Below, piece by piece: positions 1 through 53,640 of a DNA stretch of 53,640 nt. The first letter of the stretch is position 1, and every line of letters starts with the position of its first letter. This DNA is from a virus: positions 1 through 53,640 of the IMG/VR virus record IMGVR_UViG_3300022751_000002, one strand, 5' to 3'. The notes beneath the pieces were generated by a model. It was not told the DNA's origin. It saw only the letters and a program-made list of their open reading frames with translations, and did no database searches. The position numbers and the translations under genes were made by a program.

Positions 1-127
1 AAAAAAATTATCACAATCGCAATATTATTAATTATCACATTTGCTTCTGCTCAAAAAACTAGCAAAAAAGAAATTGAGCAAATTATTAAAGATCAATCTG
101 ATGGTGTTTATAATAATACTGCATCGG
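1..127. repeat. Terminal direct repeat, copy 1 (circular closure)
   Basis: Bases 1-127 are identical to 53514-53640, including the leading run of seven A. The repeat lies inside one open gene, so it is not a separate element. A length of exactly 127 matches the largest k-mer of common short-read assemblers, so I infer an assembly overlap from a circular or circularly permuted molecule of 53,513 bp rather than a biological terminal repeat. Confidence 0.95.
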
Positions 128-678
128 CAACAAAAACAGTTTATTCCGATGGTAAAGCAGTTATTTCTACCGTTTACAAAGACGCGAAAGATTTAGCTCC
201 TAAAATTAGCCAGGGCATAAATGAAATAGCAAAAGGCTTAAAGATTGGTGCGGAATCCGTTTGGCATATTTTGGTTAAGCAGCAATTAGTTTGGTCAATT
301 TGCTTTCTAATCCTTACAATTGCTTCTATATTTAATTGGTGTATGTTTTACAAAAGGCATTTAACATCGAAACTTACTGAAGAAAATTTTGTAAAAGGTT
401 TTGAAGATATAATTGGAGAGGTTGAAAATCCAAATTATGATAGATACGGTCATAGTTCTAGGCTAGAAAAATATATTAATGGTCCGATTGGAAAAAGAGA
501 AATATTGATGCCTATTGAAAATAAAAATAATGGTTGGTTTGGAAGATTTCATTTTGCAGTTTGTGTTTTACTTTCAGCATTCAGCGCATACCATTTTGGT
601 GATATGCTAACAGGTTTTTTAAATCCGGAATACGGCGCAATGAAAGATATTTTATTTGTTGCTTTAAAATTAAAATAA
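1..678 (+). CDS. Signal-peptide membrane protein (3' part; starts at 53511)
   Basis: The frame is open from base 1 and continues the ATG at 53511, giving a 226-residue protein across the junction. The N-terminus MKKIITIAILLIITFASAQ is a classic signal peptide ending in Ala-Gln. Two hydrophobic segments follow (around residues 92-113 and 178-196, the second in FHFAVCVLLSAFSAYHFGDM), and the C-terminus has an NPEYGAMKDIL stretch seen in some holin-like phage proteins. I infer an envelope protein, perhaps involved in lysis or superinfection exclusion; the family is not recognised. A shorter reading from TTG 271 would lose the signal peptide and is less likely. Confidence 0.75.
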   Translation, partial: KKIITIAILLIITFASAQKTSKKEIEQIIKDQSDGVYNNTASATKTVYSDGKAVISTVYKDAKDLAPKISQGINEIAKGLKIGAESVWHILVKQQLVWSICFLILTIASIFNWCMFYKRHLTSKLTEENFVKGFEDIIGEVENPNYDRYGHSSRLEKYINGPIGKREILMPIENKNNGWFGRFHFAVCVLLSAFSAYHFGDMLTGFLNPEYGAMKDILFVALKLK

Positions 679-683
679 ACATC

Positions 684-869
684 ATGGCACGTTTTATAAG
701 TTTATCGCCCACAATACCTGTACCCGATCAGATTTTAATAATTGAGCATTGGAAACACAAGCCAAACAACACTATCGCGAATTTGTCTGAAACATTCCAT
801 TACAGCCAACATAAAATAAATCATTTGATTAACGAATATTTAAAATCAAAACCATCCAATGGCAAATAA
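684..869 (+). CDS. Small protein with helix-turn-helix character
   Basis: This 61-residue protein starts at ATG 684, five bases after the membrane protein. It is basic at its C-terminus, and its middle (TIANLSETFHYSQHKINHLI) reads like a helix-turn-helix, as in small phage regulators. That is inference from residue pattern only. Its last 11 bases overlap the next small gene in another frame, so the two are probably translationally coupled. Confidence 0.6.
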   Translation: MARFISLSPTIPVPDQILIIEHWKHKPNNTIANLSETFHYSQHKINHLINEYLKSKPSNGK

Positions 870-1035
870 ATCAGAAATTCAGGAAAGAATCAATAATTAC
901 GAAGAAAAGTTGATCGAATATAAATCAGGCTTTAAATTTAAGCATCGTATTCCGGCAACCGAAAGCCTTTTAGCTTTTTGGAAAGGTCAATTGGCAAAGC
1001 AACAAAGAATCGATAACCGCGTTGCAAATGCTTAA
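859..1035 (+). CDS. Small charged protein, 58 aa
   Basis: The ORF starts MANKSEIQERINNYEEKL and ends with TAA at 1033. It overlaps the preceding gene by 11 nt and the following one by 8 nt, a typical coupled cassette. It is rich in Lys, Glu and Gln and probably helical. No family is recognised. Confidence 0.55.
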   Translation: MANKSEIQERINNYEEKLIEYKSGFKFKHRIPATESLLAFWKGQLAKQQRIDNRVANA

Positions 1036-1228
1036 TCCTGAAATAACATATCATCGTAAAAACAAAATACTTTATGATTCATCCGGAAACGATGTTGTAA
1101 AGTTCAAAGAAATTACAGCCGATGCGGAAAACCTAACCGGTGTTTTAGTTGAAAACATGAATAAATACATCGCATGTTATCCGGAGCGAATAGAAATTAT
1201 AGAAAAACAACAATTAACTTTATTTTAA
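1028..1228 (+). CDS. Small hypothetical protein, 66 aa
   Basis: I chose ATG 1028 (MLNPEITYHRKNK) over the upstream TTG 1022 because ATG starts dominate this genome and 1028 overlaps the previous stop by only 8 nt. The C-terminus ends in QQLTLF. No motif is recognised. Confidence 0.6.
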   Translation: MLNPEITYHRKNKILYDSSGNDVVKFKEITADAENLTGVLVENMNKYIACYPERIEIIEKQQLTLF

Positions 1229-1233
1229 AAATT

Positions 1234-2397
1234 ATGAAAAAAGCAATTGCAATGCGCTGCACTAGAGAACAATTTGAAGCTATCGCTCCGATATTAAATA
1301 AAAACAAATTATCAGTTACCGGTATTGGTGATTTTGATATTTATAAATACCTAACAAATAATATTGAATGTTCAGGCAAAATCTCAAATATAACCAAAAC
1401 CGCTTCTAGAAAAAACATTTATGAACATTACGGAACATGGAACGAAAATATATTCCTTGATGCCTGTGGAATTAAAATCGAAAAACCAATCAGAACTAAC
1501 AAACTAACCGAACTCGAAAAACGTGTTGCGATTTTGGAACATAAAGTTGATTTGAAAAAGATTGCTGATATGCCGTTTAATCCTGAATTAAAGCAACCAT
1601 TTTCAGGAAAAAAATACGAATATATATTAAAAGCAATCAAAGATGGTAAAATTGTAATTCCTAAAACCACAAACATTATCGAGGAATTTAAAAATCACAA
1701 ACCTATGAGTTTGAATTTCGGTTTAGACTTTGGATATGGATTTATGCAACCCCATATTTCAGATTCATTAGGTATTTACGATCAATATTTGTCATTAAAA
1801 CAGGAAAACAACAAACTAAAACTTCGCATCGAAGAATTAGAAGCCGAAAACAAAGCTATTTTATCCGCTCCAAATTCTGCTGCAATCAGTTTTACTGCAT
1901 CATCTACTTTTGATTTTAAAGATATGCCAATCGCAGGAACCGATGTTAAAGAGTTGGAAGTCGGAAAGTGGTATAAAAATAAAGATCATGGATACGAAAA
2001 TGTTTTAGGGCATTGTTCTAAAATAATCATGCATGATGAATTTTATGGATATGGATTTGATACGGAAGGAAATTGGAATAACTATCAAGAAGAACAAGAA
2101 TTTGGTTCTAATGACAATTGGAGAGAAGCCACCGAACAAGAAGTAACCGAAGCTTTGACTAAAGAGGCGGTTAAGAGAGGGTTTAAAGAAGGTGTCGCTG
2201 TTGAATATCCGTGGTTTTCACAATTAAACAAACAGCATAATATTTATACTCCTGACTTTAAAGAAGAAAGTGTATTAGAGAACGAACGATTTTTATATTT
2301 AGGATGTTGCGTTTTTTGCGGTGGTCAATGGGCTGAAATAATCCCAACAATCTCCAAAGAAGATGCTGAAAAAGAATTGGGTAAAAAAATAATTTAA
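1234..2397 (+). CDS. Hypothetical phage protein with coiled coil, 387 aa
   Basis: Start chosen at ATG 1234 (MKKAIAMRCTREQFEAI), in the usual aaaattATG context, rather than TTG 1174, which would overlap the previous gene. It contains a short coiled coil (about residues 190-210, SLKQENNKLKLRIEELEAEN). The C-terminal third is rich in Trp, Tyr and Gly and contains LEVGKWYKN, a pattern seen in several Bacteroidetes phage hypotheticals, then a Cys pair (LGCCVFCGGQW). It ends a cassette: the next 300 bases are non-coding and contain a terminator. No function is assigned. Confidence 0.75.
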   Translation: MKKAIAMRCTREQFEAIAPILNKNKLSVTGIGDFDIYKYLTNNIECSGKISNITKTASRKNIYEHYGTWNENIFLDACGIKIEKPIRTNKLTELEKRVAILEHKVDLKKIADMPFNPELKQPFSGKKYEYILKAIKDGKIVIPKTTNIIEEFKNHKPMSLNFGLDFGYGFMQPHISDSLGIYDQYLSLKQENNKLKLRIEELEAENKAILSAPNSAAISFTASSTFDFKDMPIAGTDVKELEVGKWYKNKDHGYENVLGHCSKIIMHDEFYGYGFDTEGNWNNYQEEQEFGSNDNWREATEQEVTEALTKEAVKRGFKEGVAVEYPWFSQLNKQHNIYTPDFKEESVLENERFLYLGCCVFCGGQWAEIIPTISKEDAEKELGKKII

Positions 2398-2494
2398 TCA
2401 GTCAAGCGACATAACAACAAAATAGAAATCATGAAATAGCAAATAAAAACCCAGTAATTAAACCATTTTAAAAATAATTAATCAATGCACTTTT

Positions 2495-2593
2495 TCTTAG
2501 GTTTTAAACTGATAGCTTAATTACAAAACCTCATGCGAAGTATAGTAACATGATTCAATAAAAAACCTCAGCAATAACGTTGAGGTTTTTTTA
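2495..2593 (+). ncRNA. Alternating-hairpin 3' region with repeated terminator arm
   Basis: AGGTTTT (2499-2505), AAAACCTCA (2525-2533), AAAACCTCA (2562-2570) and TGAGGTTTT (2581-2589) are mutually complementary in alternation, so the 5' terminator arm exists twice and each copy can pair with either partner. Between them, TCATG/CATGA closes a 13-nt loop (2536-2548) containing GAAGTATAGTA, identical to the loop of the hairpin at 8716-8748. This suggests competing folds or a protein-binding loop; the role is unknown. The rest of 2398-2494 shows no gene. Confidence 0.4.
2559..2593 (+). terminator. Rho-independent terminator
   Basis: AAAAACCTCA (2561-2570) and TGAGGTTTTT (2581-2590) form a 10-bp stem with a 10-nt loop, followed by T-rich sequence. 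It lies 160 nt after the 387-residue gene and before the promoter of the ParB/terminase cassette. Confidence 0.8.
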
Positions 2594-2637
2594 TTTCCAA
2601 AAATGAACGTTTTGTCTCCAAAAACAACCAAAAATTA

Positions 2638-2707
2638 TATAAAACCGTTATAAATAATCCGTTTTTGAATACTTTTTGTACATTTGCTTTAAATTTTAGT
2701 ACATTTA
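2638..2707 (+). promoter_or_regulatory. Promoter region of the ParB/terminase cassette
   Basis: There are two -7 type boxes: TACATTTG at 2679-2686 and TACATTTA at 2700-2707. The second lies only 5 nt before ATG 2712, so a leaderless transcript is possible. A degenerate copy of the genome's 17-bp palindrome (TATAAAACCGTTATAAA) is at 2638-2654 but at different spacing (33 or 54 nt) from the strict group. Confidence 0.5.
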
Positions 2708-2711
2708 CAAC

Positions 2712-3002
2712 ATGGAAACGAATCAGTATCAAAAAATTGTAGCAAAAGAACTTAACGCTATTTGGTTTTACTATACTAAACAGCAAAAACTAAATCATAT
2801 AAAGCACTTGTTAACCAATTGCAAAAAATATATTGTTCATGAAGTAAATAAGCTTATTGTTTTTAATTGGAAAGATTACTGCCAAGTGATAAATACAGAA
2901 AGCAATACTTTAAAATATTTTGATTCGGAAGAAGAAGCGTTAAATTATTGTCTTGATGCTTTTAAAAATAGTGAATCATCCAAACAAGAAAAATTATTCT
3001 AA
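2712..3002 (+). CDS. Hypothetical protein, 96 aa
   Basis: First gene of the 2.7-4.2 kb cassette, just after two -7 boxes. It is Lys-rich with several Tyr and Trp and ends KNSESSKQEKLF. The stop TAA shares its last A with the next ATG (TAATG at 3000-3004), so it is coupled to the ParB-like gene. No family is recognised. Confidence 0.65.
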   Translation: METNQYQKIVAKELNAIWFYYTKQQKLNHIKHLLTNCKKYIVHEVNKLIVFNWKDYCQVINTESNTLKYFDSEEEALNYCLDAFKNSESSKQEKLF

Positions 3003-3586
3003 TGGAAACGAAAAGCATACAAATAGAATTTCTAAATCATAACACAGGACAAATCGAAGGATTGCCAAAAAACCCACGTGTTATAAAAGATTCCAGGTTT
3101 AAAAAATTGGTTCAGTCCATAAAAGAAGATCCTGAAATGCTAGAGCTTCGCGAATTAATCGTTATTCCTTACAAACGCCAATTCGTAGTAATAGCAGGAA
3201 ACCAACGCTTAAAAGCTTGCACAGAATTAGGATATAAAGAAATGATATGTAAAATATTGCCTGCTCAAACATCAATTGATAAGCTAAAAGCAATTACCAT
3301 AAAAGATAATATAAGTTTCGGCCAACACGATTGGGAATCACTTAATTTAGAATGGAATGATTTGCAGCTTTCGAATTGGGGCTTAGATATAGAAAAGAAA
3401 ATTGATCCCATCGGAAATAGTTCAATTGCAAAGAACGAAACCAAAAATACCAAATCCATAATGATTGCTTTTGATATAAATGAATATGATGAAGCCTTTG
3501 CGCTAATCAAGTATTTTAAAGACCGTGGTTATAATATCGGTAGTTCATTAGTACAATTGCTAAAAAAAGAAAAAGAAACGCTTTAA
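3002..3586 (+). CDS. ParB N-terminal domain protein
   Basis: The N-terminal 100 residues have the ParB/sulfiredoxin nuclease-like fold signature: NPRVIKDSRFKKLVQSI near residues 24-40 and the ParB box VIAGNQRLKACTELG at 63-77, equivalent to GERRxxA. Phage proteins of this type often sit directly before the small terminase gene, as here, and are thought to act in DNA binding or packaging; some ParB-fold proteins are nucleases or CTPases. The C-terminal half (DYFKDRGYNIGSS-like region) has no recognised motif. Translation is coupled to the upstream gene. Confidence 0.8.
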   Translation: METKSIQIEFLNHNTGQIEGLPKNPRVIKDSRFKKLVQSIKEDPEMLELRELIVIPYKRQFVVIAGNQRLKACTELGYKEMICKILPAQTSIDKLKAITIKDNISFGQHDWESLNLEWNDLQLSNWGLDIEKKIDPIGNSSIAKNETKNTKSIMIAFDINEYDEAFALIKYFKDRGYNIGSSLVQLLKKEKETL

Positions 3587-3598
3587 AACGTAATTAAA

Positions 3599-4021
3599 AT
3601 GGCTTATACTAAAAGACAATTATATAAAAAAGCATTGGAAGTTGCTGATAAAGAGCAATGCTTCTTCATTGAAGAGGTTTGTTGTAAGATACCGTGTTCT
3701 AAGACTTTATTTTATGAAAGATTCCCTATTGGCTCAAACGAAATGAACGAGGTAAAGAGAATAATTGCTAACAACCGAGTTAAGACCACAGGAACAATGA
3801 TTCGAAAATGGGTAACGTCTGAGGCACCTGCTTTACAAATTGGAGCAATGAAGATACTTGGTACTAAAAAACAGGCTCACGCATTAAACGGTTCTAAACA
3901 AGAAACAACGCTTAAAGGCGATAAAGATCATCCGATTGAATTCAATGATGAGGTTTCAAGAAATAAACTTATTGCTGAACTTACAAAAGAGTTGGCAGAA
4001 TCAGGAATTAAAGTAGAATAA
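3599..4021 (+). CDS. Terminase small subunit candidate
   Basis: This 140-residue protein has a helix-turn-helix-like N-terminus (QLYKKALEVADKEQ, then CCKIPCSKTLFYERFP) and a body (MIRKWVTSEAPALQIGAMKI) typical of small terminase proteins of Bacteroidetes phages, which recognise the packaging start on viral DNA. Size and location (after ParB, 1.6 kb before the large subunit) agree. The identification rests on pattern and synteny, not on a search. Confidence 0.65.
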   Translation: MAYTKRQLYKKALEVADKEQCFFIEEVCCKIPCSKTLFYERFPIGSNEMNEVKRIIANNRVKTTGTMIRKWVTSEAPALQIGAMKILGTKKQAHALNGSKQETTLKGDKDHPIEFNDEVSRNKLIAELTKELAESGIKVE

Positions 4022-4022
4022 T

Positions 4023-4205
4023 ATGTTTAGAGATAAAAAATTACTCGAAAAAAGATATGATTACGTTATGAAATACATAAACGATAATCAATCTAAAAAA
4101 ATGGGCGTTATAGTTGAAGAATTATCGAACTCATTGTTTTTAACCGAAAGAACAATTTATGCTATAATTGATAAGGCTAACGGGCCAAAAAGAATAAAAA
4201 AGTAA
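4023..4205 (+). CDS. Small basic HTH-like protein, 60 aa
   Basis: ATG 4023 is one base after the preceding stop. Its centre (GVIVEELSNSLFLTERTIYAIID) resembles a helix-turn-helix recognition segment, and it has 12 Lys/Arg in 60 residues. It may be a DNA-binding accessory protein of the terminase cassette; that is inference. Confidence 0.6.
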   Translation: MFRDKKLLEKRYDYVMKYINDNQSKKMGVIVEELSNSLFLTERTIYAIIDKANGPKRIKK

Positions 4206-4476
4206 AAAATATACAAACTAATTTCAGTCTTTGGATGGTTATAATAACCACGGGTAACTCTCAGGGTCGGAAAGGCTTTTTAAATCATTACTCGCTATTG
4301 GGATTGTGAGATCGTTTATTCTGACATATAATAAACAGTAGGGCAGTAGAAAATGTGATCGGTTCGCGTTACGGTAATTGAAATTTTTATTAGGACTTTC
4401 TTAAAAAAATTATCGTTATAAAAAATACATGTGAATGAGATTGAAATTAAGTGTATGTTTTATTAAAAAAATAATC
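4206..4476 (+). ncRNA. Structured non-coding interval
   Basis: No ORF fits here and the sequence is visibly richer in G than its surroundings. Hairpins: TGGTTA/TAACCA (4237-4251), CTCGC/GTGAG with a 10-nt loop (4291-4310) and GTTTATT/AATAAAC (4314-4336). GTAAC (4254-4258) could pair with GTTAC (4368-4372) over a distance, and CAGTAG is repeated in tandem near 4336-4350. No tRNA or known RNA family could be recognised and no clear promoter or terminator frames it, so an RNA gene is only a candidate. Confidence 0.35.
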
Positions 4477-4689
4477 ATGGAAAAAGGAATTATTAAAAGA
4501 GAAGATGTTATTTGCATGGATAATTATAATCGAGATTCGGCAATACTTAAACAAGAAGCAAAGTTTTTGGAATTCATAAATAAAATCACTTTTGGGCTTA
4601 TGGAAAATCATTTGTTATTTCAGTATGATAAATTACTTGAAACATGGGTTAAAAAAATGGACGAACCAGGATATTTTGACAAACCATAA
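4477..4689 (+). CDS. Hypothetical protein, 70 aa
   Basis: Start chosen at ATG 4477 (MEKGIIKREDVICMDNYN) in the aataatcATG context; an earlier ATG 4435 would add 14 hydrophobic residues lying in the structured interval. Acidic and probably globular. No family recognised. Confidence 0.6.
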   Translation: MEKGIIKREDVICMDNYNRDSAILKQEAKFLEFINKITFGLMENHLLFQYDKLLETWVKKMDEPGYFDKP

Positions 4690-4752
4690 TCATTGATTTG
4701 TAAGATAAGTATCGAAAATTACCGGGTTTTGTGTAGGAATTAATAAAATGCT

Positions 4753-5058
4753 ATGAAAAAGACATTAATAATTATGGGAGGATCTCCAAGATGCGGAAAA
4801 GTTCTTTCTGCTCATTTGTTAGCAAATGAAAATTTTCAGGTTGTTTTCGAAAAATCTATTAAGGAACTTGAAGATTTAGGCGTAAATGACGCTTATTATA
4901 GATTCGCACAATCTATACGTGATTTATCATTTAGTTCACAAGAATTAAGTGATTCACTGTTAAAGCTTTCAGAAGCAATAAAACAAAATCCTATTGTTCC
5001 AGATCCGGAACCATCAAAATATTTTTCAAAACCAAAGAATAATTTTAAAAGAAGATAG
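4753..5058 (+). CDS. Small protein with degenerate P-loop
   Basis: The first 16 residues, MKKTLIIMGGSPRCGK, look exactly like the beta-strand and Walker A loop of a small kinase, but the essential Ser/Thr after Lys is Val (GSPRCGKVLS). The rest of the 101 residues is acidic and helical, then a Pro/Lys tail, without a Walker B or lid. It could be the eroded or re-used N-terminus of a P-loop kinase; nucleotide binding is doubtful. Confidence 0.6.
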   Translation: MKKTLIIMGGSPRCGKVLSAHLLANENFQVVFEKSIKELEDLGVNDAYYRFAQSIRDLSFSSQELSDSLLKLSEAIKQNPIVPDPEPSKYFSKPKNNFKRR

Positions 5059-5060
5059 CC

Positions 5061-5249
5061 ATGTTAGAAGTAAAAGAAGGAAAAATATTTGTTGAAGGAG
5101 TTGAAACGATTGATCCGGAATTGATCGGTTTAGCTTTCATGGACTTTGCTGAAAACATTTCAAAGAATAATGTTGATTGCGAACTTCAATTAAAAGACAA
5201 TCATTTCGATAATGATTACGTAGAAATTATATTCATCCCTAAAAATTAA
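5061..5249 (+). CDS. Small acidic protein, 62 aa
   Basis: ATG 5061 follows the previous stop by 2 nt. The sequence (MLEVKEGKIFVEGVETIDPE) alternates beta-like segments and acidic loops. No family recognised; part of the same short cassette. Confidence 0.6.
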   Translation: MLEVKEGKIFVEGVETIDPELIGLAFMDFAENISKNNVDCELQLKDNHFDNDYVEIIFIPKN

Positions 5250-5254
5250 CCATT

Positions 5255-5485
5255 ATGAAAAACCCATTCAAACAATTTGCTGCTTTCATTCAAAAAAAGT
5301 TCAGCAAAAAAGTAGATGAAAAACAAGTTACTGAAGATCTGAAACAAGAAATTGCTTATAACATTCAGCAATATCAATTGATTCAGGAAAAGAAATCTGA
5401 TTTACCACGGTCAAAACGTGATCAGGTTGAAAGAAATATTGCTGAGTATGTTCGATTAGGTCACATAACACTTATGAAAGCATGA
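5255..5485 (+). CDS. Small basic protein, 76 aa
   Basis: The N-terminal basic amphipathic stretch MKNPFKQFAAFIQKKFSKK may be membrane-active or nucleic-acid binding; the rest is helical and Gln-rich. It overlaps the next tiny gene by 4 nt (ATGA at 5482), which implies coupled translation. Confidence 0.6.
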   Translation: MKNPFKQFAAFIQKKFSKKVDEKQVTEDLKQEIAYNIQQYQLIQEKKSDLPRSKRDQVERNIAEYVRLGHITLMKA

Positions 5486-5592
5486 CAGCATTAGAACGAA
5501 TTGCCATTGTAATGGATTTTTACCATTCGCGTGGTTGCAACAAAGAATCGGTTAATGAACTTTATCGTAAAATAATTAAACGTGACAATTAA
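5482..5592 (+). CDS. Tiny protein, 36 aa
   Basis: ATG 5482 overlaps the previous stop (ATGA). The product reads MTALERIAIVMDFYHSRGCN and ends KIIKRDN. The stop codon lies within the terminator stem, so this is the last gene of the cassette before the large terminase. No family recognised. Confidence 0.5.
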   Translation: MTALERIAIVMDFYHSRGCNKESVNELYRKIIKRDN

Positions 5593-5606
5593 CAGTCACG
5601 TTTTTT
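5576..5606 (+). terminator. Rho-independent terminator before large terminase
   Basis: AACGTGAC and GTCACGTT form an 8-bp stem around an AT-rich loop (about 5579-5600), followed by TTTTTT. It separates the small-gene cassette from the terminase/portal genes; the large terminase begins 15 nt later, so some read-through must be expected. Confidence 0.8.
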
Positions 5607-5620
5607 GCATTTAAAATAAT

Positions 5621-7063
5621 ATGGAATTAAAAAGGCTGCTTTTACTTAAAAAACTACTGACCGACAAAAAACACTTTGATCTTCGGCAGTCGCTTAATGA
5701 TCCAAACTCACAACAAAACCCCAATTTTAAGATACTTCAAAAATCTATTAATGAACAGGCTTACAATGATAAAGGCGAATTGGTTGCAGGTTTTCGTGCT
5801 GCTGAATTACCTGGTTCATCACGTTCAGGGAAAACATGGTCCGGAGTTGATATAATCATTTGGCTTTGTTTATTCAAAGAAACGCATTGTACAATAAATA
5901 TTTACCGTGAAACTTACAACGAATTCAAAACAACGCTTTACGATGATTTCAAAAGGCGTTTGGATGATTTTGGTTTAGATAATCCTTTTCACAATGCCAA
6001 AGAAGTAAAAAGCTTTAAGATTGGTAAGAATGTAATTTCGTTTCTTGGTGATGGGAAACATGGTGGTGGTTGTGATTATGCTTTCTTCAATGAAGTTATG
6101 TTTATCGGAAATGCTTTGTTCGATCAGGTCGAAATGCGTTGCAGAAAGTTTTGGTGGGCAGATTATAACCCATCATTCACAGAACATTGGTTTTTCAAAG
6201 TTGCAGATAGACCTGACGTAGTAACATTAAAAACCACTTACAAAGACAATCCGTTTATATCTCCTGGTGAAAAGAATAAAATATTAGGATATGAACCATG
6301 GAAACCCGGAAGTTATATTGTTAAAGGCGATGATGTTTTTTGTTACAATAAAAAAACTGATAAAGTTGAGGTTATAAGCGAAAAGAATCAGCCGCCACCG
6401 CATCCGACAAACATTAAAAACGGAACCGCTGATGAATACATGTGGAAGGTTTACGGTCTTGGTTTACGTGGAGCAATGAAAGGTCAGATCTTTAAAAATG
6501 TTGAGTACATCGATGAATTCCCGGATATAGCTTTTTCTTATGGTTTGGATTTTGGTTTTACCGCCGATCCTTGTACGCTTACCAAATGTGCTGAAGATGA
6601 TCACAATATTTGGATTGAATTACTTTCTTATCATCCAATGGAAACATCGGAAACTGTTAGCGAATATATGGAATCGATCGGAGTTGATAAAGATCTTCCA
6701 ATAAGCGCTGATAGCTCAGATAAATATACTTCTGAGAATAACGGAACTGTTGAAATGGTCCGTGATCTTAGAAAAAAAGGTTGGAAAATATCAAAAGTCA
6801 GCAAAACAAAATCTGTTATGTTTCATTTGCTTGCTATGCGTGAAAAGAAAATTCACATTGTAAACAATCATTTGATTAAATTTGCAAAGACAGAGCAGCA
6901 AAATTATAAGTTGCGAGAGATCAACGGAATATTTATAAATCAGCCTGTTGATAAATTTAATCACATGTGGGATTCATCAAGATACAGACATATGAGCTTT
7001 AAAAGCGTTTTAGTTGAAGAACAAATGAATCAATCAGCACGCCAAGCCGGGGTAAATTATTAA
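5621..7063 (+). CDS. terL: Terminase large subunit
   Basis: This 480-residue ATPase-nuclease is the packaging motor. Walker A is GSSRSGKT at residues 65-72 and the Walker B-like segment is YAFFNE at 153-158, with Asn in place of the usual Asp before the catalytic Glu. The C-terminal RNase H-like nuclease is marked by LDFGF (Asp310), ISADSSDK (Asp364) and DKFNHMWDSSRY (Asp444, Asp451). The length is normal for the phage terminase large-subunit family. The portal gene follows 18 nt downstream, the expected order. Confidence 0.92.
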   Translation: MELKRLLLLKKLLTDKKHFDLRQSLNDPNSQQNPNFKILQKSINEQAYNDKGELVAGFRAAELPGSSRSGKTWSGVDIIIWLCLFKETHCTINIYRETYNEFKTTLYDDFKRRLDDFGLDNPFHNAKEVKSFKIGKNVISFLGDGKHGGGCDYAFFNEVMFIGNALFDQVEMRCRKFWWADYNPSFTEHWFFKVADRPDVVTLKTTYKDNPFISPGEKNKILGYEPWKPGSYIVKGDDVFCYNKKTDKVEVISEKNQPPPHPTNIKNGTADEYMWKVYGLGLRGAMKGQIFKNVEYIDEFPDIAFSYGLDFGFTADPCTLTKCAEDDHNIWIELLSYHPMETSETVSEYMESIGVDKDLPISADSSDKYTSENNGTVEMVRDLRKKGWKISKVSKTKSVMFHLLAMREKKIHIVNNHLIKFAKTEQQNYKLREINGIFINQPVDKFNHMWDSSRYRHMSFKSVLVEEQMNQSARQAGVNY

Positions 7064-7081
7064 TTAATATAATAAATAGTT

Positions 7082-8530
7082 ATGGAAAACGAATTGACAG
7101 TTAGCGAAATCATATCAGCTGATTTAACTAAAGCAATTACAACGCTTACTTCTCAATCAAAAGACAAAAAGATCATTGAGAATTACGTAAAAGAATATAC
7201 TAATTTAGATCGTACTATTCGTGATACTCAGGTTGGGAATGTTCAAAAAGATAAAACAATTGGTACAGGCAACAATCAAAGACTTGTTAAGTCAATTCGA
7301 TCACCTGTTAACTATCAAAAAAAGATTGTTACTACATCATGCGCTTTTGAAGTAGGCGAACCCGTTACGCTTTCAACAGCAACAATAAACGATTTGTTTA
7401 ATGAATTGCTTCGTTTATGGAAATCAAATCGTATTGATGATAAATTGCAAAAAGCAAAAACTACACAGAAAAGCCAAACCGAATGCGCTATTCATTTCTT
7501 TATTGCGCCAAAAGCAACAGGAACAAAAGCAACTCAGCCGACAGGAACCAACGAAAAGATTGATATTAAATCTAATGTTTGGACATGGAAAAACGGCTTA
7601 ATGTCACCTTATTTTGATGCTACTAATGACATGAAAGCTTTTACTTGGCAATTCGTCACAAAAAATGCTGAAGGAAAAGACGTAAATAATACCTGGATCT
7701 TCGACGAAACCAATGTTTATAAAATTAGTAATGCATCCGGAACATTGGCTTTGGATGATACCCAATTACATGGATTCGATCGTATTCCAATTGTTTACAT
7801 GGAACAGGAATTCCCTGAATGGTATGATGTTGAAGGATTAATCGACCGTTACGAAGTTGCTTTATCTAAATTGGGAGTTTCAAACGATTATTCCGGTCAT
7901 CCAATACTTTTGACTTATGGAGATTTGAAAGTGCTTCCTGAAATGAATGATGATGGTAAAACAATCAATTTCCCTATTAAGTTCAAAGATGATGATGTAA
8001 ACAAGCCTTATAATGGTGATGCAAAATTCTTAACGAATGACAATGCACCGGAAGCTGTAAAACTTGAAATGGACACCATAAGAGAACTCTTGTTTTCTAT
8101 CACTCAAACACCTGATATATCATTTGAGAAAATGAAAAGTATCGGAGCTATTTCCGGGACCGCTTTAAAACTTATGTTTTTAGACCCAATGATTAAAGCA
8201 AAAATGAATGAGGGCCAAAATAGAACGATTGTAGAGCGAATAATTAATATTTTAATATCAGGAATCACAGGCGCGGTAAATGTTACCTCTAAGGCGCAAA
8301 CTAATGAATTGGTTGTAGATGTTAAGTTTAATTCAATTCTTCCATCCGACACGCTAGAAAACAGTACAATCGCAGCAAACGGATTTACTTCACAAAGTAT
8401 TTCAAGATTGGAACGCGTTAAGTTGTTGGATTTGGTTACTGATGTTGAAGCTGAGGTTTTAAGATTAGCAGAAGAATTTCCGGAAGTCACAACTGAGATT
8501 CCGCCTACTGATCCACCCGCAACCGTTTAA
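7082..8530 (+). CDS. Portal protein
   Basis: A 482-residue protein directly after the large terminase. It has the layout of SPP1 gp6-like portals: a helical N-terminus (TSQSKDKKIIENYVKEYTNL), a beta-rich wing with INYQ-type motifs (SPVNYQKKIVTTSCAFEVGEPV), the stem region with SITQTPDISFEKMKSIGAISGTALK (broken here for length: around residues 340-364), and a helical Ser/Thr-rich C-terminus. The portal is the dodecameric DNA channel of the head. The identity rests on motif pattern plus synteny. Confidence 0.88.
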   Translation: MENELTVSEIISADLTKAITTLTSQSKDKKIIENYVKEYTNLDRTIRDTQVGNVQKDKTIGTGNNQRLVKSIRSPVNYQKKIVTTSCAFEVGEPVTLSTATINDLFNELLRLWKSNRIDDKLQKAKTTQKSQTECAIHFFIAPKATGTKATQPTGTNEKIDIKSNVWTWKNGLMSPYFDATNDMKAFTWQFVTKNAEGKDVNNTWIFDETNVYKISNASGTLALDDTQLHGFDRIPIVYMEQEFPEWYDVEGLIDRYEVALSKLGVSNDYSGHPILLTYGDLKVLPEMNDDGKTINFPIKFKDDDVNKPYNGDAKFLTNDNAPEAVKLEMDTIRELLFSITQTPDISFEKMKSIGAISGTALKLMFLDPMIKAKMNEGQNRTIVERIINILISGITGAVNVTSKAQTNELVVDVKFNSILPSDTLENSTIAANGFTSQSISRLERVKLLDLVTDVEAEVLRLAEEFPEVTTEIPPTDPPATV

Positions 8531-8546
8531 ATACAATACATTTTAT

Positions 8547-8578
8547 AAAAAGCCTCGATATTTTTCGGGGCTTTGTTA
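8547..8578 (+). terminator. Terminator after portal gene
   Basis: AAAGCCTCGA (8549-8558) pairs with TCGGGGCTTT (8565-8574) with one G-T pair, followed by a short T-rich tail. It ends the terminase/portal unit and abuts the palindrome of the next promoter. Confidence 0.8.
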
Positions 8579-8637
8579 TTTATAATCATTATAAATTGAT
8601 GTAAACGAATAAAATATTTGTATAAAATATACATTTG
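8579..8637 (+). promoter_or_regulatory. Palindrome-type promoter (small-gene operon 8.8-11 kb)
   Basis: A perfect 17-bp palindrome TTTATAATCATTATAAA (8579-8595) lies 43 nt (centre to box) upstream of the -7 box TACATTTG (8630-8637). This is the architecture of the genome's promoter family. A second possible box, TATATTTG, is at 8653-8660, and TTGAACCGAAA follows both boxes as a short direct repeat. Confidence 0.7.
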
Positions 8638-8715
8638 AACCGAAAAAAGGATTTATATTTGTTGAACCGAAATTTAGTAATTAATTTATTTGATTATTAT
8701 TTTATTGGTGGTGGG

Positions 8716-8750
8716 AAAATGGTTGTGAAGTATAGTAGCAACCATTTTTT
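8716..8750 (+). terminator. Terminator-like leader hairpin with conserved loop
   Basis: AAAATGGTTG (8716-8725) and CAACCATTTT (8739-8748) form a 10-bp stem followed by TT, which is terminator-like. The 13-nt loop contains GAAGTATAGTA, the same 11 nt as the loop at 2536-2548 although the stems differ completely. It lies between the promoter and the first gene (8783), so it may be an attenuator; the conserved loop suggests recognition by a protein or RNA. Confidence 0.55.
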
Positions 8751-8782
8751 AAAAACGAATATAAACTTTAAATATAAATACC

Positions 8783-9055
8783 ATGAAAAATTTAATCACA
8801 TTCGCATTAATTATTATTTCACTAAATGTTTTCGGGCAATCAAAAATTAACGACATGCCAAGAACTAAAAACATTGTTTCAATTGAATACGGTGTTACAT
8901 GTGGAAAAACAGGAAAGTCAGCGGTTTACGTTTACTTCAAAGCAAAAACAAGTCAGGGATTCAATGTAAAAACGGATAGAGAAATCATTTATATTGAAAA
9001 CATTTCTAACTTGCAAAGAACAGTTGAATATCAATCTTACTTAAGACGTTCTTAA
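8783..9055 (+). CDS. Secreted small protein with signal peptide, 90 aa
   Basis: Start at ATG 8783 gives MKNLITFALIIISLNVFGQ, a clear signal peptide ending in Gly-Gln; a longer reading from 8635 in another frame is a shadow. The mature part is about 70 residues, beta-rich, with one Cys (YGVTCGKTGKSAVYVYF). It is probably periplasmic or surface-exposed, and its role is unknown. First gene after the leader hairpin. Confidence 0.75.
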   Translation: MKNLITFALIIISLNVFGQSKINDMPRTKNIVSIEYGVTCGKTGKSAVYVYFKAKTSQGFNVKTDREIIYIENISNLQRTVEYQSYLRRS

Positions 9056-9057
9056 TT

Positions 9058-9180
9058 ATGGAAAAGCAATTATCATTAATAGAAACGCATCAGTCGTTAA
9101 AAGATAGTTTAGATGTAACCGTTAAAATAGATTGGAGGCAAGTTTTAAAGGTTACTGTAGAGGATTTAATAAAAAAGTAA
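9058..9180 (+). CDS. Small protein, 40 aa; frame continues past TAA
   Basis: ATG 9058 gives MEKQLSLIETHQSLKDSLDV and ends DLIKK with TAA at 9178. The same frame stays open for another 38 codons to TGA 9295 and looks protein-coding (QDAFKEVLIYYLGDDDFEKY). The 79-residue sum therefore looks like one gene interrupted by a nonsense codon, or read through. See the next entry. Confidence 0.55.
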   Translation: MEKQLSLIETHQSLKDSLDVTVKIDWRQVLKVTVEDLIKK

Positions 9181-9297
9181 AATTCATGCGTAGAAAATAA
9201 AAGTTGTCATCAGGACGCGTTTAAAGAAGTGCTTATTTATTATTTAGGGGATGATGATTTTGAAAAATATGTTACTAATAATGAAGAATTATCATGA
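9181..9297 (+). pseudogene. In-frame 3' remainder of the 9058 gene
   Basis: Directly in frame with the 40-residue ORF, from AAT 9181 to TGA 9295-9297, without an ATG of its own near the beginning. It encodes an acidic segment CHQDAFKEVLIYYLGDDDF. The next gene's ATG (9294) overlaps this TGA as ATGA, the coupling used elsewhere in this operon, which supports the longer frame as the ancestral gene. Confidence 0.45.
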
Positions 9298-9533
9298 ACC
9301 CGCCACCACCACCATTTAACTGTGAAGTATTTTCACCTTGTTGGTGTTCAGTAGCAGGACGTGAAAACAACCCTAATTGCAAACAAAGCGTATCGATTCA
9401 AAGTGATTTGTTTGCTTTGTTATTAGTTGTTTTCATTGTAGTTTATACGCTATGGGTTTTCAAAATTATTAAATCATTTCCAATTATTTTTAAAAGAAAT
9501 AGTAATTGGGAGTCTAAAAAAATACTACAATGA
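9294..9533 (+). CDS. Single-pass membrane protein, 79 aa
   Basis: Starts MNPPPPPFNCEVFSPCWC, a Pro/Cys-rich head, followed by one hydrophobic segment FALLLVVFIVVYTLWVFKII (about residues 40-59) and a basic tail. Overlaps the next gene by 4 nt (ATGA at 9530). Probably an inner-membrane accessory protein. Confidence 0.65.
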   Translation: MNPPPPPFNCEVFSPCWCSVAGRENNPNCKQSVSIQSDLFALLLVVFIVVYTLWVFKIIKSFPIIFKRNSNWESKKILQ

Positions 9534-9637
9534 AAGCAAGAAACAAATACTTCGAAAGATTCATCATTACATTATTTTTTATTGGCTTTTCGGGATGGAT
9601 AGCGTTTTGCATTTACGTTATAAAAAATGCATCATGA
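9530..9637 (+). CDS. Tiny membrane protein, 35 aa
   Basis: MKARNKYFERFIITLFFIG begins a basic head followed by one transmembrane helix through GWIAFCIYVI. Both ends overlap neighbours by 4 nt in ATGA form, which is good support for real translation despite the size. Confidence 0.6.
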   Translation: MKARNKYFERFIITLFFIGFSGWIAFCIYVIKNAS

Positions 9638-9711
9638 ATATCGGTGATAAATGTTTGATCGCCGAATCAACAAAAGCAATATTATTAATTTTAATTTATT
9701 TTATATCATGA
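9634..9711 (+). CDS. Tiny hydrophobic peptide, 25 aa
   Basis: MNIGDKCLIAESTKAILLIL and a further five residues, then TGA overlapping the next ATG at 9708. It is the third of three genes chained by ATGA overlaps. Its shortness keeps confidence low; it could instead serve to deliver ribosomes to the next start. Confidence 0.4.
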   Translation: MNIGDKCLIAESTKAILLILIYFIS

Positions 9712-9920
9712 CAATAGCAATTATTACACCATCAGAACGTGATTATAGAATGCATGTTCTACAGCAAACACAAACCGAAAAGGACATTGAATATGTTCAG
9801 GTTAAAGATCTAAATTCCGCATATGGAATAACTGTAAATGATTACGTTTCAATCACAAATTCAGTAAGAATGCATAATTATAATTCGGTTGTTGAAGCCG
9901 TTCAAAGAAGAGTAAGATAA
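9708..9920 (+). CDS. Hypothetical protein, 70 aa
   Basis: Start chosen at ATG 9708 (MTIAIITPSERDYRMHVL) because it overlaps the previous TGA as ATGA; an upstream ATG 9651 in frame would add 19 residues lying over the tiny peptide gene. Ends EAVQRRVR, with TAATG coupling to the next gene. No family recognised. Confidence 0.65.
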   Translation: MTIAIITPSERDYRMHVLQQTQTEKDIEYVQVKDLNSAYGITVNDYVSITNSVRMHNYNSVVEAVQRRVR

Positions 9921-10192
9921 TGGATAACACGCAAGAAAAAATAATAAACGGTTTAGATATTTCTAAATTAAAGCCTAGAAGAGTATTTCTAAGAAATGAA
10001 AAGTACGAATGTCAAGGAACAATTGTAGTTTGTATTGAAACTACATGCAGTTATACAAACGATCATTTTAAAGCGGTATATGTTGGTGACACAGGAAGAT
10101 ATTCAGGGAATAAGCCGATTTATATGTTTGGTTCGCCTTTCAATTGTGTATGTTCTAATTACGAACCATTTTCAGGAAATATAAATTTATAA
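9920..10192 (+). CDS. Hypothetical protein, 90 aa
   Basis: Coupled by TAATG at 9918-9922. It has five Cys (YECQGT, VCIETTCSY, NCVCSNY) in a beta-rich frame, possibly metal-binding or disulfide-bonded. Family not recognised. Confidence 0.65.
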   Translation: MDNTQEKIINGLDISKLKPRRVFLRNEKYECQGTIVVCIETTCSYTNDHFKAVYVGDTGRYSGNKPIYMFGSPFNCVCSNYEPFSGNINL

Positions 10193-10194
10193 TC

Positions 10195-10476
10195 ATGGCA
10201 ACAGAACTAAAAGATGTTTCGATTCAAAAAATAGTAGATCTGATTGGGAATTACATAGTAAAAGATAATATTCCAAATTCAAAAGTAGTAACTAAATCAT
10301 TTGGAGAAGTCGAAATAAAAGCAACTCGATATCAAATTCAAATATCGTTAGTTCCTGGTGAAGCAAATTTCAATACGGAAAACGGTGTAGTAAGTACTAA
10401 AATTAAAAAGTCATTCGTTACTAAATTTATTAATCTATTTAAAAATAAAAAAGATGATTCAAAACCAAAGTTATAA
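10195..10476 (+). CDS. Hypothetical protein, 93 aa
   Basis: ATG 10195 follows the previous stop by 2 nt. The N-terminal half is mixed helix and strand; the C-terminus is strongly basic (FINLFKNKKDDSKPKL). Its last 23 bases overlap a 37-residue ORF in another frame. Confidence 0.6.
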   Translation: MATELKDVSIQKIVDLIGNYIVKDNIPNSKVVTKSFGEVEIKATRYQIQISLVPGEANFNTENGVVSTKIKKSFVTKFINLFKNKKDDSKPKL

Positions 10477-10567
10477 TAAGTATTGCGCCAAATTAGCAAA
10501 GAACATTCGTAACAAAAGCGCAAAAAACAAAGAATTTAAAACTAAAGTCGAACCTAAAAAAGAATAA
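10454..10567 (+). CDS. Lys-rich small protein, 37 aa
   Basis: MIQNQSYNKYCAKLAKNIRN and a very basic tail ending KKE, TAA at 10565. It fills the gap between its neighbours and overlaps the upstream gene by 23 nt. Composition resembles small nucleic-acid binding peptides; no other support. Confidence 0.4.
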   Translation: MIQNQSYNKYCAKLAKNIRNKSAKNKEFKTKVEPKKE

Positions 10568-10569
10568 AC

Positions 10570-10758
10570 ATGGTAGCAGTTAATTGTCAAACAAATTTTG
10601 GATCAGGAATGAGAGATTGTCAATCTGATCAAGCGAAACCCGAAAAGAAAAATACTTATACAGAATTTATTCCAAATCCGGAAAACGATAATTTTCGTAA
10701 AAAGTATTTAGGAGTTAAGAAAAGATATTCAAAAACTCCAAATAACAGACAATATTAA
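10570..10758 (+). CDS. Hypothetical protein, 62 aa
   Basis: Starts MVAVNCQTNFGSGMRDCQ and ends in a basic Tyr/Lys tail (KKRYSKTPNNRQY). Hydrophilic, probably cytoplasmic. No family recognised. Confidence 0.55.
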   Translation: MVAVNCQTNFGSGMRDCQSDQAKPEKKNTYTEFIPNPENDNFRKKYLGVKKRYSKTPNNRQY

Positions 10759-10778
10759 TTATTATAAAATAAAAAGCA

Positions 10779-11042
10779 ATGGCAGATATTAAAATTACAG
10801 GAACAGTAAAAGAAATCGAAGGACTAAAGCAATCAACGAACGGTTTCAAAACGCAGGAAATAGCAGTTGATGAAGGCGGCCAATTTGGAACCGTGATACC
10901 TATAAAGTTTTGCGGTGATAAAGGCATTGCGATTGTCGCTTCTTTAAAAACAGGTCAGAAAGTAAGTGTTCAATGCAATTTAAAAGGAACAATTTACAGC
11001 GAAAGAAGATTTTTGAATTTGGAAGGTTGGCGAATTGATTAA
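10779..11042 (+). CDS. DUF3127-like OB-fold protein
   Basis: The 87 residues (MADIKITGTVKEIEGLKQ, then KTQEIAVDE, IPIKFCGDKG, LKTGQKVSVQCNLKG, RRFLNLEGWRI) match the spacing of the DUF3127 family, small OB-fold proteins widespread in Bacteroidetes and their phages and likely to bind single-stranded nucleic acid. The family assignment is from memory of its consensus. Last gene before the tRNA locus. Confidence 0.65.
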   Translation: MADIKITGTVKEIEGLKQSTNGFKTQEIAVDEGGQFGTVIPIKFCGDKGIAIVASLKTGQKVSVQCNLKGTIYSERRFLNLEGWRID

Positions 11043-11065
11043 AATGTTTATATTTGAATAAGTTT

Positions 11066-11190
11066 AATCATGTTGATCATAACGCAGCTTGTGGATAGAT
11101 CTGAAAGCAGAAATGCAAAGTCGAGGCGATAAAATAGCTGCATAATGCCGAGGTAATGGCGTAATGAAGGTTCAAGTCCTTCCATGGTTA
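11066..11190 (+). ncRNA. tRNA-like structured RNA, about 125 nt
   Basis: A tRNA-type acceptor stem AATCATG (11066-11072) pairs with CATGGTT (11183-11189), followed by A. A canonical T arm GAAGG-TTCAAGT-CCTTC (11166-11182) precedes it. In between are 93 nt instead of about 42: GCAGCT/AGCTGC (11084-11089 with 11136-11141), GCA-GAAA-TGC tetraloop hairpin (11107-11116), GTCG/CGAT and TGCC/GGCG (11146-11161, like a long variable arm). No standard 7-nt anticodon loop is visible. Options: a tRNA with an insertion, a decayed tRNA, or a tRNA mimic. Confidence 0.5.
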
Positions 11191-11197
11191 AACAAAT

Positions 11198-11268
11198 GCA
11201 TTGGTAGTTTAATGGTAAAACAGCAGTCTCCAAAACTGTATTTAGAGGTTCGAATCCTTTCCTTTGTG
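11198..11268 (+). tRNA. tRNA-Trp(CCA)
   Basis: D arm GTTT-AATGGTA-AAAC, anticodon arm GCAGT-CTCCAAA-ACTGT with anticodon CCA, and T arm AGAGG-TTCGAAT-CCTTT are all standard; discriminator G suits Trp. The acceptor GCATTGG against CCTTTGT has two adjacent T-T mismatches in its middle. CCA is not encoded. Located beside the tRNA-like RNA, before a strong terminator. Confidence 0.8.
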
Positions 11269-11326
11269 CAACTATAGCGAAAGGCGAATTTAGAGAGGAA
11301 GCAGTAATTAAAAATTGTTTTCATGT

Positions 11327-11354
11327 AAAACCACTCAATTATGAGTGGTTTTTT
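11327..11354 (+). terminator. Terminator after tRNA locus
   Basis: AAAACCACTCA (11327-11337) and TGAGTGGTTTT (11342-11352) form an 11-bp stem with loop ATTA, followed by T residues. It ends the operon that begins near 8640. Confidence 0.88.
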
Positions 11355-11374
11355 TATGCCTTTTAGTGAAATAA

Positions 11375-11415
11375 TTTAGAATGAGTATAAATAAGGAATA
11401 AATTTTCTACATTTG
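11375..11415 (+). promoter_or_regulatory. Promoter of the capsid genes
   Basis: A -7 box TACATTTG (11408-11415) lies 36 nt before the scaffold gene. A variant palindrome TTTAGAATGAGTATAAA (11375-11391) is present, but its centre is only 25 nt from the box against 44 in the strict group, so regulation may differ, for example late rather than early. Confidence 0.6.
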
Positions 11416-11451
11416 TCATTATAAATAACAACAATCTAAAAAATTATTTTT

Positions 11452-12117
11452 ATGGCAGTTACAACAGAACAGATTAAGGCACGACTTAAGGTAAAATTTC
11501 CTAAGGCGAACTTATCACAAAAAAGGATGGATGCTTTGGCAGCTAAACTTGCGCCAAAGCCAAAAGATGGGGCTACTGATGAAGAGATTGATTCAGTTTT
11601 AGAAAATGCAAATGACTTTATGTCTTTTGAGGACATCGCAAAAGAAGATGATCGCATGAGAACATTAGAGGCAAACCAAAAGCCTAAAACAGAACCTGAT
11701 CCAACTGACCCACCAACACCAAAACCAACTGAACCTGTAATTACACCACCTGTAGGTGATGTGCCTGAATGGGCTAAAGCGCTTATTAAGCAAAACGAAA
11801 CTGTTGTTGCTGAAATTACCGCTTTAAAAACAGGAAATGTTTTGGCAACAAAAAAGGCAACGGCTGCGGAATTGTTTGGAAAATCTGAAGTGTTGAAAGC
11901 TTTAAAAGAAGAGGTTCGCCCAAATTGGATAAACAGAATAAATGTAGATTCTGAAACTTCTATTGAAGATCAGATCGCAGCATTAGAATCTGAGTACACA
12001 ATTATAGCGCAATCAAATGCTAATTCAACACCATATTCCGGACCAACTCCAACGGGATTTAATCCAGGAAACAAAGTTGATGATGCGTTAGTTGATTCGG
12101 TTGTTGCTTCAATGTAA
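11452..12117 (+). CDS. Scaffolding protein candidate
   Basis: This 221-residue acidic protein precedes the capsid genes. It has a helical N-terminus, a low-complexity Pro/Thr linker (about residues 80-105, TDPPTPKPTEP) and a helical C-terminus. Size, charge, disorder and position fit a head scaffold or capsid assembly factor; there is no protease motif. It is a positional inference. Confidence 0.6.
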   Translation: MAVTTEQIKARLKVKFPKANLSQKRMDALAAKLAPKPKDGATDEEIDSVLENANDFMSFEDIAKEDDRMRTLEANQKPKTEPDPTDPPTPKPTEPVITPPVGDVPEWAKALIKQNETVVAEITALKTGNVLATKKATAAELFGKSEVLKALKEEVRPNWINRINVDSETSIEDQIAALESEYTIIAQSNANSTPYSGPTPTGFNPGNKVDDALVDSVVASM

Positions 12118-12144
12118 ATATTAATTTAAAAAACAACTAAAAAG

Positions 12145-12543
12145 ATGCCAACAGCAAATTTAAACAACGAGGGCGTTCAGGTTGATACTACTTGGGATTC
12201 AATTATCATCAAAAAACTTTTGGTTGATATTCCGGGCGGTAAAACGTTAGACGTTACAGGGATCACAGAAGAGGTTTTGAAAGCCGGTCGAGTGATCATC
12301 GAGCAAACATCTAACGGAGTGTTAAAACCTTTAGCTATTACTTCAGGTGAATACGTAACACTTCCTGCAGGACATACCTACAAAGGTATTTTGTACGCTA
12401 CAATTTTGACCAAAAGACCATTCGCACCGGTTCTTTTATCAGGTGATGTTAACAATGTAGCAATTGTTAATTATGGTTTGCCGGCGGTTCCCGCTGCTGC
12501 CATTACAGCACTTGAAAATCACATTTTATTCACAAAGGATTAA
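12145..12543 (+). CDS. Head decoration or stabilisation protein candidate
   Basis: A 132-residue, beta-rich protein between scaffold and major capsid genes, with PGGKTLDVTG and TLPAGHTYKGILYATILTK. Small proteins at this locus are often head decoration proteins (lambda gpD-like role). No catalytic motif is seen. Confidence 0.6.
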   Translation: MPTANLNNEGVQVDTTWDSIIIKKLLVDIPGGKTLDVTGITEEVLKAGRVIIEQTSNGVLKPLAITSGEYVTLPAGHTYKGILYATILTKRPFAPVLLSGDVNNVAIVNYGLPAVPAAAITALENHILFTKD

Positions 12544-12563
12544 TCCTAAAAATCATTTAAAAA

Positions 12564-13847
12564 ATGGAACAATCATTATTCCCGCAATGGGTAGATAAAT
12601 TCTTTAAAGCGATTGCGCTTAAAGTAATTGAAAAGTTAAATGGTACGACTAATCCTTTAACATACATGCATAAAACAATGCTTAGAAAAACCTTTTCAAC
12701 ATCGTTGCAATGGGGTTCAATTTCTAGCAATGGTACAGTTGTAAGAGCAGATGTAGTTGCTTTAGATTCTAGCCTTCCTTTAAAAAGAAGAGATTCAATC
12801 AGTAAAGCTACAGGTGACATTCCTAAATTAGGTATGAAAATGTATCTTAACGAACACACCATGAACGATCTTAAGATTTTAGTTGCTACGGCCGGCCAAG
12901 AATCTGAAATTTTACGTAAATTATTTGGTGATGTGAACAAATGTGTTGCGGGTATTTATGAAACCTTAGAATTTATGTTCTTACAGGCTTTATCTTCAGG
13001 TGTAACTTTGATTACAGGCGATGATTCTACAGGTGTAGGAATAAGAATTGATTTTGGTATTCCTGCAGAAAATAGATACGGTGTTACGTTGCCTTGGACA
13101 GATGCCAACGCTACTCCAATCGATGATATCAATTGGGTAAAATCTCAGGCACGTGTAAAAGGCGCAACACTTTCTTATATATTCATGGATTTAAGCACTT
13201 GGAACTTATTTAAAGCTAACACACAGGTTAAGCAAGAATTTGCTTTTTCACTTGGTTTTACCGGTTCTCAAATTCCAAATGTTCCATCTGTTGAACGTGC
13301 AAATGAGTTCTTGAAAGCAAATTACGGCGTAACTATTACAATTGTCGATAGACAAATGTTAGTAGAGAAAAACGGTGTGCGTAGCGTTACAAATCCTTGG
13401 ACCGCTAATATCGTTACTTTCTTAACTGATTTGAATGTTGGTACTTTAACTTATGGTTCATTGGCAGAAGAAACATTCCCTGTTAAGCAAGTTACTTATA
13501 CCAAAGTAGATGATTTAATTTTGATTTCTAAATATGGTAAAAACGATCCTGTAAGAGAATTTACTTCTTCTCAGGCTTTAGCTTTGCCGGTTTTAGATAA
13601 TGTTGATTCAATTTATTTAATGGACGTTTCTGATGCTGATATAAGCGCACAAACTGAAGGTGATGCAAATTACAGCTATGAAGGTACTAACTATACTAAA
13701 GTTTCAGTTATTGCAGGTTTAAATGCTGCTGATTCAACTAATAAGTTAACTACTTCTTCAACAGATGCATCAATCAAAAAAGCAATAAATAAGCTTAACG
13801 AGGAACAAATTTTGATCTTTGAAGCTCAATTAGTAGCATCAGCATAA
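12564..13847 (+). CDS. Major capsid protein
   Basis: A 427-residue protein at the expected position after scaffold and decoration genes. It has an elongated N-arm (FSTSLQWGSISSNGTVV), a central helix region and beta segments in the C-half, in line with HK97-fold capsid proteins. Assigned from length, order and composition; no specific motif is diagnostic. Codon use and AT content match its neighbours. Confidence 0.8.
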   Translation: MEQSLFPQWVDKFFKAIALKVIEKLNGTTNPLTYMHKTMLRKTFSTSLQWGSISSNGTVVRADVVALDSSLPLKRRDSISKATGDIPKLGMKMYLNEHTMNDLKILVATAGQESEILRKLFGDVNKCVAGIYETLEFMFLQALSSGVTLITGDDSTGVGIRIDFGIPAENRYGVTLPWTDANATPIDDINWVKSQARVKGATLSYIFMDLSTWNLFKANTQVKQEFAFSLGFTGSQIPNVPSVERANEFLKANYGVTITIVDRQMLVEKNGVRSVTNPWTANIVTFLTDLNVGTLTYGSLAEETFPVKQVTYTKVDDLILISKYGKNDPVREFTSSQALALPVLDNVDSIYLMDVSDADISAQTEGDANYSYEGTNYTKVSVIAGLNAADSTNKLTTSSTDASIKKAINKLNEEQILIFEAQLVASA

Positions 13848-13848
13848 T

Positions 13849-14430
13849 ATGTATAGTCCTGAAAGCATACAGTCCTTAGTGGATAGAATTGGATTCGCTG
13901 AACCAATGGATTCTAATTTTGCAATTACACTTTATCCTGAAGTGATTTTGTCGAATTCAGGCCGTTATGTGAATTCATTTCATCAACTAGCGATAGTTGA
14001 AAATATTTATTCGGCGATTCCACAAATAAACATGTTGGAATCGCCGTTTAATACTTACTTGCAAAGTATGAAAACTCAGGCTGTTTTAGAGTCGCTAAAT
14101 GAAATCATCAACAAAGATTCTCGTTCACTTATTGATACTGATTATTCAAACATAATAATTACCAATCCGTTTATTTTTGATGATGTTATTGGTTACACAA
14201 TCGCAATAAAATGCATTGAATTATTTATTTCTACATCAAGAAAAAACTTATTCGAACGTAACGCAAAAGAAGCCTACGAGAAGTTAAAAATGGAATTGGA
14301 AGGCGTTAGGAGTGATTCGGGTGCAATTGTCGCACAAGGAATAAAAAGAGAACGTTATTATGCTGTTCGAAAAGCTAAAGAAGTAATCTTTCCCTTTGAA
14401 ATTCCTGTTGATGGAACAAAATCATGGTAA
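13849..14430 (+). CDS. Head-tail connector protein candidate
   Basis: A 193-residue protein starting one base after the capsid stop codon. It is mostly helical (NLFERNAKEAYEKLKMELEG) and lies at the head completion position. Similar-sized proteins (DUF6712-like, from memory) occupy this place in Bacteroidetes phages. It likely attaches below the portal. Confidence 0.6.
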   Translation: MYSPESIQSLVDRIGFAEPMDSNFAITLYPEVILSNSGRYVNSFHQLAIVENIYSAIPQINMLESPFNTYLQSMKTQAVLESLNEIINKDSRSLIDTDYSNIIITNPFIFDDVIGYTIAIKCIELFISTSRKNLFERNAKEAYEKLKMELEGVRSDSGAIVAQGIKRERYYAVRKAKEVIFPFEIPVDGTKSW

Positions 14431-14431
14431 T

Positions 14432-14989
14432 ATGAATTATACTATAACAAATCCTAAAGGATTAGATGAACAAGTACAGTATACACAAAAACTTTTGTTC
14501 GACAATCTAAAAACTAAATGGAAAACATCGGGAATTAGTCCTGATACTACATTAGATGTTTTTGGAAGGATCAGAAGAAACCCTGTTAGTGATGATTTTT
14601 ATCCGGAAGCGTATATTGGTGATGGTGAGTACCGAGATTTGTATTTGAATGATGCTGTAAACGCTACGATTTGTTTTATTGAAGAAGATCGGGATCATAC
14701 AACGGACGATTTCAATGAGTTCTATTTTGCTGAGGGAAAATTTGTAGTAATGATGAATCTTAAGAATTGTTATCCAACTATTTTGCATCGTGCAGATTCT
14801 GAAGCTCAATTAGATGTTATTGCTCAGATCAAGAAAAACAAAATGTTTGCTATTGATGGTATTCAAAAAGGATTAGAAAATATATTCAAAGGTTTTAAAA
14901 CTGATAATATTAAAACTGATGATATGCAGCCATTTCATTGTTTTGCCATTACCGGCACAATGAAATATAAAATAAATATTAATTGTTAA
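14432..14989 (+). CDS. Head completion or head-tail joining protein candidate
   Basis: ATG 14432 chosen (MNYTITNPKGLDEQVQYTQ), one base after the preceding stop; an upstream TTG 14396 would overlap it by 35 nt. The 185 residues are mixed alpha/beta without a known motif. Position after the connector and before the tail tube suggests a neck or tail terminator component. Confidence 0.6.
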   Translation: MNYTITNPKGLDEQVQYTQKLLFDNLKTKWKTSGISPDTTLDVFGRIRRNPVSDDFYPEAYIGDGEYRDLYLNDAVNATICFIEEDRDHTTDDFNEFYFAEGKFVVMMNLKNCYPTILHRADSEAQLDVIAQIKKNKMFAIDGIQKGLENIFKGFKTDNIKTDDMQPFHCFAITGTMKYKININC

Positions 14990-15008
14990 TTAAATAAAAA
15001 TAGAACTT

Positions 15009-15887
15009 ATGGCAATATTTGTAAAATGCAAAGGCAAAGATCAAAATAAGCGAAATACAGGTGCGAAAGAGCAATGTATCGAAGGTGTTATGATTCGTAC
15101 TGCGGTTGCCATTCCTGGATTCCAATTTGATAGCCGTGATGATGCGGAAGATTTGGATAAATGGAATGCAGCAGTTGCCGCAAAACAGATTTTCCCTCTT
15201 TACGAAGCTGAGGAAGTTACAACTGCAAACACGGAACCTACATATTTTGAAGGTCGTAGACAACAATATCTTACTTCAAATGGTAAAAAGATCACAACAT
15301 TCACCAGTATTTTAGGTTTATGTTCTCATTTTGCTTTAACGTCATTCGGTGATACTCCTTTACAATTGTTCGAATTCACAGAGGATGGAGCAATTAAAGG
15401 TGTAAATACTACTGATGGAGGCGTAAAAGGTCAATCGGTTAAACTAAATGTTGGACCACGTTTAGATGCAACAGCAGACAGGCCGCCATCCACATTGGTA
15501 ACAATCAATTATTTGGATTCAAGTGAATTCGAACAAAATGGTTGGATTGGCAGACCTGAATGGAGAGATTCAGAATTGTTTGGTATTTTCGATGTTACAC
15601 TTACACAGGTTTCAGCAAGCGCAACCGTTATTAAATTAACAGCAGGCGTTGGTTGTGCGGGTGGTGATGAATTAGTTGAAACTTTTGTATTAGCTAATTT
15701 TGTAGTTAGAAATCTTACGGGCGTTATTCAAACAGTAACTTTTACAGCTCCGGATTCTGAAGGTGTTTATACATTGACAGGTACAGGTTTTGCAGATGGT
15801 TATACTGTTGAATTGCTAGGTGTTGTAACTGTTGGCGGGCTTTCTTATGAAACTCCTGAAACATTAATTCTAGAAGTTACACCATAA
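15009..15887 (+). CDS. Major tail (tube) protein candidate
   Basis: 292 residues, beta-rich, with a C-terminal Ig-like segment (TVTFTAPDSEGVYTLTG to the end). In siphoviruses the tube protein gene lies between neck genes and the chaperone genes before the tape measure, as here, and often carries an Ig-like add-on domain. Stop TAA overlaps the next ATG by one base. Confidence 0.65.
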   Translation: MAIFVKCKGKDQNKRNTGAKEQCIEGVMIRTAVAIPGFQFDSRDDAEDLDKWNAAVAAKQIFPLYEAEEVTTANTEPTYFEGRRQQYLTSNGKKITTFTSILGLCSHFALTSFGDTPLQLFEFTEDGAIKGVNTTDGGVKGQSVKLNVGPRLDATADRPPSTLVTINYLDSSEFEQNGWIGRPEWRDSELFGIFDVTLTQVSASATVIKLTAGVGCAGGDELVETFVLANFVVRNLTGVIQTVTFTAPDSEGVYTLTGTGFADGYTVELLGVVTVGGLSYETPETLILEVTP

Positions 15888-16105
15888 TGCCAAAGTATAA
15901 AGGTATAGAGTTCCCGAATGGATATAAAACTTCATTCGGGCAATTCAAAAAAGACTTTTCTGATAGTCATGTTTTTAAAGATACCCCCGCCGAAAATCTA
16001 GATTCAGAACTAGAAAAAGCTTATGAATTTTTAACCAATCAAAATGGCAAACTTCAATCAACAACTAAAGAAAGCAAGAAGTCTGACACCGACACGATTA
16101 AGTAA
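15887..16105 (+). CDS. Small tail-region protein, 72 aa
   Basis: Coupled by TAATG to the tube gene. MPKYKGIEFPNGYKTSFGQF, then an acidic helix and a Ser/Lys/Thr-rich tail. Its last 62 bases overlap the next gene in another frame. It may be an accessory to the tail tube; family not recognised. Confidence 0.6.
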   Translation: MPKYKGIEFPNGYKTSFGQFKKDFSDSHVFKDTPAENLDSELEKAYEFLTNQNGKLQSTTKESKKSDTDTIK

Positions 16106-16493
16106 TGACTTGTTTAAATTTATCAGGCAGATTGAAAAAGAAATTGTAAAGCTGAATGTTGACCAAATAAACATTGATAGCAAAGATATTTACAATAAGA
16201 ATATCGGTTTTTATTCTTATATGACTGAAGTTATTACTAATGGAAGAAAAAAAAGAGGTGAGCCTTTCGATGGTAAGGAATCCGGTAAATGGTTAGGTAG
16301 TTTTTACGTTGATATTCAAGGAAAAGCTTTCAGATTATTTGCTACAGATCCGAAAACACATCTTATTTTAGATAGTGAACATTGGCTTTCAGATGATTTA
16401 TTTGGACTTACTGACAAAAATCTTAAGGAGTTAATCGCTAGTCGCTTAGCTCCTTTTTTTATTGAAAACCTCAGAAACAACTTAGATATATGA
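16044..16493 (+). CDS. Tail-region protein, 149 aa
   Basis: MANFNQQLKKARSLTPTRLS starts within the previous gene (62-nt overlap, different frame). Globular, with FDGKESGKWLGSFYVDIQGK in the middle. The location suggests tail completion or minor tail function; not recognised. Overlaps the next ATG by 4 nt. Confidence 0.65.
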   Translation: MANFNQQLKKARSLTPTRLSNDLFKFIRQIEKEIVKLNVDQINIDSKDIYNKNIGFYSYMTEVITNGRKKRGEPFDGKESGKWLGSFYVDIQGKAFRLFATDPKTHLILDSEHWLSDDLFGLTDKNLKELIASRLAPFFIENLRNNLDI

Positions 16494-17095
16494 TTTACAA
16501 CAGTCTTGATACTATACCCCATAAAACATTTTTAAAAATTGCCGCAACAGGTGATTTTTCTTTATTAAGTGATACCGAAGAAAGTTTGACCATCTTACAA
16601 ATAATTTGGGAAAAACTATTCCAAGAACATTTAGAACTTGATAGCACACCGGAATCAAAAAGAGAATTCAGAATTACTTTAGATGTTGAATCTTTAGAAA
16701 TGGAACATAAATTTATTGTTGGCGCATGTGATTGTTTGGAATTTGATATTGATGATGAATTAATTGAAATTCTAAGAACAAAACGATATTATATTAGGAC
16801 TGATTGCACAGAAAACTACTATCAGGACATAGAACAGGTAAAACGTTTCGCAAAAGGGCTAAATATCAAGATAAAAACGCTAAAGAATCAATTACCAAAA
16901 GAAGATTCAGAAGAAAACCAACCTTTACAGCATGAAAAATTAACAATTGATGATATAATGTGCGGTTATGCTGATATTATGGGATTCGATTTTGATTACA
17001 ATACGGTTTCTTATATGAAGTTTAGAGCAATTAAACGCCAGGTAAATAAAAAGATGAAACAAATATCAGAACAAAACGCGAAAGCTAAAAAATAA
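16490..17095 (+). CDS. Tail assembly chaperone candidate
   Basis: A 201-residue, acidic, helical protein directly before the tape measure gene, where siphoviruses encode tail assembly chaperones (gpG/gpGT type). The C-terminal part (KLTIDDIMCGYADIMGFDFD, then a Lys-rich end) fits this role. I see no obvious slippery heptamer for a frameshift product, and no overlapping T-type ORF. Confidence 0.55.
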   Translation: MIYNSLDTIPHKTFLKIAATGDFSLLSDTEESLTILQIIWEKLFQEHLELDSTPESKREFRITLDVESLEMEHKFIVGACDCLEFDIDDELIEILRTKRYYIRTDCTENYYQDIEQVKRFAKGLNIKIKTLKNQLPKEDSEENQPLQHEKLTIDDIMCGYADIMGFDFDYNTVSYMKFRAIKRQVNKKMKQISEQNAKAKK

Positions 17096-17100
17096 ATACT

Positions 17101-20100
17101 ATGGCAAATGATGGTGTTATTACGCAAAAAGATATTATAGAAGATAAAGCCCTTACTATCGGTAAACAATATGCTGATAATATGGTTCAGGCGATTGAAG
17201 CAAATAAACAATTTGTTGAATCATTGAAAGCCATTAATAAATTGGCTCAGGAATTCAAAGGAATCAAAGATCAATCAGGATACATTACAGCCAAGCAACA
17301 GCAAGCTTTAGAAACTCAAAAAATGATTGATGCAATTAAGCGACAAGAAGCCGCTGAAATTTCCATGAATAAAATTGAGCAGGAAAGAATTAAAACATCT
17401 AAAGCCGATGCGGATGCTCAAAATAAATTGTCAGTTCAAAAGCAACGAGGCACTAAACTAACACTTGAAGAAAGAATTCAATTAGAAATAGCAAATAAAG
17501 CAGCAAAACAAGCTACTTTGGAAAGATTAGGATTGGTAGGCGCTTATACCAAATTAAACGCAGCAAGAACAGCCGCTAAAAAAACACTTTTAGATTTATT
17601 GGCGGCTGAAAACCAAGATATAAAAGCGATTAAAGAAGCGACTAAAGCTTTTGATGCTTTAGATAAACGAGTTCGTGCCGCTGATCAGGCTGTTGGTGAT
17701 TTTCATAAATCAGTTGGTAATTATCCAAATTTAAAAGGCTTTGCAAAAGGTTTAAAAGATTTGGCAGGGGCTTTTGGTTTGGTTGGCGGGATTACTGCAT
17801 TTGCTGCAATATTAGGTGATGCCTATAAAACTATAAAAGCTTTTGAACAATCATTAGCTGATTTAAGTTCAATTACAGGCGCAACGGGTAAAGACTTATC
17901 ATTTCTTAAAAACTCAGCTATTGATTTAGGTCAAAAGGTTCAAGGAGGCGCACAGGCTGTTGTTGAGGCTTATAAATTAATTGCAGGTGCTAAACCTGAA
18001 TTACTTGATAATGTTAAAGCATTGAACCAAGTGACAGAAGCCGCAATTACTTTATCTCAGGCTGCAGGTTTAGAACTTCCGGAAGCGGCAACTGCTTTAA
18101 CTGATGCAATGAATCAATTTGGCGCGGCGGCTGATGAAGCGCAAATTTTCATTGATGCTTTGGCTAATGGTGCAAAATATGGATCTGCTGAAATTCCTCA
18201 ATTAACTGAATCTTTATTAAAATTTGGGGCTGTTGCGCGTAGTTCTAATGTTAGCATACAGGAAAGCGTTGCATTAGTTGAATTATTGGCTGAGAATGGA
18301 TTAAAAGGAGCGGAAGCAGGTACAGCATTGAGAAATGTGTTATTGAAGATTTCAGCGCCTAATGCATTGCCGAAAATGGCACGTGCTGAATTTGAAAGAT
18401 TAGGTATTTCTTTAGAAGAATTAGGTAATAACGCTATTCCTATTCAAAGAAAATTAGAATTACTAAAACCATTATTAAAAGATAACGCATCGATTGTAAA
18501 AGTTTTTGGTCTTGAAAATGCAACGGCTGCAATCAACGTTCTTTCTCATACCGATAGATTGAAAGAGTTGACAGGTCAAATGAATGAACTTGGTACTGCT
18601 GAAAAACAAGCTGAAACTCGTATGAATACGTTAACAGGTAAAACGGAATTACTTAAAAGTACTTATGATAGTTTCATTTTATCAATCGGAAATGGTTCAG
18701 GTGTGGTTTCTGAGTTCTTTAAATTCTTTATCGATGGTGCAAGCGGTGCTTTAAAAGAATTAATCAGGTTAAATACTTCATGGGATGATTTGTTTGGTAA
18801 AGCAAAACTAGAAGGTGCTGCGGAAGGCGCTAAAGCATTTTCACAAAGATTGCAATTCCAAATGTCAGGAGGCTCAAAAGATGAGGCAGGGCAATTAGAT
18901 GCAATTAGAAAAGCAGCTTTCAATCAAAGAAAAGTATTGTATGAGGAATTTTTGAAAAATCAAAAGCAATTAAAAGATTTTAATCCTTGGGCGATTAATT
19001 TATCCGGCGTTAGCGGAAAGGATCTTAAAAAACGTAAAGAAGAACTTTTAAAAGCTATTGCATTAGAAGAAGAGGTCATGAATCAGGCTGAAGCCAAAAA
19101 ACTATCTTTAAATAAAAAGAAAGGTCCCGTTGCAACAGCAGAAACTCCAATTGTGGGATTATCAGACAAAGAACTTAAAGATGCTTTAAAACGCCAAAAA
19201 GAATTAAACGATACTTTGTTTGAATTGGAACACCAAAGGCTAGAAAGAATCGCCCAATTAAACGGTGAAATTGTTTCTGATGATAAATTAAAAGATGATA
19301 TCCGAATAGGTGCTGCTAAAAATGTAAACAAAGCCGAATTAGATTTAATCGATCTTGTTAAAAAGCATAAACTTGATGCTGATAAATTCGTTTTAGATGA
19401 AGATAAAATGAATGCCAATCAAAAGTTATTCATAGAGCGTGAAGCAGCCAACAAAATCGTTGATATAAATAAAAAAATGCAAAAAGACATTGATCAAATT
19501 CGTTTGTTCGATGAAGCATCATATACTAAATCAATGGAAAAGCGTATTTCTCGTATCAATGAGAATATGAATAAGGAGTTAGAACTTGAAAACATTCGTT
19601 TTAAGGAATTAGGCGATTTAGAATCATTGAAATTTAGTGAACGCGAAAAGCTTACGCAAGATCATGAAAACAGGATTTTTGAGATTAAAAAGAAAGCTGC
19701 GTTGGCTTCTTTGCGTGCCCAGGCTGATACTTTACAAAATGAATTAGATGCTTCAGATGCATTACCTGATAAAGAGCGTTTGACTGCTGAAAAACGTCAG
19801 GAAATAGCCGAAAAACTAAGTAAAGCTAAATCAGATATTGCAGAAAAAGAGTTAGAAAAAAATGATAAGAAGAATAAAAAAATATTAGATGCTGAATTAA
19901 AATTAGCTGAAGATATTAGAGAAATTTCAAATGATTTAGCTAATGCATTGGGAAGTTTAGCAGATGCAATTTCAGAACGTAAACTCCAAAATATTGAAGC
20001 TGAAATCGATAAAAACAATGAGTTTTATGATAAACAAATTGAATTAGCCGGCGAAGATGAAAAGCAAAAAGATCTTTTAGAAAAAGAGCGAGAAAAAAAG

Positions 20101-20721
20101 AATGAAATTCTTGAAAAGAAAAAGCGTAAAGAACAGGAAAAACAAGCTAAGTTTAATAAAGCTTTGGCAATCGCTCAGGCTGCGATTAATTTAGGTGTTG
20201 CCGTTACTGCTGCGTTAACAGTTGCGCCACCTGCATCATTTGCTTTTGCTGCCATTACTGCTGCCATTGCTGCGGTTCAATTGGCCGCTGTTATCGCTAC
20301 ACCAATCCCTAAATATAAAATTGGTCGTAAAGGTGGTAAAAAAGAAAAAGCGATTATTAATGATGGAGTTACGGGATCAGGAAATTATGTTCCGGAAGTT
20401 GTAGAATCAAAAGATGGAACCGCTAAAATTTACGAGGGAAAAAATCGTTTAGTTCAATTAATGGAAGGTGATACGGTTCATAAATCTGTTGAGGATTACA
20501 CGGATAAAGAGCGTAAAAAACTATTAAATGGAGTTCAGGAGGAAGGAAAAAAACTAAATGAATTTCAGCGATTAGTTATTGTAAAAGATAAAAGAGATCC
20601 TGAATTAATAAATAAAATTGATAAACTGATAGAAGTAACCCGAAGAAACAAACCTTCAAAATCAGAGCAAAAAAACGTAGATTTGTCTCATGCTTTTTGG
20701 AAACTTAAAAACCAATTGTAA
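17101..20721 (+). CDS. Tail tape measure protein
   Basis: 1206 residues, the largest gene. The N-half is coiled coil, followed by the TP901-type core (about residues 225-480: AITLSQAAGLELPEAATALT, GLKGAEAGTALRNVLLKI), then long charged coiled coils to about 1020, and a hydrophobic C-terminal region (LGVAVTAALTVAPPASFAFA around 1030-1050). It sets tail length and is ejected with DNA; by the usual ruler relation 1206 residues implies a long tail. A short basic tail follows the hydrophobic part. Confidence 0.93.
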   Translation: MANDGVITQKDIIEDKALTIGKQYADNMVQAIEANKQFVESLKAINKLAQEFKGIKDQSGYITAKQQQALETQKMIDAIKRQEAAEISMNKIEQERIKTSKADADAQNKLSVQKQRGTKLTLEERIQLEIANKAAKQATLERLGLVGAYTKLNAARTAAKKTLLDLLAAENQDIKAIKEATKAFDALDKRVRAADQAVGDFHKSVGNYPNLKGFAKGLKDLAGAFGLVGGITAFAAILGDAYKTIKAFEQSLADLSSITGATGKDLSFLKNSAIDLGQKVQGGAQAVVEAYKLIAGAKPELLDNVKALNQVTEAAITLSQAAGLELPEAATALTDAMNQFGAAADEAQIFIDALANGAKYGSAEIPQLTESLLKFGAVARSSNVSIQESVALVELLAENGLKGAEAGTALRNVLLKISAPNALPKMARAEFERLGISLEELGNNAIPIQRKLELLKPLLKDNASIVKVFGLENATAAINVLSHTDRLKELTGQMNELGTAEKQAETRMNTLTGKTELLKSTYDSFILSIGNGSGVVSEFFKFFIDGASGALKELIRLNTSWDDLFGKAKLEGAAEGAKAFSQRLQFQMSGGSKDEAGQLDAIRKAAFNQRKVLYEEFLKNQKQLKDFNPWAINLSGVSGKDLKKRKEELLKAIALEEEVMNQAEAKKLSLNKKKGPVATAETPIVGLSDKELKDALKRQKELNDTLFELEHQRLERIAQLNGEIVSDDKLKDDIRIGAAKNVNKAELDLIDLVKKHKLDADKFVLDEDKMNANQKLFIEREAANKIVDINKKMQKDIDQIRLFDEASYTKSMEKRISRINENMNKELELENIRFKELGDLESLKFSEREKLTQDHENRIFEIKKKAALASLRAQADTLQNELDASDALPDKERLTAEKRQEIAEKLSKAKSDIAEKELEKNDKKNKKILDAELKLAEDIREISNDLANALGSLADAISERKLQNIEAEIDKNNEFYDKQIELAGEDEKQKDLLEKEREKKNEILEKKKRKEQEKQAKFNKALAIAQAAINLGVAVTAALTVAPPASFAFAAITAAIAAVQLAAVIATPIPKYKIGRKGGKKEKAIINDGVTGSGNYVPEVVESKDGTAKIYEGKNRLVQLMEGDTVHKSVEDYTDKERKKLLNGVQEEGKKLNEFQRLVIVKDKRDPELINKIDKLIEVTRRNKPSKSEQKNVDLSHAFWKLKNQL

Positions 20722-20723
20722 AA

Positions 20724-22955
20724 ATGGGAAATGTAAATCAAGGATATTTTGATAGAATAAGGTATATACTTAGAAACATTCATTTTGATGATGAAACTAT
20801 TACGGAGCCTGAAGGATGGAAAAGCGACGAAGTTGAATTAGAAAGAAGTAAAACGTACCACGGTATTTTTCAGCAATTTTCCAACTCTTTAAAATTTGTT
20901 GATGATGGCGCTTCATACATAAATACTGTTCGCCAATTATACGGAATCAACGAACGTATAAAGTTGATTCGTGAAGAAAGAAATCCTAAAACTGATGTGT
21001 GGGAACAAACGTATTTCGGATTTTTAGATTTGTCTACATGGGAAAGCCAAGAAGGTAAAATTTCGGTAAAATTCAATTCGGGAGGAATGGAACAAGCTAT
21101 TAAAGCGCGTGATTCCGACAAAGTAGAAATAGATAGGATAACTACATTTGATGGTTATCCTATTGATGCTTTGCAACCTATCACTATTGAGGTTGATGGA
21201 CGTGAAATATTTTTGAAATCTGAATATAAAGTAAAACCTGAAGAAAATAGAGTTGAATTAAATAATAGTACAACAGCAGGAAACACTAGAGGTTCAACAG
21301 TTGGCGTACCTTTAAATTTGTTCAGTAAATCTCATGAAAACGCACAATCGGTTTTACCTGGCGGCAATGTTGGCGATAATAGTTGGGACAGAATGGCACC
21401 GGGCGAAGTAAGTAATATGTTTTTCGCAGTTTCAGATCGTAAAAGAACTTTGCATATTAAATTCAGTATTAAATTTACACCCGCTTTTTTAGACTTCAAT
21501 GACGTTACTAATTTTAGATTTTGGTTAAGATTCGCACATTATAAAGACAGTAATGATTTTAATGTTAGAGAAAATAAAATGCTTTTTTCTAGTGATAGTT
21601 ATTCTTATTTGGACAATAAAACATTTTCAATTTCATTTGATCAGGTTATTAATGTCGAAGCAGGTGATTCTTTAGCACTGGTTTTTGATCAGAATTATGA
21701 TGGTCGGGATGGTCATGCATCAAGATTAAATATTTTAGTGCGTGATATTGTGTGCAACGATTTTACAATTGAAGAAGATTCTTTTGTTGAAAAAAGCACT
21801 ACCAAAGGTATTTTAATTTACGAATTATGCGATAGACTACTTACTATCTGCACTAATCAAAAGAATTCGCTTAGAAGTAATCTTTTAGGACGTACTGATT
21901 TGGGTTATAATATTGATGGAAAATGGTCGCTAATGGGTTTTAATCACGGTTTTTGGATTCGTGGTTTTGATAAAAATTCGCCAACTGATGAAGCTGCTAA
22001 AGTTGAAAATCTTTTTAAACCATTGTCAACATCATTCAAAGAAAATTACGAATCATTAAATGCTGTTTTAGCTGTTGGCATCGGAATAGAGAAGGAAGGG
22101 AATAAAGATGTGCTGAGAATTGAGGAACAATCATTTTTCTATAATAGAAATGTTACTGTAAGACTTCCAAATCAAGTTAAAAAAGTAAAACGAAACGAAG
22201 CCCCGGATAGCTATTTTTCATCTTTAGAATTCGGATATGATAAAGGCGGTGACTATGATGAAGCCATGGGACTTGACGAACCAAATGCAAAATCTAATTT
22301 TACAACCGTTATAAATGGGTTAAAAAATACTTTCAGTAAAGTATCAAAGTTTCGTGCTGATAGTTATGGTTTTGAGTTCGCAAGAAGAAAGCCGGTAACG
22401 CTTAATAATACTGAAGATACAAACTATGACAATGATATTTGGTTCAATGATTTAAAAAGAGGTCCGAATAATGTATTTTTGCAACGTAAATGGTACGATG
22501 ATTTTGCTAAATTGCCAACAGGAATTTTTAGCCCGGGAACCGCATTTAATTTAAGGCTTTCGCCTTTTAATATTTTGTTGCGTCATGGATGGTTTTTTGG
22601 TGCGGGATTCGATAAGTATCAAGATGAATTTGTTAGATACGCAAGTTCTACCGCTAATTCAAAATTAACTACTCAGCTGATTGGAAAGCCGGAATATTCA
22701 GAAAATGGAGTAGTTCAAAATGCTGAATTAGAAAAGGCAAGATTTGTTTGTGAAGAAATAGAGTTTGAACATATTTGTGATTATGATGTAATGAATCAAA
22801 TTAACGGTACAAGTATGATTAATGGTGCTCCGGTTAAAAATGTTTATGGATTGATTGAGTTTGTAAATGAATTCAATCAGGTGGAAAGAGGTTTTTTACT
22901 TAATTTAAAACCAAATAATGAGGGAAAATTTAAGTTGCTAAAAGTAAATATATAA
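20724..22955 (+). CDS. Tail tip / distal tail protein candidate
   Basis: A 743-residue protein two bases after the tape measure stop. Beta-rich, without recognised enzyme motifs; contains SGGMEQAIKARDSDKVEID and a long C-terminal domain rich in Phe and Asn. Order suggests a distal tail or baseplate hub protein. Function inferred from position only. Confidence 0.65.
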   Translation: MGNVNQGYFDRIRYILRNIHFDDETITEPEGWKSDEVELERSKTYHGIFQQFSNSLKFVDDGASYINTVRQLYGINERIKLIREERNPKTDVWEQTYFGFLDLSTWESQEGKISVKFNSGGMEQAIKARDSDKVEIDRITTFDGYPIDALQPITIEVDGREIFLKSEYKVKPEENRVELNNSTTAGNTRGSTVGVPLNLFSKSHENAQSVLPGGNVGDNSWDRMAPGEVSNMFFAVSDRKRTLHIKFSIKFTPAFLDFNDVTNFRFWLRFAHYKDSNDFNVRENKMLFSSDSYSYLDNKTFSISFDQVINVEAGDSLALVFDQNYDGRDGHASRLNILVRDIVCNDFTIEEDSFVEKSTTKGILIYELCDRLLTICTNQKNSLRSNLLGRTDLGYNIDGKWSLMGFNHGFWIRGFDKNSPTDEAAKVENLFKPLSTSFKENYESLNAVLAVGIGIEKEGNKDVLRIEEQSFFYNRNVTVRLPNQVKKVKRNEAPDSYFSSLEFGYDKGGDYDEAMGLDEPNAKSNFTTVINGLKNTFSKVSKFRADSYGFEFARRKPVTLNNTEDTNYDNDIWFNDLKRGPNNVFLQRKWYDDFAKLPTGIFSPGTAFNLRLSPFNILLRHGWFFGAGFDKYQDEFVRYASSTANSKLTTQLIGKPEYSENGVVQNAELEKARFVCEEIEFEHICDYDVMNQINGTSMINGAPVKNVYGLIEFVNEFNQVERGFLLNLKPNNEGKFKLLKVNI

Positions 22956-22958
22956 GAT

Positions 22959-24989
22959 ATGGCATATTCTAAAATAACAATACAGTTTAATTCTGTTCCG
23001 CTTTTCAATCAATCAGTTTATTTTGATCAGGAAACGGCCGGGGCTCCTAATTTTATGCGAGAAACTTTTTTAACTTCTCGTTTAGGACCTAATCAGGCAG
23101 AATTACCAAAAGATATATCTGATGAAACATCGATAGAACCCGTTTATGCAGGTTTTGCTTCTGATTTATACAGAACTGCATTCAATTTGGATTACAATTC
23201 AGCTAATTTATTTACAGTTGAATCGATAAGAGGTGCTGTTAATTCCGGAATAGGAACGGTTATTATAACGGCTAATTTTCCTAATGCCGTTTTTTCCAAT
23301 GCTTCAGCAGATGGTGACGTAACTTTTACAATTGAAAACGAACCTTCCGTTCCTGTAATATCAATTACAAGTACTTCTTTATCAGAAGCAACTACAAACA
23401 AATGCCAAAACGTAAAAGTAAATGCTACAACAAGTATATTAGCGACTAAAATATTGAGCCCAATTGTAGTAAATCCAAATTCAGCAAACCCTTTTTCTTT
23501 TGATTGGTTGCGTGGACAAACATTTAATTTACTTGTAGAGGATTCAAACGGGTTTCAGGCAAGTCAATCCGTTACAACGCCAAGTGTTTTAACACCTGAT
23601 AATTTCGCTATAACTGCAAATAATAGTCCTAACGGAGGTACGGCAATTATAACGCCTATCGGATTGACCGGATTAGAATTAGAGTATAGTTTGGATGGCA
23701 TTACATGGCAGGAAGAAAATGTTTTCCCGGGTTTATCAGTTGGAAGTTTCACCGCTTACATGCGTGATAATTTTGGATGCTCAGTTACGAAATATTTTGT
23801 TATAAGTGAATTCAATGTTACAGAACCATATTTTTACATTTCAAAGTCAAACTCTATTCGTTTTGCATTACGCCAAACTTGGAACGATATCACTATTTTC
23901 AAAACAGATGAAAATACTTTGAGTTGTGAAAGCGATGTTGTTTTACCATATCAGGAAATTCAGGATTTTAAAACTGAAGATATTATTACAACACAATTTA
24001 AATCGAACTACGAAACCAATGTTGTAAAAACAATTGATAGCAACGGAGTAGAATTAAATGTACCTATCTACAAAAAAAGCAATAACATTGGCATAAAAGA
24101 CAAACGTCAAGCGATAAAATATAACTTAGGAAATTCTAAGACAGGAATTTATTTTGGTGCAGGTAATACATATGATTTTGATACGAATGTTGTAAATGGT
24201 AGCTACGTTTTGAATGGCGGGCTTCCGGAATGGGGTCGAATTGGAAATTATATCCAAATTGATGCAGCATGGTTTGAAATCGAACAAATTATTTATGATG
24301 ATTCCAAAACCGCCGATGTGTTAGTTATCTCAAATATTTATACAGGAATCGATGCTTCTATAATTGTGGGATCTATTTATAATCGTGAAAACTATGAGGT
24401 TTACGAATTCATTAATAACATGATTGATTTTGAAAACAATCTATTTAGAGTTCAAATCAATGCAGAAAATGAACTATTCCCTGATATTGAATATCTGAGC
24501 GAAGAAATAAATGTTTCAGATAATGTTGAAGATCTTTTAGAATTGAAATACAAAAACAATTCAAATACCGATATCGTTTATTCAACAGGAATAGAACATT
24601 TAATTAGAGTACCGTTCAATAAAATTAATGGTAAATACGATGAAGAATCAGAAACTTATAAAACTGATACAACATCAAAATTATTGAGCGCTGATTTATA
24701 TGAAGTAGACGAATTCGTTTTCGAGCCTAACACGAAAGAAATTTGGAGAAAGATAAATATAGCTCTTACACATGAAATTGTCGTTATTAATGGTGTTTCT
24801 TATGTAAAAAACGCAGGTTTCAATACTGATGGACCTTTGGCAGAAACAAATTTATATGTTTTAAGCGCTACGATGGTTAAAACAGGCAATGTTTATAATA
24901 GTAAATCTAATGCGCCTTTTGAATATACTGAAACTCCAATTGATATGCCGGCATTGATTAAAACAGATTCAGGATTTTTGGAAATTTAG
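22959..24989 (+). CDS. Tail-tip protein with SprB-like repeat
   Basis: 676 residues. Residues about 230-280 contain LEYSLDGITWQEENVFPGL then SVGSFTAYMRDNFGC, which has the pattern of the SprB repeat (Y-S-x-D-G, then G-x-Y/F-T, then D-x-x-G-C) known from Flavobacterium gliding adhesins. Flanking parts are beta-rich. I infer a baseplate protein with an adhesin-type module that may contact the host surface. Last plus-strand gene before a convergent terminator. Confidence 0.65.
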   Translation: MAYSKITIQFNSVPLFNQSVYFDQETAGAPNFMRETFLTSRLGPNQAELPKDISDETSIEPVYAGFASDLYRTAFNLDYNSANLFTVESIRGAVNSGIGTVIITANFPNAVFSNASADGDVTFTIENEPSVPVISITSTSLSEATTNKCQNVKVNATTSILATKILSPIVVNPNSANPFSFDWLRGQTFNLLVEDSNGFQASQSVTTPSVLTPDNFAITANNSPNGGTAIITPIGLTGLELEYSLDGITWQEENVFPGLSVGSFTAYMRDNFGCSVTKYFVISEFNVTEPYFYISKSNSIRFALRQTWNDITIFKTDENTLSCESDVVLPYQEIQDFKTEDIITTQFKSNYETNVVKTIDSNGVELNVPIYKKSNNIGIKDKRQAIKYNLGNSKTGIYFGAGNTYDFDTNVVNGSYVLNGGLPEWGRIGNYIQIDAAWFEIEQIIYDDSKTADVLVISNIYTGIDASIIVGSIYNRENYEVYEFINNMIDFENNLFRVQINAENELFPDIEYLSEEINVSDNVEDLLELKYKNNSNTDIVYSTGIEHLIRVPFNKINGKYDEESETYKTDTTSKLLSADLYEVDEFVFEPNTKEIWRKINIALTHEIVVINGVSYVKNAGFNTDGPLAETNLYVLSATMVKTGNVYNSKSNAPFEYTETPIDMPALIKTDSGFLEI

Positions 24990-24991
24990 TT

Positions 24992-25061
24992 TATATTTGC
25001 ACTAGCGTCAACTATCAATTTATAGAAAAAACCCGAACCATTAATTTGATTCGGGTTTTTT
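24992..25061 (+). ncRNA. Possible short RNA with its own -7 box
   Basis: TATATTTG at 24992-24999 starts 2 nt after the tail gene stop, and the terminator begins at 25026, so a transcript of about 60 nt would result. No ORF and no palindrome at the 44-nt spacing. The box may be fortuitous. Confidence 0.3.
25026..25061. terminator. Bidirectional terminator between convergent units
   Basis: AAAAAACCCGAA (25026-25037) and TTCGGGTTTTTT (25050-25061) form a perfect 12-bp stem with A-runs and T-runs on both sides, so it works in either direction. The minus-strand gene ends inside it: its last codons are read from the stem. Confidence 0.92.
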
Positions 25062-25400
25062 ATTAAAGAAATCTTCTTTCAGCATTTTAAAATTAAGAAG
25101 CGGAACCTGTCTAGATTTTTTAATGTAACTATCTATTAATTTACTTCTTAATATTTCTTCGTTTAACTGAATAACTTTAACTTCTTTAGTTGGATTTTTC
25201 CTTTCATTTACTATTTTAGTGTAAGTTTTATAAAAAATATAAAGCGAACTACAAAACATATAAAATCCTAATAAAAAGAAAAAAAAATAATTTTCGATAC
25301 CGTTTTCAAATGCGATATACATGAAAAATGGTCCAGATATGAAAAATAACAAAAGCGTAATCACATGTATTATGGCGATAATATTTTCTAATGTTTTCAT
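25041..25400 (-). CDS. Two-pass membrane protein, 119 aa
   Basis: Last gene of the minus-strand cassette. Two hydrophobic segments: IIAIIHVITLLLFFISGPFF (about residues 7-26) and YFFFFLLGFYMFCSSLYIFY (38-57), then a basic cytoplasmic tail. It ends KKPESN within the terminator. Function unknown. Confidence 0.7.
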   Translation of the reverse strand: MKTLENIIAIIHVITLLLFFISGPFFMYIAFENGIENYFFFFLLGFYMFCSSLYIFYKTYTKIVNERKNPTKEVKVIQLNEEILRSKLIDSYIKKSRQVPLLNFKMLKEDFFNKKPESN

Positions 25401-25403
25401 AAT

Positions 25404-25709
25404 TTACATTTCAAATGTGTTATTTTTTTTATTCGTATCGAAATAGGGAAAATCATGTATTTTACCTTTCCATTCCAAAACTTCAGTATTAAGAATATTA
25501 TCATTTACAATACCTAATTCTGTATTACCTGACATTCTATATTTTGGAATTGGCATTCTTTTTTGTTGAGATGCTTGAATTGCTTTTTGAACAAAAATCA
25601 TTGCTTTTAAAATTATAGGACTTACTTTTTTCCAAGCCTTCTGAGTTTGGGTTAAAGTTGACTTTCTTTTCTTTTTATTCTTGTGGATTGAATAATAATT
25701 TTTTTTCAT
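25404..25709 (-). CDS. Basic hypothetical protein, 101 aa
   Basis: Extremely Lys-rich N-terminus (MKKNYYSIHKNKKKRKS). It overlaps the upstream gene by 4 nt and contains a helix (SPIILKAMIFVQKAIQASQQ) that is amphipathic. The segment RMPIPKYRMSGNTELGIVND resembles the C-terminal end of the tape measure (PIPKYKIGRKGGKKEKAIIND), a curious short similarity. Confidence 0.6.
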   Translation of the reverse strand: MKKNYYSIHKNKKKRKSTLTQTQKAWKKVSPIILKAMIFVQKAIQASQQKRMPIPKYRMSGNTELGIVNDNILNTEVLEWKGKIHDFPYFDTNKKNNTFEM

Positions 25710-25915
25710 AGTTCTTTAATTTCATATTTAACTTTTTTCCACCAATCAGAATTATAAGATTCTACATTGTTGTATTCGCAAGCTGATATTATTTCATCAA
25801 CACATTTTACAGCACAATCTTTTGCTAATTTATCCTGTTTGGCTGTAGAAACTGTTTGAGGTGTTATATAATAAAATAACTCGTATAATTCAATTGCTTT
25901 TTCTTTTGTTGTCAT
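25706..25915 (-). CDS. Small helical protein, 69 aa
   Basis: Start chosen at the internal ATG (MTTKEKAIELYELFYYITPQ, 25915) in a typical context; the in-frame ATG at 25933 would overlap the upstream gene by 13 nt. The sequence ends SDWWKKVKYEIKEL. The plus-strand protein at 43727 has the same layout (TDYWKMVIYELEKL), so the two look like distant paralogues of a family frequent in Bacteroidetes phages. Confidence 0.6.
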   Translation of the reverse strand: MTTKEKAIELYELFYYITPQTVSTAKQDKLAKDCAVKCVDEIISACEYNNVESYNSDWWKKVKYEIKEL

Positions 25916-25920
25916 AACTT

Positions 25921-26106
25921 TTATTTTTTCCAAAATCCCTTTAGGAATATATCGATTTTTGTTTCATTACTTCCTTGTGTTGTGTAATCAACTTCTATTA
26001 GTCCATCGGGCAAACCAATGCATTTGCCAACAGCAATTTTATCATCGTATTCGAAATAAAGAGGATCTCCAATATTTATTTCTTTTGGGTCGCTGAATAA
26101 GGTCAT
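25921..26106 (-). CDS. Small hypothetical protein, 61 aa
   Basis: MTLFSDPKEINIGDPLYFEY, then GKCIGLPDGLIEVDYTTQG. The beta-rich pattern with GDP-L and a Gly-rich turn resembles small SH3-like folds. It begins one base after the upstream stop. Unknown function. Confidence 0.6.
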   Translation of the reverse strand: MTLFSDPKEINIGDPLYFEYDDKIAVGKCIGLPDGLIEVDYTTQGSNETKIDIFLKGFWKK

Positions 26107-26107
26107 G

Positions 26108-26392
26108 TTAAATAATTATTTCAGCGTTAAATTCAATATAATTCTTATTCCTTAATCCTTCTCTATATTCAGCTTCACTTTCTGATTCCGGTTGTTTATT
26201 ATCAAATGGATCAATCATGGTAAAACCTAAAAGTTGCTTTCTTTTTTCAATTGGTAGACTATCAAAAGTATCTGTTAGAAAATTTCTTTCAGCAACTTCA
26301 ATATAACTTTTAGGCGCATCAGCATAAATATGCCTTTGATTACGCCATCTTTTTTTATCGTTCGGGAATATTTCGTTTACTTCCATAATCAT
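26108..26392 (-). CDS. Hypothetical protein, 94 aa
   Basis: ATG 26392 overlaps the preceding stop as TAATG; a second in-frame ATG two codons later (MEVNEIFPNDKKRWRNQRHI) is equally plausible. Charged, no membrane segment, no known motif. Confidence 0.6.
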   Translation of the reverse strand: MIMEVNEIFPNDKKRWRNQRHIYADAPKSYIEVAERNFLTDTFDSLPIEKRKQLLGFTMIDPFDNKQPESESEAEYREGLRNKNYIEFNAEIII

Positions 26393-26607
26393 TAATTTAA
26401 ATTGTTTAAAATATTTTCTTTTGTTTGTTCATCGATGATATGAATATTTTTATGTTCGTGCTTATGGTGATGAACTGAGTTATCAACAAAAGTATAAGTT
26501 GATTTCTTTTCACGTGGGCAAAAGATATGAAAAATGCCCGTAGCTATTTTGTATCCAACATAACCAAACAGCCAAAACCCTAAACCGATTATAAAAAATA
26601 CTATCAT
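26392..26607 (-). CDS. His-rich membrane protein, 71 aa
   Basis: First gene of the minus-strand cassette, with its ATG 5 nt from the -7 box, so the mRNA is probably leaderless. One N-terminal membrane helix (VFFIIGLGFWLFGYVGYKIA) and then a His-rich stretch (VHHHKHEHKNIH) that could bind metal ions. Unknown role. Confidence 0.65.
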   Translation of the reverse strand: MIVFFIIGLGFWLFGYVGYKIATGIFHIFCPREKKSTYTFVDNSVHHHKHEHKNIHIIDEQTKENILNNLN

Positions 26608-26611
26608 ACAG

Positions 26612-26671
26612 CAAATTTATGACAAAATAGCATTGAAAATTTGGTAATACGTAGTTTAGATTAATTCTAAA
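26612..26671 (-). promoter_or_regulatory. Palindrome-type promoter of the minus-strand cassette
   Basis: On the minus strand, -7 box TAAATTTG (26619 to 26612) lies 44 nt from the centre of the 17-bp palindrome TTTAGATTAATTCTAAA (26655-26671), the same spacing as on the plus strand elsewhere. The flanking CTAAACTACG on the minus strand also recurs at 47957-47968. Confidence 0.75.
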
Positions 26672-26680
26672 TAGTTTTAG

Positions 26681-26688
26681 TACATTTG
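26681..26688 (+). promoter_or_regulatory. -7 box of the tail spike/lysis operon
   Basis: TACATTTG at 26681-26688, 21 nt before ATG 26709. The shared palindrome at 26655-26671 is centred only 18 nt upstream, so a protein bound there would cover this promoter: activation leftward could mean repression rightward. Confidence 0.55.
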
Positions 26689-26708
26689 TAAAACTAAATA
26701 CTTAAATT

Positions 26709-29306
26709 ATGAATCAGATATTGCAACAATTGGTTTATTTAACTAATGCTTATAATCAATTAATTAATCAAGCAAGGGCTATTTTTCAATTACCACCACA
26801 AACGCCACTTGTAACAGGATCTGAAATCCATGTAAATAACAATGGAGTATCGCAAAAAATAGTAGTTCAGCAAATAATTGATGCTGCTTTATCAGTTCGC
26901 CAAAATCAATTATTGTCAATTGGCACAATCACAGTTGCCGGAAATAATTTAACGATTCCTGCAGGTGCAACTTGGTTAATCAATAATACTAATTATTCCA
27001 ACCCTTCAAATATTGTTATTAATGTTCCATATGCTGAAGATGGAAATACTCGAACTGATATTATTGTTGCCGATGAATTAAACAATATTTATCGCGTGAA
27101 TGGTCCGGAAACGGGGGGTGTTTCACCGGCTCCAAACGTTCCTTTAAATACTGTTTTGGTTACAACTGTTAATGTTACTGATGATTCAATTAATGAAACT
27201 CCGGCAGTTCCGGGCGTTGAATATAATAGTGATGATATCGAAAATGTTTCAAATGTTGATGGCGCAACTACTAGTGATGCTTTGAATACTTTAAAAACAT
27301 CTGTAGATAGTAAGTTAAATAAATCAGATTACTACAATCAAAGCGAAAAATACTCAACTGTAAACGCATCTTCAACAATACCCCCTACACCATCAGTTTA
27401 CGACGCTTTTCCACTTATGGTTAAAAGCGTATCAGGTAAGGTTATTTTATTTTCAAGGAATGCGTTCAACCATGGTAGTTCTGACGGAATATTGCAAATG
27501 AGAACTTCTAACGATGGAGGCTTTACGTTTTTATCGCCTATAACGATTCTATCAGAATCAGGAGTAGACATTAGGAATGTTTCAGGTGGCGTGACTTCTA
27601 GCGGTAGAATAGTACTTCAAATTTTAAAATATAATTCTACTTCGCTTACATCTATAAGCATGGGATATATTTATTCAGACGATGAGGGGTTGAATTGGAC
27701 GAATTACGCTACACTAAGCACATTATCAGAAACAGGATACTCACCTTACGGTAAATTAATCTCTATAGGTAATAACGAAATATTTCAAAGTTGGTACGGG
27801 GCTACAGGATCAACTTACTCACTTTACATAAGAAAGTCGTTAGATAATGGGGTAACTTGGCAGCCTTCTATTTTAGTCGCTACAAGTCCGACGGTAAATT
27901 ATAGTGAAGCGTCTTTTTCTTATTTAGGTGGTAGCACAATTTTAGCCGTATGCAGAGCATCAAGCCCTAATGTATTTGTTCAATTTAAATCTGTAGATAA
28001 TGGTGTCACATGGTCAAATATGGGTTCTGTTTCTTTTGAATCAGGCTTTCAGGTTTCACCTGAACTTTCAGTATTTACAGATTCTAACAATGAAAAATGG
28101 ATAAATTTATTTTACGCAAATAGAATATCTAATACTTTAAATGTTGTTAGTGGGAAAGCCTCTAATTTATTGTTAAACGCTTCGGGGTGGGAAGTATCTT
28201 CAAATACCGTATTAGATAGTAATCCAAATATAGACTTTGGGTATCCTTCTGTTGTAAGTACTGGTTTATCAAAATTTTATAATTTAGCTTATTACAAAGC
28301 TTCTGTTCCTAATGGATTAGCTAGTATATATTTTAAGACAGGTACAACATTTCCATATTCTATTACAGGAATAGGGACAGCTAATAATGTTGTTAAATTT
28401 AATAGTAACAAAACAATATCTAATAGTAATATAATTGATAACGGAACCAATGTTTGGGTAAACTCTAATATAGCTTTCGGACTATCAAAATTAAACCTTA
28501 GCCGTATAGGTTCGGGTAGATTAATAGAGATAAACAGAGAAGACGCTGTGATAACATTAGGCATAACGAATGTTTCAGGACTGTCATTATCTACCGTGCC
28601 TTTTGCAAATGGTTCTGGCGGTGTATTTGGAAGTAATTTAATTGGTGGCATTGCAAACCCTTTAGAGTCTACAGGATTAAGAGCACAAACCGTTCCGTTA
28701 TCTGACACGGGAACGGAGCCTATTATAAAACTAGAGGCCAGTGGTTCGTCAACAAACGGATTTTCGGGTATAACAACAGTAGCTAACAGGCCTGTTTTAG
28801 GAGTTTACAACTTTTTAACAAGATTATTTTCTATAGGCGCAAACGGTTCTTTAAACATTTCAAACGCTCCAACAACAAGCGCTGGAACTTACGATATTTT
28901 AACTAGAAACACGAGTACTGGAGTTGTTGAAAAATTATCTAGTAGTGCTTTGCCAACATCAGGAACTTATACACCAACAATAAGCAGCCAAATAAACACT
29001 TCTTCATCAACAGTAACTAATGCGTCTTATTACAGGGTTGGTAGCGTGGTAACTGTAACTTTGTACGGTACTTTAAATCTAACTTCGGCTAATACATATA
29101 GCAGTTTTACTATTTCTTTACCAATAAACAGAGCTACTTCTTCGTCTTATCCTATGGGGTTATCGATGCTTAGAAACACAAATGTATTTTGTAACGGATG
29201 GGTTACATCAAGCCTGACAAGCGAAACTACAATAGTTTTTAACTTAACCCCTAGTACAGGGGGTAGTACTTTTACAGCTAACTTTACATATAACGTTAAT
29301 AATTAA
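26709..29306 (+). CDS. Tail spike with sialidase-like (Asp-box) propeller
   Basis: 865 residues. The N-terminal 65 residues are helical and polar, likely the particle anchor. A central domain carries four Asp-box motifs, S-x-D-x-G-x-T/N-W type: SNDGGFTF (about 267), SDDEGLNW (322), SLDNGVTW (378) and SVDNGVTW (429), which is the hallmark of sialidase/BNR beta-propellers. A repetitive Ser/Thr/Asn/Gly-rich beta C-terminus follows. I infer the receptor-binding or glycan-degrading spike. The FRIP arginine and catalytic residues were not identified, so enzyme activity is unproven. Confidence 0.72.
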   Translation: MNQILQQLVYLTNAYNQLINQARAIFQLPPQTPLVTGSEIHVNNNGVSQKIVVQQIIDAALSVRQNQLLSIGTITVAGNNLTIPAGATWLINNTNYSNPSNIVINVPYAEDGNTRTDIIVADELNNIYRVNGPETGGVSPAPNVPLNTVLVTTVNVTDDSINETPAVPGVEYNSDDIENVSNVDGATTSDALNTLKTSVDSKLNKSDYYNQSEKYSTVNASSTIPPTPSVYDAFPLMVKSVSGKVILFSRNAFNHGSSDGILQMRTSNDGGFTFLSPITILSESGVDIRNVSGGVTSSGRIVLQILKYNSTSLTSISMGYIYSDDEGLNWTNYATLSTLSETGYSPYGKLISIGNNEIFQSWYGATGSTYSLYIRKSLDNGVTWQPSILVATSPTVNYSEASFSYLGGSTILAVCRASSPNVFVQFKSVDNGVTWSNMGSVSFESGFQVSPELSVFTDSNNEKWINLFYANRISNTLNVVSGKASNLLLNASGWEVSSNTVLDSNPNIDFGYPSVVSTGLSKFYNLAYYKASVPNGLASIYFKTGTTFPYSITGIGTANNVVKFNSNKTISNSNIIDNGTNVWVNSNIAFGLSKLNLSRIGSGRLIEINREDAVITLGITNVSGLSLSTVPFANGSGGVFGSNLIGGIANPLESTGLRAQTVPLSDTGTEPIIKLEASGSSTNGFSGITTVANRPVLGVYNFLTRLFSIGANGSLNISNAPTTSAGTYDILTRNTSTGVVEKLSSSALPTSGTYTPTISSQINTSSSTVTNASYYRVGSVVTVTLYGTLNLTSANTYSSFTISLPINRATSSSYPMGLSMLRNTNVFCNGWVTSSLTSETTIVFNLTPSTGGSTFTANFTYNVNN

Positions 29307-29318
29307 AACAAATATAAA

Positions 29319-29570
29319 ATGAAAAATTGGACTATTAAAGGATTTTTAGCGGTTTACATTGTGGTATTCTGCACAATATCAATGGCTTTTCTAGATTTGG
29401 CTGAAATGATAACAGGCGCTTTTATTAGTATGCTTAGTGGGGTTTTTGGATATTACTTCGGATCAACTCAGGGAAAATCAGCACAAGACAAGGCACTTGT
29501 AGAATCAAAAACAATTTATGCTGATTCAATAGGCGGCTCAACACCACCCGTAAAAACCGATGAAAAGTAA
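29319..29570 (+). CDS. Holin candidate, 83 aa
   Basis: Two transmembrane segments (GFLAVYIVVFCTISMAFL, about residues 8-25, and ITGAFISMLSGVFGYYFGST, 32-51) and a soluble charged tail. The size, topology and place before the endolysin suit a holin. The last 11 bases overlap the next gene. Confidence 0.55.
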   Translation: MKNWTIKGFLAVYIVVFCTISMAFLDLAEMITGAFISMLSGVFGYYFGSTQGKSAQDKALVESKTIYADSIGGSTPPVKTDEK

Positions 29571-29976
29571 TTTAAAATACATATTATCTTTCTTTTTATT
29601 AACTCTTTATGAGATAAATAAAACCCGGAAAAGCTTAATTCTTTTATGCTTGATTCCTTTGTCTGAGATAAAAGCAATATTTTATGAATCGGATTTGCGT
29701 GTTTCTTGGTATTTATTTTCGGATAATAGAAAGTTAATGTGCAACGTATTAGAGGATTATTCCAACATAATTATTATTGGCGTAATCCTATTTTATGCTA
29801 TTTTCGTCAAATTAGAAGTGATCACCAAACAAATAATTTTATTTTTATTCATTATTAACGCTTATGACTTTGTGTTTTTGGGATTGATGGATAACAATTA
29901 TTATTTGTGTAAACTGCCTTTAACGGCTATAACTTACGCATATGCAAACAGCAAAATTACTTTTCAACGCGATTAA
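29560..29976 (+). CDS. Multi-pass membrane protein, 138 aa
   Basis: Three or four hydrophobic segments: YILSFFLLTLYE, SLILLCLIPLSEI, IIIIGVILFYAIFV and ILFLFIINAYDFVFLGLM. In the lysis region; may be a holin partner or antiholin. Its end overlaps the next gene by 35 nt in another frame. Confidence 0.6.
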   Translation: MKSNLKYILSFFLLTLYEINKTRKSLILLCLIPLSEIKAIFYESDLRVSWYLFSDNRKLMCNVLEDYSNIIIIGVILFYAIFVKLEVITKQIILFLFIINAYDFVFLGLMDNNYYLCKLPLTAITYAYANSKITFQRD

Positions 29977-30250
29977 CTATTGTTTTTACATTTTATATAG
30001 TTTTACGTTTATCGATGTTCTAAAAAAGAGCTTATTCCATGAATTCTATTTAGATAACGCAACAAATATTGCTCAATTGATACTAACTATCATCGGGGTT
30101 TTTTTTGCTTATTATAGGCTTAGAACTTATATTCGTGATTCAAAAACTAGAAGTAAAATTTTAGAACAGGAGTTAATAGCAAAACAGAATGAAAATTTTG
30201 CCGGAAAATGGAACAAAGAATTTATAGAACCTTTTAAAAAAAACGAATAA
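29942..30250 (+). CDS. Membrane protein, 102 aa, second holin candidate
   Basis: One strong membrane helix (AQLILTIIGVFFAYYRL, about residues 44-60), an N-terminal hydrophobic stretch (NYCFYILYSFTFIDVL), then a charged coiled tail (KTRSKILEQELIAKQNENF). It starts inside the preceding gene and ends 2 nt before the endolysin gene, a typical holin location. Confidence 0.6.
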   Translation: MQTAKLLFNAINYCFYILYSFTFIDVLKKSLFHEFYLDNATNIAQLILTIIGVFFAYYRLRTYIRDSKTRSKILEQELIAKQNENFAGKWNKEFIEPFKKNE

Positions 30251-30252
30251 TC

Positions 30253-30765
30253 ATGGATTCAATTACGATAGAAAGAATAAAAGAATTTCACCCAAAATTC
30301 AGGGATTTGCTTTTGAAGCAATATATTGAAGCAAACAATTTACTTGGTAAAGGCGCTAGATTACGATTTGCGTATGTTTATCGTTCAAATGCTTTACAGG
30401 ATAAATTATATAACCAAAAGCCAAAAGTAACCAATGCTAAAGGCGGCCAATCAATTCACAATTATGCGATGGCTTTCGATATCGTATTGCTTTATGATAA
30501 TGATGGCGATGGAAAATTTGAAGAAGCTTCATGGTCAATGATCCGTGATTTTGATAAAGATGGTAAAGCAGATTGGAAAGAAATTGTTAATTACTTTAAA
30601 TCTAAAAGTTGGGAGCATGGCGGCGATTGGAAAAGCTTTAAAGATCAACCTCATTTTCAATTAAAAAAACCTGATGGATCATCTTATAAATGGCAGGAAT
30701 TAAAAGCCTTGGTTGATTCCGGAAAATTTATTTTAGAGAATGGTATTAAATACCCTAAGATATAA
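30253..30765 (+). CDS. Endolysin, peptidase M15 family
   Basis: A 170-residue peptidoglycan peptidase of the L-alanyl-D-glutamate/D-Ala-D-Ala type. Zinc-site motifs: S67-x-H69 within QSIHNYAMAFD ending in Asp76, and PHF with His134; WEHGGDW (120-126) supplies the catalytic region. Between them lie two DxDxDG loops (DNDGDGKFEE at 82-91, DFDKDGKADW at 99-108), calcium-binding-like and common in Bacteroidetes members. No signal peptide, so release depends on a holin. Confidence 0.88.
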   Translation: MDSITIERIKEFHPKFRDLLLKQYIEANNLLGKGARLRFAYVYRSNALQDKLYNQKPKVTNAKGGQSIHNYAMAFDIVLLYDNDGDGKFEEASWSMIRDFDKDGKADWKEIVNYFKSKSWEHGGDWKSFKDQPHFQLKKPDGSSYKWQELKALVDSGKFILENGIKYPKI

Positions 30766-30791
30766 TACAATAAATAGTAAAAATTATATAC

Positions 30792-30826
30792 AAAAAAGCT
30801 GTTAAATTATATAACAGCTTTTTTTA
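30792..30826 (+). terminator. Terminator after endolysin
   Basis: AAAAAAGCTGTTA and TAACAGCTTTTTT form a 13-bp stem (30792-30804 with 30812-30824) with a short AT loop and T-run. Confidence 0.9.
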
Positions 30827-30834
30827 TACCTTTG
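30827..30834 (+). promoter_or_regulatory. -7 box of the spanin-candidate gene
   Basis: TACCTTTG matches TAnnTTTG, 23 nt before ATG 30858 and directly after the terminator T-run. No palindrome exists at the 44-nt spacing, so this promoter belongs to another class. Confidence 0.5.
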
Positions 30835-30857
30835 TTTTTCATCAAAACATTTTAATT

Positions 30858-31529
30858 ATGATACAAATTAATCCAAGATCACCCGCCTTTATTCAATTAT
30901 TAAAATATTCTATAGTAGCAATTATATCTATTTTGATATTCAGTTGGGTAAAAAGTTGCAGTTCCGGACCTGTAAAACCTAAAACGCAAACTGTAATTGT
31001 ACCGGCAAAATCAGGATCATTCGAACCTAAAAAACCGGATTCAAAGCCTTTGGTAGTTAAAGAAAATCTCAAAAATGAGATTAAAAAAGATGGTACTGTT
31101 TACATTCCGAATCCATTAAATGAAAAGTTGCTGCAGGAAAACGAACAATTAAAATTAGATTACTCAAAAATGAGTGATTCGTTAAAATCCAAAACATATG
31201 AAAAGGCTATTGAGCTAAATACATTTTCATCCAGGTTTGAAGATAAATTTATGGTCTTAAATATTAACGGAACTGTTCGCGGCGAAGTTCAGGAAATCAC
31301 ACCTTCATATACTAGAAAAGAATTTGAAATCGAATTAAAACAAAAAGAAAGCGTTTTTAGGCTTTTAGCGGGCGCAGAAATTGGAAGTAGTATAATCACG
31401 CCTAAATTGAATTTTAAAGCAAATTTGATGTTTCAGAATAGAAAAGGCGATATAATTAGTACTTCTTACGATACAAATAAAAATGTTTGGATAGGTTATA
31501 ATAAATCAGTCTTTAATATTAAAAGATAA
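30858..31529 (+). CDS. Membrane-anchored spanin-like protein candidate
   Basis: 223 residues: an N-terminal membrane helix (LLKYSIVAIISILIFSWV, about 14-31), a Pro/Lys-rich periplasmic linker, a coiled coil (EKLLQENEQLKLDYSKMSDS, about 93-112) and a beta-rich C-terminal part (LLAGAEIGSSIITPKLNFKA). Such anchored, periplasm-spanning proteins after the endolysin in Bacteroidetes phages may act as spanins. The C-terminus resembles a short outer-membrane-like strand set. Function is inferred. Confidence 0.55.
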   Translation: MIQINPRSPAFIQLLKYSIVAIISILIFSWVKSCSSGPVKPKTQTVIVPAKSGSFEPKKPDSKPLVVKENLKNEIKKDGTVYIPNPLNEKLLQENEQLKLDYSKMSDSLKSKTYEKAIELNTFSSRFEDKFMVLNINGTVRGEVQEITPSYTRKEFEIELKQKESVFRLLAGAEIGSSIITPKLNFKANLMFQNRKGDIISTSYDTNKNVWIGYNKSVFNIKR

Positions 31530-31567
31530 GTTAGGAATTAATAAATATTATTTTATATATTTGCCAT

Positions 31568-31639
31568 ATGAAAACGATAAAAAATAACACTGAACGCCTT
31601 CCGCAACATAATTTAATTATGGGTGGAACTTCTGTGTAA
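31568..31639 (+). CDS. Leaderless mini-ORF, 23 aa
   Basis: MKTIKNNTERLPQHNLIMGG plus three residues, TAA at 31637. The ATG is 4 nt after the -7 box, as in leaderless mRNAs. Too short to classify; it may be a leader peptide for read-through into the tRNA cluster. Confidence 0.3.
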   Translation: MKTIKNNTERLPQHNLIMGGTSV

Positions 31640-31664
31640 ATATATTTTTGACAATATTTATCTT

Positions 31665-31690
31665 AAACCACCTTTAATCGGGTGGTTTTT
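31665..31690 (+). terminator. Terminator before tRNA cluster
   Basis: AAACCACC (31665-31672) pairs with GGTGGTTT (31681-31688) followed by TT. It lies only 6 nt before tRNA-Pro, so the tRNAs depend on read-through or on an unseen promoter. Confidence 0.75.
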
Positions 31691-31696
31691 GCATTT

Positions 31697-31767
31697 CTAG
31701 TAGCGAAGTTAGGTTTCATGTCTCCCTTGGAAGGAGGAGTACTCAGGTTCGAATCCTGACTATTAGA
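31697..31767 (+). tRNA. tRNA-Pro(TGG)
   Basis: Acceptor CTAGTAG/CTATTAG (one G-T pair), anticodon arm TCTCC-CTTGGAA-GGAGG with anticodon TGG, T arm TCAGG-TTCGAAT-CCTGA, discriminator A. The D stem is weak (GAA/TTC) and position 8 is C instead of T. No encoded CCA. Confidence 0.85.
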
Positions 31768-31772
31768 CAAAT

Positions 31773-31844
31773 GTTCCGTTCGACACGTGGTTAAGTCATT
31801 ACCCTTTCAAGGTAAAGTCACGGGTTCGAATCCCGTACGGAATA
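31773..31844 (+). tRNA. tRNA-Glu(TTC)
   Basis: Acceptor GTTCCGT/ACGGAAT, D arm GAC/GTC, anticodon arm TTACC-CTTTCAA-GGTAA with anticodon TTC, T arm ACGGG-TTCGAAT-CCCGT, discriminator A. A well-formed cloverleaf without encoded CCA. Confidence 0.93.
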
Positions 31845-31849
31845 CAAAT

Positions 31850-31921
31850 TGATTTATAATGTAACGGTTAGCATACGAAACTTTGACTTTCGCTGTTTAG
31901 GTTCGAATCCTAATAAATCAA
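31850..31921 (+). tRNA. tRNA-Gln(TTG)
   Basis: Acceptor TGATTTA/TAAATCA is perfect, D arm ATG/CAT, anticodon arm CGAAA-CTTTGAC-TTTCG with anticodon TTG, T arm TTAGG-TTCGAAT-CCTAA, discriminator A. No encoded CCA. Confidence 0.92.
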
Positions 31922-31926
31922 CAAAT

Positions 31927-31999
31927 GGTGTTTTTGGACTAACGGTTAAGTCGTTTGCCTGTGAAGCAAAAAACGTGAGTTCGATTCTCACATTACACC
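31927..31999 (+). tRNA. tRNA-His(GTG)
   Basis: Anticodon arm TTTGC-CTGTGAA-GCAAA with anticodon GTG; D arm GAC/GTC; T arm GTGAG-TTCGATT-CTCAC. G at 31927 can be the His-specific G-1 opposite C73 (31999). The acceptor GTGTTTT against ATTACAC has two adjacent T-T mismatches, like tRNA-Trp of this phage. Confidence 0.87.
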
Positions 32000-32005
32000 C
32001 AAAAT

Positions 32006-32086
32006 GCGACTGTGGCTTTATTGAGAATGGCACATCTTGGCGGTTTAGACCCGTTAGCTTTGAAGGTTCAAGTCCTTTCAGTCGTA
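32006..32086 (+). tRNA. tRNA-Leu(TAG), unusual
   Basis: Acceptor GCGACTG/CAGTCGT and T arm GAAGG-TTCAAGT-CCTTT are good. The anticodon arm GGCGG-TTTAGAC-CCGTT gives anticodon TAG (reads CUA, Leu; not a stop suppressor). But 26 nt lie between acceptor and anticodon stem instead of about 18, and the variable region is only about 6 nt, short for a Leu tRNA. Identity is likely, the fold is irregular. Confidence 0.7.
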
Positions 32087-32095
32087 CAAATACTT

Positions 32096-32167
32096 TTCAG
32101 TATAGTTTAACGGATAAAATTTGCGGTTACGACCCGTGCGATGGGAGTTCGAATCTCTCTACTGAAA
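32096..32167 (+). tRNA. tRNA-Arg(ACG)
   Basis: Acceptor TTCAGTA/TACTGAA is perfect, D arm GTTT/AAAT, anticodon arm TGCGG-TTACGAC-CCGTG with anticodon ACG, T arm GGGAG-TTCGAAT-CTCTC, discriminator A. Last tRNA before the terminator. Confidence 0.9.
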
Positions 32168-32174
32168 CATTTTT

Positions 32175-32205
32175 AAACCCAATCTATTAATTTAGGTTGG
32201 GTTTT
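32175..32205 (+). terminator. Terminator after tRNA cluster
   Basis: AAACCCAA (32175-32182) and TTGGGTTT (32197-32204) form the stem; the loop is AT-rich with a minor CTA/TAG pairing. The next promoter's palindrome begins 4 nt later. Confidence 0.85.
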
Positions 32206-32208
32206 CTA

Positions 32209-32280
32209 TTTATAATCATTATAAATTATGTTTATTTATTTTTTCTTTGTATTTTTTATACAAATGTTTTATTACATTTG
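32209..32280 (+). promoter_or_regulatory. Palindrome-type promoter of the SbcC-like operon
   Basis: The perfect palindrome TTTATAATCATTATAAA (32209-32225), identical to the one at 8579, lies upstream of the -7 box TACATTTG (32273-32280). Centre-to-box distance is 56 nt, one helical turn more than the usual 44. Confidence 0.65.
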
Positions 32281-32308
32281 TCAAATAAAACAATTAAAAT
32301 TATAGATC

Positions 32309-32704
32309 ATGAAAGGTATTGTTAAAGAATTCAATATAACAGGGAGTAATGAAATTGATATTGATTTTGCTGTTAAGAAATGGGACAATCGATTTTCTAT
32401 TTTAGGTTATAATTATGGTAATGGACAAATAAAATACACGTTATACATTAATCGAAAAAACTCAAACAGAACTAATTTTAAAACCGAGATATTTAAAACG
32501 CAAGCATTAGATTTGATCAAAAGATTAGATTTGATTTGTATTCAAAGTTCAACTTTTAGGAGTGGAACAGCTTACATGACTAAAGAACTTGCGGAAATAG
32601 AATATAATAGAATTAGTGAATTATACGAAGAAACACTTTTTAAATTAAATCACTTAGCAGGAATAAAACAATCATTAAACCCAATAACTTATGGCACAAA
32701 TTAA
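32309..32704 (+). CDS. Hypothetical protein, 131 aa
   Basis: First gene of the recombination operon. MKGIVKEFNITGSNEIDIDF, beta-rich then a C-terminal helix. Overlaps the next gene by 14 nt. No family recognised. Confidence 0.65.
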   Translation: MKGIVKEFNITGSNEIDIDFAVKKWDNRFSILGYNYGNGQIKYTLYINRKNSNRTNFKTEIFKTQALDLIKRLDLICIQSSTFRSGTAYMTKELAEIEYNRISELYEETLFKLNHLAGIKQSLNPITYGTN

Positions 32705-32918
32705 AATTTTAAAAGACGAAATTTTCGAGGAAATCAAAAAGAATTACGATCTAAAACAGGTCATTTCAGAAGTTCTTTTCATTCAAAACAACAGCGTTCG
32801 AACATTGGCAATTGCTAAATCTGAAAAACTTACGCAATACGGCGTTATCTGCGTTGTAAAAGATTTTCTGAAAAAGAAAACCATTGAAGAAATGTTTATC
32901 ACAAGGGCTAAACGATGA
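32691..32918 (+). CDS. Hypothetical protein, 75 aa
   Basis: Begins MAQIKILKDEIFEEIKKNYD and is basic and helical, possibly DNA-binding. It is linked to the next gene by an ATGA overlap (32915). Unknown role. Confidence 0.6.
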   Translation: MAQIKILKDEIFEEIKKNYDLKQVISEVLFIQNNSVRTLAIAKSEKLTQYGVICVVKDFLKKKTIEEMFITRAKR

Positions 32919-33055
32919 TTACTCGAATTAATGGAAAATGGACTGTTGATGGTAAAAAATACCGCTTCATGACCAGGAACGACAAACAACGGCTTTCTAA
33001 TTTCATGTTATTCATGAAAGAAGCACATTCAAAAACTAATTTAAAACAATCATAA
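32915..33055 (+). CDS. Small basic protein, 46 aa
   Basis: MITRINGKWTVDGKKYRFMT, then RNDKQRLSNFMLFMKEAHSK. Overlaps its neighbours as ATGA (5') and TAATG (3'), which strongly supports translation. Conserved-looking small phage protein; no function. Confidence 0.65.
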   Translation: MITRINGKWTVDGKKYRFMTRNDKQRLSNFMLFMKEAHSKTNLKQS

Positions 33056-35052
33056 TGAAAAAAATTATTGCAAAATCAGGAACGTTACAAAATTTAATGG
33101 GTTGCCAAAACCTAACAATTGAATTAAACGAAGATATCACGAATATTTTCGGTGCAAATGGCGCGGGAAAAAGCCGTTTCGCTGATGCGTTTCAATGGGT
33201 TATGTTTGGTAAAAATGCCAATGATAAAAAAGACCACGGCATTAAAAATACAAAAGATACTTCTTTCAATCAACAAGAACACATCGGTGAATTTGTTTTG
33301 TTGGTAGATGGAATTGAAAATACTTTAAAGCGTGTTTATAAAGAAAAATGGACTAAAAAGAAAGGAAGCGAATTTCCTGAGTTTACGGGCCATGAAACTG
33401 AATTTTATTTTAACTTGGTTCCGGTTTCTGCAACGGAGTATGCGAAAAAAGTTTCTGATATTTTAGATGAATCAGTTTTCAAAATGATTACTAATCCACT
33501 TTATTTTACTGCTTTACCGTGGAAAGATCAGAGAAATGTTTTGACTGAAGTTTGTCCTGCACCATCGAATGAAGAATTGGCAGGTGAATCTGAAGAATAT
33601 AAAGAATTGATTTCGCATTTGGTACAAGGAAAAGAATTAGCGGATTATCAAAAGCAGATTTCCGCAACCATTATTAAATCAAAAGAGGATCTAAAAAACA
33701 TTCCTACCCGTATCGATGAAGCATTAAAAGGTAAATCAGATGTTTTTGATTGGGCTAAATTGGAAGCTGAGCAATCAGAAAAAGAAACTGAGCTTTCAAA
33801 AATTGAAGAATCTTTGACTAATAAGGCCAATGCTTTTGATGAAGTATTAAAAACTGAGAATGCAAAGAAAATTGCAGCGAATGAAATTCAGTTAAAATTG
33901 GATGGAATCATTAAAAACCTAACCAATTCCGGACAACAAAAAACAGATGATTCGGCTTTAAAAACTGCTCAAAATCAATTAGAATCAAAACAAGGTGAGT
34001 TATTAATTGCTGAGAATGGCTTAAAAACCTTAAATACTCAATCCACAAACTTAACAGCCGAGATAAAAACTATTTCTGATTCTTTGCAATTGAAACGCGA
34101 TGAACTAAAAACTGTTCAGGAAAAAGAATTTATTTTCGATGAAACACAATGTGTTTGCCCGACTTGTAAAAGAGAATTTGAAAGCACAGATGTTGAAGCA
34201 AAGAAAGCCGAATTAAAACAAAACTTTAATACTGATCAATCAAACCAAATTAATGTTATTCAGCAATCCGGGATCAGATTAAAAGGCGAAAAAGAATCAA
34301 AAGAAGCTGAATTAAAAACGATTACTGACAGAATTGAAAAAGGTAATACCGTTGTTCTTAATCTTAGAACTGAGATTGTTTTATTAGAAGGTAATGTTGC
34401 TTCTGAATCAGAAAAATTAAACAATACAAAAGTTGTTGAATTCGATTTGGAGAATGCAGTTTTGAACAATCCGGAATATCAGACGGCTTTAAAAGAATTG
34501 AACAAAATCAAAGCAACTATTCAGGAAAACCCTGCTGTTGATAATACCGAATTAAATAACCAAAAATCAGAATTAGTTACTGCAATTGATGAAATTAAAA
34601 CTAAGCTAAGAAATAAGGCTCAAAATGATTTAGTTGATAAAAGGGTTGCAGATTTATTTTTAGATCAAAAAAGGCTTGCTTCTGAGATTGCTAACGTTGA
34701 AAAAACATTATTTGTAATTGAGAAATTCAATAAACTAAAAGTTGAATCAATTGAAGAACAGGTTAACCAACGTTTCAAATATGTAAAATTCCGTTTATTC
34801 AAACCGCTTGTTAACGGAGGTGTTGAAGAATGTTGCGAAGCTTTGGTAAATGACGTTCCATATTCACACGCTAATACAGCCGGAAGATTAAACGCCGGAA
34901 TTGACATTATTAATTTGCTTTGTGAACATTTTCAGGTTACAGGCCCGATTTTCTTAGATAATCGTGAAAGCGTAACTGATCTGATCGAAACAAAATCACA
35001 GATTATTAATTTGATAGTTTCGCCAGGTGATGAAACTTTAAGGGTTGAATAA
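33055..35052 (+). CDS. SbcC/Rad50-like recombination ATPase
   Basis: 665 residues with the SMC/Rad50 plan: N-terminal Walker A GANGAGKS (33-40), two long coiled-coil arms around a hook CVCPTCKREF (about 364-373, the CxxC of a zinc hook), and a C-terminal Walker B-like GPIFLDNRES (about 629-638). These ATPases process DNA ends together with an SbcD/Mre11 nuclease, but no such partner is seen in the window; the MBL-fold protein at 36780 or a host nuclease may serve. Expected role: recombination-dependent replication. Confidence 0.85.
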   Translation: MKKIIAKSGTLQNLMGCQNLTIELNEDITNIFGANGAGKSRFADAFQWVMFGKNANDKKDHGIKNTKDTSFNQQEHIGEFVLLVDGIENTLKRVYKEKWTKKKGSEFPEFTGHETEFYFNLVPVSATEYAKKVSDILDESVFKMITNPLYFTALPWKDQRNVLTEVCPAPSNEELAGESEEYKELISHLVQGKELADYQKQISATIIKSKEDLKNIPTRIDEALKGKSDVFDWAKLEAEQSEKETELSKIEESLTNKANAFDEVLKTENAKKIAANEIQLKLDGIIKNLTNSGQQKTDDSALKTAQNQLESKQGELLIAENGLKTLNTQSTNLTAEIKTISDSLQLKRDELKTVQEKEFIFDETQCVCPTCKREFESTDVEAKKAELKQNFNTDQSNQINVIQQSGIRLKGEKESKEAELKTITDRIEKGNTVVLNLRTEIVLLEGNVASESEKLNNTKVVEFDLENAVLNNPEYQTALKELNKIKATIQENPAVDNTELNNQKSELVTAIDEIKTKLRNKAQNDLVDKRVADLFLDQKRLASEIANVEKTLFVIEKFNKLKVESIEEQVNQRFKYVKFRLFKPLVNGGVEECCEALVNDVPYSHANTAGRLNAGIDIINLLCEHFQVTGPIFLDNRESVTDLIETKSQIINLIVSPGDETLRVE

Positions 35053-35065
35053 AAAAATAAATTAT

Positions 35066-35284
35066 ATGAAAAATCCAACGATTGAAAAATTAAATAGATA
35101 CTTTAAAAACGCTACAACTGTGTTAAGCACTCAAAGATCTAGTTTTAAAATGGAAGATTATAACCTGAATTCAATATATTTTGATACTTCAACGAACGCA
35201 TTTTATATTCAAGATCATAACGGAGATCATGATCGTTGTTTATATGATTGTGATTATAAACAATTAGCAGAAATATTAAATTAA
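35066..35284 (+). CDS. Hypothetical protein, 72 aa
   Basis: Start chosen at ATG 35066 (MKNPTIEKLNRYFKNATTVL); TTG 35045 would overlap the ATPase gene. Contains DHNGDHDRCLYDCDYKQ, an Asp/His/Cys-rich stretch that could bind metal. Last gene before a terminator. Confidence 0.6.
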   Translation: MKNPTIEKLNRYFKNATTVLSTQRSSFKMEDYNLNSIYFDTSTNAFYIQDHNGDHDRCLYDCDYKQLAEILN

Positions 35285-35291
35285 AATAATT

Positions 35292-35322
35292 CAAAACCCG
35301 TTATATTAAAGCGGGTTTTGTT
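35292..35322 (+). terminator. Terminator after SbcC-like operon
   Basis: CAAAACCCG (35292-35300) pairs with CGGGTTTTG (35312-35320), loop 11 nt, then TT. The next palindrome starts at 35324. Confidence 0.85.
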
Positions 35323-35323
35323 A

Positions 35324-35383
35324 TTTAGAAACATTATAAACTACCAATAAACGTATTTTGCATGCGTATATTTTATACATTTA
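35324..35383 (+). promoter_or_regulatory. Palindrome-type promoter of the RecT operon
   Basis: TTTAGAAACATTATAAA (35324-35340) is centred 44 nt upstream of the -7 box TACATTTA (35376-35383). TATTTTG lies about 15 nt before the box, as at 47975. Drives 35420-37514. Confidence 0.75.
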
Positions 35384-35419
35384 CAGAAATAATAAAAGTC
35401 TAATTTAAAAAATAATATT

Positions 35420-35644
35420 ATGAAAATATTTAGAATTGAACAAAGAGAATATACGGGTCATGATGGTTTCATGGGATTTGTTATAGTTGCCAATAATAGT
35501 GAAGAAGTTAAAACTTTAGCTAAAAAATCAGCAGCCGACGAAGGTAAAAATGTTTGGAAAAGAACAAACGTTGAGGAAGTCGGAGAATATACAGGATATG
35601 AATTAGAACCTTTCGTTTTATTGTCTGATTTTAAAGCAGGATAA
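35420..35644 (+). CDS. Hypothetical protein, 74 aa
   Basis: MKIFRIEQREYTGHDGFMGF with a compact alpha/beta pattern (SEEVKTLAKKSAADEG). First gene of the RecT operon. Family not recognised, though similar small proteins accompany phage recombination genes. Confidence 0.6.
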   Translation: MKIFRIEQREYTGHDGFMGFVIVANNSEEVKTLAKKSAADEGKNVWKRTNVEEVGEYTGYELEPFVLLSDFKAG

Positions 35645-35646
35645 CC

Positions 35647-35880
35647 ATGAAAGAAGGAATTCAAATTTCGGAAAACTTTATAAAAGGCGAACCGATTAAA
35701 ACAACAGAACAATTGATAGATTTGGCATATCAAAAAAGATCAATCTATCATACAGGAATGGGAATAAGACCGGCAGCAGTAATAATTAATATGAATTTCA
35801 TGTGTGTTATTCATATGATTAATAAAGGAATTATTTTTGAAACAATTAAATTAATTAAATTAAAATCCAATAAAAAATGA
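35647..35880 (+). CDS. Hypothetical protein, 77 aa
   Basis: Starts 2 nt after the previous stop and ends as ATGA with the RecT start. Middle segment RSIYHTGMGIRPAAVIIN, hydrophobic strands, basic C-terminus. Unknown. Confidence 0.6.
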   Translation: MKEGIQISENFIKGEPIKTTEQLIDLAYQKRSIYHTGMGIRPAAVIINMNFMCVIHMINKGIIFETIKLIKLKSNKK

Positions 35881-36776
35881 GTACACAAAACACAAATTTA
35901 GGACCATCTAAAGAAGAACAGGCGGTTGCAACAGTTAAGAACGATATTTCGGTTCAGGTATTAGCTAAAATTGAATCATTTCAGAATAGTGGAGAACTAA
36001 CACTCCCAAAAGATTATAACCCTGAAAATGCTTTAAAATCGGCTTATATTATTTTAAGTGATCCGAAGAATAATATTTTGGCTAAATGTGATAAATCTTC
36101 AATTGCCGAAGCGCTTTTAAAAATGGTTGTTTACGGGGTTTCTCCAATTAAAAAACAATGCTATTTTATCCCTTATGGCGAAAAACTAGAATGTTCAATT
36201 TCTTATGCCGGAAATATTGCCATTGCAAAAAGATACGGGAATCTAAAAGCAATAAAAGGAAATGCAATTTTCGATGGTGATGTTTTTGAATTCGAAGTTG
36301 ATCAGAAATCAGGAAGAAAGAAACTGATTAGCCATATTCAAACACTTGAAAGCGTTGGAAGTAATAAAATTAAAGGCGCTTATGCTATTTTTGAATTAAA
36401 CAATGGTGATTCAGATATGGAAGTAATGAATATTACTCAAATTCAGGCTTCATGGAATCAAGGAGGCTCTAAAGGAGCATCACCCGCGCACAAGAATTTT
36501 CCTGATCAAATGGCAGTTAAAACCGTTATCAACCGTGCATGTAAATTATTGATCAGCAGTTCGGATGATTCAGTTTTATACGATCCGTTGAATGATGAAG
36601 AAAAAAACAATTCAGTTGAAGAAGATGTAAAACAAACTATTACAGCAAATGCTAATAAAAAACAATTAGATTTTAATACTTCTAATATCGAAGAAGCAAA
36701 CATTATTTCAGAAGAAGAACCGCCTGTTGTTGATCATAAAGCAAATAACAAAAAGCAAATAGAAGCTGAATTTTAA
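35877..36776 (+). CDS. recT: RecT-family single-strand annealing protein
   Basis: 299 residues with the RecT core: EALLKMVVYGVSPIKKQCYF and IPYGEKLECSISYAGNIAIA (about 80-120), DGDVFEFEVD, and the conserved C-part DQMAVKTVINRACKLL (about 208-223). RecT proteins anneal homologous single strands during phage replication and repair. Acidic, disordered C-terminus. Coupled by ATGA to the upstream gene; an MBL-fold protein follows 3 nt later. Confidence 0.87.
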   Translation: MSTQNTNLGPSKEEQAVATVKNDISVQVLAKIESFQNSGELTLPKDYNPENALKSAYIILSDPKNNILAKCDKSSIAEALLKMVVYGVSPIKKQCYFIPYGEKLECSISYAGNIAIAKRYGNLKAIKGNAIFDGDVFEFEVDQKSGRKKLISHIQTLESVGSNKIKGAYAIFELNNGDSDMEVMNITQIQASWNQGGSKGASPAHKNFPDQMAVKTVINRACKLLISSSDDSVLYDPLNDEEKNNSVEEDVKQTITANANKKQLDFNTSNIEEANIISEEEPPVVDHKANNKKQIEAEF

Positions 36777-36779
36777 ACC

Positions 36780-37514
36780 ATGAAATTAAAAGTAATTAAT
36801 TCCGGATCTATTGGAAATTGCTATGTTTTGGAAAATGAAAATGAAACCCTGCTAATCGAATGCGGGGTTTCTATTAAAGAAATCAAAGAAGCAATTAATT
36901 TCGATGTTGGTAAGGTGGTTGGGTGTATTGTAACCCATGAACACGGCGATCATCATAAAAGCTTAAAAGAGGTTATTTCATTAGGTATTGAAACCAGGGC
37001 TTTAATTGATGTATACAAGAACAAAGGGATTTTTCCTTTAACAAAACAAGTAATTTCTGAAGGAGTTGTTTTTTATTTGGGAGGATTCAAAATTATGGGT
37101 TTCAAAGTTTCTCACAACGTGCCTTGTTTAGGTTTTTTAATAGAGCACCCGGGTTGCGGAAGAACAATTTTTATAACAGATACAAGTCATGTTGAATATA
37201 CTTTTCCTGCATTAAATAATATAATTATTGAGGCAAATTTTTGTCACGACATTATAAAGCAAAAATATGGAAATCACAACAATAAAGAATTTCTTAAAAA
37301 TCGTATTTTTAAAGATCACTTTTCATTACGTGATTGCAAAGAAATGCTTTTGGCAAATGATTTAAGAAAGGTTCAGAATATAGTTTTGATACATCTGAGT
37401 GATTCAAATTCAGACGAAGAGCGATTCAAAAAAGAAGTACATGAACTAACAGGTAAAAATACTGTTTGTGCTTCAAAAGGACTGATAATAGATTTTAATA
37501 AAGATTTGTTTTAA
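36780..37514 (+). CDS. Metallo-beta-lactamase fold hydrolase, RecT partner candidate
   Basis: 244 residues with the MBL zinc motif THEHGDHH (52-59; HxHxDH), then His112 and Asp134 (FITDTSHVEY). It resembles YycJ-type MBL proteins; such genes often sit beside recT in phages, and the likely role is a nuclease acting on DNA or RNA ends. The substrate cannot be read from sequence. Ends 6 nt before the terminator of the RecT operon. Confidence 0.82.
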   Translation: MKLKVINSGSIGNCYVLENENETLLIECGVSIKEIKEAINFDVGKVVGCIVTHEHGDHHKSLKEVISLGIETRALIDVYKNKGIFPLTKQVISEGVVFYLGGFKIMGFKVSHNVPCLGFLIEHPGCGRTIFITDTSHVEYTFPALNNIIIEANFCHDIIKQKYGNHNNKEFLKNRIFKDHFSLRDCKEMLLANDLRKVQNIVLIHLSDSNSDEERFKKEVHELTGKNTVCASKGLIIDFNKDLF

Positions 37515-37519
37515 TATTT

Positions 37520-37546
37520 AAAAGCTACTTTAACGAGTGGCTTTTT
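37520..37546 (+). terminator. Terminator after MBL gene
   Basis: AAAAGCTACT (37521-37530) pairs with AGTGGCTTTT (37536-37545) with one T-G pair, followed by T. Confidence 0.75.
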
Positions 37547-37550
37547 CTTA

Positions 37551-37610
37551 TTTAGAATCTGTATAAACTACAACGTAATGTATTTTATATACAAATATTT
37601 TATACATTTA
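37551..37610 (+). promoter_or_regulatory. Palindrome-type promoter, 37.6 kb operon
   Basis: TTTAGAATCTGTATAAA (37551-37567) is centred exactly 44 nt upstream of TACATTTA (37603-37610). ATAAACTAC directly follows the left half-site as at 35336. Drives the small-gene operon to NinB and YopX. Confidence 0.75.
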
Positions 37611-37643
37611 CACCATAGAAATAAACAATTAAAATTTATCATC

Positions 37644-37934
37644 ATGAAAGCAAATAGATCACAAATATTTTCACAAGCCTGGACATTATTCAGAAAGTAC
37701 AATATTAGTTTTAGTCAGGCATTAAAAAAGGCATGGACTGATTTTAAAAGACAGTTTTATATTTCTATTTATAATTCAATTCCTAATAAACCATCAACGG
37801 CTAAAAAGAAGCTTGAAGCAAAAAAAATGTATGAGCAATTTAATACTGTTGATTTTGCTTTAACTTTTAGAAGTGTTGAGAGCAATTCAAATGCTGCGGC
37901 TTATTATGATGGGCATACTTTAAATCTTGATTAG
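37644..37934 (+). CDS. Small basic protein, 96 aa
   Basis: Start chosen at ATG 37644 (MKANRSQIFSQAWTLFRKYN); an in-frame ATG at 37578 lies inside the promoter. It has a repeated amphipathic pattern of aromatic and basic residues (QALKKAWTDFKRQFYISIYN). Similar proteins occur in Bacteroidetes mobile elements. Unknown. Confidence 0.6.
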   Translation: MKANRSQIFSQAWTLFRKYNISFSQALKKAWTDFKRQFYISIYNSIPNKPSTAKKKLEAKKMYEQFNTVDFALTFRSVESNSNAAAYYDGHTLNLD

Positions 37935-37935
37935 T

Positions 37936-38205
37936 ATGAAAAACAATATTATACACGTTACTATTGCGCCTGCAAGACAAATTGCACGCGTATTTCAAGG
38001 TAAAAAATTATTGAAAACTTATAACTTTAAAACAATAGTTCCTTTTGCTATTGAAAAAAAAGAATGCAGGTCACATGATTACGGAGAATGGTGTGTATCT
38101 GAAAGAGATTCAGTATCAATGATAGATGTAAAAGTTTATTGCAAAGAAACTATACAAGAATTAAAAATAAAAACTTTAGAATATTATTTAAACGTAAAAA
38201 CATAG
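37936..38205 (+). CDS. Hypothetical protein, 89 aa
   Basis: ATG 37936 is one base after the upstream stop. MKNNIIHVTIAPARQIARVF, then a Cys/Glu-rich centre (KKECRSHDYGEWCVSERD). No family recognised. Confidence 0.6.
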   Translation: MKNNIIHVTIAPARQIARVFQGKKLLKTYNFKTIVPFAIEKKECRSHDYGEWCVSERDSVSMIDVKVYCKETIQELKIKTLEYYLNVKT

Positions 38206-38209
38206 AATC

Positions 38210-38392
38210 ATGAAGCTAACAATAAACCACGAAACAAACTATTCTGAATATGATAAAGTTCAATTGGTGCAATTTTATCCAAACGTATCAATGTTTTTAT
38301 TCAATAATTATACAAGCGAAAAATACGCTAGAGATATGAAGGATAGATTCTCAATCGGAATGTGGAAATTAAAACAGATAAATAACAATTAA
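38210..38392 (+). CDS. Hypothetical protein, 60 aa
   Basis: MKLTINHETNYSEYDKVQLV, rich in Tyr, Phe and Asn. No motif; kept for its place in a tightly spaced operon and the consistent coding frame. Confidence 0.55.
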   Translation: MKLTINHETNYSEYDKVQLVQFYPNVSMFLFNNYTSEKYARDMKDRFSIGMWKLKQINNN

Positions 38393-38402
38393 AACCAAAA
38401 TT

Positions 38403-38717
38403 ATGAACTACAAAGAAATATTTACAACACTGCCTGAAAATGAAAAACTATTTTTAATAGAAAAAGTAATGCCATGTTCGGGAACCCATAGGCAATTAGA
38501 AGAACAAGAAAGTTTTTCGTATTTACAATTAAAATGGATGGTTGAATTATTTATTAATTCAATTTCATGGGATCAAATAGATTTATTCGAAAAATTAAGT
38601 TTTCATGATGAAATACATTCTATTCGTGGAATAAGCGAGATAGGAAATGAATATGAGTGCTATGGTACCTATTCATGTGATGAACTTGTAGAAATAGAAT
38701 ACTTAACTTTAATGTAA
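38403..38717 (+). CDS. Acidic hypothetical protein, 104 aa
   Basis: MNYKEIFTTLPENEKLFLIE; acidic, with a C-terminal EYECYGTYSCDELVEIEYL. Net negative proteins of this size can be DNA mimics, but nothing specific is seen. Coupled to the next gene by TAATG. Confidence 0.6.
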   Translation: MNYKEIFTTLPENEKLFLIEKVMPCSGTHRQLEEQESFSYLQLKWMVELFINSISWDQIDLFEKLSFHDEIHSIRGISEIGNEYECYGTYSCDELVEIEYLTLM

Positions 38718-38857
38718 TGAAAACTAACGAAATATTCCGCAACCTCAACCGTGATTTAATGTTGCGGTTGATTCCTGAAAAGCGTTTTATATTTTGCAAA
38801 ACCAACAAAGAACTGATTGATAAACTTATTAAAGAAATCGGAATCTGCTTAAATTAA
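38717..38857 (+). CDS. Small basic protein, 46 aa
   Basis: MKTNEIFRNLNRDLMLRLIP, then EKRFIFCKTNKELIDKLIKE. TAATG overlap with the upstream gene supports translation. Basic, helical, unknown. Confidence 0.55.
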   Translation: MKTNEIFRNLNRDLMLRLIPEKRFIFCKTNKELIDKLIKEIGICLN

Positions 38858-38863
38858 ATTATT

Positions 38864-39199
38864 ATGATAAAATCAACTGATGTTAAAATTGGAAATTATA
38901 TTCAAGGAGTAGCGCACATATTAATTGTAGACAAATACATTATTGAAAATATTGTAGATAATCCCAAGCACCCATATAAACCAATCACATTATCAATTGA
39001 TTGGCTAAAAAAAGCAGGTTATAAACAATTGAAATGCATAAATAAAACTTATTCATTGGGAAATTTCGAAGATAATTCTGCAATATTTGTTTCAGGTGAA
39101 AAGTTTGCGCATATCAACACTGGAACGCGTTTAGATTATGTTCACGAACTTCAAAATTTGCATTCATGTTTATTTAAAAAAGAACTTAAATTTAATTAG
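38864..39199 (+). CDS. Conserved Bacteroidetes mobile-element protein, 111 aa
   Basis: The pattern is familiar: KIGNYIQGVAHIL near the start, PITLSIDWLKKAGYK in the middle and RLDYVHELQNLHSCLFKKEL at the end. A family of this type (VHELQNLY near the C-terminus) is common in Bacteroidetes phages and conjugative elements, without known function. Confidence 0.7.
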   Translation: MIKSTDVKIGNYIQGVAHILIVDKYIIENIVDNPKHPYKPITLSIDWLKKAGYKQLKCINKTYSLGNFEDNSAIFVSGEKFAHINTGTRLDYVHELQNLHSCLFKKELKFN

Positions 39200-39201
39200 A
39201 A

Positions 39202-39456
39202 ATGAACCAAAAAATAAAATCAATTACAGAGGCTTTTTCAAGTCGCCCCGAAACACTTGAAGTGTATATTCTAAATGATGATCAATACTATAGATCGCAT
39301 AGAATAGGAGAGTATTTAATAAAAGAAATAAAATTAGAATATTTAGAAGGTTTATACGACAAAGAATTTGTGGAATATTATGTAGGATATGGTTTTGAAG
39401 GACAACGTTTATTTCAATATTTAGCAAAGTCAGTAAATGTTAAGTTTAAGCCATGA
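39202..39456 (+). CDS. Acidic hypothetical protein, 84 aa
   Basis: MNQKIKSITEAFSSRPETLE, with many Tyr and Glu. Overlaps the NinB-like gene by 4 nt (ATGA), so it is co-translated. Unknown. Confidence 0.6.
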   Translation: MNQKIKSITEAFSSRPETLEVYILNDDQYYRSHRIGEYLIKEIKLEYLEGLYDKEFVEYYVGYGFEGQRLFQYLAKSVNVKFKP

Positions 39457-39893
39457 GCGTTTACAATGGATCTAAAAAGATCGACCAACAACGAGCAATT
39501 CAAAGATTACAGTTTTTAATTGCCAATGGAAAAGTTTTTGAACTTACAGAAAAGAAGCGAACCAGGTCGATAAGTCAGAATTCATATTTACATCTTATTT
39601 TACAATTTTTTGCACATGAAACGGGATATACGACAGCTGAAGTAAAACAGGAAATATTTAAGAAAATTGTAAATCCTGATACATTTTATGATGGTGAAGT
39701 TGATAAAGGTTTAATTGTGCTGCAACGTTGGCGATCAACAGCAAGCCTTAACACAAATGAAATGGCACTTTGTATTGACCGGTTCCGGGATTACGCATCA
39801 AAAGAAGCCGGAATTTATCTTCCTGACCCGCACGATCTTTCTTTAATCGATGAAATAAAAATAACAGTTGAAAATAATAAGCAATATTTATAA
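39453..39893 (+). CDS. NinB-like recombination mediator candidate
   Basis: A 146-residue protein with a Lys/Arg/Ser/Gln patch (KKRTRSISQNSYLHLILQFF, about 44-63) like the conserved RSxxQN segment of NinB/Orf proteins, which bind single-stranded DNA and replace RecFOR functions. The remainder (ETGYTTAEVKQEIFKKIVNP) is helical. Genome context (RecT, SbcC-like, NinG-like) supports a recombination role. Confidence 0.6.
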   Translation: MSVYNGSKKIDQQRAIQRLQFLIANGKVFELTEKKRTRSISQNSYLHLILQFFAHETGYTTAEVKQEIFKKIVNPDTFYDGEVDKGLIVLQRWRSTASLNTNEMALCIDRFRDYASKEAGIYLPDPHDLSLIDEIKITVENNKQYL

Positions 39894-39908
39894 ATTAAAA
39901 CTAAAAAA

Positions 39909-40331
39909 ATGAGAAAAATTCAATTTAGATCATATAATCCTATTATTAAAAAAATGTATTACGATTTTGATCAATCAATCAGCGAAGTTAAATTAGGTAA
40001 AAGCATTCATCAATTTGTTTACGACAATGGTTTGATATTTGACAGCTTAATGCAATATACAGGACTAAAAGATAAAAATGGTATAGAAATTTATGAAGGT
40101 GATATATTTTCAAAAGTTTCTATATCTGAATTGGGTGGAAATATTCAATATTTTTATTTAGTAAAATGGTCTTGTTCTGATGCTCAATTTGTTACATATC
40201 AATACAAGCTTGACGAAGATAGGGATGGAATTTATTGGAAAAAAGAAGATTGTTCAAGTAATTTAAATATGGTAAGAACATATAATCACGTTATCGGAAA
40301 CATTCACGATAACCCCGAATTATTAAAATAA
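39909..40331 (+). CDS. YopX family protein
   Basis: 140 residues with the diagnostic YopX string LMQYTGLKDKNGIEIYEGDI (around 48-67) and the C-terminal NHVIGNIHDNPELL. YopX proteins are widespread in Gram-positive and Bacteroidetes phages and have an unknown function. Last gene before a structured RNA region. Confidence 0.93.
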   Translation: MRKIQFRSYNPIIKKMYYDFDQSISEVKLGKSIHQFVYDNGLIFDSLMQYTGLKDKNGIEIYEGDIFSKVSISELGGNIQYFYLVKWSCSDAQFVTYQYKLDEDRDGIYWKKEDCSSNLNMVRTYNHVIGNIHDNPELLK

Positions 40332-40337
40332 CATTCT

Positions 40338-40445
40338 TATATTTGTCTAGTGGTTTATTGTCGGATTAATCACAATACAAGACATATCAGAATTCCCTAA
40401 AGATCAGCTATCCGACAATAGCCCTTTAGGGAATTTCTACTTTTT
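40338..40445 (+). ncRNA. Crossing-helix (pseudoknot) RNA 1
   Basis: -7 box TATATTTG (40338-40345) precedes a region with two long complementary pairs: TATTGTCGGAT (40356-40366) with ATCCGACAATA (40410-40420), 11 bp, and AATTCCCTAAAG (40391-40402) with CTTTAGGGAATT (40424-40435), 12 bp. Their order is a-b-a'-b', a pseudoknot topology. The second stem, followed by TCTACTTTTT, also looks like a terminator, whose loop contains a'. The 3-nt linker is too short for both full stems together, so they may compete. No ORF. Same layout as 43600-43705. Confidence 0.6.
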
Positions 40446-40479
40446 AACACTTAATCAATAATAATTAAATATTTAAATC

Positions 40480-41091
40480 ATGGGAAAAGCCATCAAAGAA
40501 AAAGAAGTGAACGAAGAAGTTCAAGATGTACAAAAAGATTTTGAAATCAAATCTGCATCAATTAAAGACCATCAATGTACTTATGGTTATGAAATTTTAA
40601 CTGGTCCAACTCGCGGAGATCTTATTCCGGGGCGAAAAGGAGTTCATTTAATTCATGATGATTTGAATGAATGTTTTTCAGAGTTAAGCATTTTTCTAAT
40701 GCATATCGATGATTATTTCAAAAACGATGAGAACGTAAACAATCAAACTCCTTTATCAAAATTAGAGGAACATGAAGATTTAAATCGTTATTGGGTAACG
40801 GGTTTTAAAGTTACGGGATTCGACGAAAACAAATCAATTATTCTAACAGGTGAAAAATCTGTAACAAATGGATTGATCAAAATTGTTTCGCCGAAAATCA
40901 AACTTGATGGTACTTATTTGTACGTTGAAGAATTAAACGAAAGGCTGCGTATTGCTTTGAATGAAGTTGAAGCGTATATGAATGGTAAATCAGCGCCGAA
41001 ATTGGAACAAACCGAATTAGATCTTCAAGCTTTTGCACAAGAGGATAATTTACCAATTATTGGTGAAGATATGGAAAGCGCTGAAGTTTAA
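40480..41091 (+). CDS. Conserved phage protein, 203 aa
   Basis: MGKAIKEKEVNEEVQDVQKD, then YGYEILTGPTRGDLIPGRKG and a basic helical centre; an acidic C-terminus (EQTELDLQAFAQEDNLPIIG). An acidic tail is typical of single-stranded DNA binding partner proteins, but the family is not recognised. Preceded by the pseudoknot RNA; the helicase gene follows 3 nt later. Confidence 0.6.
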   Translation: MGKAIKEKEVNEEVQDVQKDFEIKSASIKDHQCTYGYEILTGPTRGDLIPGRKGVHLIHDDLNECFSELSIFLMHIDDYFKNDENVNNQTPLSKLEEHEDLNRYWVTGFKVTGFDENKSIILTGEKSVTNGLIKIVSPKIKLDGTYLYVEELNERLRIALNEVEAYMNGKSAPKLEQTELDLQAFAQEDNLPIIGEDMESAEV

Positions 41092-41094
41092 TTT

Positions 41095-42255
41095 ATGGTT
41101 TTTCAAGATCGTAAATATCAAAGTGATGCGATATCACATGGAATAAATTACCTTCTTGGCGATTCTAAAGAAAATGCATTACAGATACTACCGACAGGCT
41201 CAGGAAAGTCGGTAGTAATTGCAAAAATATTAGAGCCATTGCCCGGGAAAACAGTAATTCTTCAACCATCAAAAGAAATCTTAGAACAGAACTACGAAAA
41301 GTTTTCAAAATATGGCAGAGCTTCTATTTATTCAGCATCGGCCGGCCAAAAAGTAATTGATCGAATTACCTTTGCAACTATCGGTTCTATTATTGAAAAG
41401 CTTCATATGTTCAAAGGAACTGATTATTTCCTTATAGATGAATGCCATTTGTGTGGTCCGGAAAAAGGAATGTATCAAAAACTTTTTAAAGCTTTTCCAA
41501 AAGCTAAATTTTTAGGATTAACCGCAACGCCTTACCGCCTTACCCAAACTGAAGATGGGGCACAATTAATTTTCCTTACGCGCAGCCAACCAAGATTATT
41601 CCATAATGTCCTTTATTACGTTCAGAATTCAGTTTTATTTGATGCCGGATATTTGGCTAAACTAAGATATTTCTCTTATGATGTAGTTGACAGGTCTAAA
41701 CTAGAAATGAATAGCTCAGGAACCGACTTTACAACAGCGAGTTTAAGCCGATTATATAAATCGATAGACATGCCCTCGAAAATTGTAATGTACGCTAAAA
41801 TGATACTTTCTAAGCGAAAAAACGTTTTGATATTTTGTGCTACTATAGTCGAAGCCACAATTGTGATGCGTAGAATGCCGGGATCAGCTTTATTAACTTC
41901 AGAAACAAAAACTGTTGATAGAGAAAGAATATTGATGGATTTTAAAAAAGGCAGAATAAAATGTTTAGTGAATTGCTCGGTGCTCACAACCGGATTCGAT
42001 TATCCCGGATTAGAAGCTGTTTTGATTGCCCGTTCTACAATGTCATTATCATTATATTATCAGATTGTTGGTCGTGTAATGCGTATTTTCACCTATCCTG
42101 ATGGAACAAAAAAAGAAGGTTGGGTTGTAGATTTGGGAGGAAATATAAATTTCTTCGGAAAGATTGAAACAATGATCATCGAGGAACCTAAAAAAGGTCA
42201 GTTTTCTATATGGAACAATGGTCGGCAGTTAACCAACGTGCCATTAATTAAATAA
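41095..42255 (+). CDS. SF2 DEAD/DEAH-type helicase
   Basis: 386 residues with motif I PTGSGKS (33-39), motif II DECH (about 116-119), motif III TATPYR (about 143-148) and motif VI QIVGRVMR (about 322-329). This is a superfamily 2 DNA/RNA helicase of the type found in phage replication regions (UvsW/RecG-like roles). No Zn domain is visible. The start overlaps no other gene and follows by 3 nt. Confidence 0.9.
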   Translation: MVFQDRKYQSDAISHGINYLLGDSKENALQILPTGSGKSVVIAKILEPLPGKTVILQPSKEILEQNYEKFSKYGRASIYSASAGQKVIDRITFATIGSIIEKLHMFKGTDYFLIDECHLCGPEKGMYQKLFKAFPKAKFLGLTATPYRLTQTEDGAQLIFLTRSQPRLFHNVLYYVQNSVLFDAGYLAKLRYFSYDVVDRSKLEMNSSGTDFTTASLSRLYKSIDMPSKIVMYAKMILSKRKNVLIFCATIVEATIVMRRMPGSALLTSETKTVDRERILMDFKKGRIKCLVNCSVLTTGFDYPGLEAVLIARSTMSLSLYYQIVGRVMRIFTYPDGTKKEGWVVDLGGNINFFGKIETMIIEEPKKGQFSIWNNGRQLTNVPLIK

Positions 42256-42272
42256 CTTTAATAATAAATATT

Positions 42273-42905
42273 ATGAAAAAAATAAACATGACTGAGCAAT
42301 TAGAACAGTTAATTTCTGAAGAATCACGGATTAAAGAAATGCATTTAAAGGAATTTTGGAGTAAAAACCAAATGACTGAAAAATTATTCACAGTAGATCG
42401 TTTAGGAACTATTAGAGAAATTGAAATCACAGGAAATCATATTGGTTATCTATTTGAAGATAGAAATATTTGGCGACCGAATTATGATAAAGAAAAAAGA
42501 CCAAGCAAAAATTTAGTCGTTGCGTATATTGAATATGTAGAATCAATAAAAACCGCTGAACAGGTTGTTTATATTGATTATCGTGATAGGGGTACAGGCT
42601 GTTATAAATATTCTGATTTAATAAAAGAACCTCATTTTGCATTTAATGAATTTGAATTACAAACAGAATCAAAAAGGCTTTCTGAAACTTATGCACCAAA
42701 AGAAAATCATACTGCATGCGGTTATTGCGGAAAACAAACGCCTAATGATAAATTAGTAAATAGTACTATTATCGGGCGTGGGAGAAAAGAAGTTTATAAC
42801 GATTGGAAAAGACGTTATGAAAGCAAAGCAGTTGTAACTCATGAACCTATGAAATTTTGTTCAGGAACTTGCGCAGGAAATGAACAAATGTCACGTGAAG
42901 GATAA
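42273..42905 (+). CDS. Zinc-finger-containing protein, 210 aa
   Basis: MKKINMTEQLEQLISEESRI, a helical N-terminus, then a C-terminal CGYCGKQTP and FCSGTCAGNEQ, which form a four-Cys zinc ribbon (about residues 150-205). Contains DRGTGCYKYSDLI. Likely binds nucleic acid; downstream of the helicase. Family not recognised. Confidence 0.65.
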   Translation: MKKINMTEQLEQLISEESRIKEMHLKEFWSKNQMTEKLFTVDRLGTIREIEITGNHIGYLFEDRNIWRPNYDKEKRPSKNLVVAYIEYVESIKTAEQVVYIDYRDRGTGCYKYSDLIKEPHFAFNEFELQTESKRLSETYAPKENHTACGYCGKQTPNDKLVNSTIIGRGRKEVYNDWKRRYESKAVVTHEPMKFCSGTCAGNEQMSREG

Positions 42906-42920
42906 TTTAAATTAGAAATC

Positions 42921-43175
42921 ATGCCAACATGGAGAGAACACGCATCGCCAATTATAGCAAAAGTAATTGCTGATAATAAAGGAAAAACACCAAATGAAAT
43001 AAAAAAGGCTTTACATTCTGCCTATCCTTATGGAGAACGAGCCCGACACCCGTATAAAATATGGTGTGATGAAATAAAAGTTCAATTAAAAACGAAAGTT
43101 TCAAATTTAAAACCTCAAACGGAAAATCAGATTGATTTATTTGATATGATCCAGGAAGTGGAAAAAGAAAAGTAA
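42921..43175 (+). CDS. Conserved small phage protein, 84 aa
   Basis: MPTWREHASPIIAKVIADNK then ALHSAYPYGERARHPYKIW. The WREHASPIIA and YPYGER(x)HPYKIW motifs recur in Bacteroidetes phage hypotheticals. No function known to me. Confidence 0.65.
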   Translation: MPTWREHASPIIAKVIADNKGKTPNEIKKALHSAYPYGERARHPYKIWCDEIKVQLKTKVSNLKPQTENQIDLFDMIQEVEKEK

Positions 43176-43192
43176 TTTAAAAATTTATTATT

Positions 43193-43534
43193 ATGAAAAC
43201 AGGAATTGAGTTAATCACAGAAGAAAGACAAAAGCAAATCACAAAACATGGTTTTACGGCCGAGCACCACGCTTTAAATTCTGAAAAATGGTATAAAGAA
43301 TATCAATTAACAACATGCGCTAGTTTACTTATACACCAAGATCAGGAAAACGGATTAAATGACGCTTTAATTGATTTAGGAAAATCACAATTAAACAATT
43401 GGGATTTAGATTGGTTTGATAATATGATGCGTAGACCCGATAAAGAACGTTTAATTATTGCGGGTGCTTTAATTGCTGCCGAATTAGATCGTTTGAATTA
43501 TATTGAAGAAAATAACATTTCAGGAAGAGTGTAA
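43193..43534 (+). CDS. Conserved phage protein, possible nucleotide-pool link
   Basis: 113 residues: GIELITEERQKQITKHGFTA at the start and ERLIIAGALIAAELDRLNYI at the end. The GxELIxEERxxQ...EH / LIxAGALIAAEIDR pattern is shared by phage proteins and by the N-terminal region of phage dATP/dGTP diphosphohydrolases. The catalytic MazG-like residues are not evident, so function is not claimed. Confidence 0.6.
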   Translation: MKTGIELITEERQKQITKHGFTAEHHALNSEKWYKEYQLTTCASLLIHQDQENGLNDALIDLGKSQLNNWDLDWFDNMMRRPDKERLIIAGALIAAELDRLNYIEENNISGRV

Positions 43535-43594
43535 TTTAAAATCATTATAAATTACCTTAAATTGTTTGTAAATTCAAATAAATGTGTATTTTTG
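43535..43594 (+). promoter_or_regulatory. Palindrome-type promoter of RNA 2
   Basis: TTTAAAATCATTATAAA (43535-43551) is centred 44 nt upstream of TATTTTTG (43587-43594). The palindrome overlaps the stop codon region of the preceding gene. Drives the pseudoknot RNA and the following operon. Confidence 0.72.
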
Positions 43595-43599
43595 CTACT

Positions 43600-43705
43600 G
43601 TATTGAAGTGAGACGCAATACCAACTACAGTAACATAACGGAAAATATTATACAAGTCCTATCAGGGCGGCACGTCTCACACCTTTGCTAAACTGATAGG
43701 ATTTT
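43600..43705 (+). ncRNA. Crossing-helix (pseudoknot) RNA 2
   Basis: GTGAGACG (43608-43615) pairs with CGTCTCAC (43673-43680), and TCCTATCAG (43657-43665) pairs with CTGATAGGA (43693-43701, plus two weaker pairs). The order is a-b-a'-b', the same as RNA 1, and the linker between b and a' is 7 nt in both. The sequences are otherwise unrelated. The last stem is followed by TTTTG and could weakly terminate. It also holds GAAGT and AGTAACAT, words seen in the hairpin loop at 2536-2551. Confidence 0.6.
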
Positions 43706-43726
43706 GCTATTTAAATACTTTTTATT

Positions 43727-43948
43727 ATGATAACACCAAAACAACAAGCAGGAAATCTAATTGAAGATTTTTTATACAATCATACTCAATCGGGAGGCAT
43801 AGGAATAACCGAAAAACAAGCGATTAATTTTGCTTTAATTACTGCTAAAAAAATGCATTATGAATTATCAGATCTTCCACGCATTCCATACAATGAAAAA
43901 AGAACAGATTATTGGAAAATGGTAATTTATGAACTTGAAAAACTTTAA
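43727..43948 (+). CDS. Small helical protein, 73 aa
   Basis: MITPKQQAGNLIEDFLYNHT, ending TDYWKMVIYELEKL. This C-terminus and length match the minus-strand protein at 25706-25915 (SDWWKKVKYEIKEL). Both belong to a family typical of Bacteroidetes phages, function unknown. First gene downstream of RNA 2. Confidence 0.65.
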   Translation: MITPKQQAGNLIEDFLYNHTQSGGIGITEKQAINFALITAKKMHYELSDLPRIPYNEKRTDYWKMVIYELEKL

Positions 43949-43951
43949 GTC

Positions 43952-44320
43952 ATGGAAACCAAAACAACAGCCTTAAGGCGTGAATTACTCACGCGCCTAG
44001 TAAATGAATACGGAAATAAACCGAAAGCTTATGTTGTTAAAAAAGCAAAAGAAAGGGGTATTTATCCTTATGATGAAGATGATAACGAGGTTTATTGTTT
44101 GATCAATGCTTTTGCCGTTTTTCATAAAATGCCTTTTGGGTATATTGAACCTGAAAAACCTAAAAACGAAATTGTTTTCGAAATGGATCCGGAAAAAGAT
44201 ATTGAAAAGCCAAATGAACTCGAAATAGACGCGTTTTATGAATCATTAATTAAACAACGCGATTCTCTATCAAAAAAACTTTTGGCTTTAAATAAGCTTA
44301 TTGAAACTTATAAAACTTGA
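43952..44320 (+). CDS. Hypothetical protein, 122 aa
   Basis: METKTTALRRELLTRLVNEY with a basic helix-turn-helix-like N-terminus (KPKAYVVKKAKERGIYPYDE) and a C-terminal coiled coil (LIKQRDSLSKKLLALNKLIE). May bind DNA; not recognised. Confidence 0.6.
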   Translation: METKTTALRRELLTRLVNEYGNKPKAYVVKKAKERGIYPYDEDDNEVYCLINAFAVFHKMPFGYIEPEKPKNEIVFEMDPEKDIEKPNELEIDAFYESLIKQRDSLSKKLLALNKLIETYKT

Positions 44321-44322
44321 TT

Positions 44323-45228
44323 ATGGCTGAGAACAAAAATAAAGTAATTGTGTATGCTGATTGGATACATAAATTTGAAGAACTTGAAGATGATGAAGCA
44401 GGAAGATTGATTAAGCACTTTTTTAGGTACATTAACGACTTAAATCCTGACCCCCCTGACAGAACTACCAAATTAATGTTTATCGACATTAAAAACACTT
44501 TAAAAAGAGATTTGGATAAATGGGAGGAAAAAAGCCCTGAAAGGATTGAAAAAGCTAGGCTTGCCGGAATTGCAAGTGCTGAAGCTCGTAAGATCAAAAA
44601 GGAACTAAATTCAACTAACGAGTTGAAAAATCAACTAAACCCAACTAAATCAACCGTAAGTGTAAGTGTTAGTGTTAGTGATACTGTAAACGTAAGTGTT
44701 AGTGAAAAAGAAAAACTTAAGATATTAAATAGTTTTCTATTGTCCGAAATTAAAATTTCGAACGATAATAATTTTTTAAATTTTGGTGAACATGTAATTT
44801 CAATTTCAGAAAAAGAAAGAATTAATTTTAAAACAGCAGTTTGGTTTCAAAAATTATTCATAAAAAATTTGAAAGAAAAAAATTCTCCCACCTCAACACA
44901 GGAAAAAGCAAAGTATAAAAGTTATGTTGATCCGATTCGTTTGATGTTTGATGTTGATAAAGTCACTCAGGAGCAAATAAAGACTGCCTATGAATTTTTA
45001 AATTCAATTGATGGTGAGTTTTGGAAAAAAAATATTCTTTCAACTGAAACGCTTAGAAAGCAAATTCAAAAATTAATAATTCAAAAAAATAGTTCAAATG
45101 GAAAATCAGAACAACAATTTACCGGAAATACAAAAACCCGCGCAAGATTTAGCATTGCTAGAGCAGAACAAACCTTACTTGCTGACGCTGAAAGAAAACG
45201 AACCGAAATGGAAAACCGTAACGGCTAA
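44323..45228 (+). CDS. Replication initiator / DUF6291-like protein
   Basis: ATG 44323 chosen (MAENKNKVIVYADWIHKFEE), 3 nt after the previous stop; TTG 44317 would overlap it. The N-domain (DDEAGRLIKHFFRYINDLNP, KLMFIDIKNTLKRDLDKWEE) matches what I recall of DUF6291 proteins, usually followed by a variable Ser/Val linker and a C-terminal domain, and found where phage replication initiators occur. The linker here is a repetitive SVSVSVSD stretch. Its last 131 nt also encode the start of the next gene in another frame. Confidence 0.65.
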   Translation: MAENKNKVIVYADWIHKFEELEDDEAGRLIKHFFRYINDLNPDPPDRTTKLMFIDIKNTLKRDLDKWEEKSPERIEKARLAGIASAEARKIKKELNSTNELKNQLNPTKSTVSVSVSVSDTVNVSVSEKEKLKILNSFLLSEIKISNDNNFLNFGEHVISISEKERINFKTAVWFQKLFIKNLKEKNSPTSTQEKAKYKSYVDPIRLMFDVDKVTQEQIKTAYEFLNSIDGEFWKKNILSTETLRKQIQKLIIQKNSSNGKSEQQFTGNTKTRARFSIARAEQTLLADAERKRTEMENRNG

Positions 45229-45925
45229 CGAAAAAGAAAGTTGTTTAGATTTCATGTTAGATATTTTGAATATTAAAATTGTTACTCAGGATGAACAGGA
45301 TGAAGTTGATAGGCAAATGATTTTGATTGCTGATATTATCAATTCTCATTTTTCAAATCTTACACCATCAGAGATAAAAGAAGCGTTTAAGCTTTATGTT
45401 TCTAAAAAATTTTTTGATGTAAAAGTTTTTCGATTAGTTGATTGTGTTGCCGTTGGTGAAATTTTGAATGCATACATAGAATATAGAAACGCAGCAGTTG
45501 AACCTTTTTTGGTTAAAAGACAAAATTTATTAAATGCGCCAATAGAAAAATCAGAATCAGAAAAGCAAAAAATCAGAACTGAATTTATTAAAATGGTTTT
45601 CAATGAAATAATCGAAAAAGGTTTTTGTTCTGATGCGTGGTATATTTTTAGACAATTGGAAGATCTTAAAAAGATAGATATTTCAAATGAAGAAAAGATC
45701 GAATTGTTTAAAAAAGAAATGGCTGTTTATATTCCTGCAGAACGCCAAAGAATCATCAAACAAAATCCTTTAGATTTTAAATTTAAAATATCTGCGTTCG
45801 AAAAAACATATCAAAACGGAAAAAAACCGATTGCAGTTCAAAATAAATGCAGAAGTATGTTGGTTTCTGATTATATTTTGAGATCAAAAATCACCTTAGA
45901 AGAATTATTAACCATTTTAAAATAA
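45098..45925 (+). CDS. Hypothetical protein, 275 aa
   Basis: MENQNNNLPEIQKPAQDLAL; helical, with the repeated Leu-Lys-Glu pattern of replication accessory proteins. The first 131 nt lie within the previous gene in frame +1 relative to it. Both readings look like real protein (here LLEQNKPYLLTLKENEPKWK). If this start is wrong, the next in-frame ATG would be near 45208 or later. No family recognised. Confidence 0.6.
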   Translation: MENQNNNLPEIQKPAQDLALLEQNKPYLLTLKENEPKWKTVTANEKESCLDFMLDILNIKIVTQDEQDEVDRQMILIADIINSHFSNLTPSEIKEAFKLYVSKKFFDVKVFRLVDCVAVGEILNAYIEYRNAAVEPFLVKRQNLLNAPIEKSESEKQKIRTEFIKMVFNEIIEKGFCSDAWYIFRQLEDLKKIDISNEEKIELFKKEMAVYIPAERQRIIKQNPLDFKFKISAFEKTYQNGKKPIAVQNKCRSMLVSDYILRSKITLEELLTILK

Positions 45926-45929
45926 AATT

Positions 45930-46712
45930 ATGCCATATTTTAAAGCATTTATCAGAGTTGTAAAATCAATTAATTTAGATCAAGGCTACAGTAATATGTT
46001 TGGATCTGAAAACGTAATTGAAGAAAGATTCATCGAATCAGAATCTAAAGAATCTGTTAAACAATATATTTTAGAGAAATATCCTCAGTTCTTTCAAAAC
46101 GGAAAAGTTTATAGTCGTGAAACAAAAGACGAAGCACAATTTTTTTATCTACTAATTTACCCACTTTATAGTTATGAGGTTACTTTGGCCACTTCAGGAG
46201 AATGGAAATGTAGTGAATGCGGTCAAGTTCATCAAAGTGAATATCATTCAAGACCTCGAACATATGATCGTATTTTTCCAGATAAACTTTTTTGCAATTC
46301 ACCTGCCGATACATGTTTAAATAACCATAAAAAAGAATATTATAAAGATGTAGAATTGCCGGATGATGAATGTTACATTAAAAAAGATTCTCCAAACTAT
46401 ATTTATAAAATTACCGAGAAATCAACATCAAAATGCTACATTGGCAAAACTCGTAACGCTCCTTTTTTTAGATGGTGGAATCATTTAAAACACAGCAATA
46501 GCCCTTTTGGTTTGTATTTATCTAAAACAAAACTAAGTGATTGGATATTTGAAGTGTTAGAAGAATTACCTGCCGAAATAGAAGATTCAGAAGTTTTTAG
46601 AATTGAAAGCGAATATATTGTTAAACATGATTGTTTAAACAACGGTTTTAATTCATTGATAAGCAATAAAAAAGTTATTAAAACAGAATCTAATCAATTA
46701 GAATTATTATGA
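45930..46712 (+). CDS. GIY-YIG nuclease with N-terminal zinc ribbon
   Basis: 260 residues. A Cys4-like zinc site, CSECG (about 92-96) with FCNSPADTCLN (127-137), is followed by a GIY-YIG domain: NYIYKITEKSTSKCYIGKT (about 155-173), then Arg in RNAPFFRWW and Glu in the C-part (IESEYIV). It is a stand-alone DNA endonuclease, either homing-type or acting in recombination. Overlaps the next gene by 4 nt (ATGA). Confidence 0.82.
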   Translation: MPYFKAFIRVVKSINLDQGYSNMFGSENVIEERFIESESKESVKQYILEKYPQFFQNGKVYSRETKDEAQFFYLLIYPLYSYEVTLATSGEWKCSECGQVHQSEYHSRPRTYDRIFPDKLFCNSPADTCLNNHKKEYYKDVELPDDECYIKKDSPNYIYKITEKSTSKCYIGKTRNAPFFRWWNHLKHSNSPFGLYLSKTKLSDWIFEVLEELPAEIEDSEVFRIESEYIVKHDCLNNGFNSLISNKKVIKTESNQLELL

Positions 46713-47344
46713 CTGAAAAATCAATTCAAAAAGCGCTATTTCGTGCATTCAGTTCGCACAAATATAAATTCACTAATGTTTACTACTTCGGCAATGAATC
46801 AGACTTTCTGAGCTTCTTAGATTCCGGTTTCTGTTATGAATGTGAAATTAAGATCAGCCGTTCAGATTTCAAAGCTGATTTTAAGAAAGAGAAACACACT
46901 ATTCATAAGGTCAATGAGATAAAAGGAAATCTGTTTCTTAGAAAAACAGGCAACAATTATGAAACAAATTTATCTTGGGAATTTTGCAAAAACTTTCCTC
47001 AGCTTATAGAATCACAAGAATTTTCAAGAAATGAATATGCTGATAGAGAATTTGTAGAAGTAAAAAGAGTTTATTATAAAGCACATACCTGCTCGGGTGT
47101 TGAATTTTGTTCACACGATAACAAGTTAATACCAAATAAGTTTTTTTATGTTGTACCTAAGGGATTGATCAGCAAAGAAGAAGTTCCGGAATACGCAGGA
47201 TTAATTTATGTTGATGAATTTGGAGAATGCACCAAAATTAAAGATGGAAAATTTTTGCATAAAGATAAGCTCGATGTGAAAAAGTTATTTGCAAAATGTT
47301 ATTACGCTTACGAAGAAAAATTAATTGAAAAACTTAGATCATGA
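46709..47344 (+). CDS. PD-(D/E)XK-like (MmcB-type) protein
   Basis: 211 residues. SGFCYECEIKISRSDFKADF (about 35-54) has the E-x-K core of restriction-like nucleases of the MmcB/DUF kind, and KFFYVVPKGLISKEEVPEYA GLIYV (about 145-168, split here) is the usual trailing motif. A nuclease or DNA-repair role is likely. Linked by ATGA overlaps to both neighbours. Confidence 0.7.
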   Translation: MTEKSIQKALFRAFSSHKYKFTNVYYFGNESDFLSFLDSGFCYECEIKISRSDFKADFKKEKHTIHKVNEIKGNLFLRKTGNNYETNLSWEFCKNFPQLIESQEFSRNEYADREFVEVKRVYYKAHTCSGVEFCSHDNKLIPNKFFYVVPKGLISKEEVPEYAGLIYVDEFGECTKIKDGKFLHKDKLDVKKLFAKCYYAYEEKLIEKLRS

Positions 47345-47607
47345 CACTAACACCACAAGTTGTAAAAGAATTTAAAAGATTAATAAATAATCCAAAGGAA
47401 AATAATTTAACATTTCCTGCATTTAATGATATATTGGAAAAATCAGATATGCCAATAGCGAAGCATTTATGTTTTGATAAATATATTGCTATTATAAATA
47501 ATAGGCATTTGCCTAAAGCTATTTTTTATATTATCATGGACGAAGAATTTGAAGTAAAAAAAACTGATGATGGTGATTTGGGATATTGTGTAAAATTTAA
47601 AATCTAA
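47341..47607 (+). CDS. Hypothetical protein, 88 aa
   Basis: MTLTPQVVKEFKRLINNPKE; ATGA overlap with the upstream gene. Mixed alpha/beta, with a C-terminal acidic strand region (DEEFEVKKTDDGDLGYCVKF). Unknown. Confidence 0.6.
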   Translation: MTLTPQVVKEFKRLINNPKENNLTFPAFNDILEKSDMPIAKHLCFDKYIAIINNRHLPKAIFYIIMDEEFEVKKTDDGDLGYCVKFKI

Positions 47608-47612
47608 AAACT

Positions 47613-47951
47613 ATGAAAAATTTACAAATGTCATTAAAAACTAAGTGGTTTGAAATGACTAAAGCAGGAATTAAGAAAGAGGATTATCGCGAAATAACTC
47701 CTTATTGGATTTCACGTTTAACCAAAGGAGAAAACTTTTCAATTATTGAAAATGAAGATGGTGTAGAAATTAATGCTGAATTTAAACATTTTGATTTCAA
47801 TGTTATGACATTGGGTTATCCAAAATCAGGAGATACCGAAAGGACTTTAAAAATTGAGCATGCAGGAATAGAAATACGAACCGGAAATCCGGAATGGGGG
47901 GCAGAGCCAGGTAAGTTGTATTTTGTAATTAAGCACGGAATTGTAATTTAA
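47613..47951 (+). CDS. ASCH-domain-like protein
   Basis: 112 residues with LQMSLKTKWFEMTKAGIKKE followed by YREITPYW, matching the pattern of the phage ASCH-like family (K-x-YRE-x-x-x-Y), RNA-binding PUA-like fold proteins. The end WGAEPGKLYFVIKHG also fits. Substrate unknown. Last gene of this operon; a palindrome promoter overlaps its end. Confidence 0.75.
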   Translation: MKNLQMSLKTKWFEMTKAGIKKEDYREITPYWISRLTKGENFSIIENEDGVEINAEFKHFDFNVMTLGYPKSGDTERTLKIEHAGIEIRTGNPEWGAEPGKLYFVIKHGIVI

Positions 47952-48006
47952 AATAATTCTAAACTACGTTTCAATGTATTTTGTGTTTGTATAAAAAGTA
48001 CATTTA
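47947..48006 (+). promoter_or_regulatory. Palindrome-type promoter of the helicase-methylase operon
   Basis: TTTAAAATAATTCTAAA (47947-47963) is centred 44 nt upstream of TACATTTA (47999-48006); TTTTG is 15 nt before the box. CTAAACTACG follows the palindrome as in the minus-strand promoter at 26.6 kb. Confidence 0.77.
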
Positions 48007-48034
48007 CGTATAATTAAAAAGTAAAATAAATAAA

Positions 48035-50254
48035 ATGGAATACAAAAAATTTCTAGACACGAAACGTAAAACTTTTATAGAAAGTGGTTTCGAACTTGAA
48101 GAATCAAAACTAAACTCATTATTAAAAGACTTTCAATCATTCGGAGTTAAAACAGCGCTGTTTAAAGGTAGATTTGCTTTTTTCTTTGATTGTGGATTAG
48201 GGAAAACTTTTTGTCAATTAGAATGGGCGCATCAAGTTAATTTAAAAACTAAAAAACCAGTTCTTATTTTGGCGCCATTAGCAATTGTTCAACAGACAAT
48301 CGACGAAGGAAGTAAATTTGGAATTGATATTTACAAATATGATTTTGAATGTCTAACATCATTAGACGAACCTGATATTTTTATTTGCAATTATGATCAA
48401 TTAAAAAATATTGATTGTTCTGTATTCTCGGGAATTGTTTTAGATGAATCAAGCATCTTAAAAGGACGTGATGGTAAATTATCATCATTGATTATTGAAA
48501 CATTCAAAAACACGCCTTACAAACTTTGTTGCACCGCAACGCCATCGCCAAATGATCACATGGAATTAGGACAGCATTCTGAATTTTTAGGCGGAATGTC
48601 TTATTTGGAAATTTTAGCTATGTTCTTTGTTCACGACGGAGGTGAAACTTCAAAATGGCGATTAAGAAAACACGCAAAGGATGCTTTTTGGCGATATGTT
48701 GCTACGTGGTCAATGGCAATAGATAATCCTGCAAGTTTAGGATTTGATTCTGAAGGATATGAATTGCCTGAAATTGAATATATAGAGCATATTATAAAAG
48801 TTAATAATACTAGCGATAATTTATTTGGTGATGTTGCTGTTTCTGCAACTGATTTGCATAAAGATTTAAATCGTTCCTTTGATGCAAGAATAAAAAAAAC
48901 AATTGAAATTGTTACAGAAAACGAAGATCAATTTATTATTTGGGGTTTAAAAAACATTGAAACAGATACGCTTTCAAAACTTATTCCGGATTCTGTAAAT
49001 GTTCAAGGATCAGATAAACCCGAGCACAAAGCAAAATATTTGAATGGATTTGCTAAAAAGGAATTTAAAAGGCTTATTACAAAAACTTCTATAGCTTCTT
49101 TTGGGATGAATTACCAACAATGCGGACAAATGATATTTACTTCTTATGATTTTAAATTTGAAGCATTTTATCAAGCGGTTAGGCGTTGTCATCGTTTTGG
49201 CAGAAAAGGAAAAGTAAAGGTTCACATTCTTATTCCTGAAAGCCAGGTTAATGTAAGGAATTCAATTTTAGAAAAAGAAAAACAACATTTTGAAAGGATT
49301 CATGAAATGGCAAAATATAGTTCAGAAGCAAATTACAAAACAGCTAAATCAAAAGTAAAAATTATGAACAAAGAAATTAAAACAGATCAATATCATTTAA
49401 TTAATGGTGATTGCGTTCAGGAATCAAAAAATATTCCTGATAATGCTGCCGATGTAATTGTCTTTTCTCCACCTTTCGCAGAACTTTACGTTTATTCAGA
49501 TAAAGAGGAAGATATGGGGAATGTTTCAGATTACAAACAATTTGAAACTCATTTTAAATATCTCATTCCCGAATTAAAAAGAATTCTTAAAAGTGGGCGT
49601 ATGTGCGCTATTCATTGTATGGATCTTCCGATTCAAAAAGGGAAAGAAGGTTATATTGGATTGCGTGACTTTTCAGGAATGCTAATTGATTGGTTTCAAA
49701 AAGAAGGGTTTATTTATCACTCAAAAGTTACATTGTGGAAAAATCCTGTAACAGAAATGCAACGTACAAAAGCATTAGGATTGCTGCATAAAACGATTAA
49801 AAAGGACTCTATTATGTCACGTGTTGGGATTCCGGATTATGTTTTGTTTTTTAGAAATGAAGGTGATAACGAAACACCAATCACACACCAAGATAAAGAC
49901 AGTAGTAGAGGTGATTATTTGCCTGTTGATTTATGGCAAAAATATGCTTCGCCTGTTTGGTATGATATTGATTATTCTAGAACTTTGCAATATCGTTCTG
50001 GTCGTGATGGAAATGATGAAAAACATATTTGCCCGCTTCAATTAGACACAATAGAAAGGATTTTACATTTATATTCAAATGAAGGCGAAACTGTTTTTAG
50101 TCCATTTGGCGGGATTGGTTCTGAGGGATGTTCAGCAATTAAAATGAACCGTAAATCTATTTCGATAGAATTAAAAGAAAGTTATTTTAAAATCAATGAA
50201 AGTAATCATAAAGCATTTGTTGAAGAAAAAAATTCAACTTTAACACTTTTTTAA
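48035..50254 (+). CDS. SNF2/SF2 helicase - DNA methyltransferase fusion
   Basis: 739 residues, two enzymes in one chain. Helicase part (1-440): motif I GLGKT (about 54-58), DES in VLDESS (about 135-140), TATPSPND (about 167-174) and RRCHRFGRKGK (about 382-392). Methyltransferase part (444-739): catalytic SPPF (about 478-481) precedes the AdoMet motif FSPFGGIGS (about 687-695), a beta-class order typical of N4-cytosine or N6-adenine enzymes. An internal ATG at 49364 in the favoured aaaattATG context falls at the domain border, so a separate methylase may also be made. Confidence 0.87.
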   Translation: MEYKKFLDTKRKTFIESGFELEESKLNSLLKDFQSFGVKTALFKGRFAFFFDCGLGKTFCQLEWAHQVNLKTKKPVLILAPLAIVQQTIDEGSKFGIDIYKYDFECLTSLDEPDIFICNYDQLKNIDCSVFSGIVLDESSILKGRDGKLSSLIIETFKNTPYKLCCTATPSPNDHMELGQHSEFLGGMSYLEILAMFFVHDGGETSKWRLRKHAKDAFWRYVATWSMAIDNPASLGFDSEGYELPEIEYIEHIIKVNNTSDNLFGDVAVSATDLHKDLNRSFDARIKKTIEIVTENEDQFIIWGLKNIETDTLSKLIPDSVNVQGSDKPEHKAKYLNGFAKKEFKRLITKTSIASFGMNYQQCGQMIFTSYDFKFEAFYQAVRRCHRFGRKGKVKVHILIPESQVNVRNSILEKEKQHFERIHEMAKYSSEANYKTAKSKVKIMNKEIKTDQYHLINGDCVQESKNIPDNAADVIVFSPPFAELYVYSDKEEDMGNVSDYKQFETHFKYLIPELKRILKSGRMCAIHCMDLPIQKGKEGYIGLRDFSGMLIDWFQKEGFIYHSKVTLWKNPVTEMQRTKALGLLHKTIKKDSIMSRVGIPDYVLFFRNEGDNETPITHQDKDSSRGDYLPVDLWQKYASPVWYDIDYSRTLQYRSGRDGNDEKHICPLQLDTIERILHLYSNEGETVFSPFGGIGSEGCSAIKMNRKSISIELKESYFKINESNHKAFVEEKNSTLTLF

Positions 50255-50256
50255 TT

Positions 50257-50985
50257 ATGGGAATTCCAATAAAAGAAAACGAAATCATTGAAGAATGGCG
50301 TTATCATCCAAAACTTGGAGATAATTATTTAGTATCAAATACAGGAATCATAAAAAGTATTTCAAGATATGTAAAGTTTAATGGAAATTTAATTTTTAAA
50401 AAGACTATTAATTTAAAATATCAAATAAGTAAAAAAGGATATTATACAATTAGAATTGATTCAAATGGAATTAAAAAAACTTTGGTAGTACATAGATTAG
50501 TAGCTCAATTGTTTGTTCCAAATCCATTTAATTTACCTCAAGTAAACCATAAAGATTTGAATAAGCTAAATAATAATTATACTAATTTTGAATGGAATAA
50601 TAATAGGCAAAACACAACACATTATAGAGAAAATGTTATTCATACATCTATTCATGTAGGTGTTCATTGGAACAAAAAAGACAATATTTGGGTATCTCAG
50701 ATATATATTTTAAATAAAAAATATACAGTTGGCAGCTTTAAATGTCAGCACAAAGCCAAAGAAGCTTATGAGTTAGCCTTAAAAAATTGGAATTTAAATA
50801 GAATACTTCCTGAATCAAAACGATCTTCAAAATATAAAAATATTTCTTTTAATAAGAGAAGAGGCAAATGGCATGCATACTCGATTGTTAATTCAAAAAT
50901 TAAAACAATTGGTTTCTTTGAAACTGAAGAAGAAGCTAATTTAAATAAAAATAATTATGATAAATCCAAAAAAGAAGGCTTGTAA
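50257..50985 (+). CDS. HNH homing endonuclease with NUMOD4 and AP2-like repeats
   Basis: 242 residues. NUMOD4 (EEWRYHPKLGDNYLVSNTGI, about 10-29), HNH core (VHRLVAQLFVPNPF, then VNHKDLNKLNNNYTNFEW, about 85-122), and two AP2-like DNA-binding repeats (GVHWNKKDNIWVSQIY at about 137 and NISFNKRRGKWHAYSI at about 196). Architecture matches free-standing phage homing endonucleases. It lies between the methylase and NinG-like genes and overlaps the latter by 29 nt. Confidence 0.88.
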   Translation: MGIPIKENEIIEEWRYHPKLGDNYLVSNTGIIKSISRYVKFNGNLIFKKTINLKYQISKKGYYTIRIDSNGIKKTLVVHRLVAQLFVPNPFNLPQVNHKDLNKLNNNYTNFEWNNNRQNTTHYRENVIHTSIHVGVHWNKKDNIWVSQIYILNKKYTVGSFKCQHKAKEAYELALKNWNLNRILPESKRSSKYKNISFNKRRGKWHAYSIVNSKIKTIGFFETEEEANLNKNNYDKSKKEGL

Positions 50986-51658
50986 AGGTATAAATGTTGC
51001 AAAAGATTTAGGTTGTGGAAAACTAACTTTTCATCGCAAACTAGGCTTAGGCCTTATGTGCGGGTGTTATTCTGACTTCCTTCTTAAAACGGAACCAGGC
51101 AAATTGATTATGCAAAAGGCTATGCTGAAAGGTAAAAACAACAATCAAAAAATAGTTATTAAGAATAACCGCGAAGAAATTAAGCAGCAAAAAGAAAATC
51201 TAAAAACAATTTCCGCTTTTAGAAATGATCTTCAAAAAGAAATTAACTCTATCATCCGTTTAATTGATAATGGTCATGCATGTATAGCAACTAATAAATT
51301 TGTTGGAAAAATGAACGCAGGCCATTATATTTCGGTTGGATCAAACGGAACCATCAGATACCACTTAGAAAACATTTGGTTGCAATCTGAGCATTCTAAC
51401 AGTTGGAAAGCCGGCGATACTATTCGATATCAAAAAGGTATTAGGAAATTGTTTGGTAGGGATTATTTGGAGTACCTAGATTCTTTACAATCAATTGCAC
51501 CAATAAAGTTAACAATCCCGGAAATCAAAGAAAAAATTTCAATTTGCCGCGGAATAATCAAATGGTTAAAATTACAGGATAGAATTTTTTCAACTGAAGA
51601 AAGATTAAGTTTAAGACTTAGGTTTAACAAAGAAATTGGAATTTATGATCCAACTTAA
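50957..51658 (+). CDS. NinG-like recombination endonuclease, Zn Cys partly lost
   Basis: 233 residues. The Cys-rich N-terminus (KKACKGINVAKDLGCGKL, CGCYSDFL) and a C-terminal GHACIATNKF, NAGHYISVGSNG, ENIWLQSEHSN region follow the NinG/Rap plan, in which Cys pairs usually read CxxCG and QCxxCN. Here CIAT replaces CISC and QSEHSN replaces QCxxCN, so the second zinc site lacks at least three Cys. It may be inactive or have another metal site. Starts inside the HNH gene. Confidence 0.68.
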   Translation: MINPKKKACKGINVAKDLGCGKLTFHRKLGLGLMCGCYSDFLLKTEPGKLIMQKAMLKGKNNNQKIVIKNNREEIKQQKENLKTISAFRNDLQKEINSIIRLIDNGHACIATNKFVGKMNAGHYISVGSNGTIRYHLENIWLQSEHSNSWKAGDTIRYQKGIRKLFGRDYLEYLDSLQSIAPIKLTIPEIKEKISICRGIIKWLKLQDRIFSTEERLSLRLRFNKEIGIYDPT

Positions 51659-51779
51659 ATATTGGAAATCGCTAACCAAATCCCAAAAGCAGGAATTAAT
51701 GAAAGCCAACAATATAAAATCGGTTTCATTCGATTTCATTAAAATCTGCTATTTAGAATCATTATTAATTAAGCCTTAA
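51645..51779 (+). CDS. Small protein, 44 aa
   Basis: MIQLKYWKSLTKSQKQELMK, ending KICYLESLLIKP; overlaps the NinG-like gene by 14 nt. It has an HTH-like look, but its 3' half lies across the palindrome at 51752-51768, so a chance ORF is possible. Confidence 0.4.
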   Translation: MIQLKYWKSLTKSQKQELMKANNIKSVSFDFIKICYLESLLIKP

Positions 51780-51811
51780 TGTATTTTATATGTGTATATT
51801 TTATACATTTG
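51752..51811 (+). promoter_or_regulatory. Palindrome-type promoter, 51.8 kb operon
   Basis: TTTAGAATCATTATTAA (51752-51768) is centred 44 nt upstream of TACATTTG (51804-51811). Drives 51851 onward, through the junction to 678 and possibly to 2397. Confidence 0.75.
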
Positions 51812-51850
51812 TATATGCAATAATGCAAAACAATTTAAAATTAAATGATT

Positions 51851-52159
51851 ATGGCTTTACAAGATGTGATTGATTCAATCAAGGCTGGTGAAAAAATGCT
51901 TTACACAAAAGAAGATGTTGTTTTTATTCTTGAAGAATCAGGTTTAGAAGAAAAACCGCAACCTAAAAAAGAATCAGCTTATGCAACTATTTCATGTGTA
52001 GTTCAGATTGGTAAAAAGAAAAACATTGTATTTACGTTCTTGGCAAAAGATTTTGATTCAATTCGTGATAACGTGCTAATCTTGAAAAATGAGCACAGAG
52101 AGGCTAAAATTGATCTTTCTCAACAAAGAGAAATCATTCGCCAATTAAACAATCTTTAA
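51851..52159 (+). CDS. Hypothetical protein, 102 aa
   Basis: Start chosen at ATG 51851 (MALQDVIDSIKAGEKMLYTK) with attATG context; ATG 51845 two codons upstream is possible. Alpha/beta pattern with ISCVVQIGKKKNIVFTFLAK and a helical tail. Unknown. Confidence 0.6.
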   Translation: MALQDVIDSIKAGEKMLYTKEDVVFILEESGLEEKPQPKKESAYATISCVVQIGKKKNIVFTFLAKDFDSIRDNVLILKNEHREAKIDLSQQREIIRQLNNL

Positions 52160-52167
52160 AAATAATC

Positions 52168-52187
52168 AGCCGGTGTAAAAGCCGGCT
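52168..52187 (+). terminator. Hairpin between small genes
   Basis: AGCCGG (52168-52173) and CCGGCT (52182-52187) form a 6-bp GC-rich stem followed by AT without a T-run. It is a weak terminator or RNA processing site. Confidence 0.35.
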
Positions 52188-52202
52188 TAAATAAAATAGA
52201 CA

Positions 52203-52382
52203 ATGAAGGTATCAGACAAAGTAAAATTTAAAAACCCAATGTCAGAATTTGAAAAAACTGCTATTTATGAAATTACAAATATTAACGACGGAACAAACAG
52301 AGCTATTATAACTCATGTAAACAGTAATCTGCCTATTGCGCCTGAGGAATTAGTAAGTTTAAATGATGTTGAGTTATGTTAA
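52203..52382 (+). CDS. Small protein, 59 aa
   Basis: MKVSDKVKFKNPMSEFEKTA, then a beta-rich body, ending NDVELC. The stop codon overlaps the next ATG by 7 nt. No family recognised, though a KVKFKNP opening resembles small beta-barrel proteins. Confidence 0.55.
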   Translation: MKVSDKVKFKNPMSEFEKTAIYEITNINDGTNRAIITHVNSNLPIAPEELVSLNDVELC

Positions 52383-52963
52383 TTATAGTTGGCTGCGAAG
52401 AAAGCCAGGCTGTAACAATAGAGCTTAGAAAATTAGGACATGAAGCATATTCATGTGATTTAAAACCATCTTCAGGAGATCACCCGGAATGGCATATACA
52501 AGCAGATATTTTCGAAGTATTATCGTCAATTAAGTTTTATACATCGGACAATAAACCTCATTTAGTTAGTAAATGGGATTTAGGAATATTTTTTCCGGAT
52601 TGTACTTATATAACTTGTTCTGCTGAATGGGCATATAAAGAACCTCCGTATCATCAAAAATTAAAACAAGGCACTTTGTTTGGTAAAGAAAGAATAAAAG
52701 CAAGAAAAGAAGCGATACAATTTGTAAAAGACCTTTATAATTGTGGTATTGAAAAAGTTGCTATTGAAAATCCTGTTGGAGTTTTATCTTCACTATTCAG
52801 AAAACCAAATCAAGTAATTCAGCCTTTTATGTTTGGTGATGACGCGAGTAAGAAAACATGTTTATGGCTAAAAAACCTACCTGAATTAAAACCTACCGAT
52901 TACATAAAACCAAGAATAGTAAATAATAAACCCCGTTGGAGTAATCAAACTGATAGTGGTTAA
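52376..52963 (+). CDS. C5-methylase-like phage protein, cut by in-frame TAA
   Basis: 195 residues. MLIIVGCEESQAVTIELRKL and HEAYSCDLKPSSGDHPEWHI resemble the AdoMet-site region of a widespread phage family distantly related to cytosine-5 methylases; FFPDCTYITCSA stands where the PC motif lies, and AIENPVG is the ENV-like motif. The family's C-terminus (DRAK-RSKTYPGIAKAMAEQW) is present just after the stop TAA 52961-52963, in the same frame, so this ORF is probably a truncated form of a 227-residue protein. Confidence 0.7.
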   Translation: MLIIVGCEESQAVTIELRKLGHEAYSCDLKPSSGDHPEWHIQADIFEVLSSIKFYTSDNKPHLVSKWDLGIFFPDCTYITCSAEWAYKEPPYHQKLKQGTLFGKERIKARKEAIQFVKDLYNCGIEKVAIENPVGVLSSLFRKPNQVIQPFMFGDDASKKTCLWLKNLPELKPTDYIKPRIVNNKPRWSNQTDSG

Positions 52964-53059
52964 AACAAATTACCTCCTTCAGTAGACAGAGCAAAAATAA
53001 GATCAAAAACTTATCCAGGAATTGCAAAAGCAATGGCGGAACAATGGGCAGGATTATGA
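52964..53059 (+). pseudogene. In-frame 3' remainder of the 52376 gene
   Basis: Directly in frame after the TAA: NKLPPSVDRAKIRSKTYPGI then AKAMAEQWAGL, stop TGA 53057-53059. This is the recognisable end of the C5-methylase-like family, where the position of the stop normally holds Gln or a similar residue. The TGA overlaps the next gene's ATG (53056) as ATGA, which supports the long form as the original gene. Confidence 0.65.
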
Positions 53060-53313
53060 GAAAACTAAGCGACATCTATTTAAAACTTCAGGAATACTTT
53101 ATTATATTCCGAAGCTCCAATTTATGCATCGAGATTCAATATTTAATCAATGCTAAAAAGATCACTAAAGAAGAATTTGATTTGCTTTGTGCAGATTTTG
53201 GAACATTCAAACCTGAAGGAAAGAAAAAAGGCGAATTTTGGTTTGAATCATGGGATGAAAGAAACGAGTTTTTAAAAGAAAGGATTATTAATTTACAAAA
53301 TGAGGGATTATGA
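53056..53313 (+). CDS. Hypothetical protein, 85 aa
   Basis: Start chosen at ATG 53056 (MRKLSDIYLKLQEYFIIFRS) because of the ATGA overlap with the upstream frame; an in-frame ATG 53044 exists. Helical, with aromatic C-part KKGEFWFESWDERNEF. Unknown. Confidence 0.6.
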   Translation: MRKLSDIYLKLQEYFIIFRSSNLCIEIQYLINAKKITKEEFDLLCADFGTFKPEGKKKGEFWFESWDERNEFLKERIINLQNEGL

Positions 53314-53507
53314 AAGCAACAACATTGACCGAAGCAGTAAATAAAATATTAGGCAAAAAAGTAACTGAAGGCGAAGCAATGCATTTTGCTTTTAACAATT
53401 ACATGGAACTGAGAATGTTTACACGACATGAGGATCAAATAATTTATTTGAAAAAACAAAACAAATTAAAAAGAGAAGAATTAAGACGAAAATATTCAAA
53501 AAACTAA
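53310..53507 (+). CDS. Small basic helical protein, 65 aa
   Basis: MKATTLTEAVNKILGKKVTE, C-terminal KKQNKLKREELRRKYSKN forms a basic helix. ATGA overlap with the upstream gene. Precedes the junction gene by 3 nt. Unknown. Confidence 0.6.
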   Translation: MKATTLTEAVNKILGKKVTEGEAMHFAFNNYMELRMFTRHEDQIIYLKKQNKLKREELRRKYSKN

Positions 53508-53510
53508 ATT

Positions 53511-53640
53511 ATGAAAAAAATTATCACAATCGCAATATTATTAATTATCACATTTGCTTCTGCTCAAAAAACTAGCAAAAAAGAAATTGAGCAAATTATT
53601 AAAGATCAATCTGATGGTGTTTATAATAATACTGCATCGG
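53511..53640 (+). CDS. Signal-peptide membrane protein (5' part; continues at base 1)
   Basis: ATG 53511 begins MKKIITIAILLIITFASAQK. This is the N-terminal part of the protein described at 1-678; bases 53514-53640 duplicate 1-127. The start is in the aaattATG context used throughout. Confidence 0.78.
   Translation, partial: MKKIITIAILLIITFASAQKTSKKEIEQIIKDQSDGVYNNTAS
53514..53640. repeat. Terminal direct repeat, copy 2
   Basis: Identical to 1-127. Together with the open gene across the junction it shows that the contig closes on itself at 53,513 bp. Confidence 0.95.

Follow-up and report, generated by a model that had tools for sequence, protein, structure and literature searches.

Two intergenic RNAs of a phage related to Flavobacterium phages, members of an apparently undescribed family of two-hairpin elements with kissing loops

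Introduction

The AT-rich DNA studied here is an IMG/VR virus record of 53,640 bases that is related to Flavobacterium phages; by the window we mean this whole stretch. A sequence-only reading had singled out two of its intergenic sites, here named RNA1 and RNA2, in which perfect complements follow one another in the order a-b-a'-b', and had described them as leader-like RNAs of the same architecture and different sequence located next to promoter boxes and genes, a description that holds for both. What are these structures, and what could they do in front of a gene? RNA1 and RNA2 are members of a large, apparently undescribed family of phage RNAs of about 100 nt; Bacteroidota phages such as Muminvirus, Flavobacterium phage 11b, and the F. 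columnare phages FCV/FCOV yielded approximately 45 more kissing-hairpin elements.

Results and Discussion

Structure of RNA1 and RNA2

All four helices described before are present at the positions given for them. The perfect crossing helices of RNA1 consist of 11 bp (a/a') and 12 bp (b, 40391-40402, with b', 40424-40435), and those of RNA2 of 8 bp (a/a') and 9 bp (b, 43657-43665, with b', 43693-43701). The linker between b and a' is 7 nt long in both RNAs, that between a' and b' of RNA1 is 3 nt, and the ATG of the next gene is found 44 nt (RNA1) and 25 nt (RNA2) behind the helices, i.e., within the 45 nt that had been claimed. The -7 boxes are also there, but they lie 10 nt (RNA1) and 13 nt (RNA2) ahead of strand a and not at the 6 to 10 nt originally assigned to them.

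While the helices stand, crossing helices are not the best term for the layout, in which a hairpin, P1, around strand a had been missed. By folding and comparison, each RNA is a pair of hairpins, P1 and P2, with kissing loops rather than a simple pseudoknot. A classical H-type pseudoknot, that is, crossing stems without separate hairpins, does not describe the family, since strand a lies inside P1 and compensatory changes occur in P1; an H-type pseudoknot with mutually exclusive helices was dropped once P1 turned up in homologues. The 3-nt linker of RNA1 had been thought to keep both helices from coexisting. By geometric reasoning it is no obvious obstacle in the kissing layout, since 7 nt join b to a' and P2 merely closes the loop. 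Small local hairpins of RNA1 compete with the outermost kiss pairs only. The terminator/antiterminator switch that had been considered found no support either: no upstream segment competes for the P2 strands, and among 22 elements no helix capturing either P2 strand was found above chance (mean z of -0.5 and -0.4), so that a classical switch would lack its competing antiterminator helix.

Both RNAs include the features that define the family: a TAnnTTTG box, strand a in the loop of P1, strand a' in the loop of P2, a U-run, and a gene (Table 1). The P2 internal loop of RNA2 is GGC/AAA, the equivalent in most relatives being GGA/RAA, and the first three U of its tail overlap the base of P2.

Table 1. 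Location of the features of the RNA1 and RNA2 sites in the window.
Site	Feature	Positions	Strand	Basis or remark
RNA1	Promoter -7 box TATATTTG, Bacteroidota type	40338-40345	+	sequence
RNA1	Hairpin P1 (GUGGUU/AAUCAC), kiss strand a in loop	40350-40373	+	folding and comparison
RNA1	Kiss strand a (UAUUGUCGGAU)	40356-40366	+	
RNA1	Hairpin P2, terminator-like; b 40390-40402, b' 40424-40436	40390-40436	+	folding and comparison
RNA1	Kiss strand a' (AUCCGACAAUA), inside P2 loop	40410-40420	+	
RNA1	U-rich tail behind P2	40437-40447	+	sequence
RNA1	Downstream gene, 203 aa	40480-41091	+	without Pfam match
RNA2	Promoter region; -7 box TATTTTTG at 43587-43594	43534-43594	+	97% identity in sister phage
RNA2	Hairpin P1 (GUAUUG/CAAUAC), kiss strand a in loop	43600-43621	+	folding and comparison
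RNA2	Kiss strand a (GUGAGACG)	43608-43615	+	
RNA2	Conserved A-rich single-stranded spacer (GGAAAAUAUUAUAC)	43640-43653	+	comparison
RNA2	Hairpin P2 (43654-43665 with 43693-43704)	43654-43704	+	folding and comparison
RNA2	P2b inner stem	43669-43672 with 43686-43689	+	
RNA2	Kiss strand a' (CGUCUCAC)	43673-43680	+	
RNA2	U-rich tail (UUUUGCUAUUU)	43702-43712	+	sequence
RNA2	Downstream gene, 73 aa	43727-43948	+	without Pfam match

Covariation and subfamilies

A pattern made up only of the kiss strands GTGAGACG/CGTCTCAC and a small number of adjoining bases was matched by 24 viral contigs, from which 18 distinct sequences were aligned; the kiss is invariant in this alignment, being the search pattern. 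P1, P2, P2b, and the kiss were paired in 97.9% of the cells, and compensatory changes, the test that the earlier reading had itself named, were found in nine pairs (three in P1, five in P2, and one in P2b) versus 0 to 2 in slid controls. To this was added a second search, with a covariance model built without the kiss pairs. It identified 17 elements with other loop sequences, and all 17 had loop-loop complements of 6 to 9 bp, while loops swapped between these elements were mostly not complementary (p = 7e-12). The loops are also complementary in two later model matches, a viral contig and FCV-3 from F. columnare; the RNA of FCV-3 has GUAGAGAG/CUCUCUAC as its kiss and is similar apart from that. 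Sequence comparison establishes this structure and the covariation of P1, P2, and the kiss, as it does the position and the cassette mobility described below.

The covariance model R1, which represents the RNA2 subfamily, gave scores of 121 bits for RNA2, a member of its training set, and 83 bits for FCV-3, which is outside that set. Many members include a GGA/GAA-like or AGUA/GAA(A) internal loop between P2 and P2b, of which AGUA/GAA(A) resembles the sarcin-ricin (bulged-G) motif, and in the RNA2 subfamily P1 is joined to P2 by a conserved A-rich spacer (AAAAUAUUAUA). RNA2 shows the R1 match, the GGA/GAA-type loop, and the A-rich spacer. RNA1 was not detected by R1 and appears to belong to a second, small subfamily characterized by an AAGACAU spacer and a P2 that does not include the GGA/GAA internal loop between P2 and P2b. 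The only sequences of this type seen were RNA1 itself, in three phages, and the elements L020:5448 and L030:12391; a scan of viral contigs with an RNA1-type pattern added no true member. The sole new contig of that scan (L208) was a chance match, with no promoter box and no P1 or P2 at the site. For RNA1, support comes from the scan statistics and from an architecture in common with the other members, not from covariation of its own.

Occurrence of the layout compared to chance

Perfect 8- to 12-bp complements occurring twice in this order had been considered unlikely to arise by chance. This argument alone is weak, because bare crossing repeats of at least 8 bp are not rare: the AT-rich window includes 10 other pairs of perfect crossing 8-mers, mostly AT-rich or located in coding sequence. 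It is the full layout that is rare, as RNA1 and RNA2 are the only sites in the window combining the crossing helices, the G+C content, a TAnnTTTG box, and a T-rich tail. A crossing pair at 17990-18101 was set aside as a chance occurrence, since it lies in apparent coding sequence and has neither box nor U-run. A promoter-anchored scan, which started from TAnnTTTG-like boxes in 184 loci (3.24 Mb of phage DNA), yielded 31 elements at the cut-off score of 52 or above versus none in order-1 Markov-shuffled controls. Most of the same elements were recovered by a promoter-blind scan, in which nearly all top matches had TAnnTTTG 17 to 23 nt ahead of strand a. Noise probably accounts for the few minus-strand matches (L033 and L047) and for some low-scoring AT-rich ones.

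Mobility of the elements

A total of 50 pairs of elements are at least 85% identical without alignable flanking sequence on either side. At the RNA2 site, the sister phage L002/L030 keeps the promoter region (59/61) and the gene (230 of 244 aligned columns) and includes a sequence-unrelated kissing RNA with the same architecture. In phage L003, promoter and RNA are approximately 98% conserved at this site and divergence begins at the start codon. As for the 203-amino acid gene located behind RNA1, some phages have an element ahead of its homologues and others do not. A comparison of R1 to 150 Flavobacterium genomes, with strict filters and without a positive control of its own, gave no match, which is no more than a hint that the RNA2 subfamily is one of phages and not of chromosomes. 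The contigs L076 and L080 are probably of the Bacteroides type and more distant; blastn of their elements against named phages gave no match.

AT-rich DNA does hold bare crossing repeats by chance, and mosaic boundaries are marked by the elements, which could accordingly be taken for chance inverted repeats or for a DNA-level recombination site with no role at the RNA level. We find this scarcely credible in view of the compensatory changes with G-U pairs, the sense-strand bias, the fixed order of the parts and their fixed distance to the promoter, and the shuffled controls, which are empty at scores of 52 and above.

Position and downstream genes

P1 begins 2 to 8 nt behind the -7 box in 20 of 22 elements, and a transcript would therefore start at or beside P1. 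The set considered for downstream genes comprised 46 elements, and in all 45 with enough downstream sequence an ORF on the same strand starts within about 70 nt of the element end; no TAnnTTTG was found between element and gene in the 30 cases checked. The downstream genes are varied and include those for NUMOD4-HNH endonucleases, endonuclease VII, PcfK, DUF3560, N6/N4 DNA methylase, and a BT4734-like protein. By their sequence alone, others were taken to encode helicases, a KilA-N-like protein, or small proteins of unknown type, of which there are many. Homing-type endonucleases recur behind the elements: five are related, and what looks like a sixth HNH as well as a GIY-YIG were read from the sequence in addition. 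The class of ligand-sensing riboswitches, which calls for a conserved binding core and a common gene function, does not apply because the downstream genes share no function. As phage genomes are compact, a free-standing small RNA would also be expected to have a gene close behind it, a point against the leader reading given below.

Several phages have two to three copies of the element, with kiss sequences that differ among the copies within one phage. The elements could be free-standing small RNA genes. Each would yield a terminated RNA, about 100 nt in length, with a target in trans such as host RNA, RNA polymerase, or an RNA-binding protein of the host, and the gene behind would be a bystander expressed through leaky termination. 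Such genes would have what is seen here, namely their own promoter, a 5' hairpin, a terminator-like 3' hairpin, several copies per phage, and a conserved A-rich single-stranded spacer that could bind a protein. We nevertheless consider them unlikely: a gene on the same strand follows within about 70 nt in 45 of 45 cases, the possible seed loops are already paired with each other, and copies in one phage with different kiss sequences imply that there is no shared target sequence.

Proposed mechanism

Judging from its sequence, P2 with the U-run behind it resembles an intrinsic terminator. Against this reading, the U-runs are of moderate strength and at times interrupted, and some of the U-run could have its function in initiation, because translation in Bacteroidota favours A/U-rich leaders. 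A simple terminator scan flagged neither site, and it is uninformative here since it allows loops of 3 to 8 nt only, the P2 loop being longer.

We think it somewhat probable that the elements are horizontally exchanged cassettes of a TAnnTTTG promoter and a leader, most likely a cis-acting leader or attenuator, in which the kiss sets termination at P2. Such a cassette would consist of the promoter followed by a leader RNA of approximately 95 to 110 nt extending from P1, or a position beside it, to the U-run. The loops of P1 and P2, complementary over 6 to 11 nt, would kiss, and RNA polymerase would have to pass P2 before reaching the gene, which is too close for a second promoter. The kiss would set the efficiency of termination at P2 and hence the ratio of terminated to read-through RNA, the output being a short, stable, terminated RNA next to a lesser quantity of read-through mRNA whose 5' end is protected. 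The start of transcription, termination at P2, and the influence of the kiss on that termination are what we infer.

A bolder version, possible rather than probable in our judgment, is that of kissing locks free of any fixed sequence that are swapped phylum-wide among phages, where intramolecular loop pairing in a terminator would tune termination, each copy would have its own loop against cross-reaction, and coupling to homing endonuclease genes would be frequent.

The kissing structure could instead act as armour of the 5' end, shielding the mRNA from 5'-end-dependent decay, with a P2 that does not terminate and a U-rich tail where the ribosome lands. The location of P1 at 2 to 8 nt behind the -7 box in most members, the compact, knotted architecture, and the A/U-rich stretch ahead of most ATGs are consistent with this role, which we regard as decidedly improbable: the U-run directly abuts the long P2 stem in most members, in the fashion of a terminator, and a plain 5' hairpin would protect without a kiss.

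Relationship to known elements

A search of the window against Rfam 15 returned only tRNAs at or above the gathering threshold, and at E values up to 10 it gave weak, unrelated matches far below threshold, none of them on RNA1 or RNA2; the earlier statement that no known family is recognizable thus stands. We found no matching description in the open literature searched on kissing-loop or structured RNAs in Bacteroidota phages.

The closest concept may be that of the PeSLs (promoter-early stem-loops), which Arbiol et al. reportedly described in 2010 as mobile regulatory cassettes of T4-type phages. These, too, are small intergenic cassettes of promoter and stem-loop that occur among different genes, and a role in the shuffling of modules is attributed to them; our elements display the same kind of mobility, with near-identical copies between unrelated genes. 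However, PeSLs have sigma-70 early promoters and a simple stem-loop, while the family described here has a Bacteroidota box and two hairpins with covarying kissing loops, of which the second is terminator-like and is followed by the gene. As phages and promoter type differ, this is a likeness in mobility and not membership.

The lambda pR'-tR' leader, which gives rise to the terminated 6S RNA and is read through in a Q-dependent manner, has a similar order of phage promoter, short RNA, terminator, and gene, whose expression needs read-through. It is a single late-gene switch that depends on a protein antiterminator and is not known to have kissing loops; the elements studied here occur several per phage, and no antiterminator was identified.

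The put RNA of phage HK022 likewise places two hairpins close to where a phage transcript begins. A mechanism of this type, in which the nascent two-hairpin RNA modifies the polymerase to read through later terminators, would agree with the two hairpins right behind a phage promoter and with a use that is general and not gene-specific. We give it very little credence, because the second hairpin looks like a terminator itself and the sequences of the family vary strongly, whereas put sequences are conserved. The put RNA is also not known to have kissing loops, and it promotes read-through, where the elements studied here carry a terminator-like hairpin.

Kissing-loop expression platforms and the ColE1 RNAI/RNAII pair share with the family a loop-loop pairing of about 7 bp and covarying loops, but the kissing of cobalamin riboswitches needs a ligand core, not seen here, and that of RNAI/RNAII takes place between two RNAs. 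HMP_4078 is a candidate RNA of Bacteroidetes that is found near phage genes and has a similar length; it differs in being described as a palindrome for which no terminator was predicted (PMC8040213).

Significance

Ordinary RNA searches by sequence would for the most part overlook this family, since its members have the pairing scheme in common and not the letters. If the promoter and leader cassette acts as proposed, it would be a portable on/off or dosage module for Bacteroidota phages, among them the F. columnare and Flavobacterium LMO phages that serve in experiments, it would provide an orthogonal terminator part for Bacteroidota, and it would explain one kind of mosaic boundary in the genomes of these phages. 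Should the reading as swapped kissing locks be true, they would represent a new class of genetic control element.

Variation among the kissing elements

The complementary strands CGUCUCAC and GUGAGACG, carried by the loops of hairpins P1 and P2, occur in reversed order in two other viral loci (L023:13609 and L018:12710) with respect to the window element at 43587 (RNA2): the first strand is CGUCUCAC in the former and GUGAGACG in the window, as if pairing alone would matter. In four loci P2 includes an AGUA/GAA(A) internal loop where the RNA2 subfamily has a GGA/GAA-like one, and this variant resembles the sarcin-ricin bulged-G motif. Another type of repeat pair (AUCGUGUGGG...), likewise promoter-proximal, is followed by a strong terminator-like stem around position 1000 of contigs L076 and L077, on the minus strand; its architecture differs from that of the kissing elements. 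L150:2740-2930 has one listed candidate match, to a Kehishuvirus record with Bacteroides cellulosilyticus as host.

Location of the P2 loop variants and of the tRNA genes
Feature	Location
P2 AGUA/GAA(A) internal loop	L089:19800-19830
P2 AGUA/GAA(A) internal loop	L017:19205-19230
P2 AGUA/GAA(A) internal loop	L209:85-115
P2 AGUA/GAA(A) internal loop	L146:2656-2690
Six clustered phage tRNA genes (Pro, Glu, Gln, His, Leu, Arg)	window 31694-32168
tRNA-Trp, isolated from the cluster	window 11198-11269

Homing endonuclease genes

Kissing elements frequently lie in front of NUMOD4-HNH homing endonuclease genes (L017:19252, L088:11689, L153:12658, L190:5533, L203:1037, and L209:132), and one lies in front of a GIY-YIG gene in L210; the gene types in L209 (HNH) and L210 were assigned by reading of the sequence alone. 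This frequent location suggests that the RNA cassette and the homing genes are linked.
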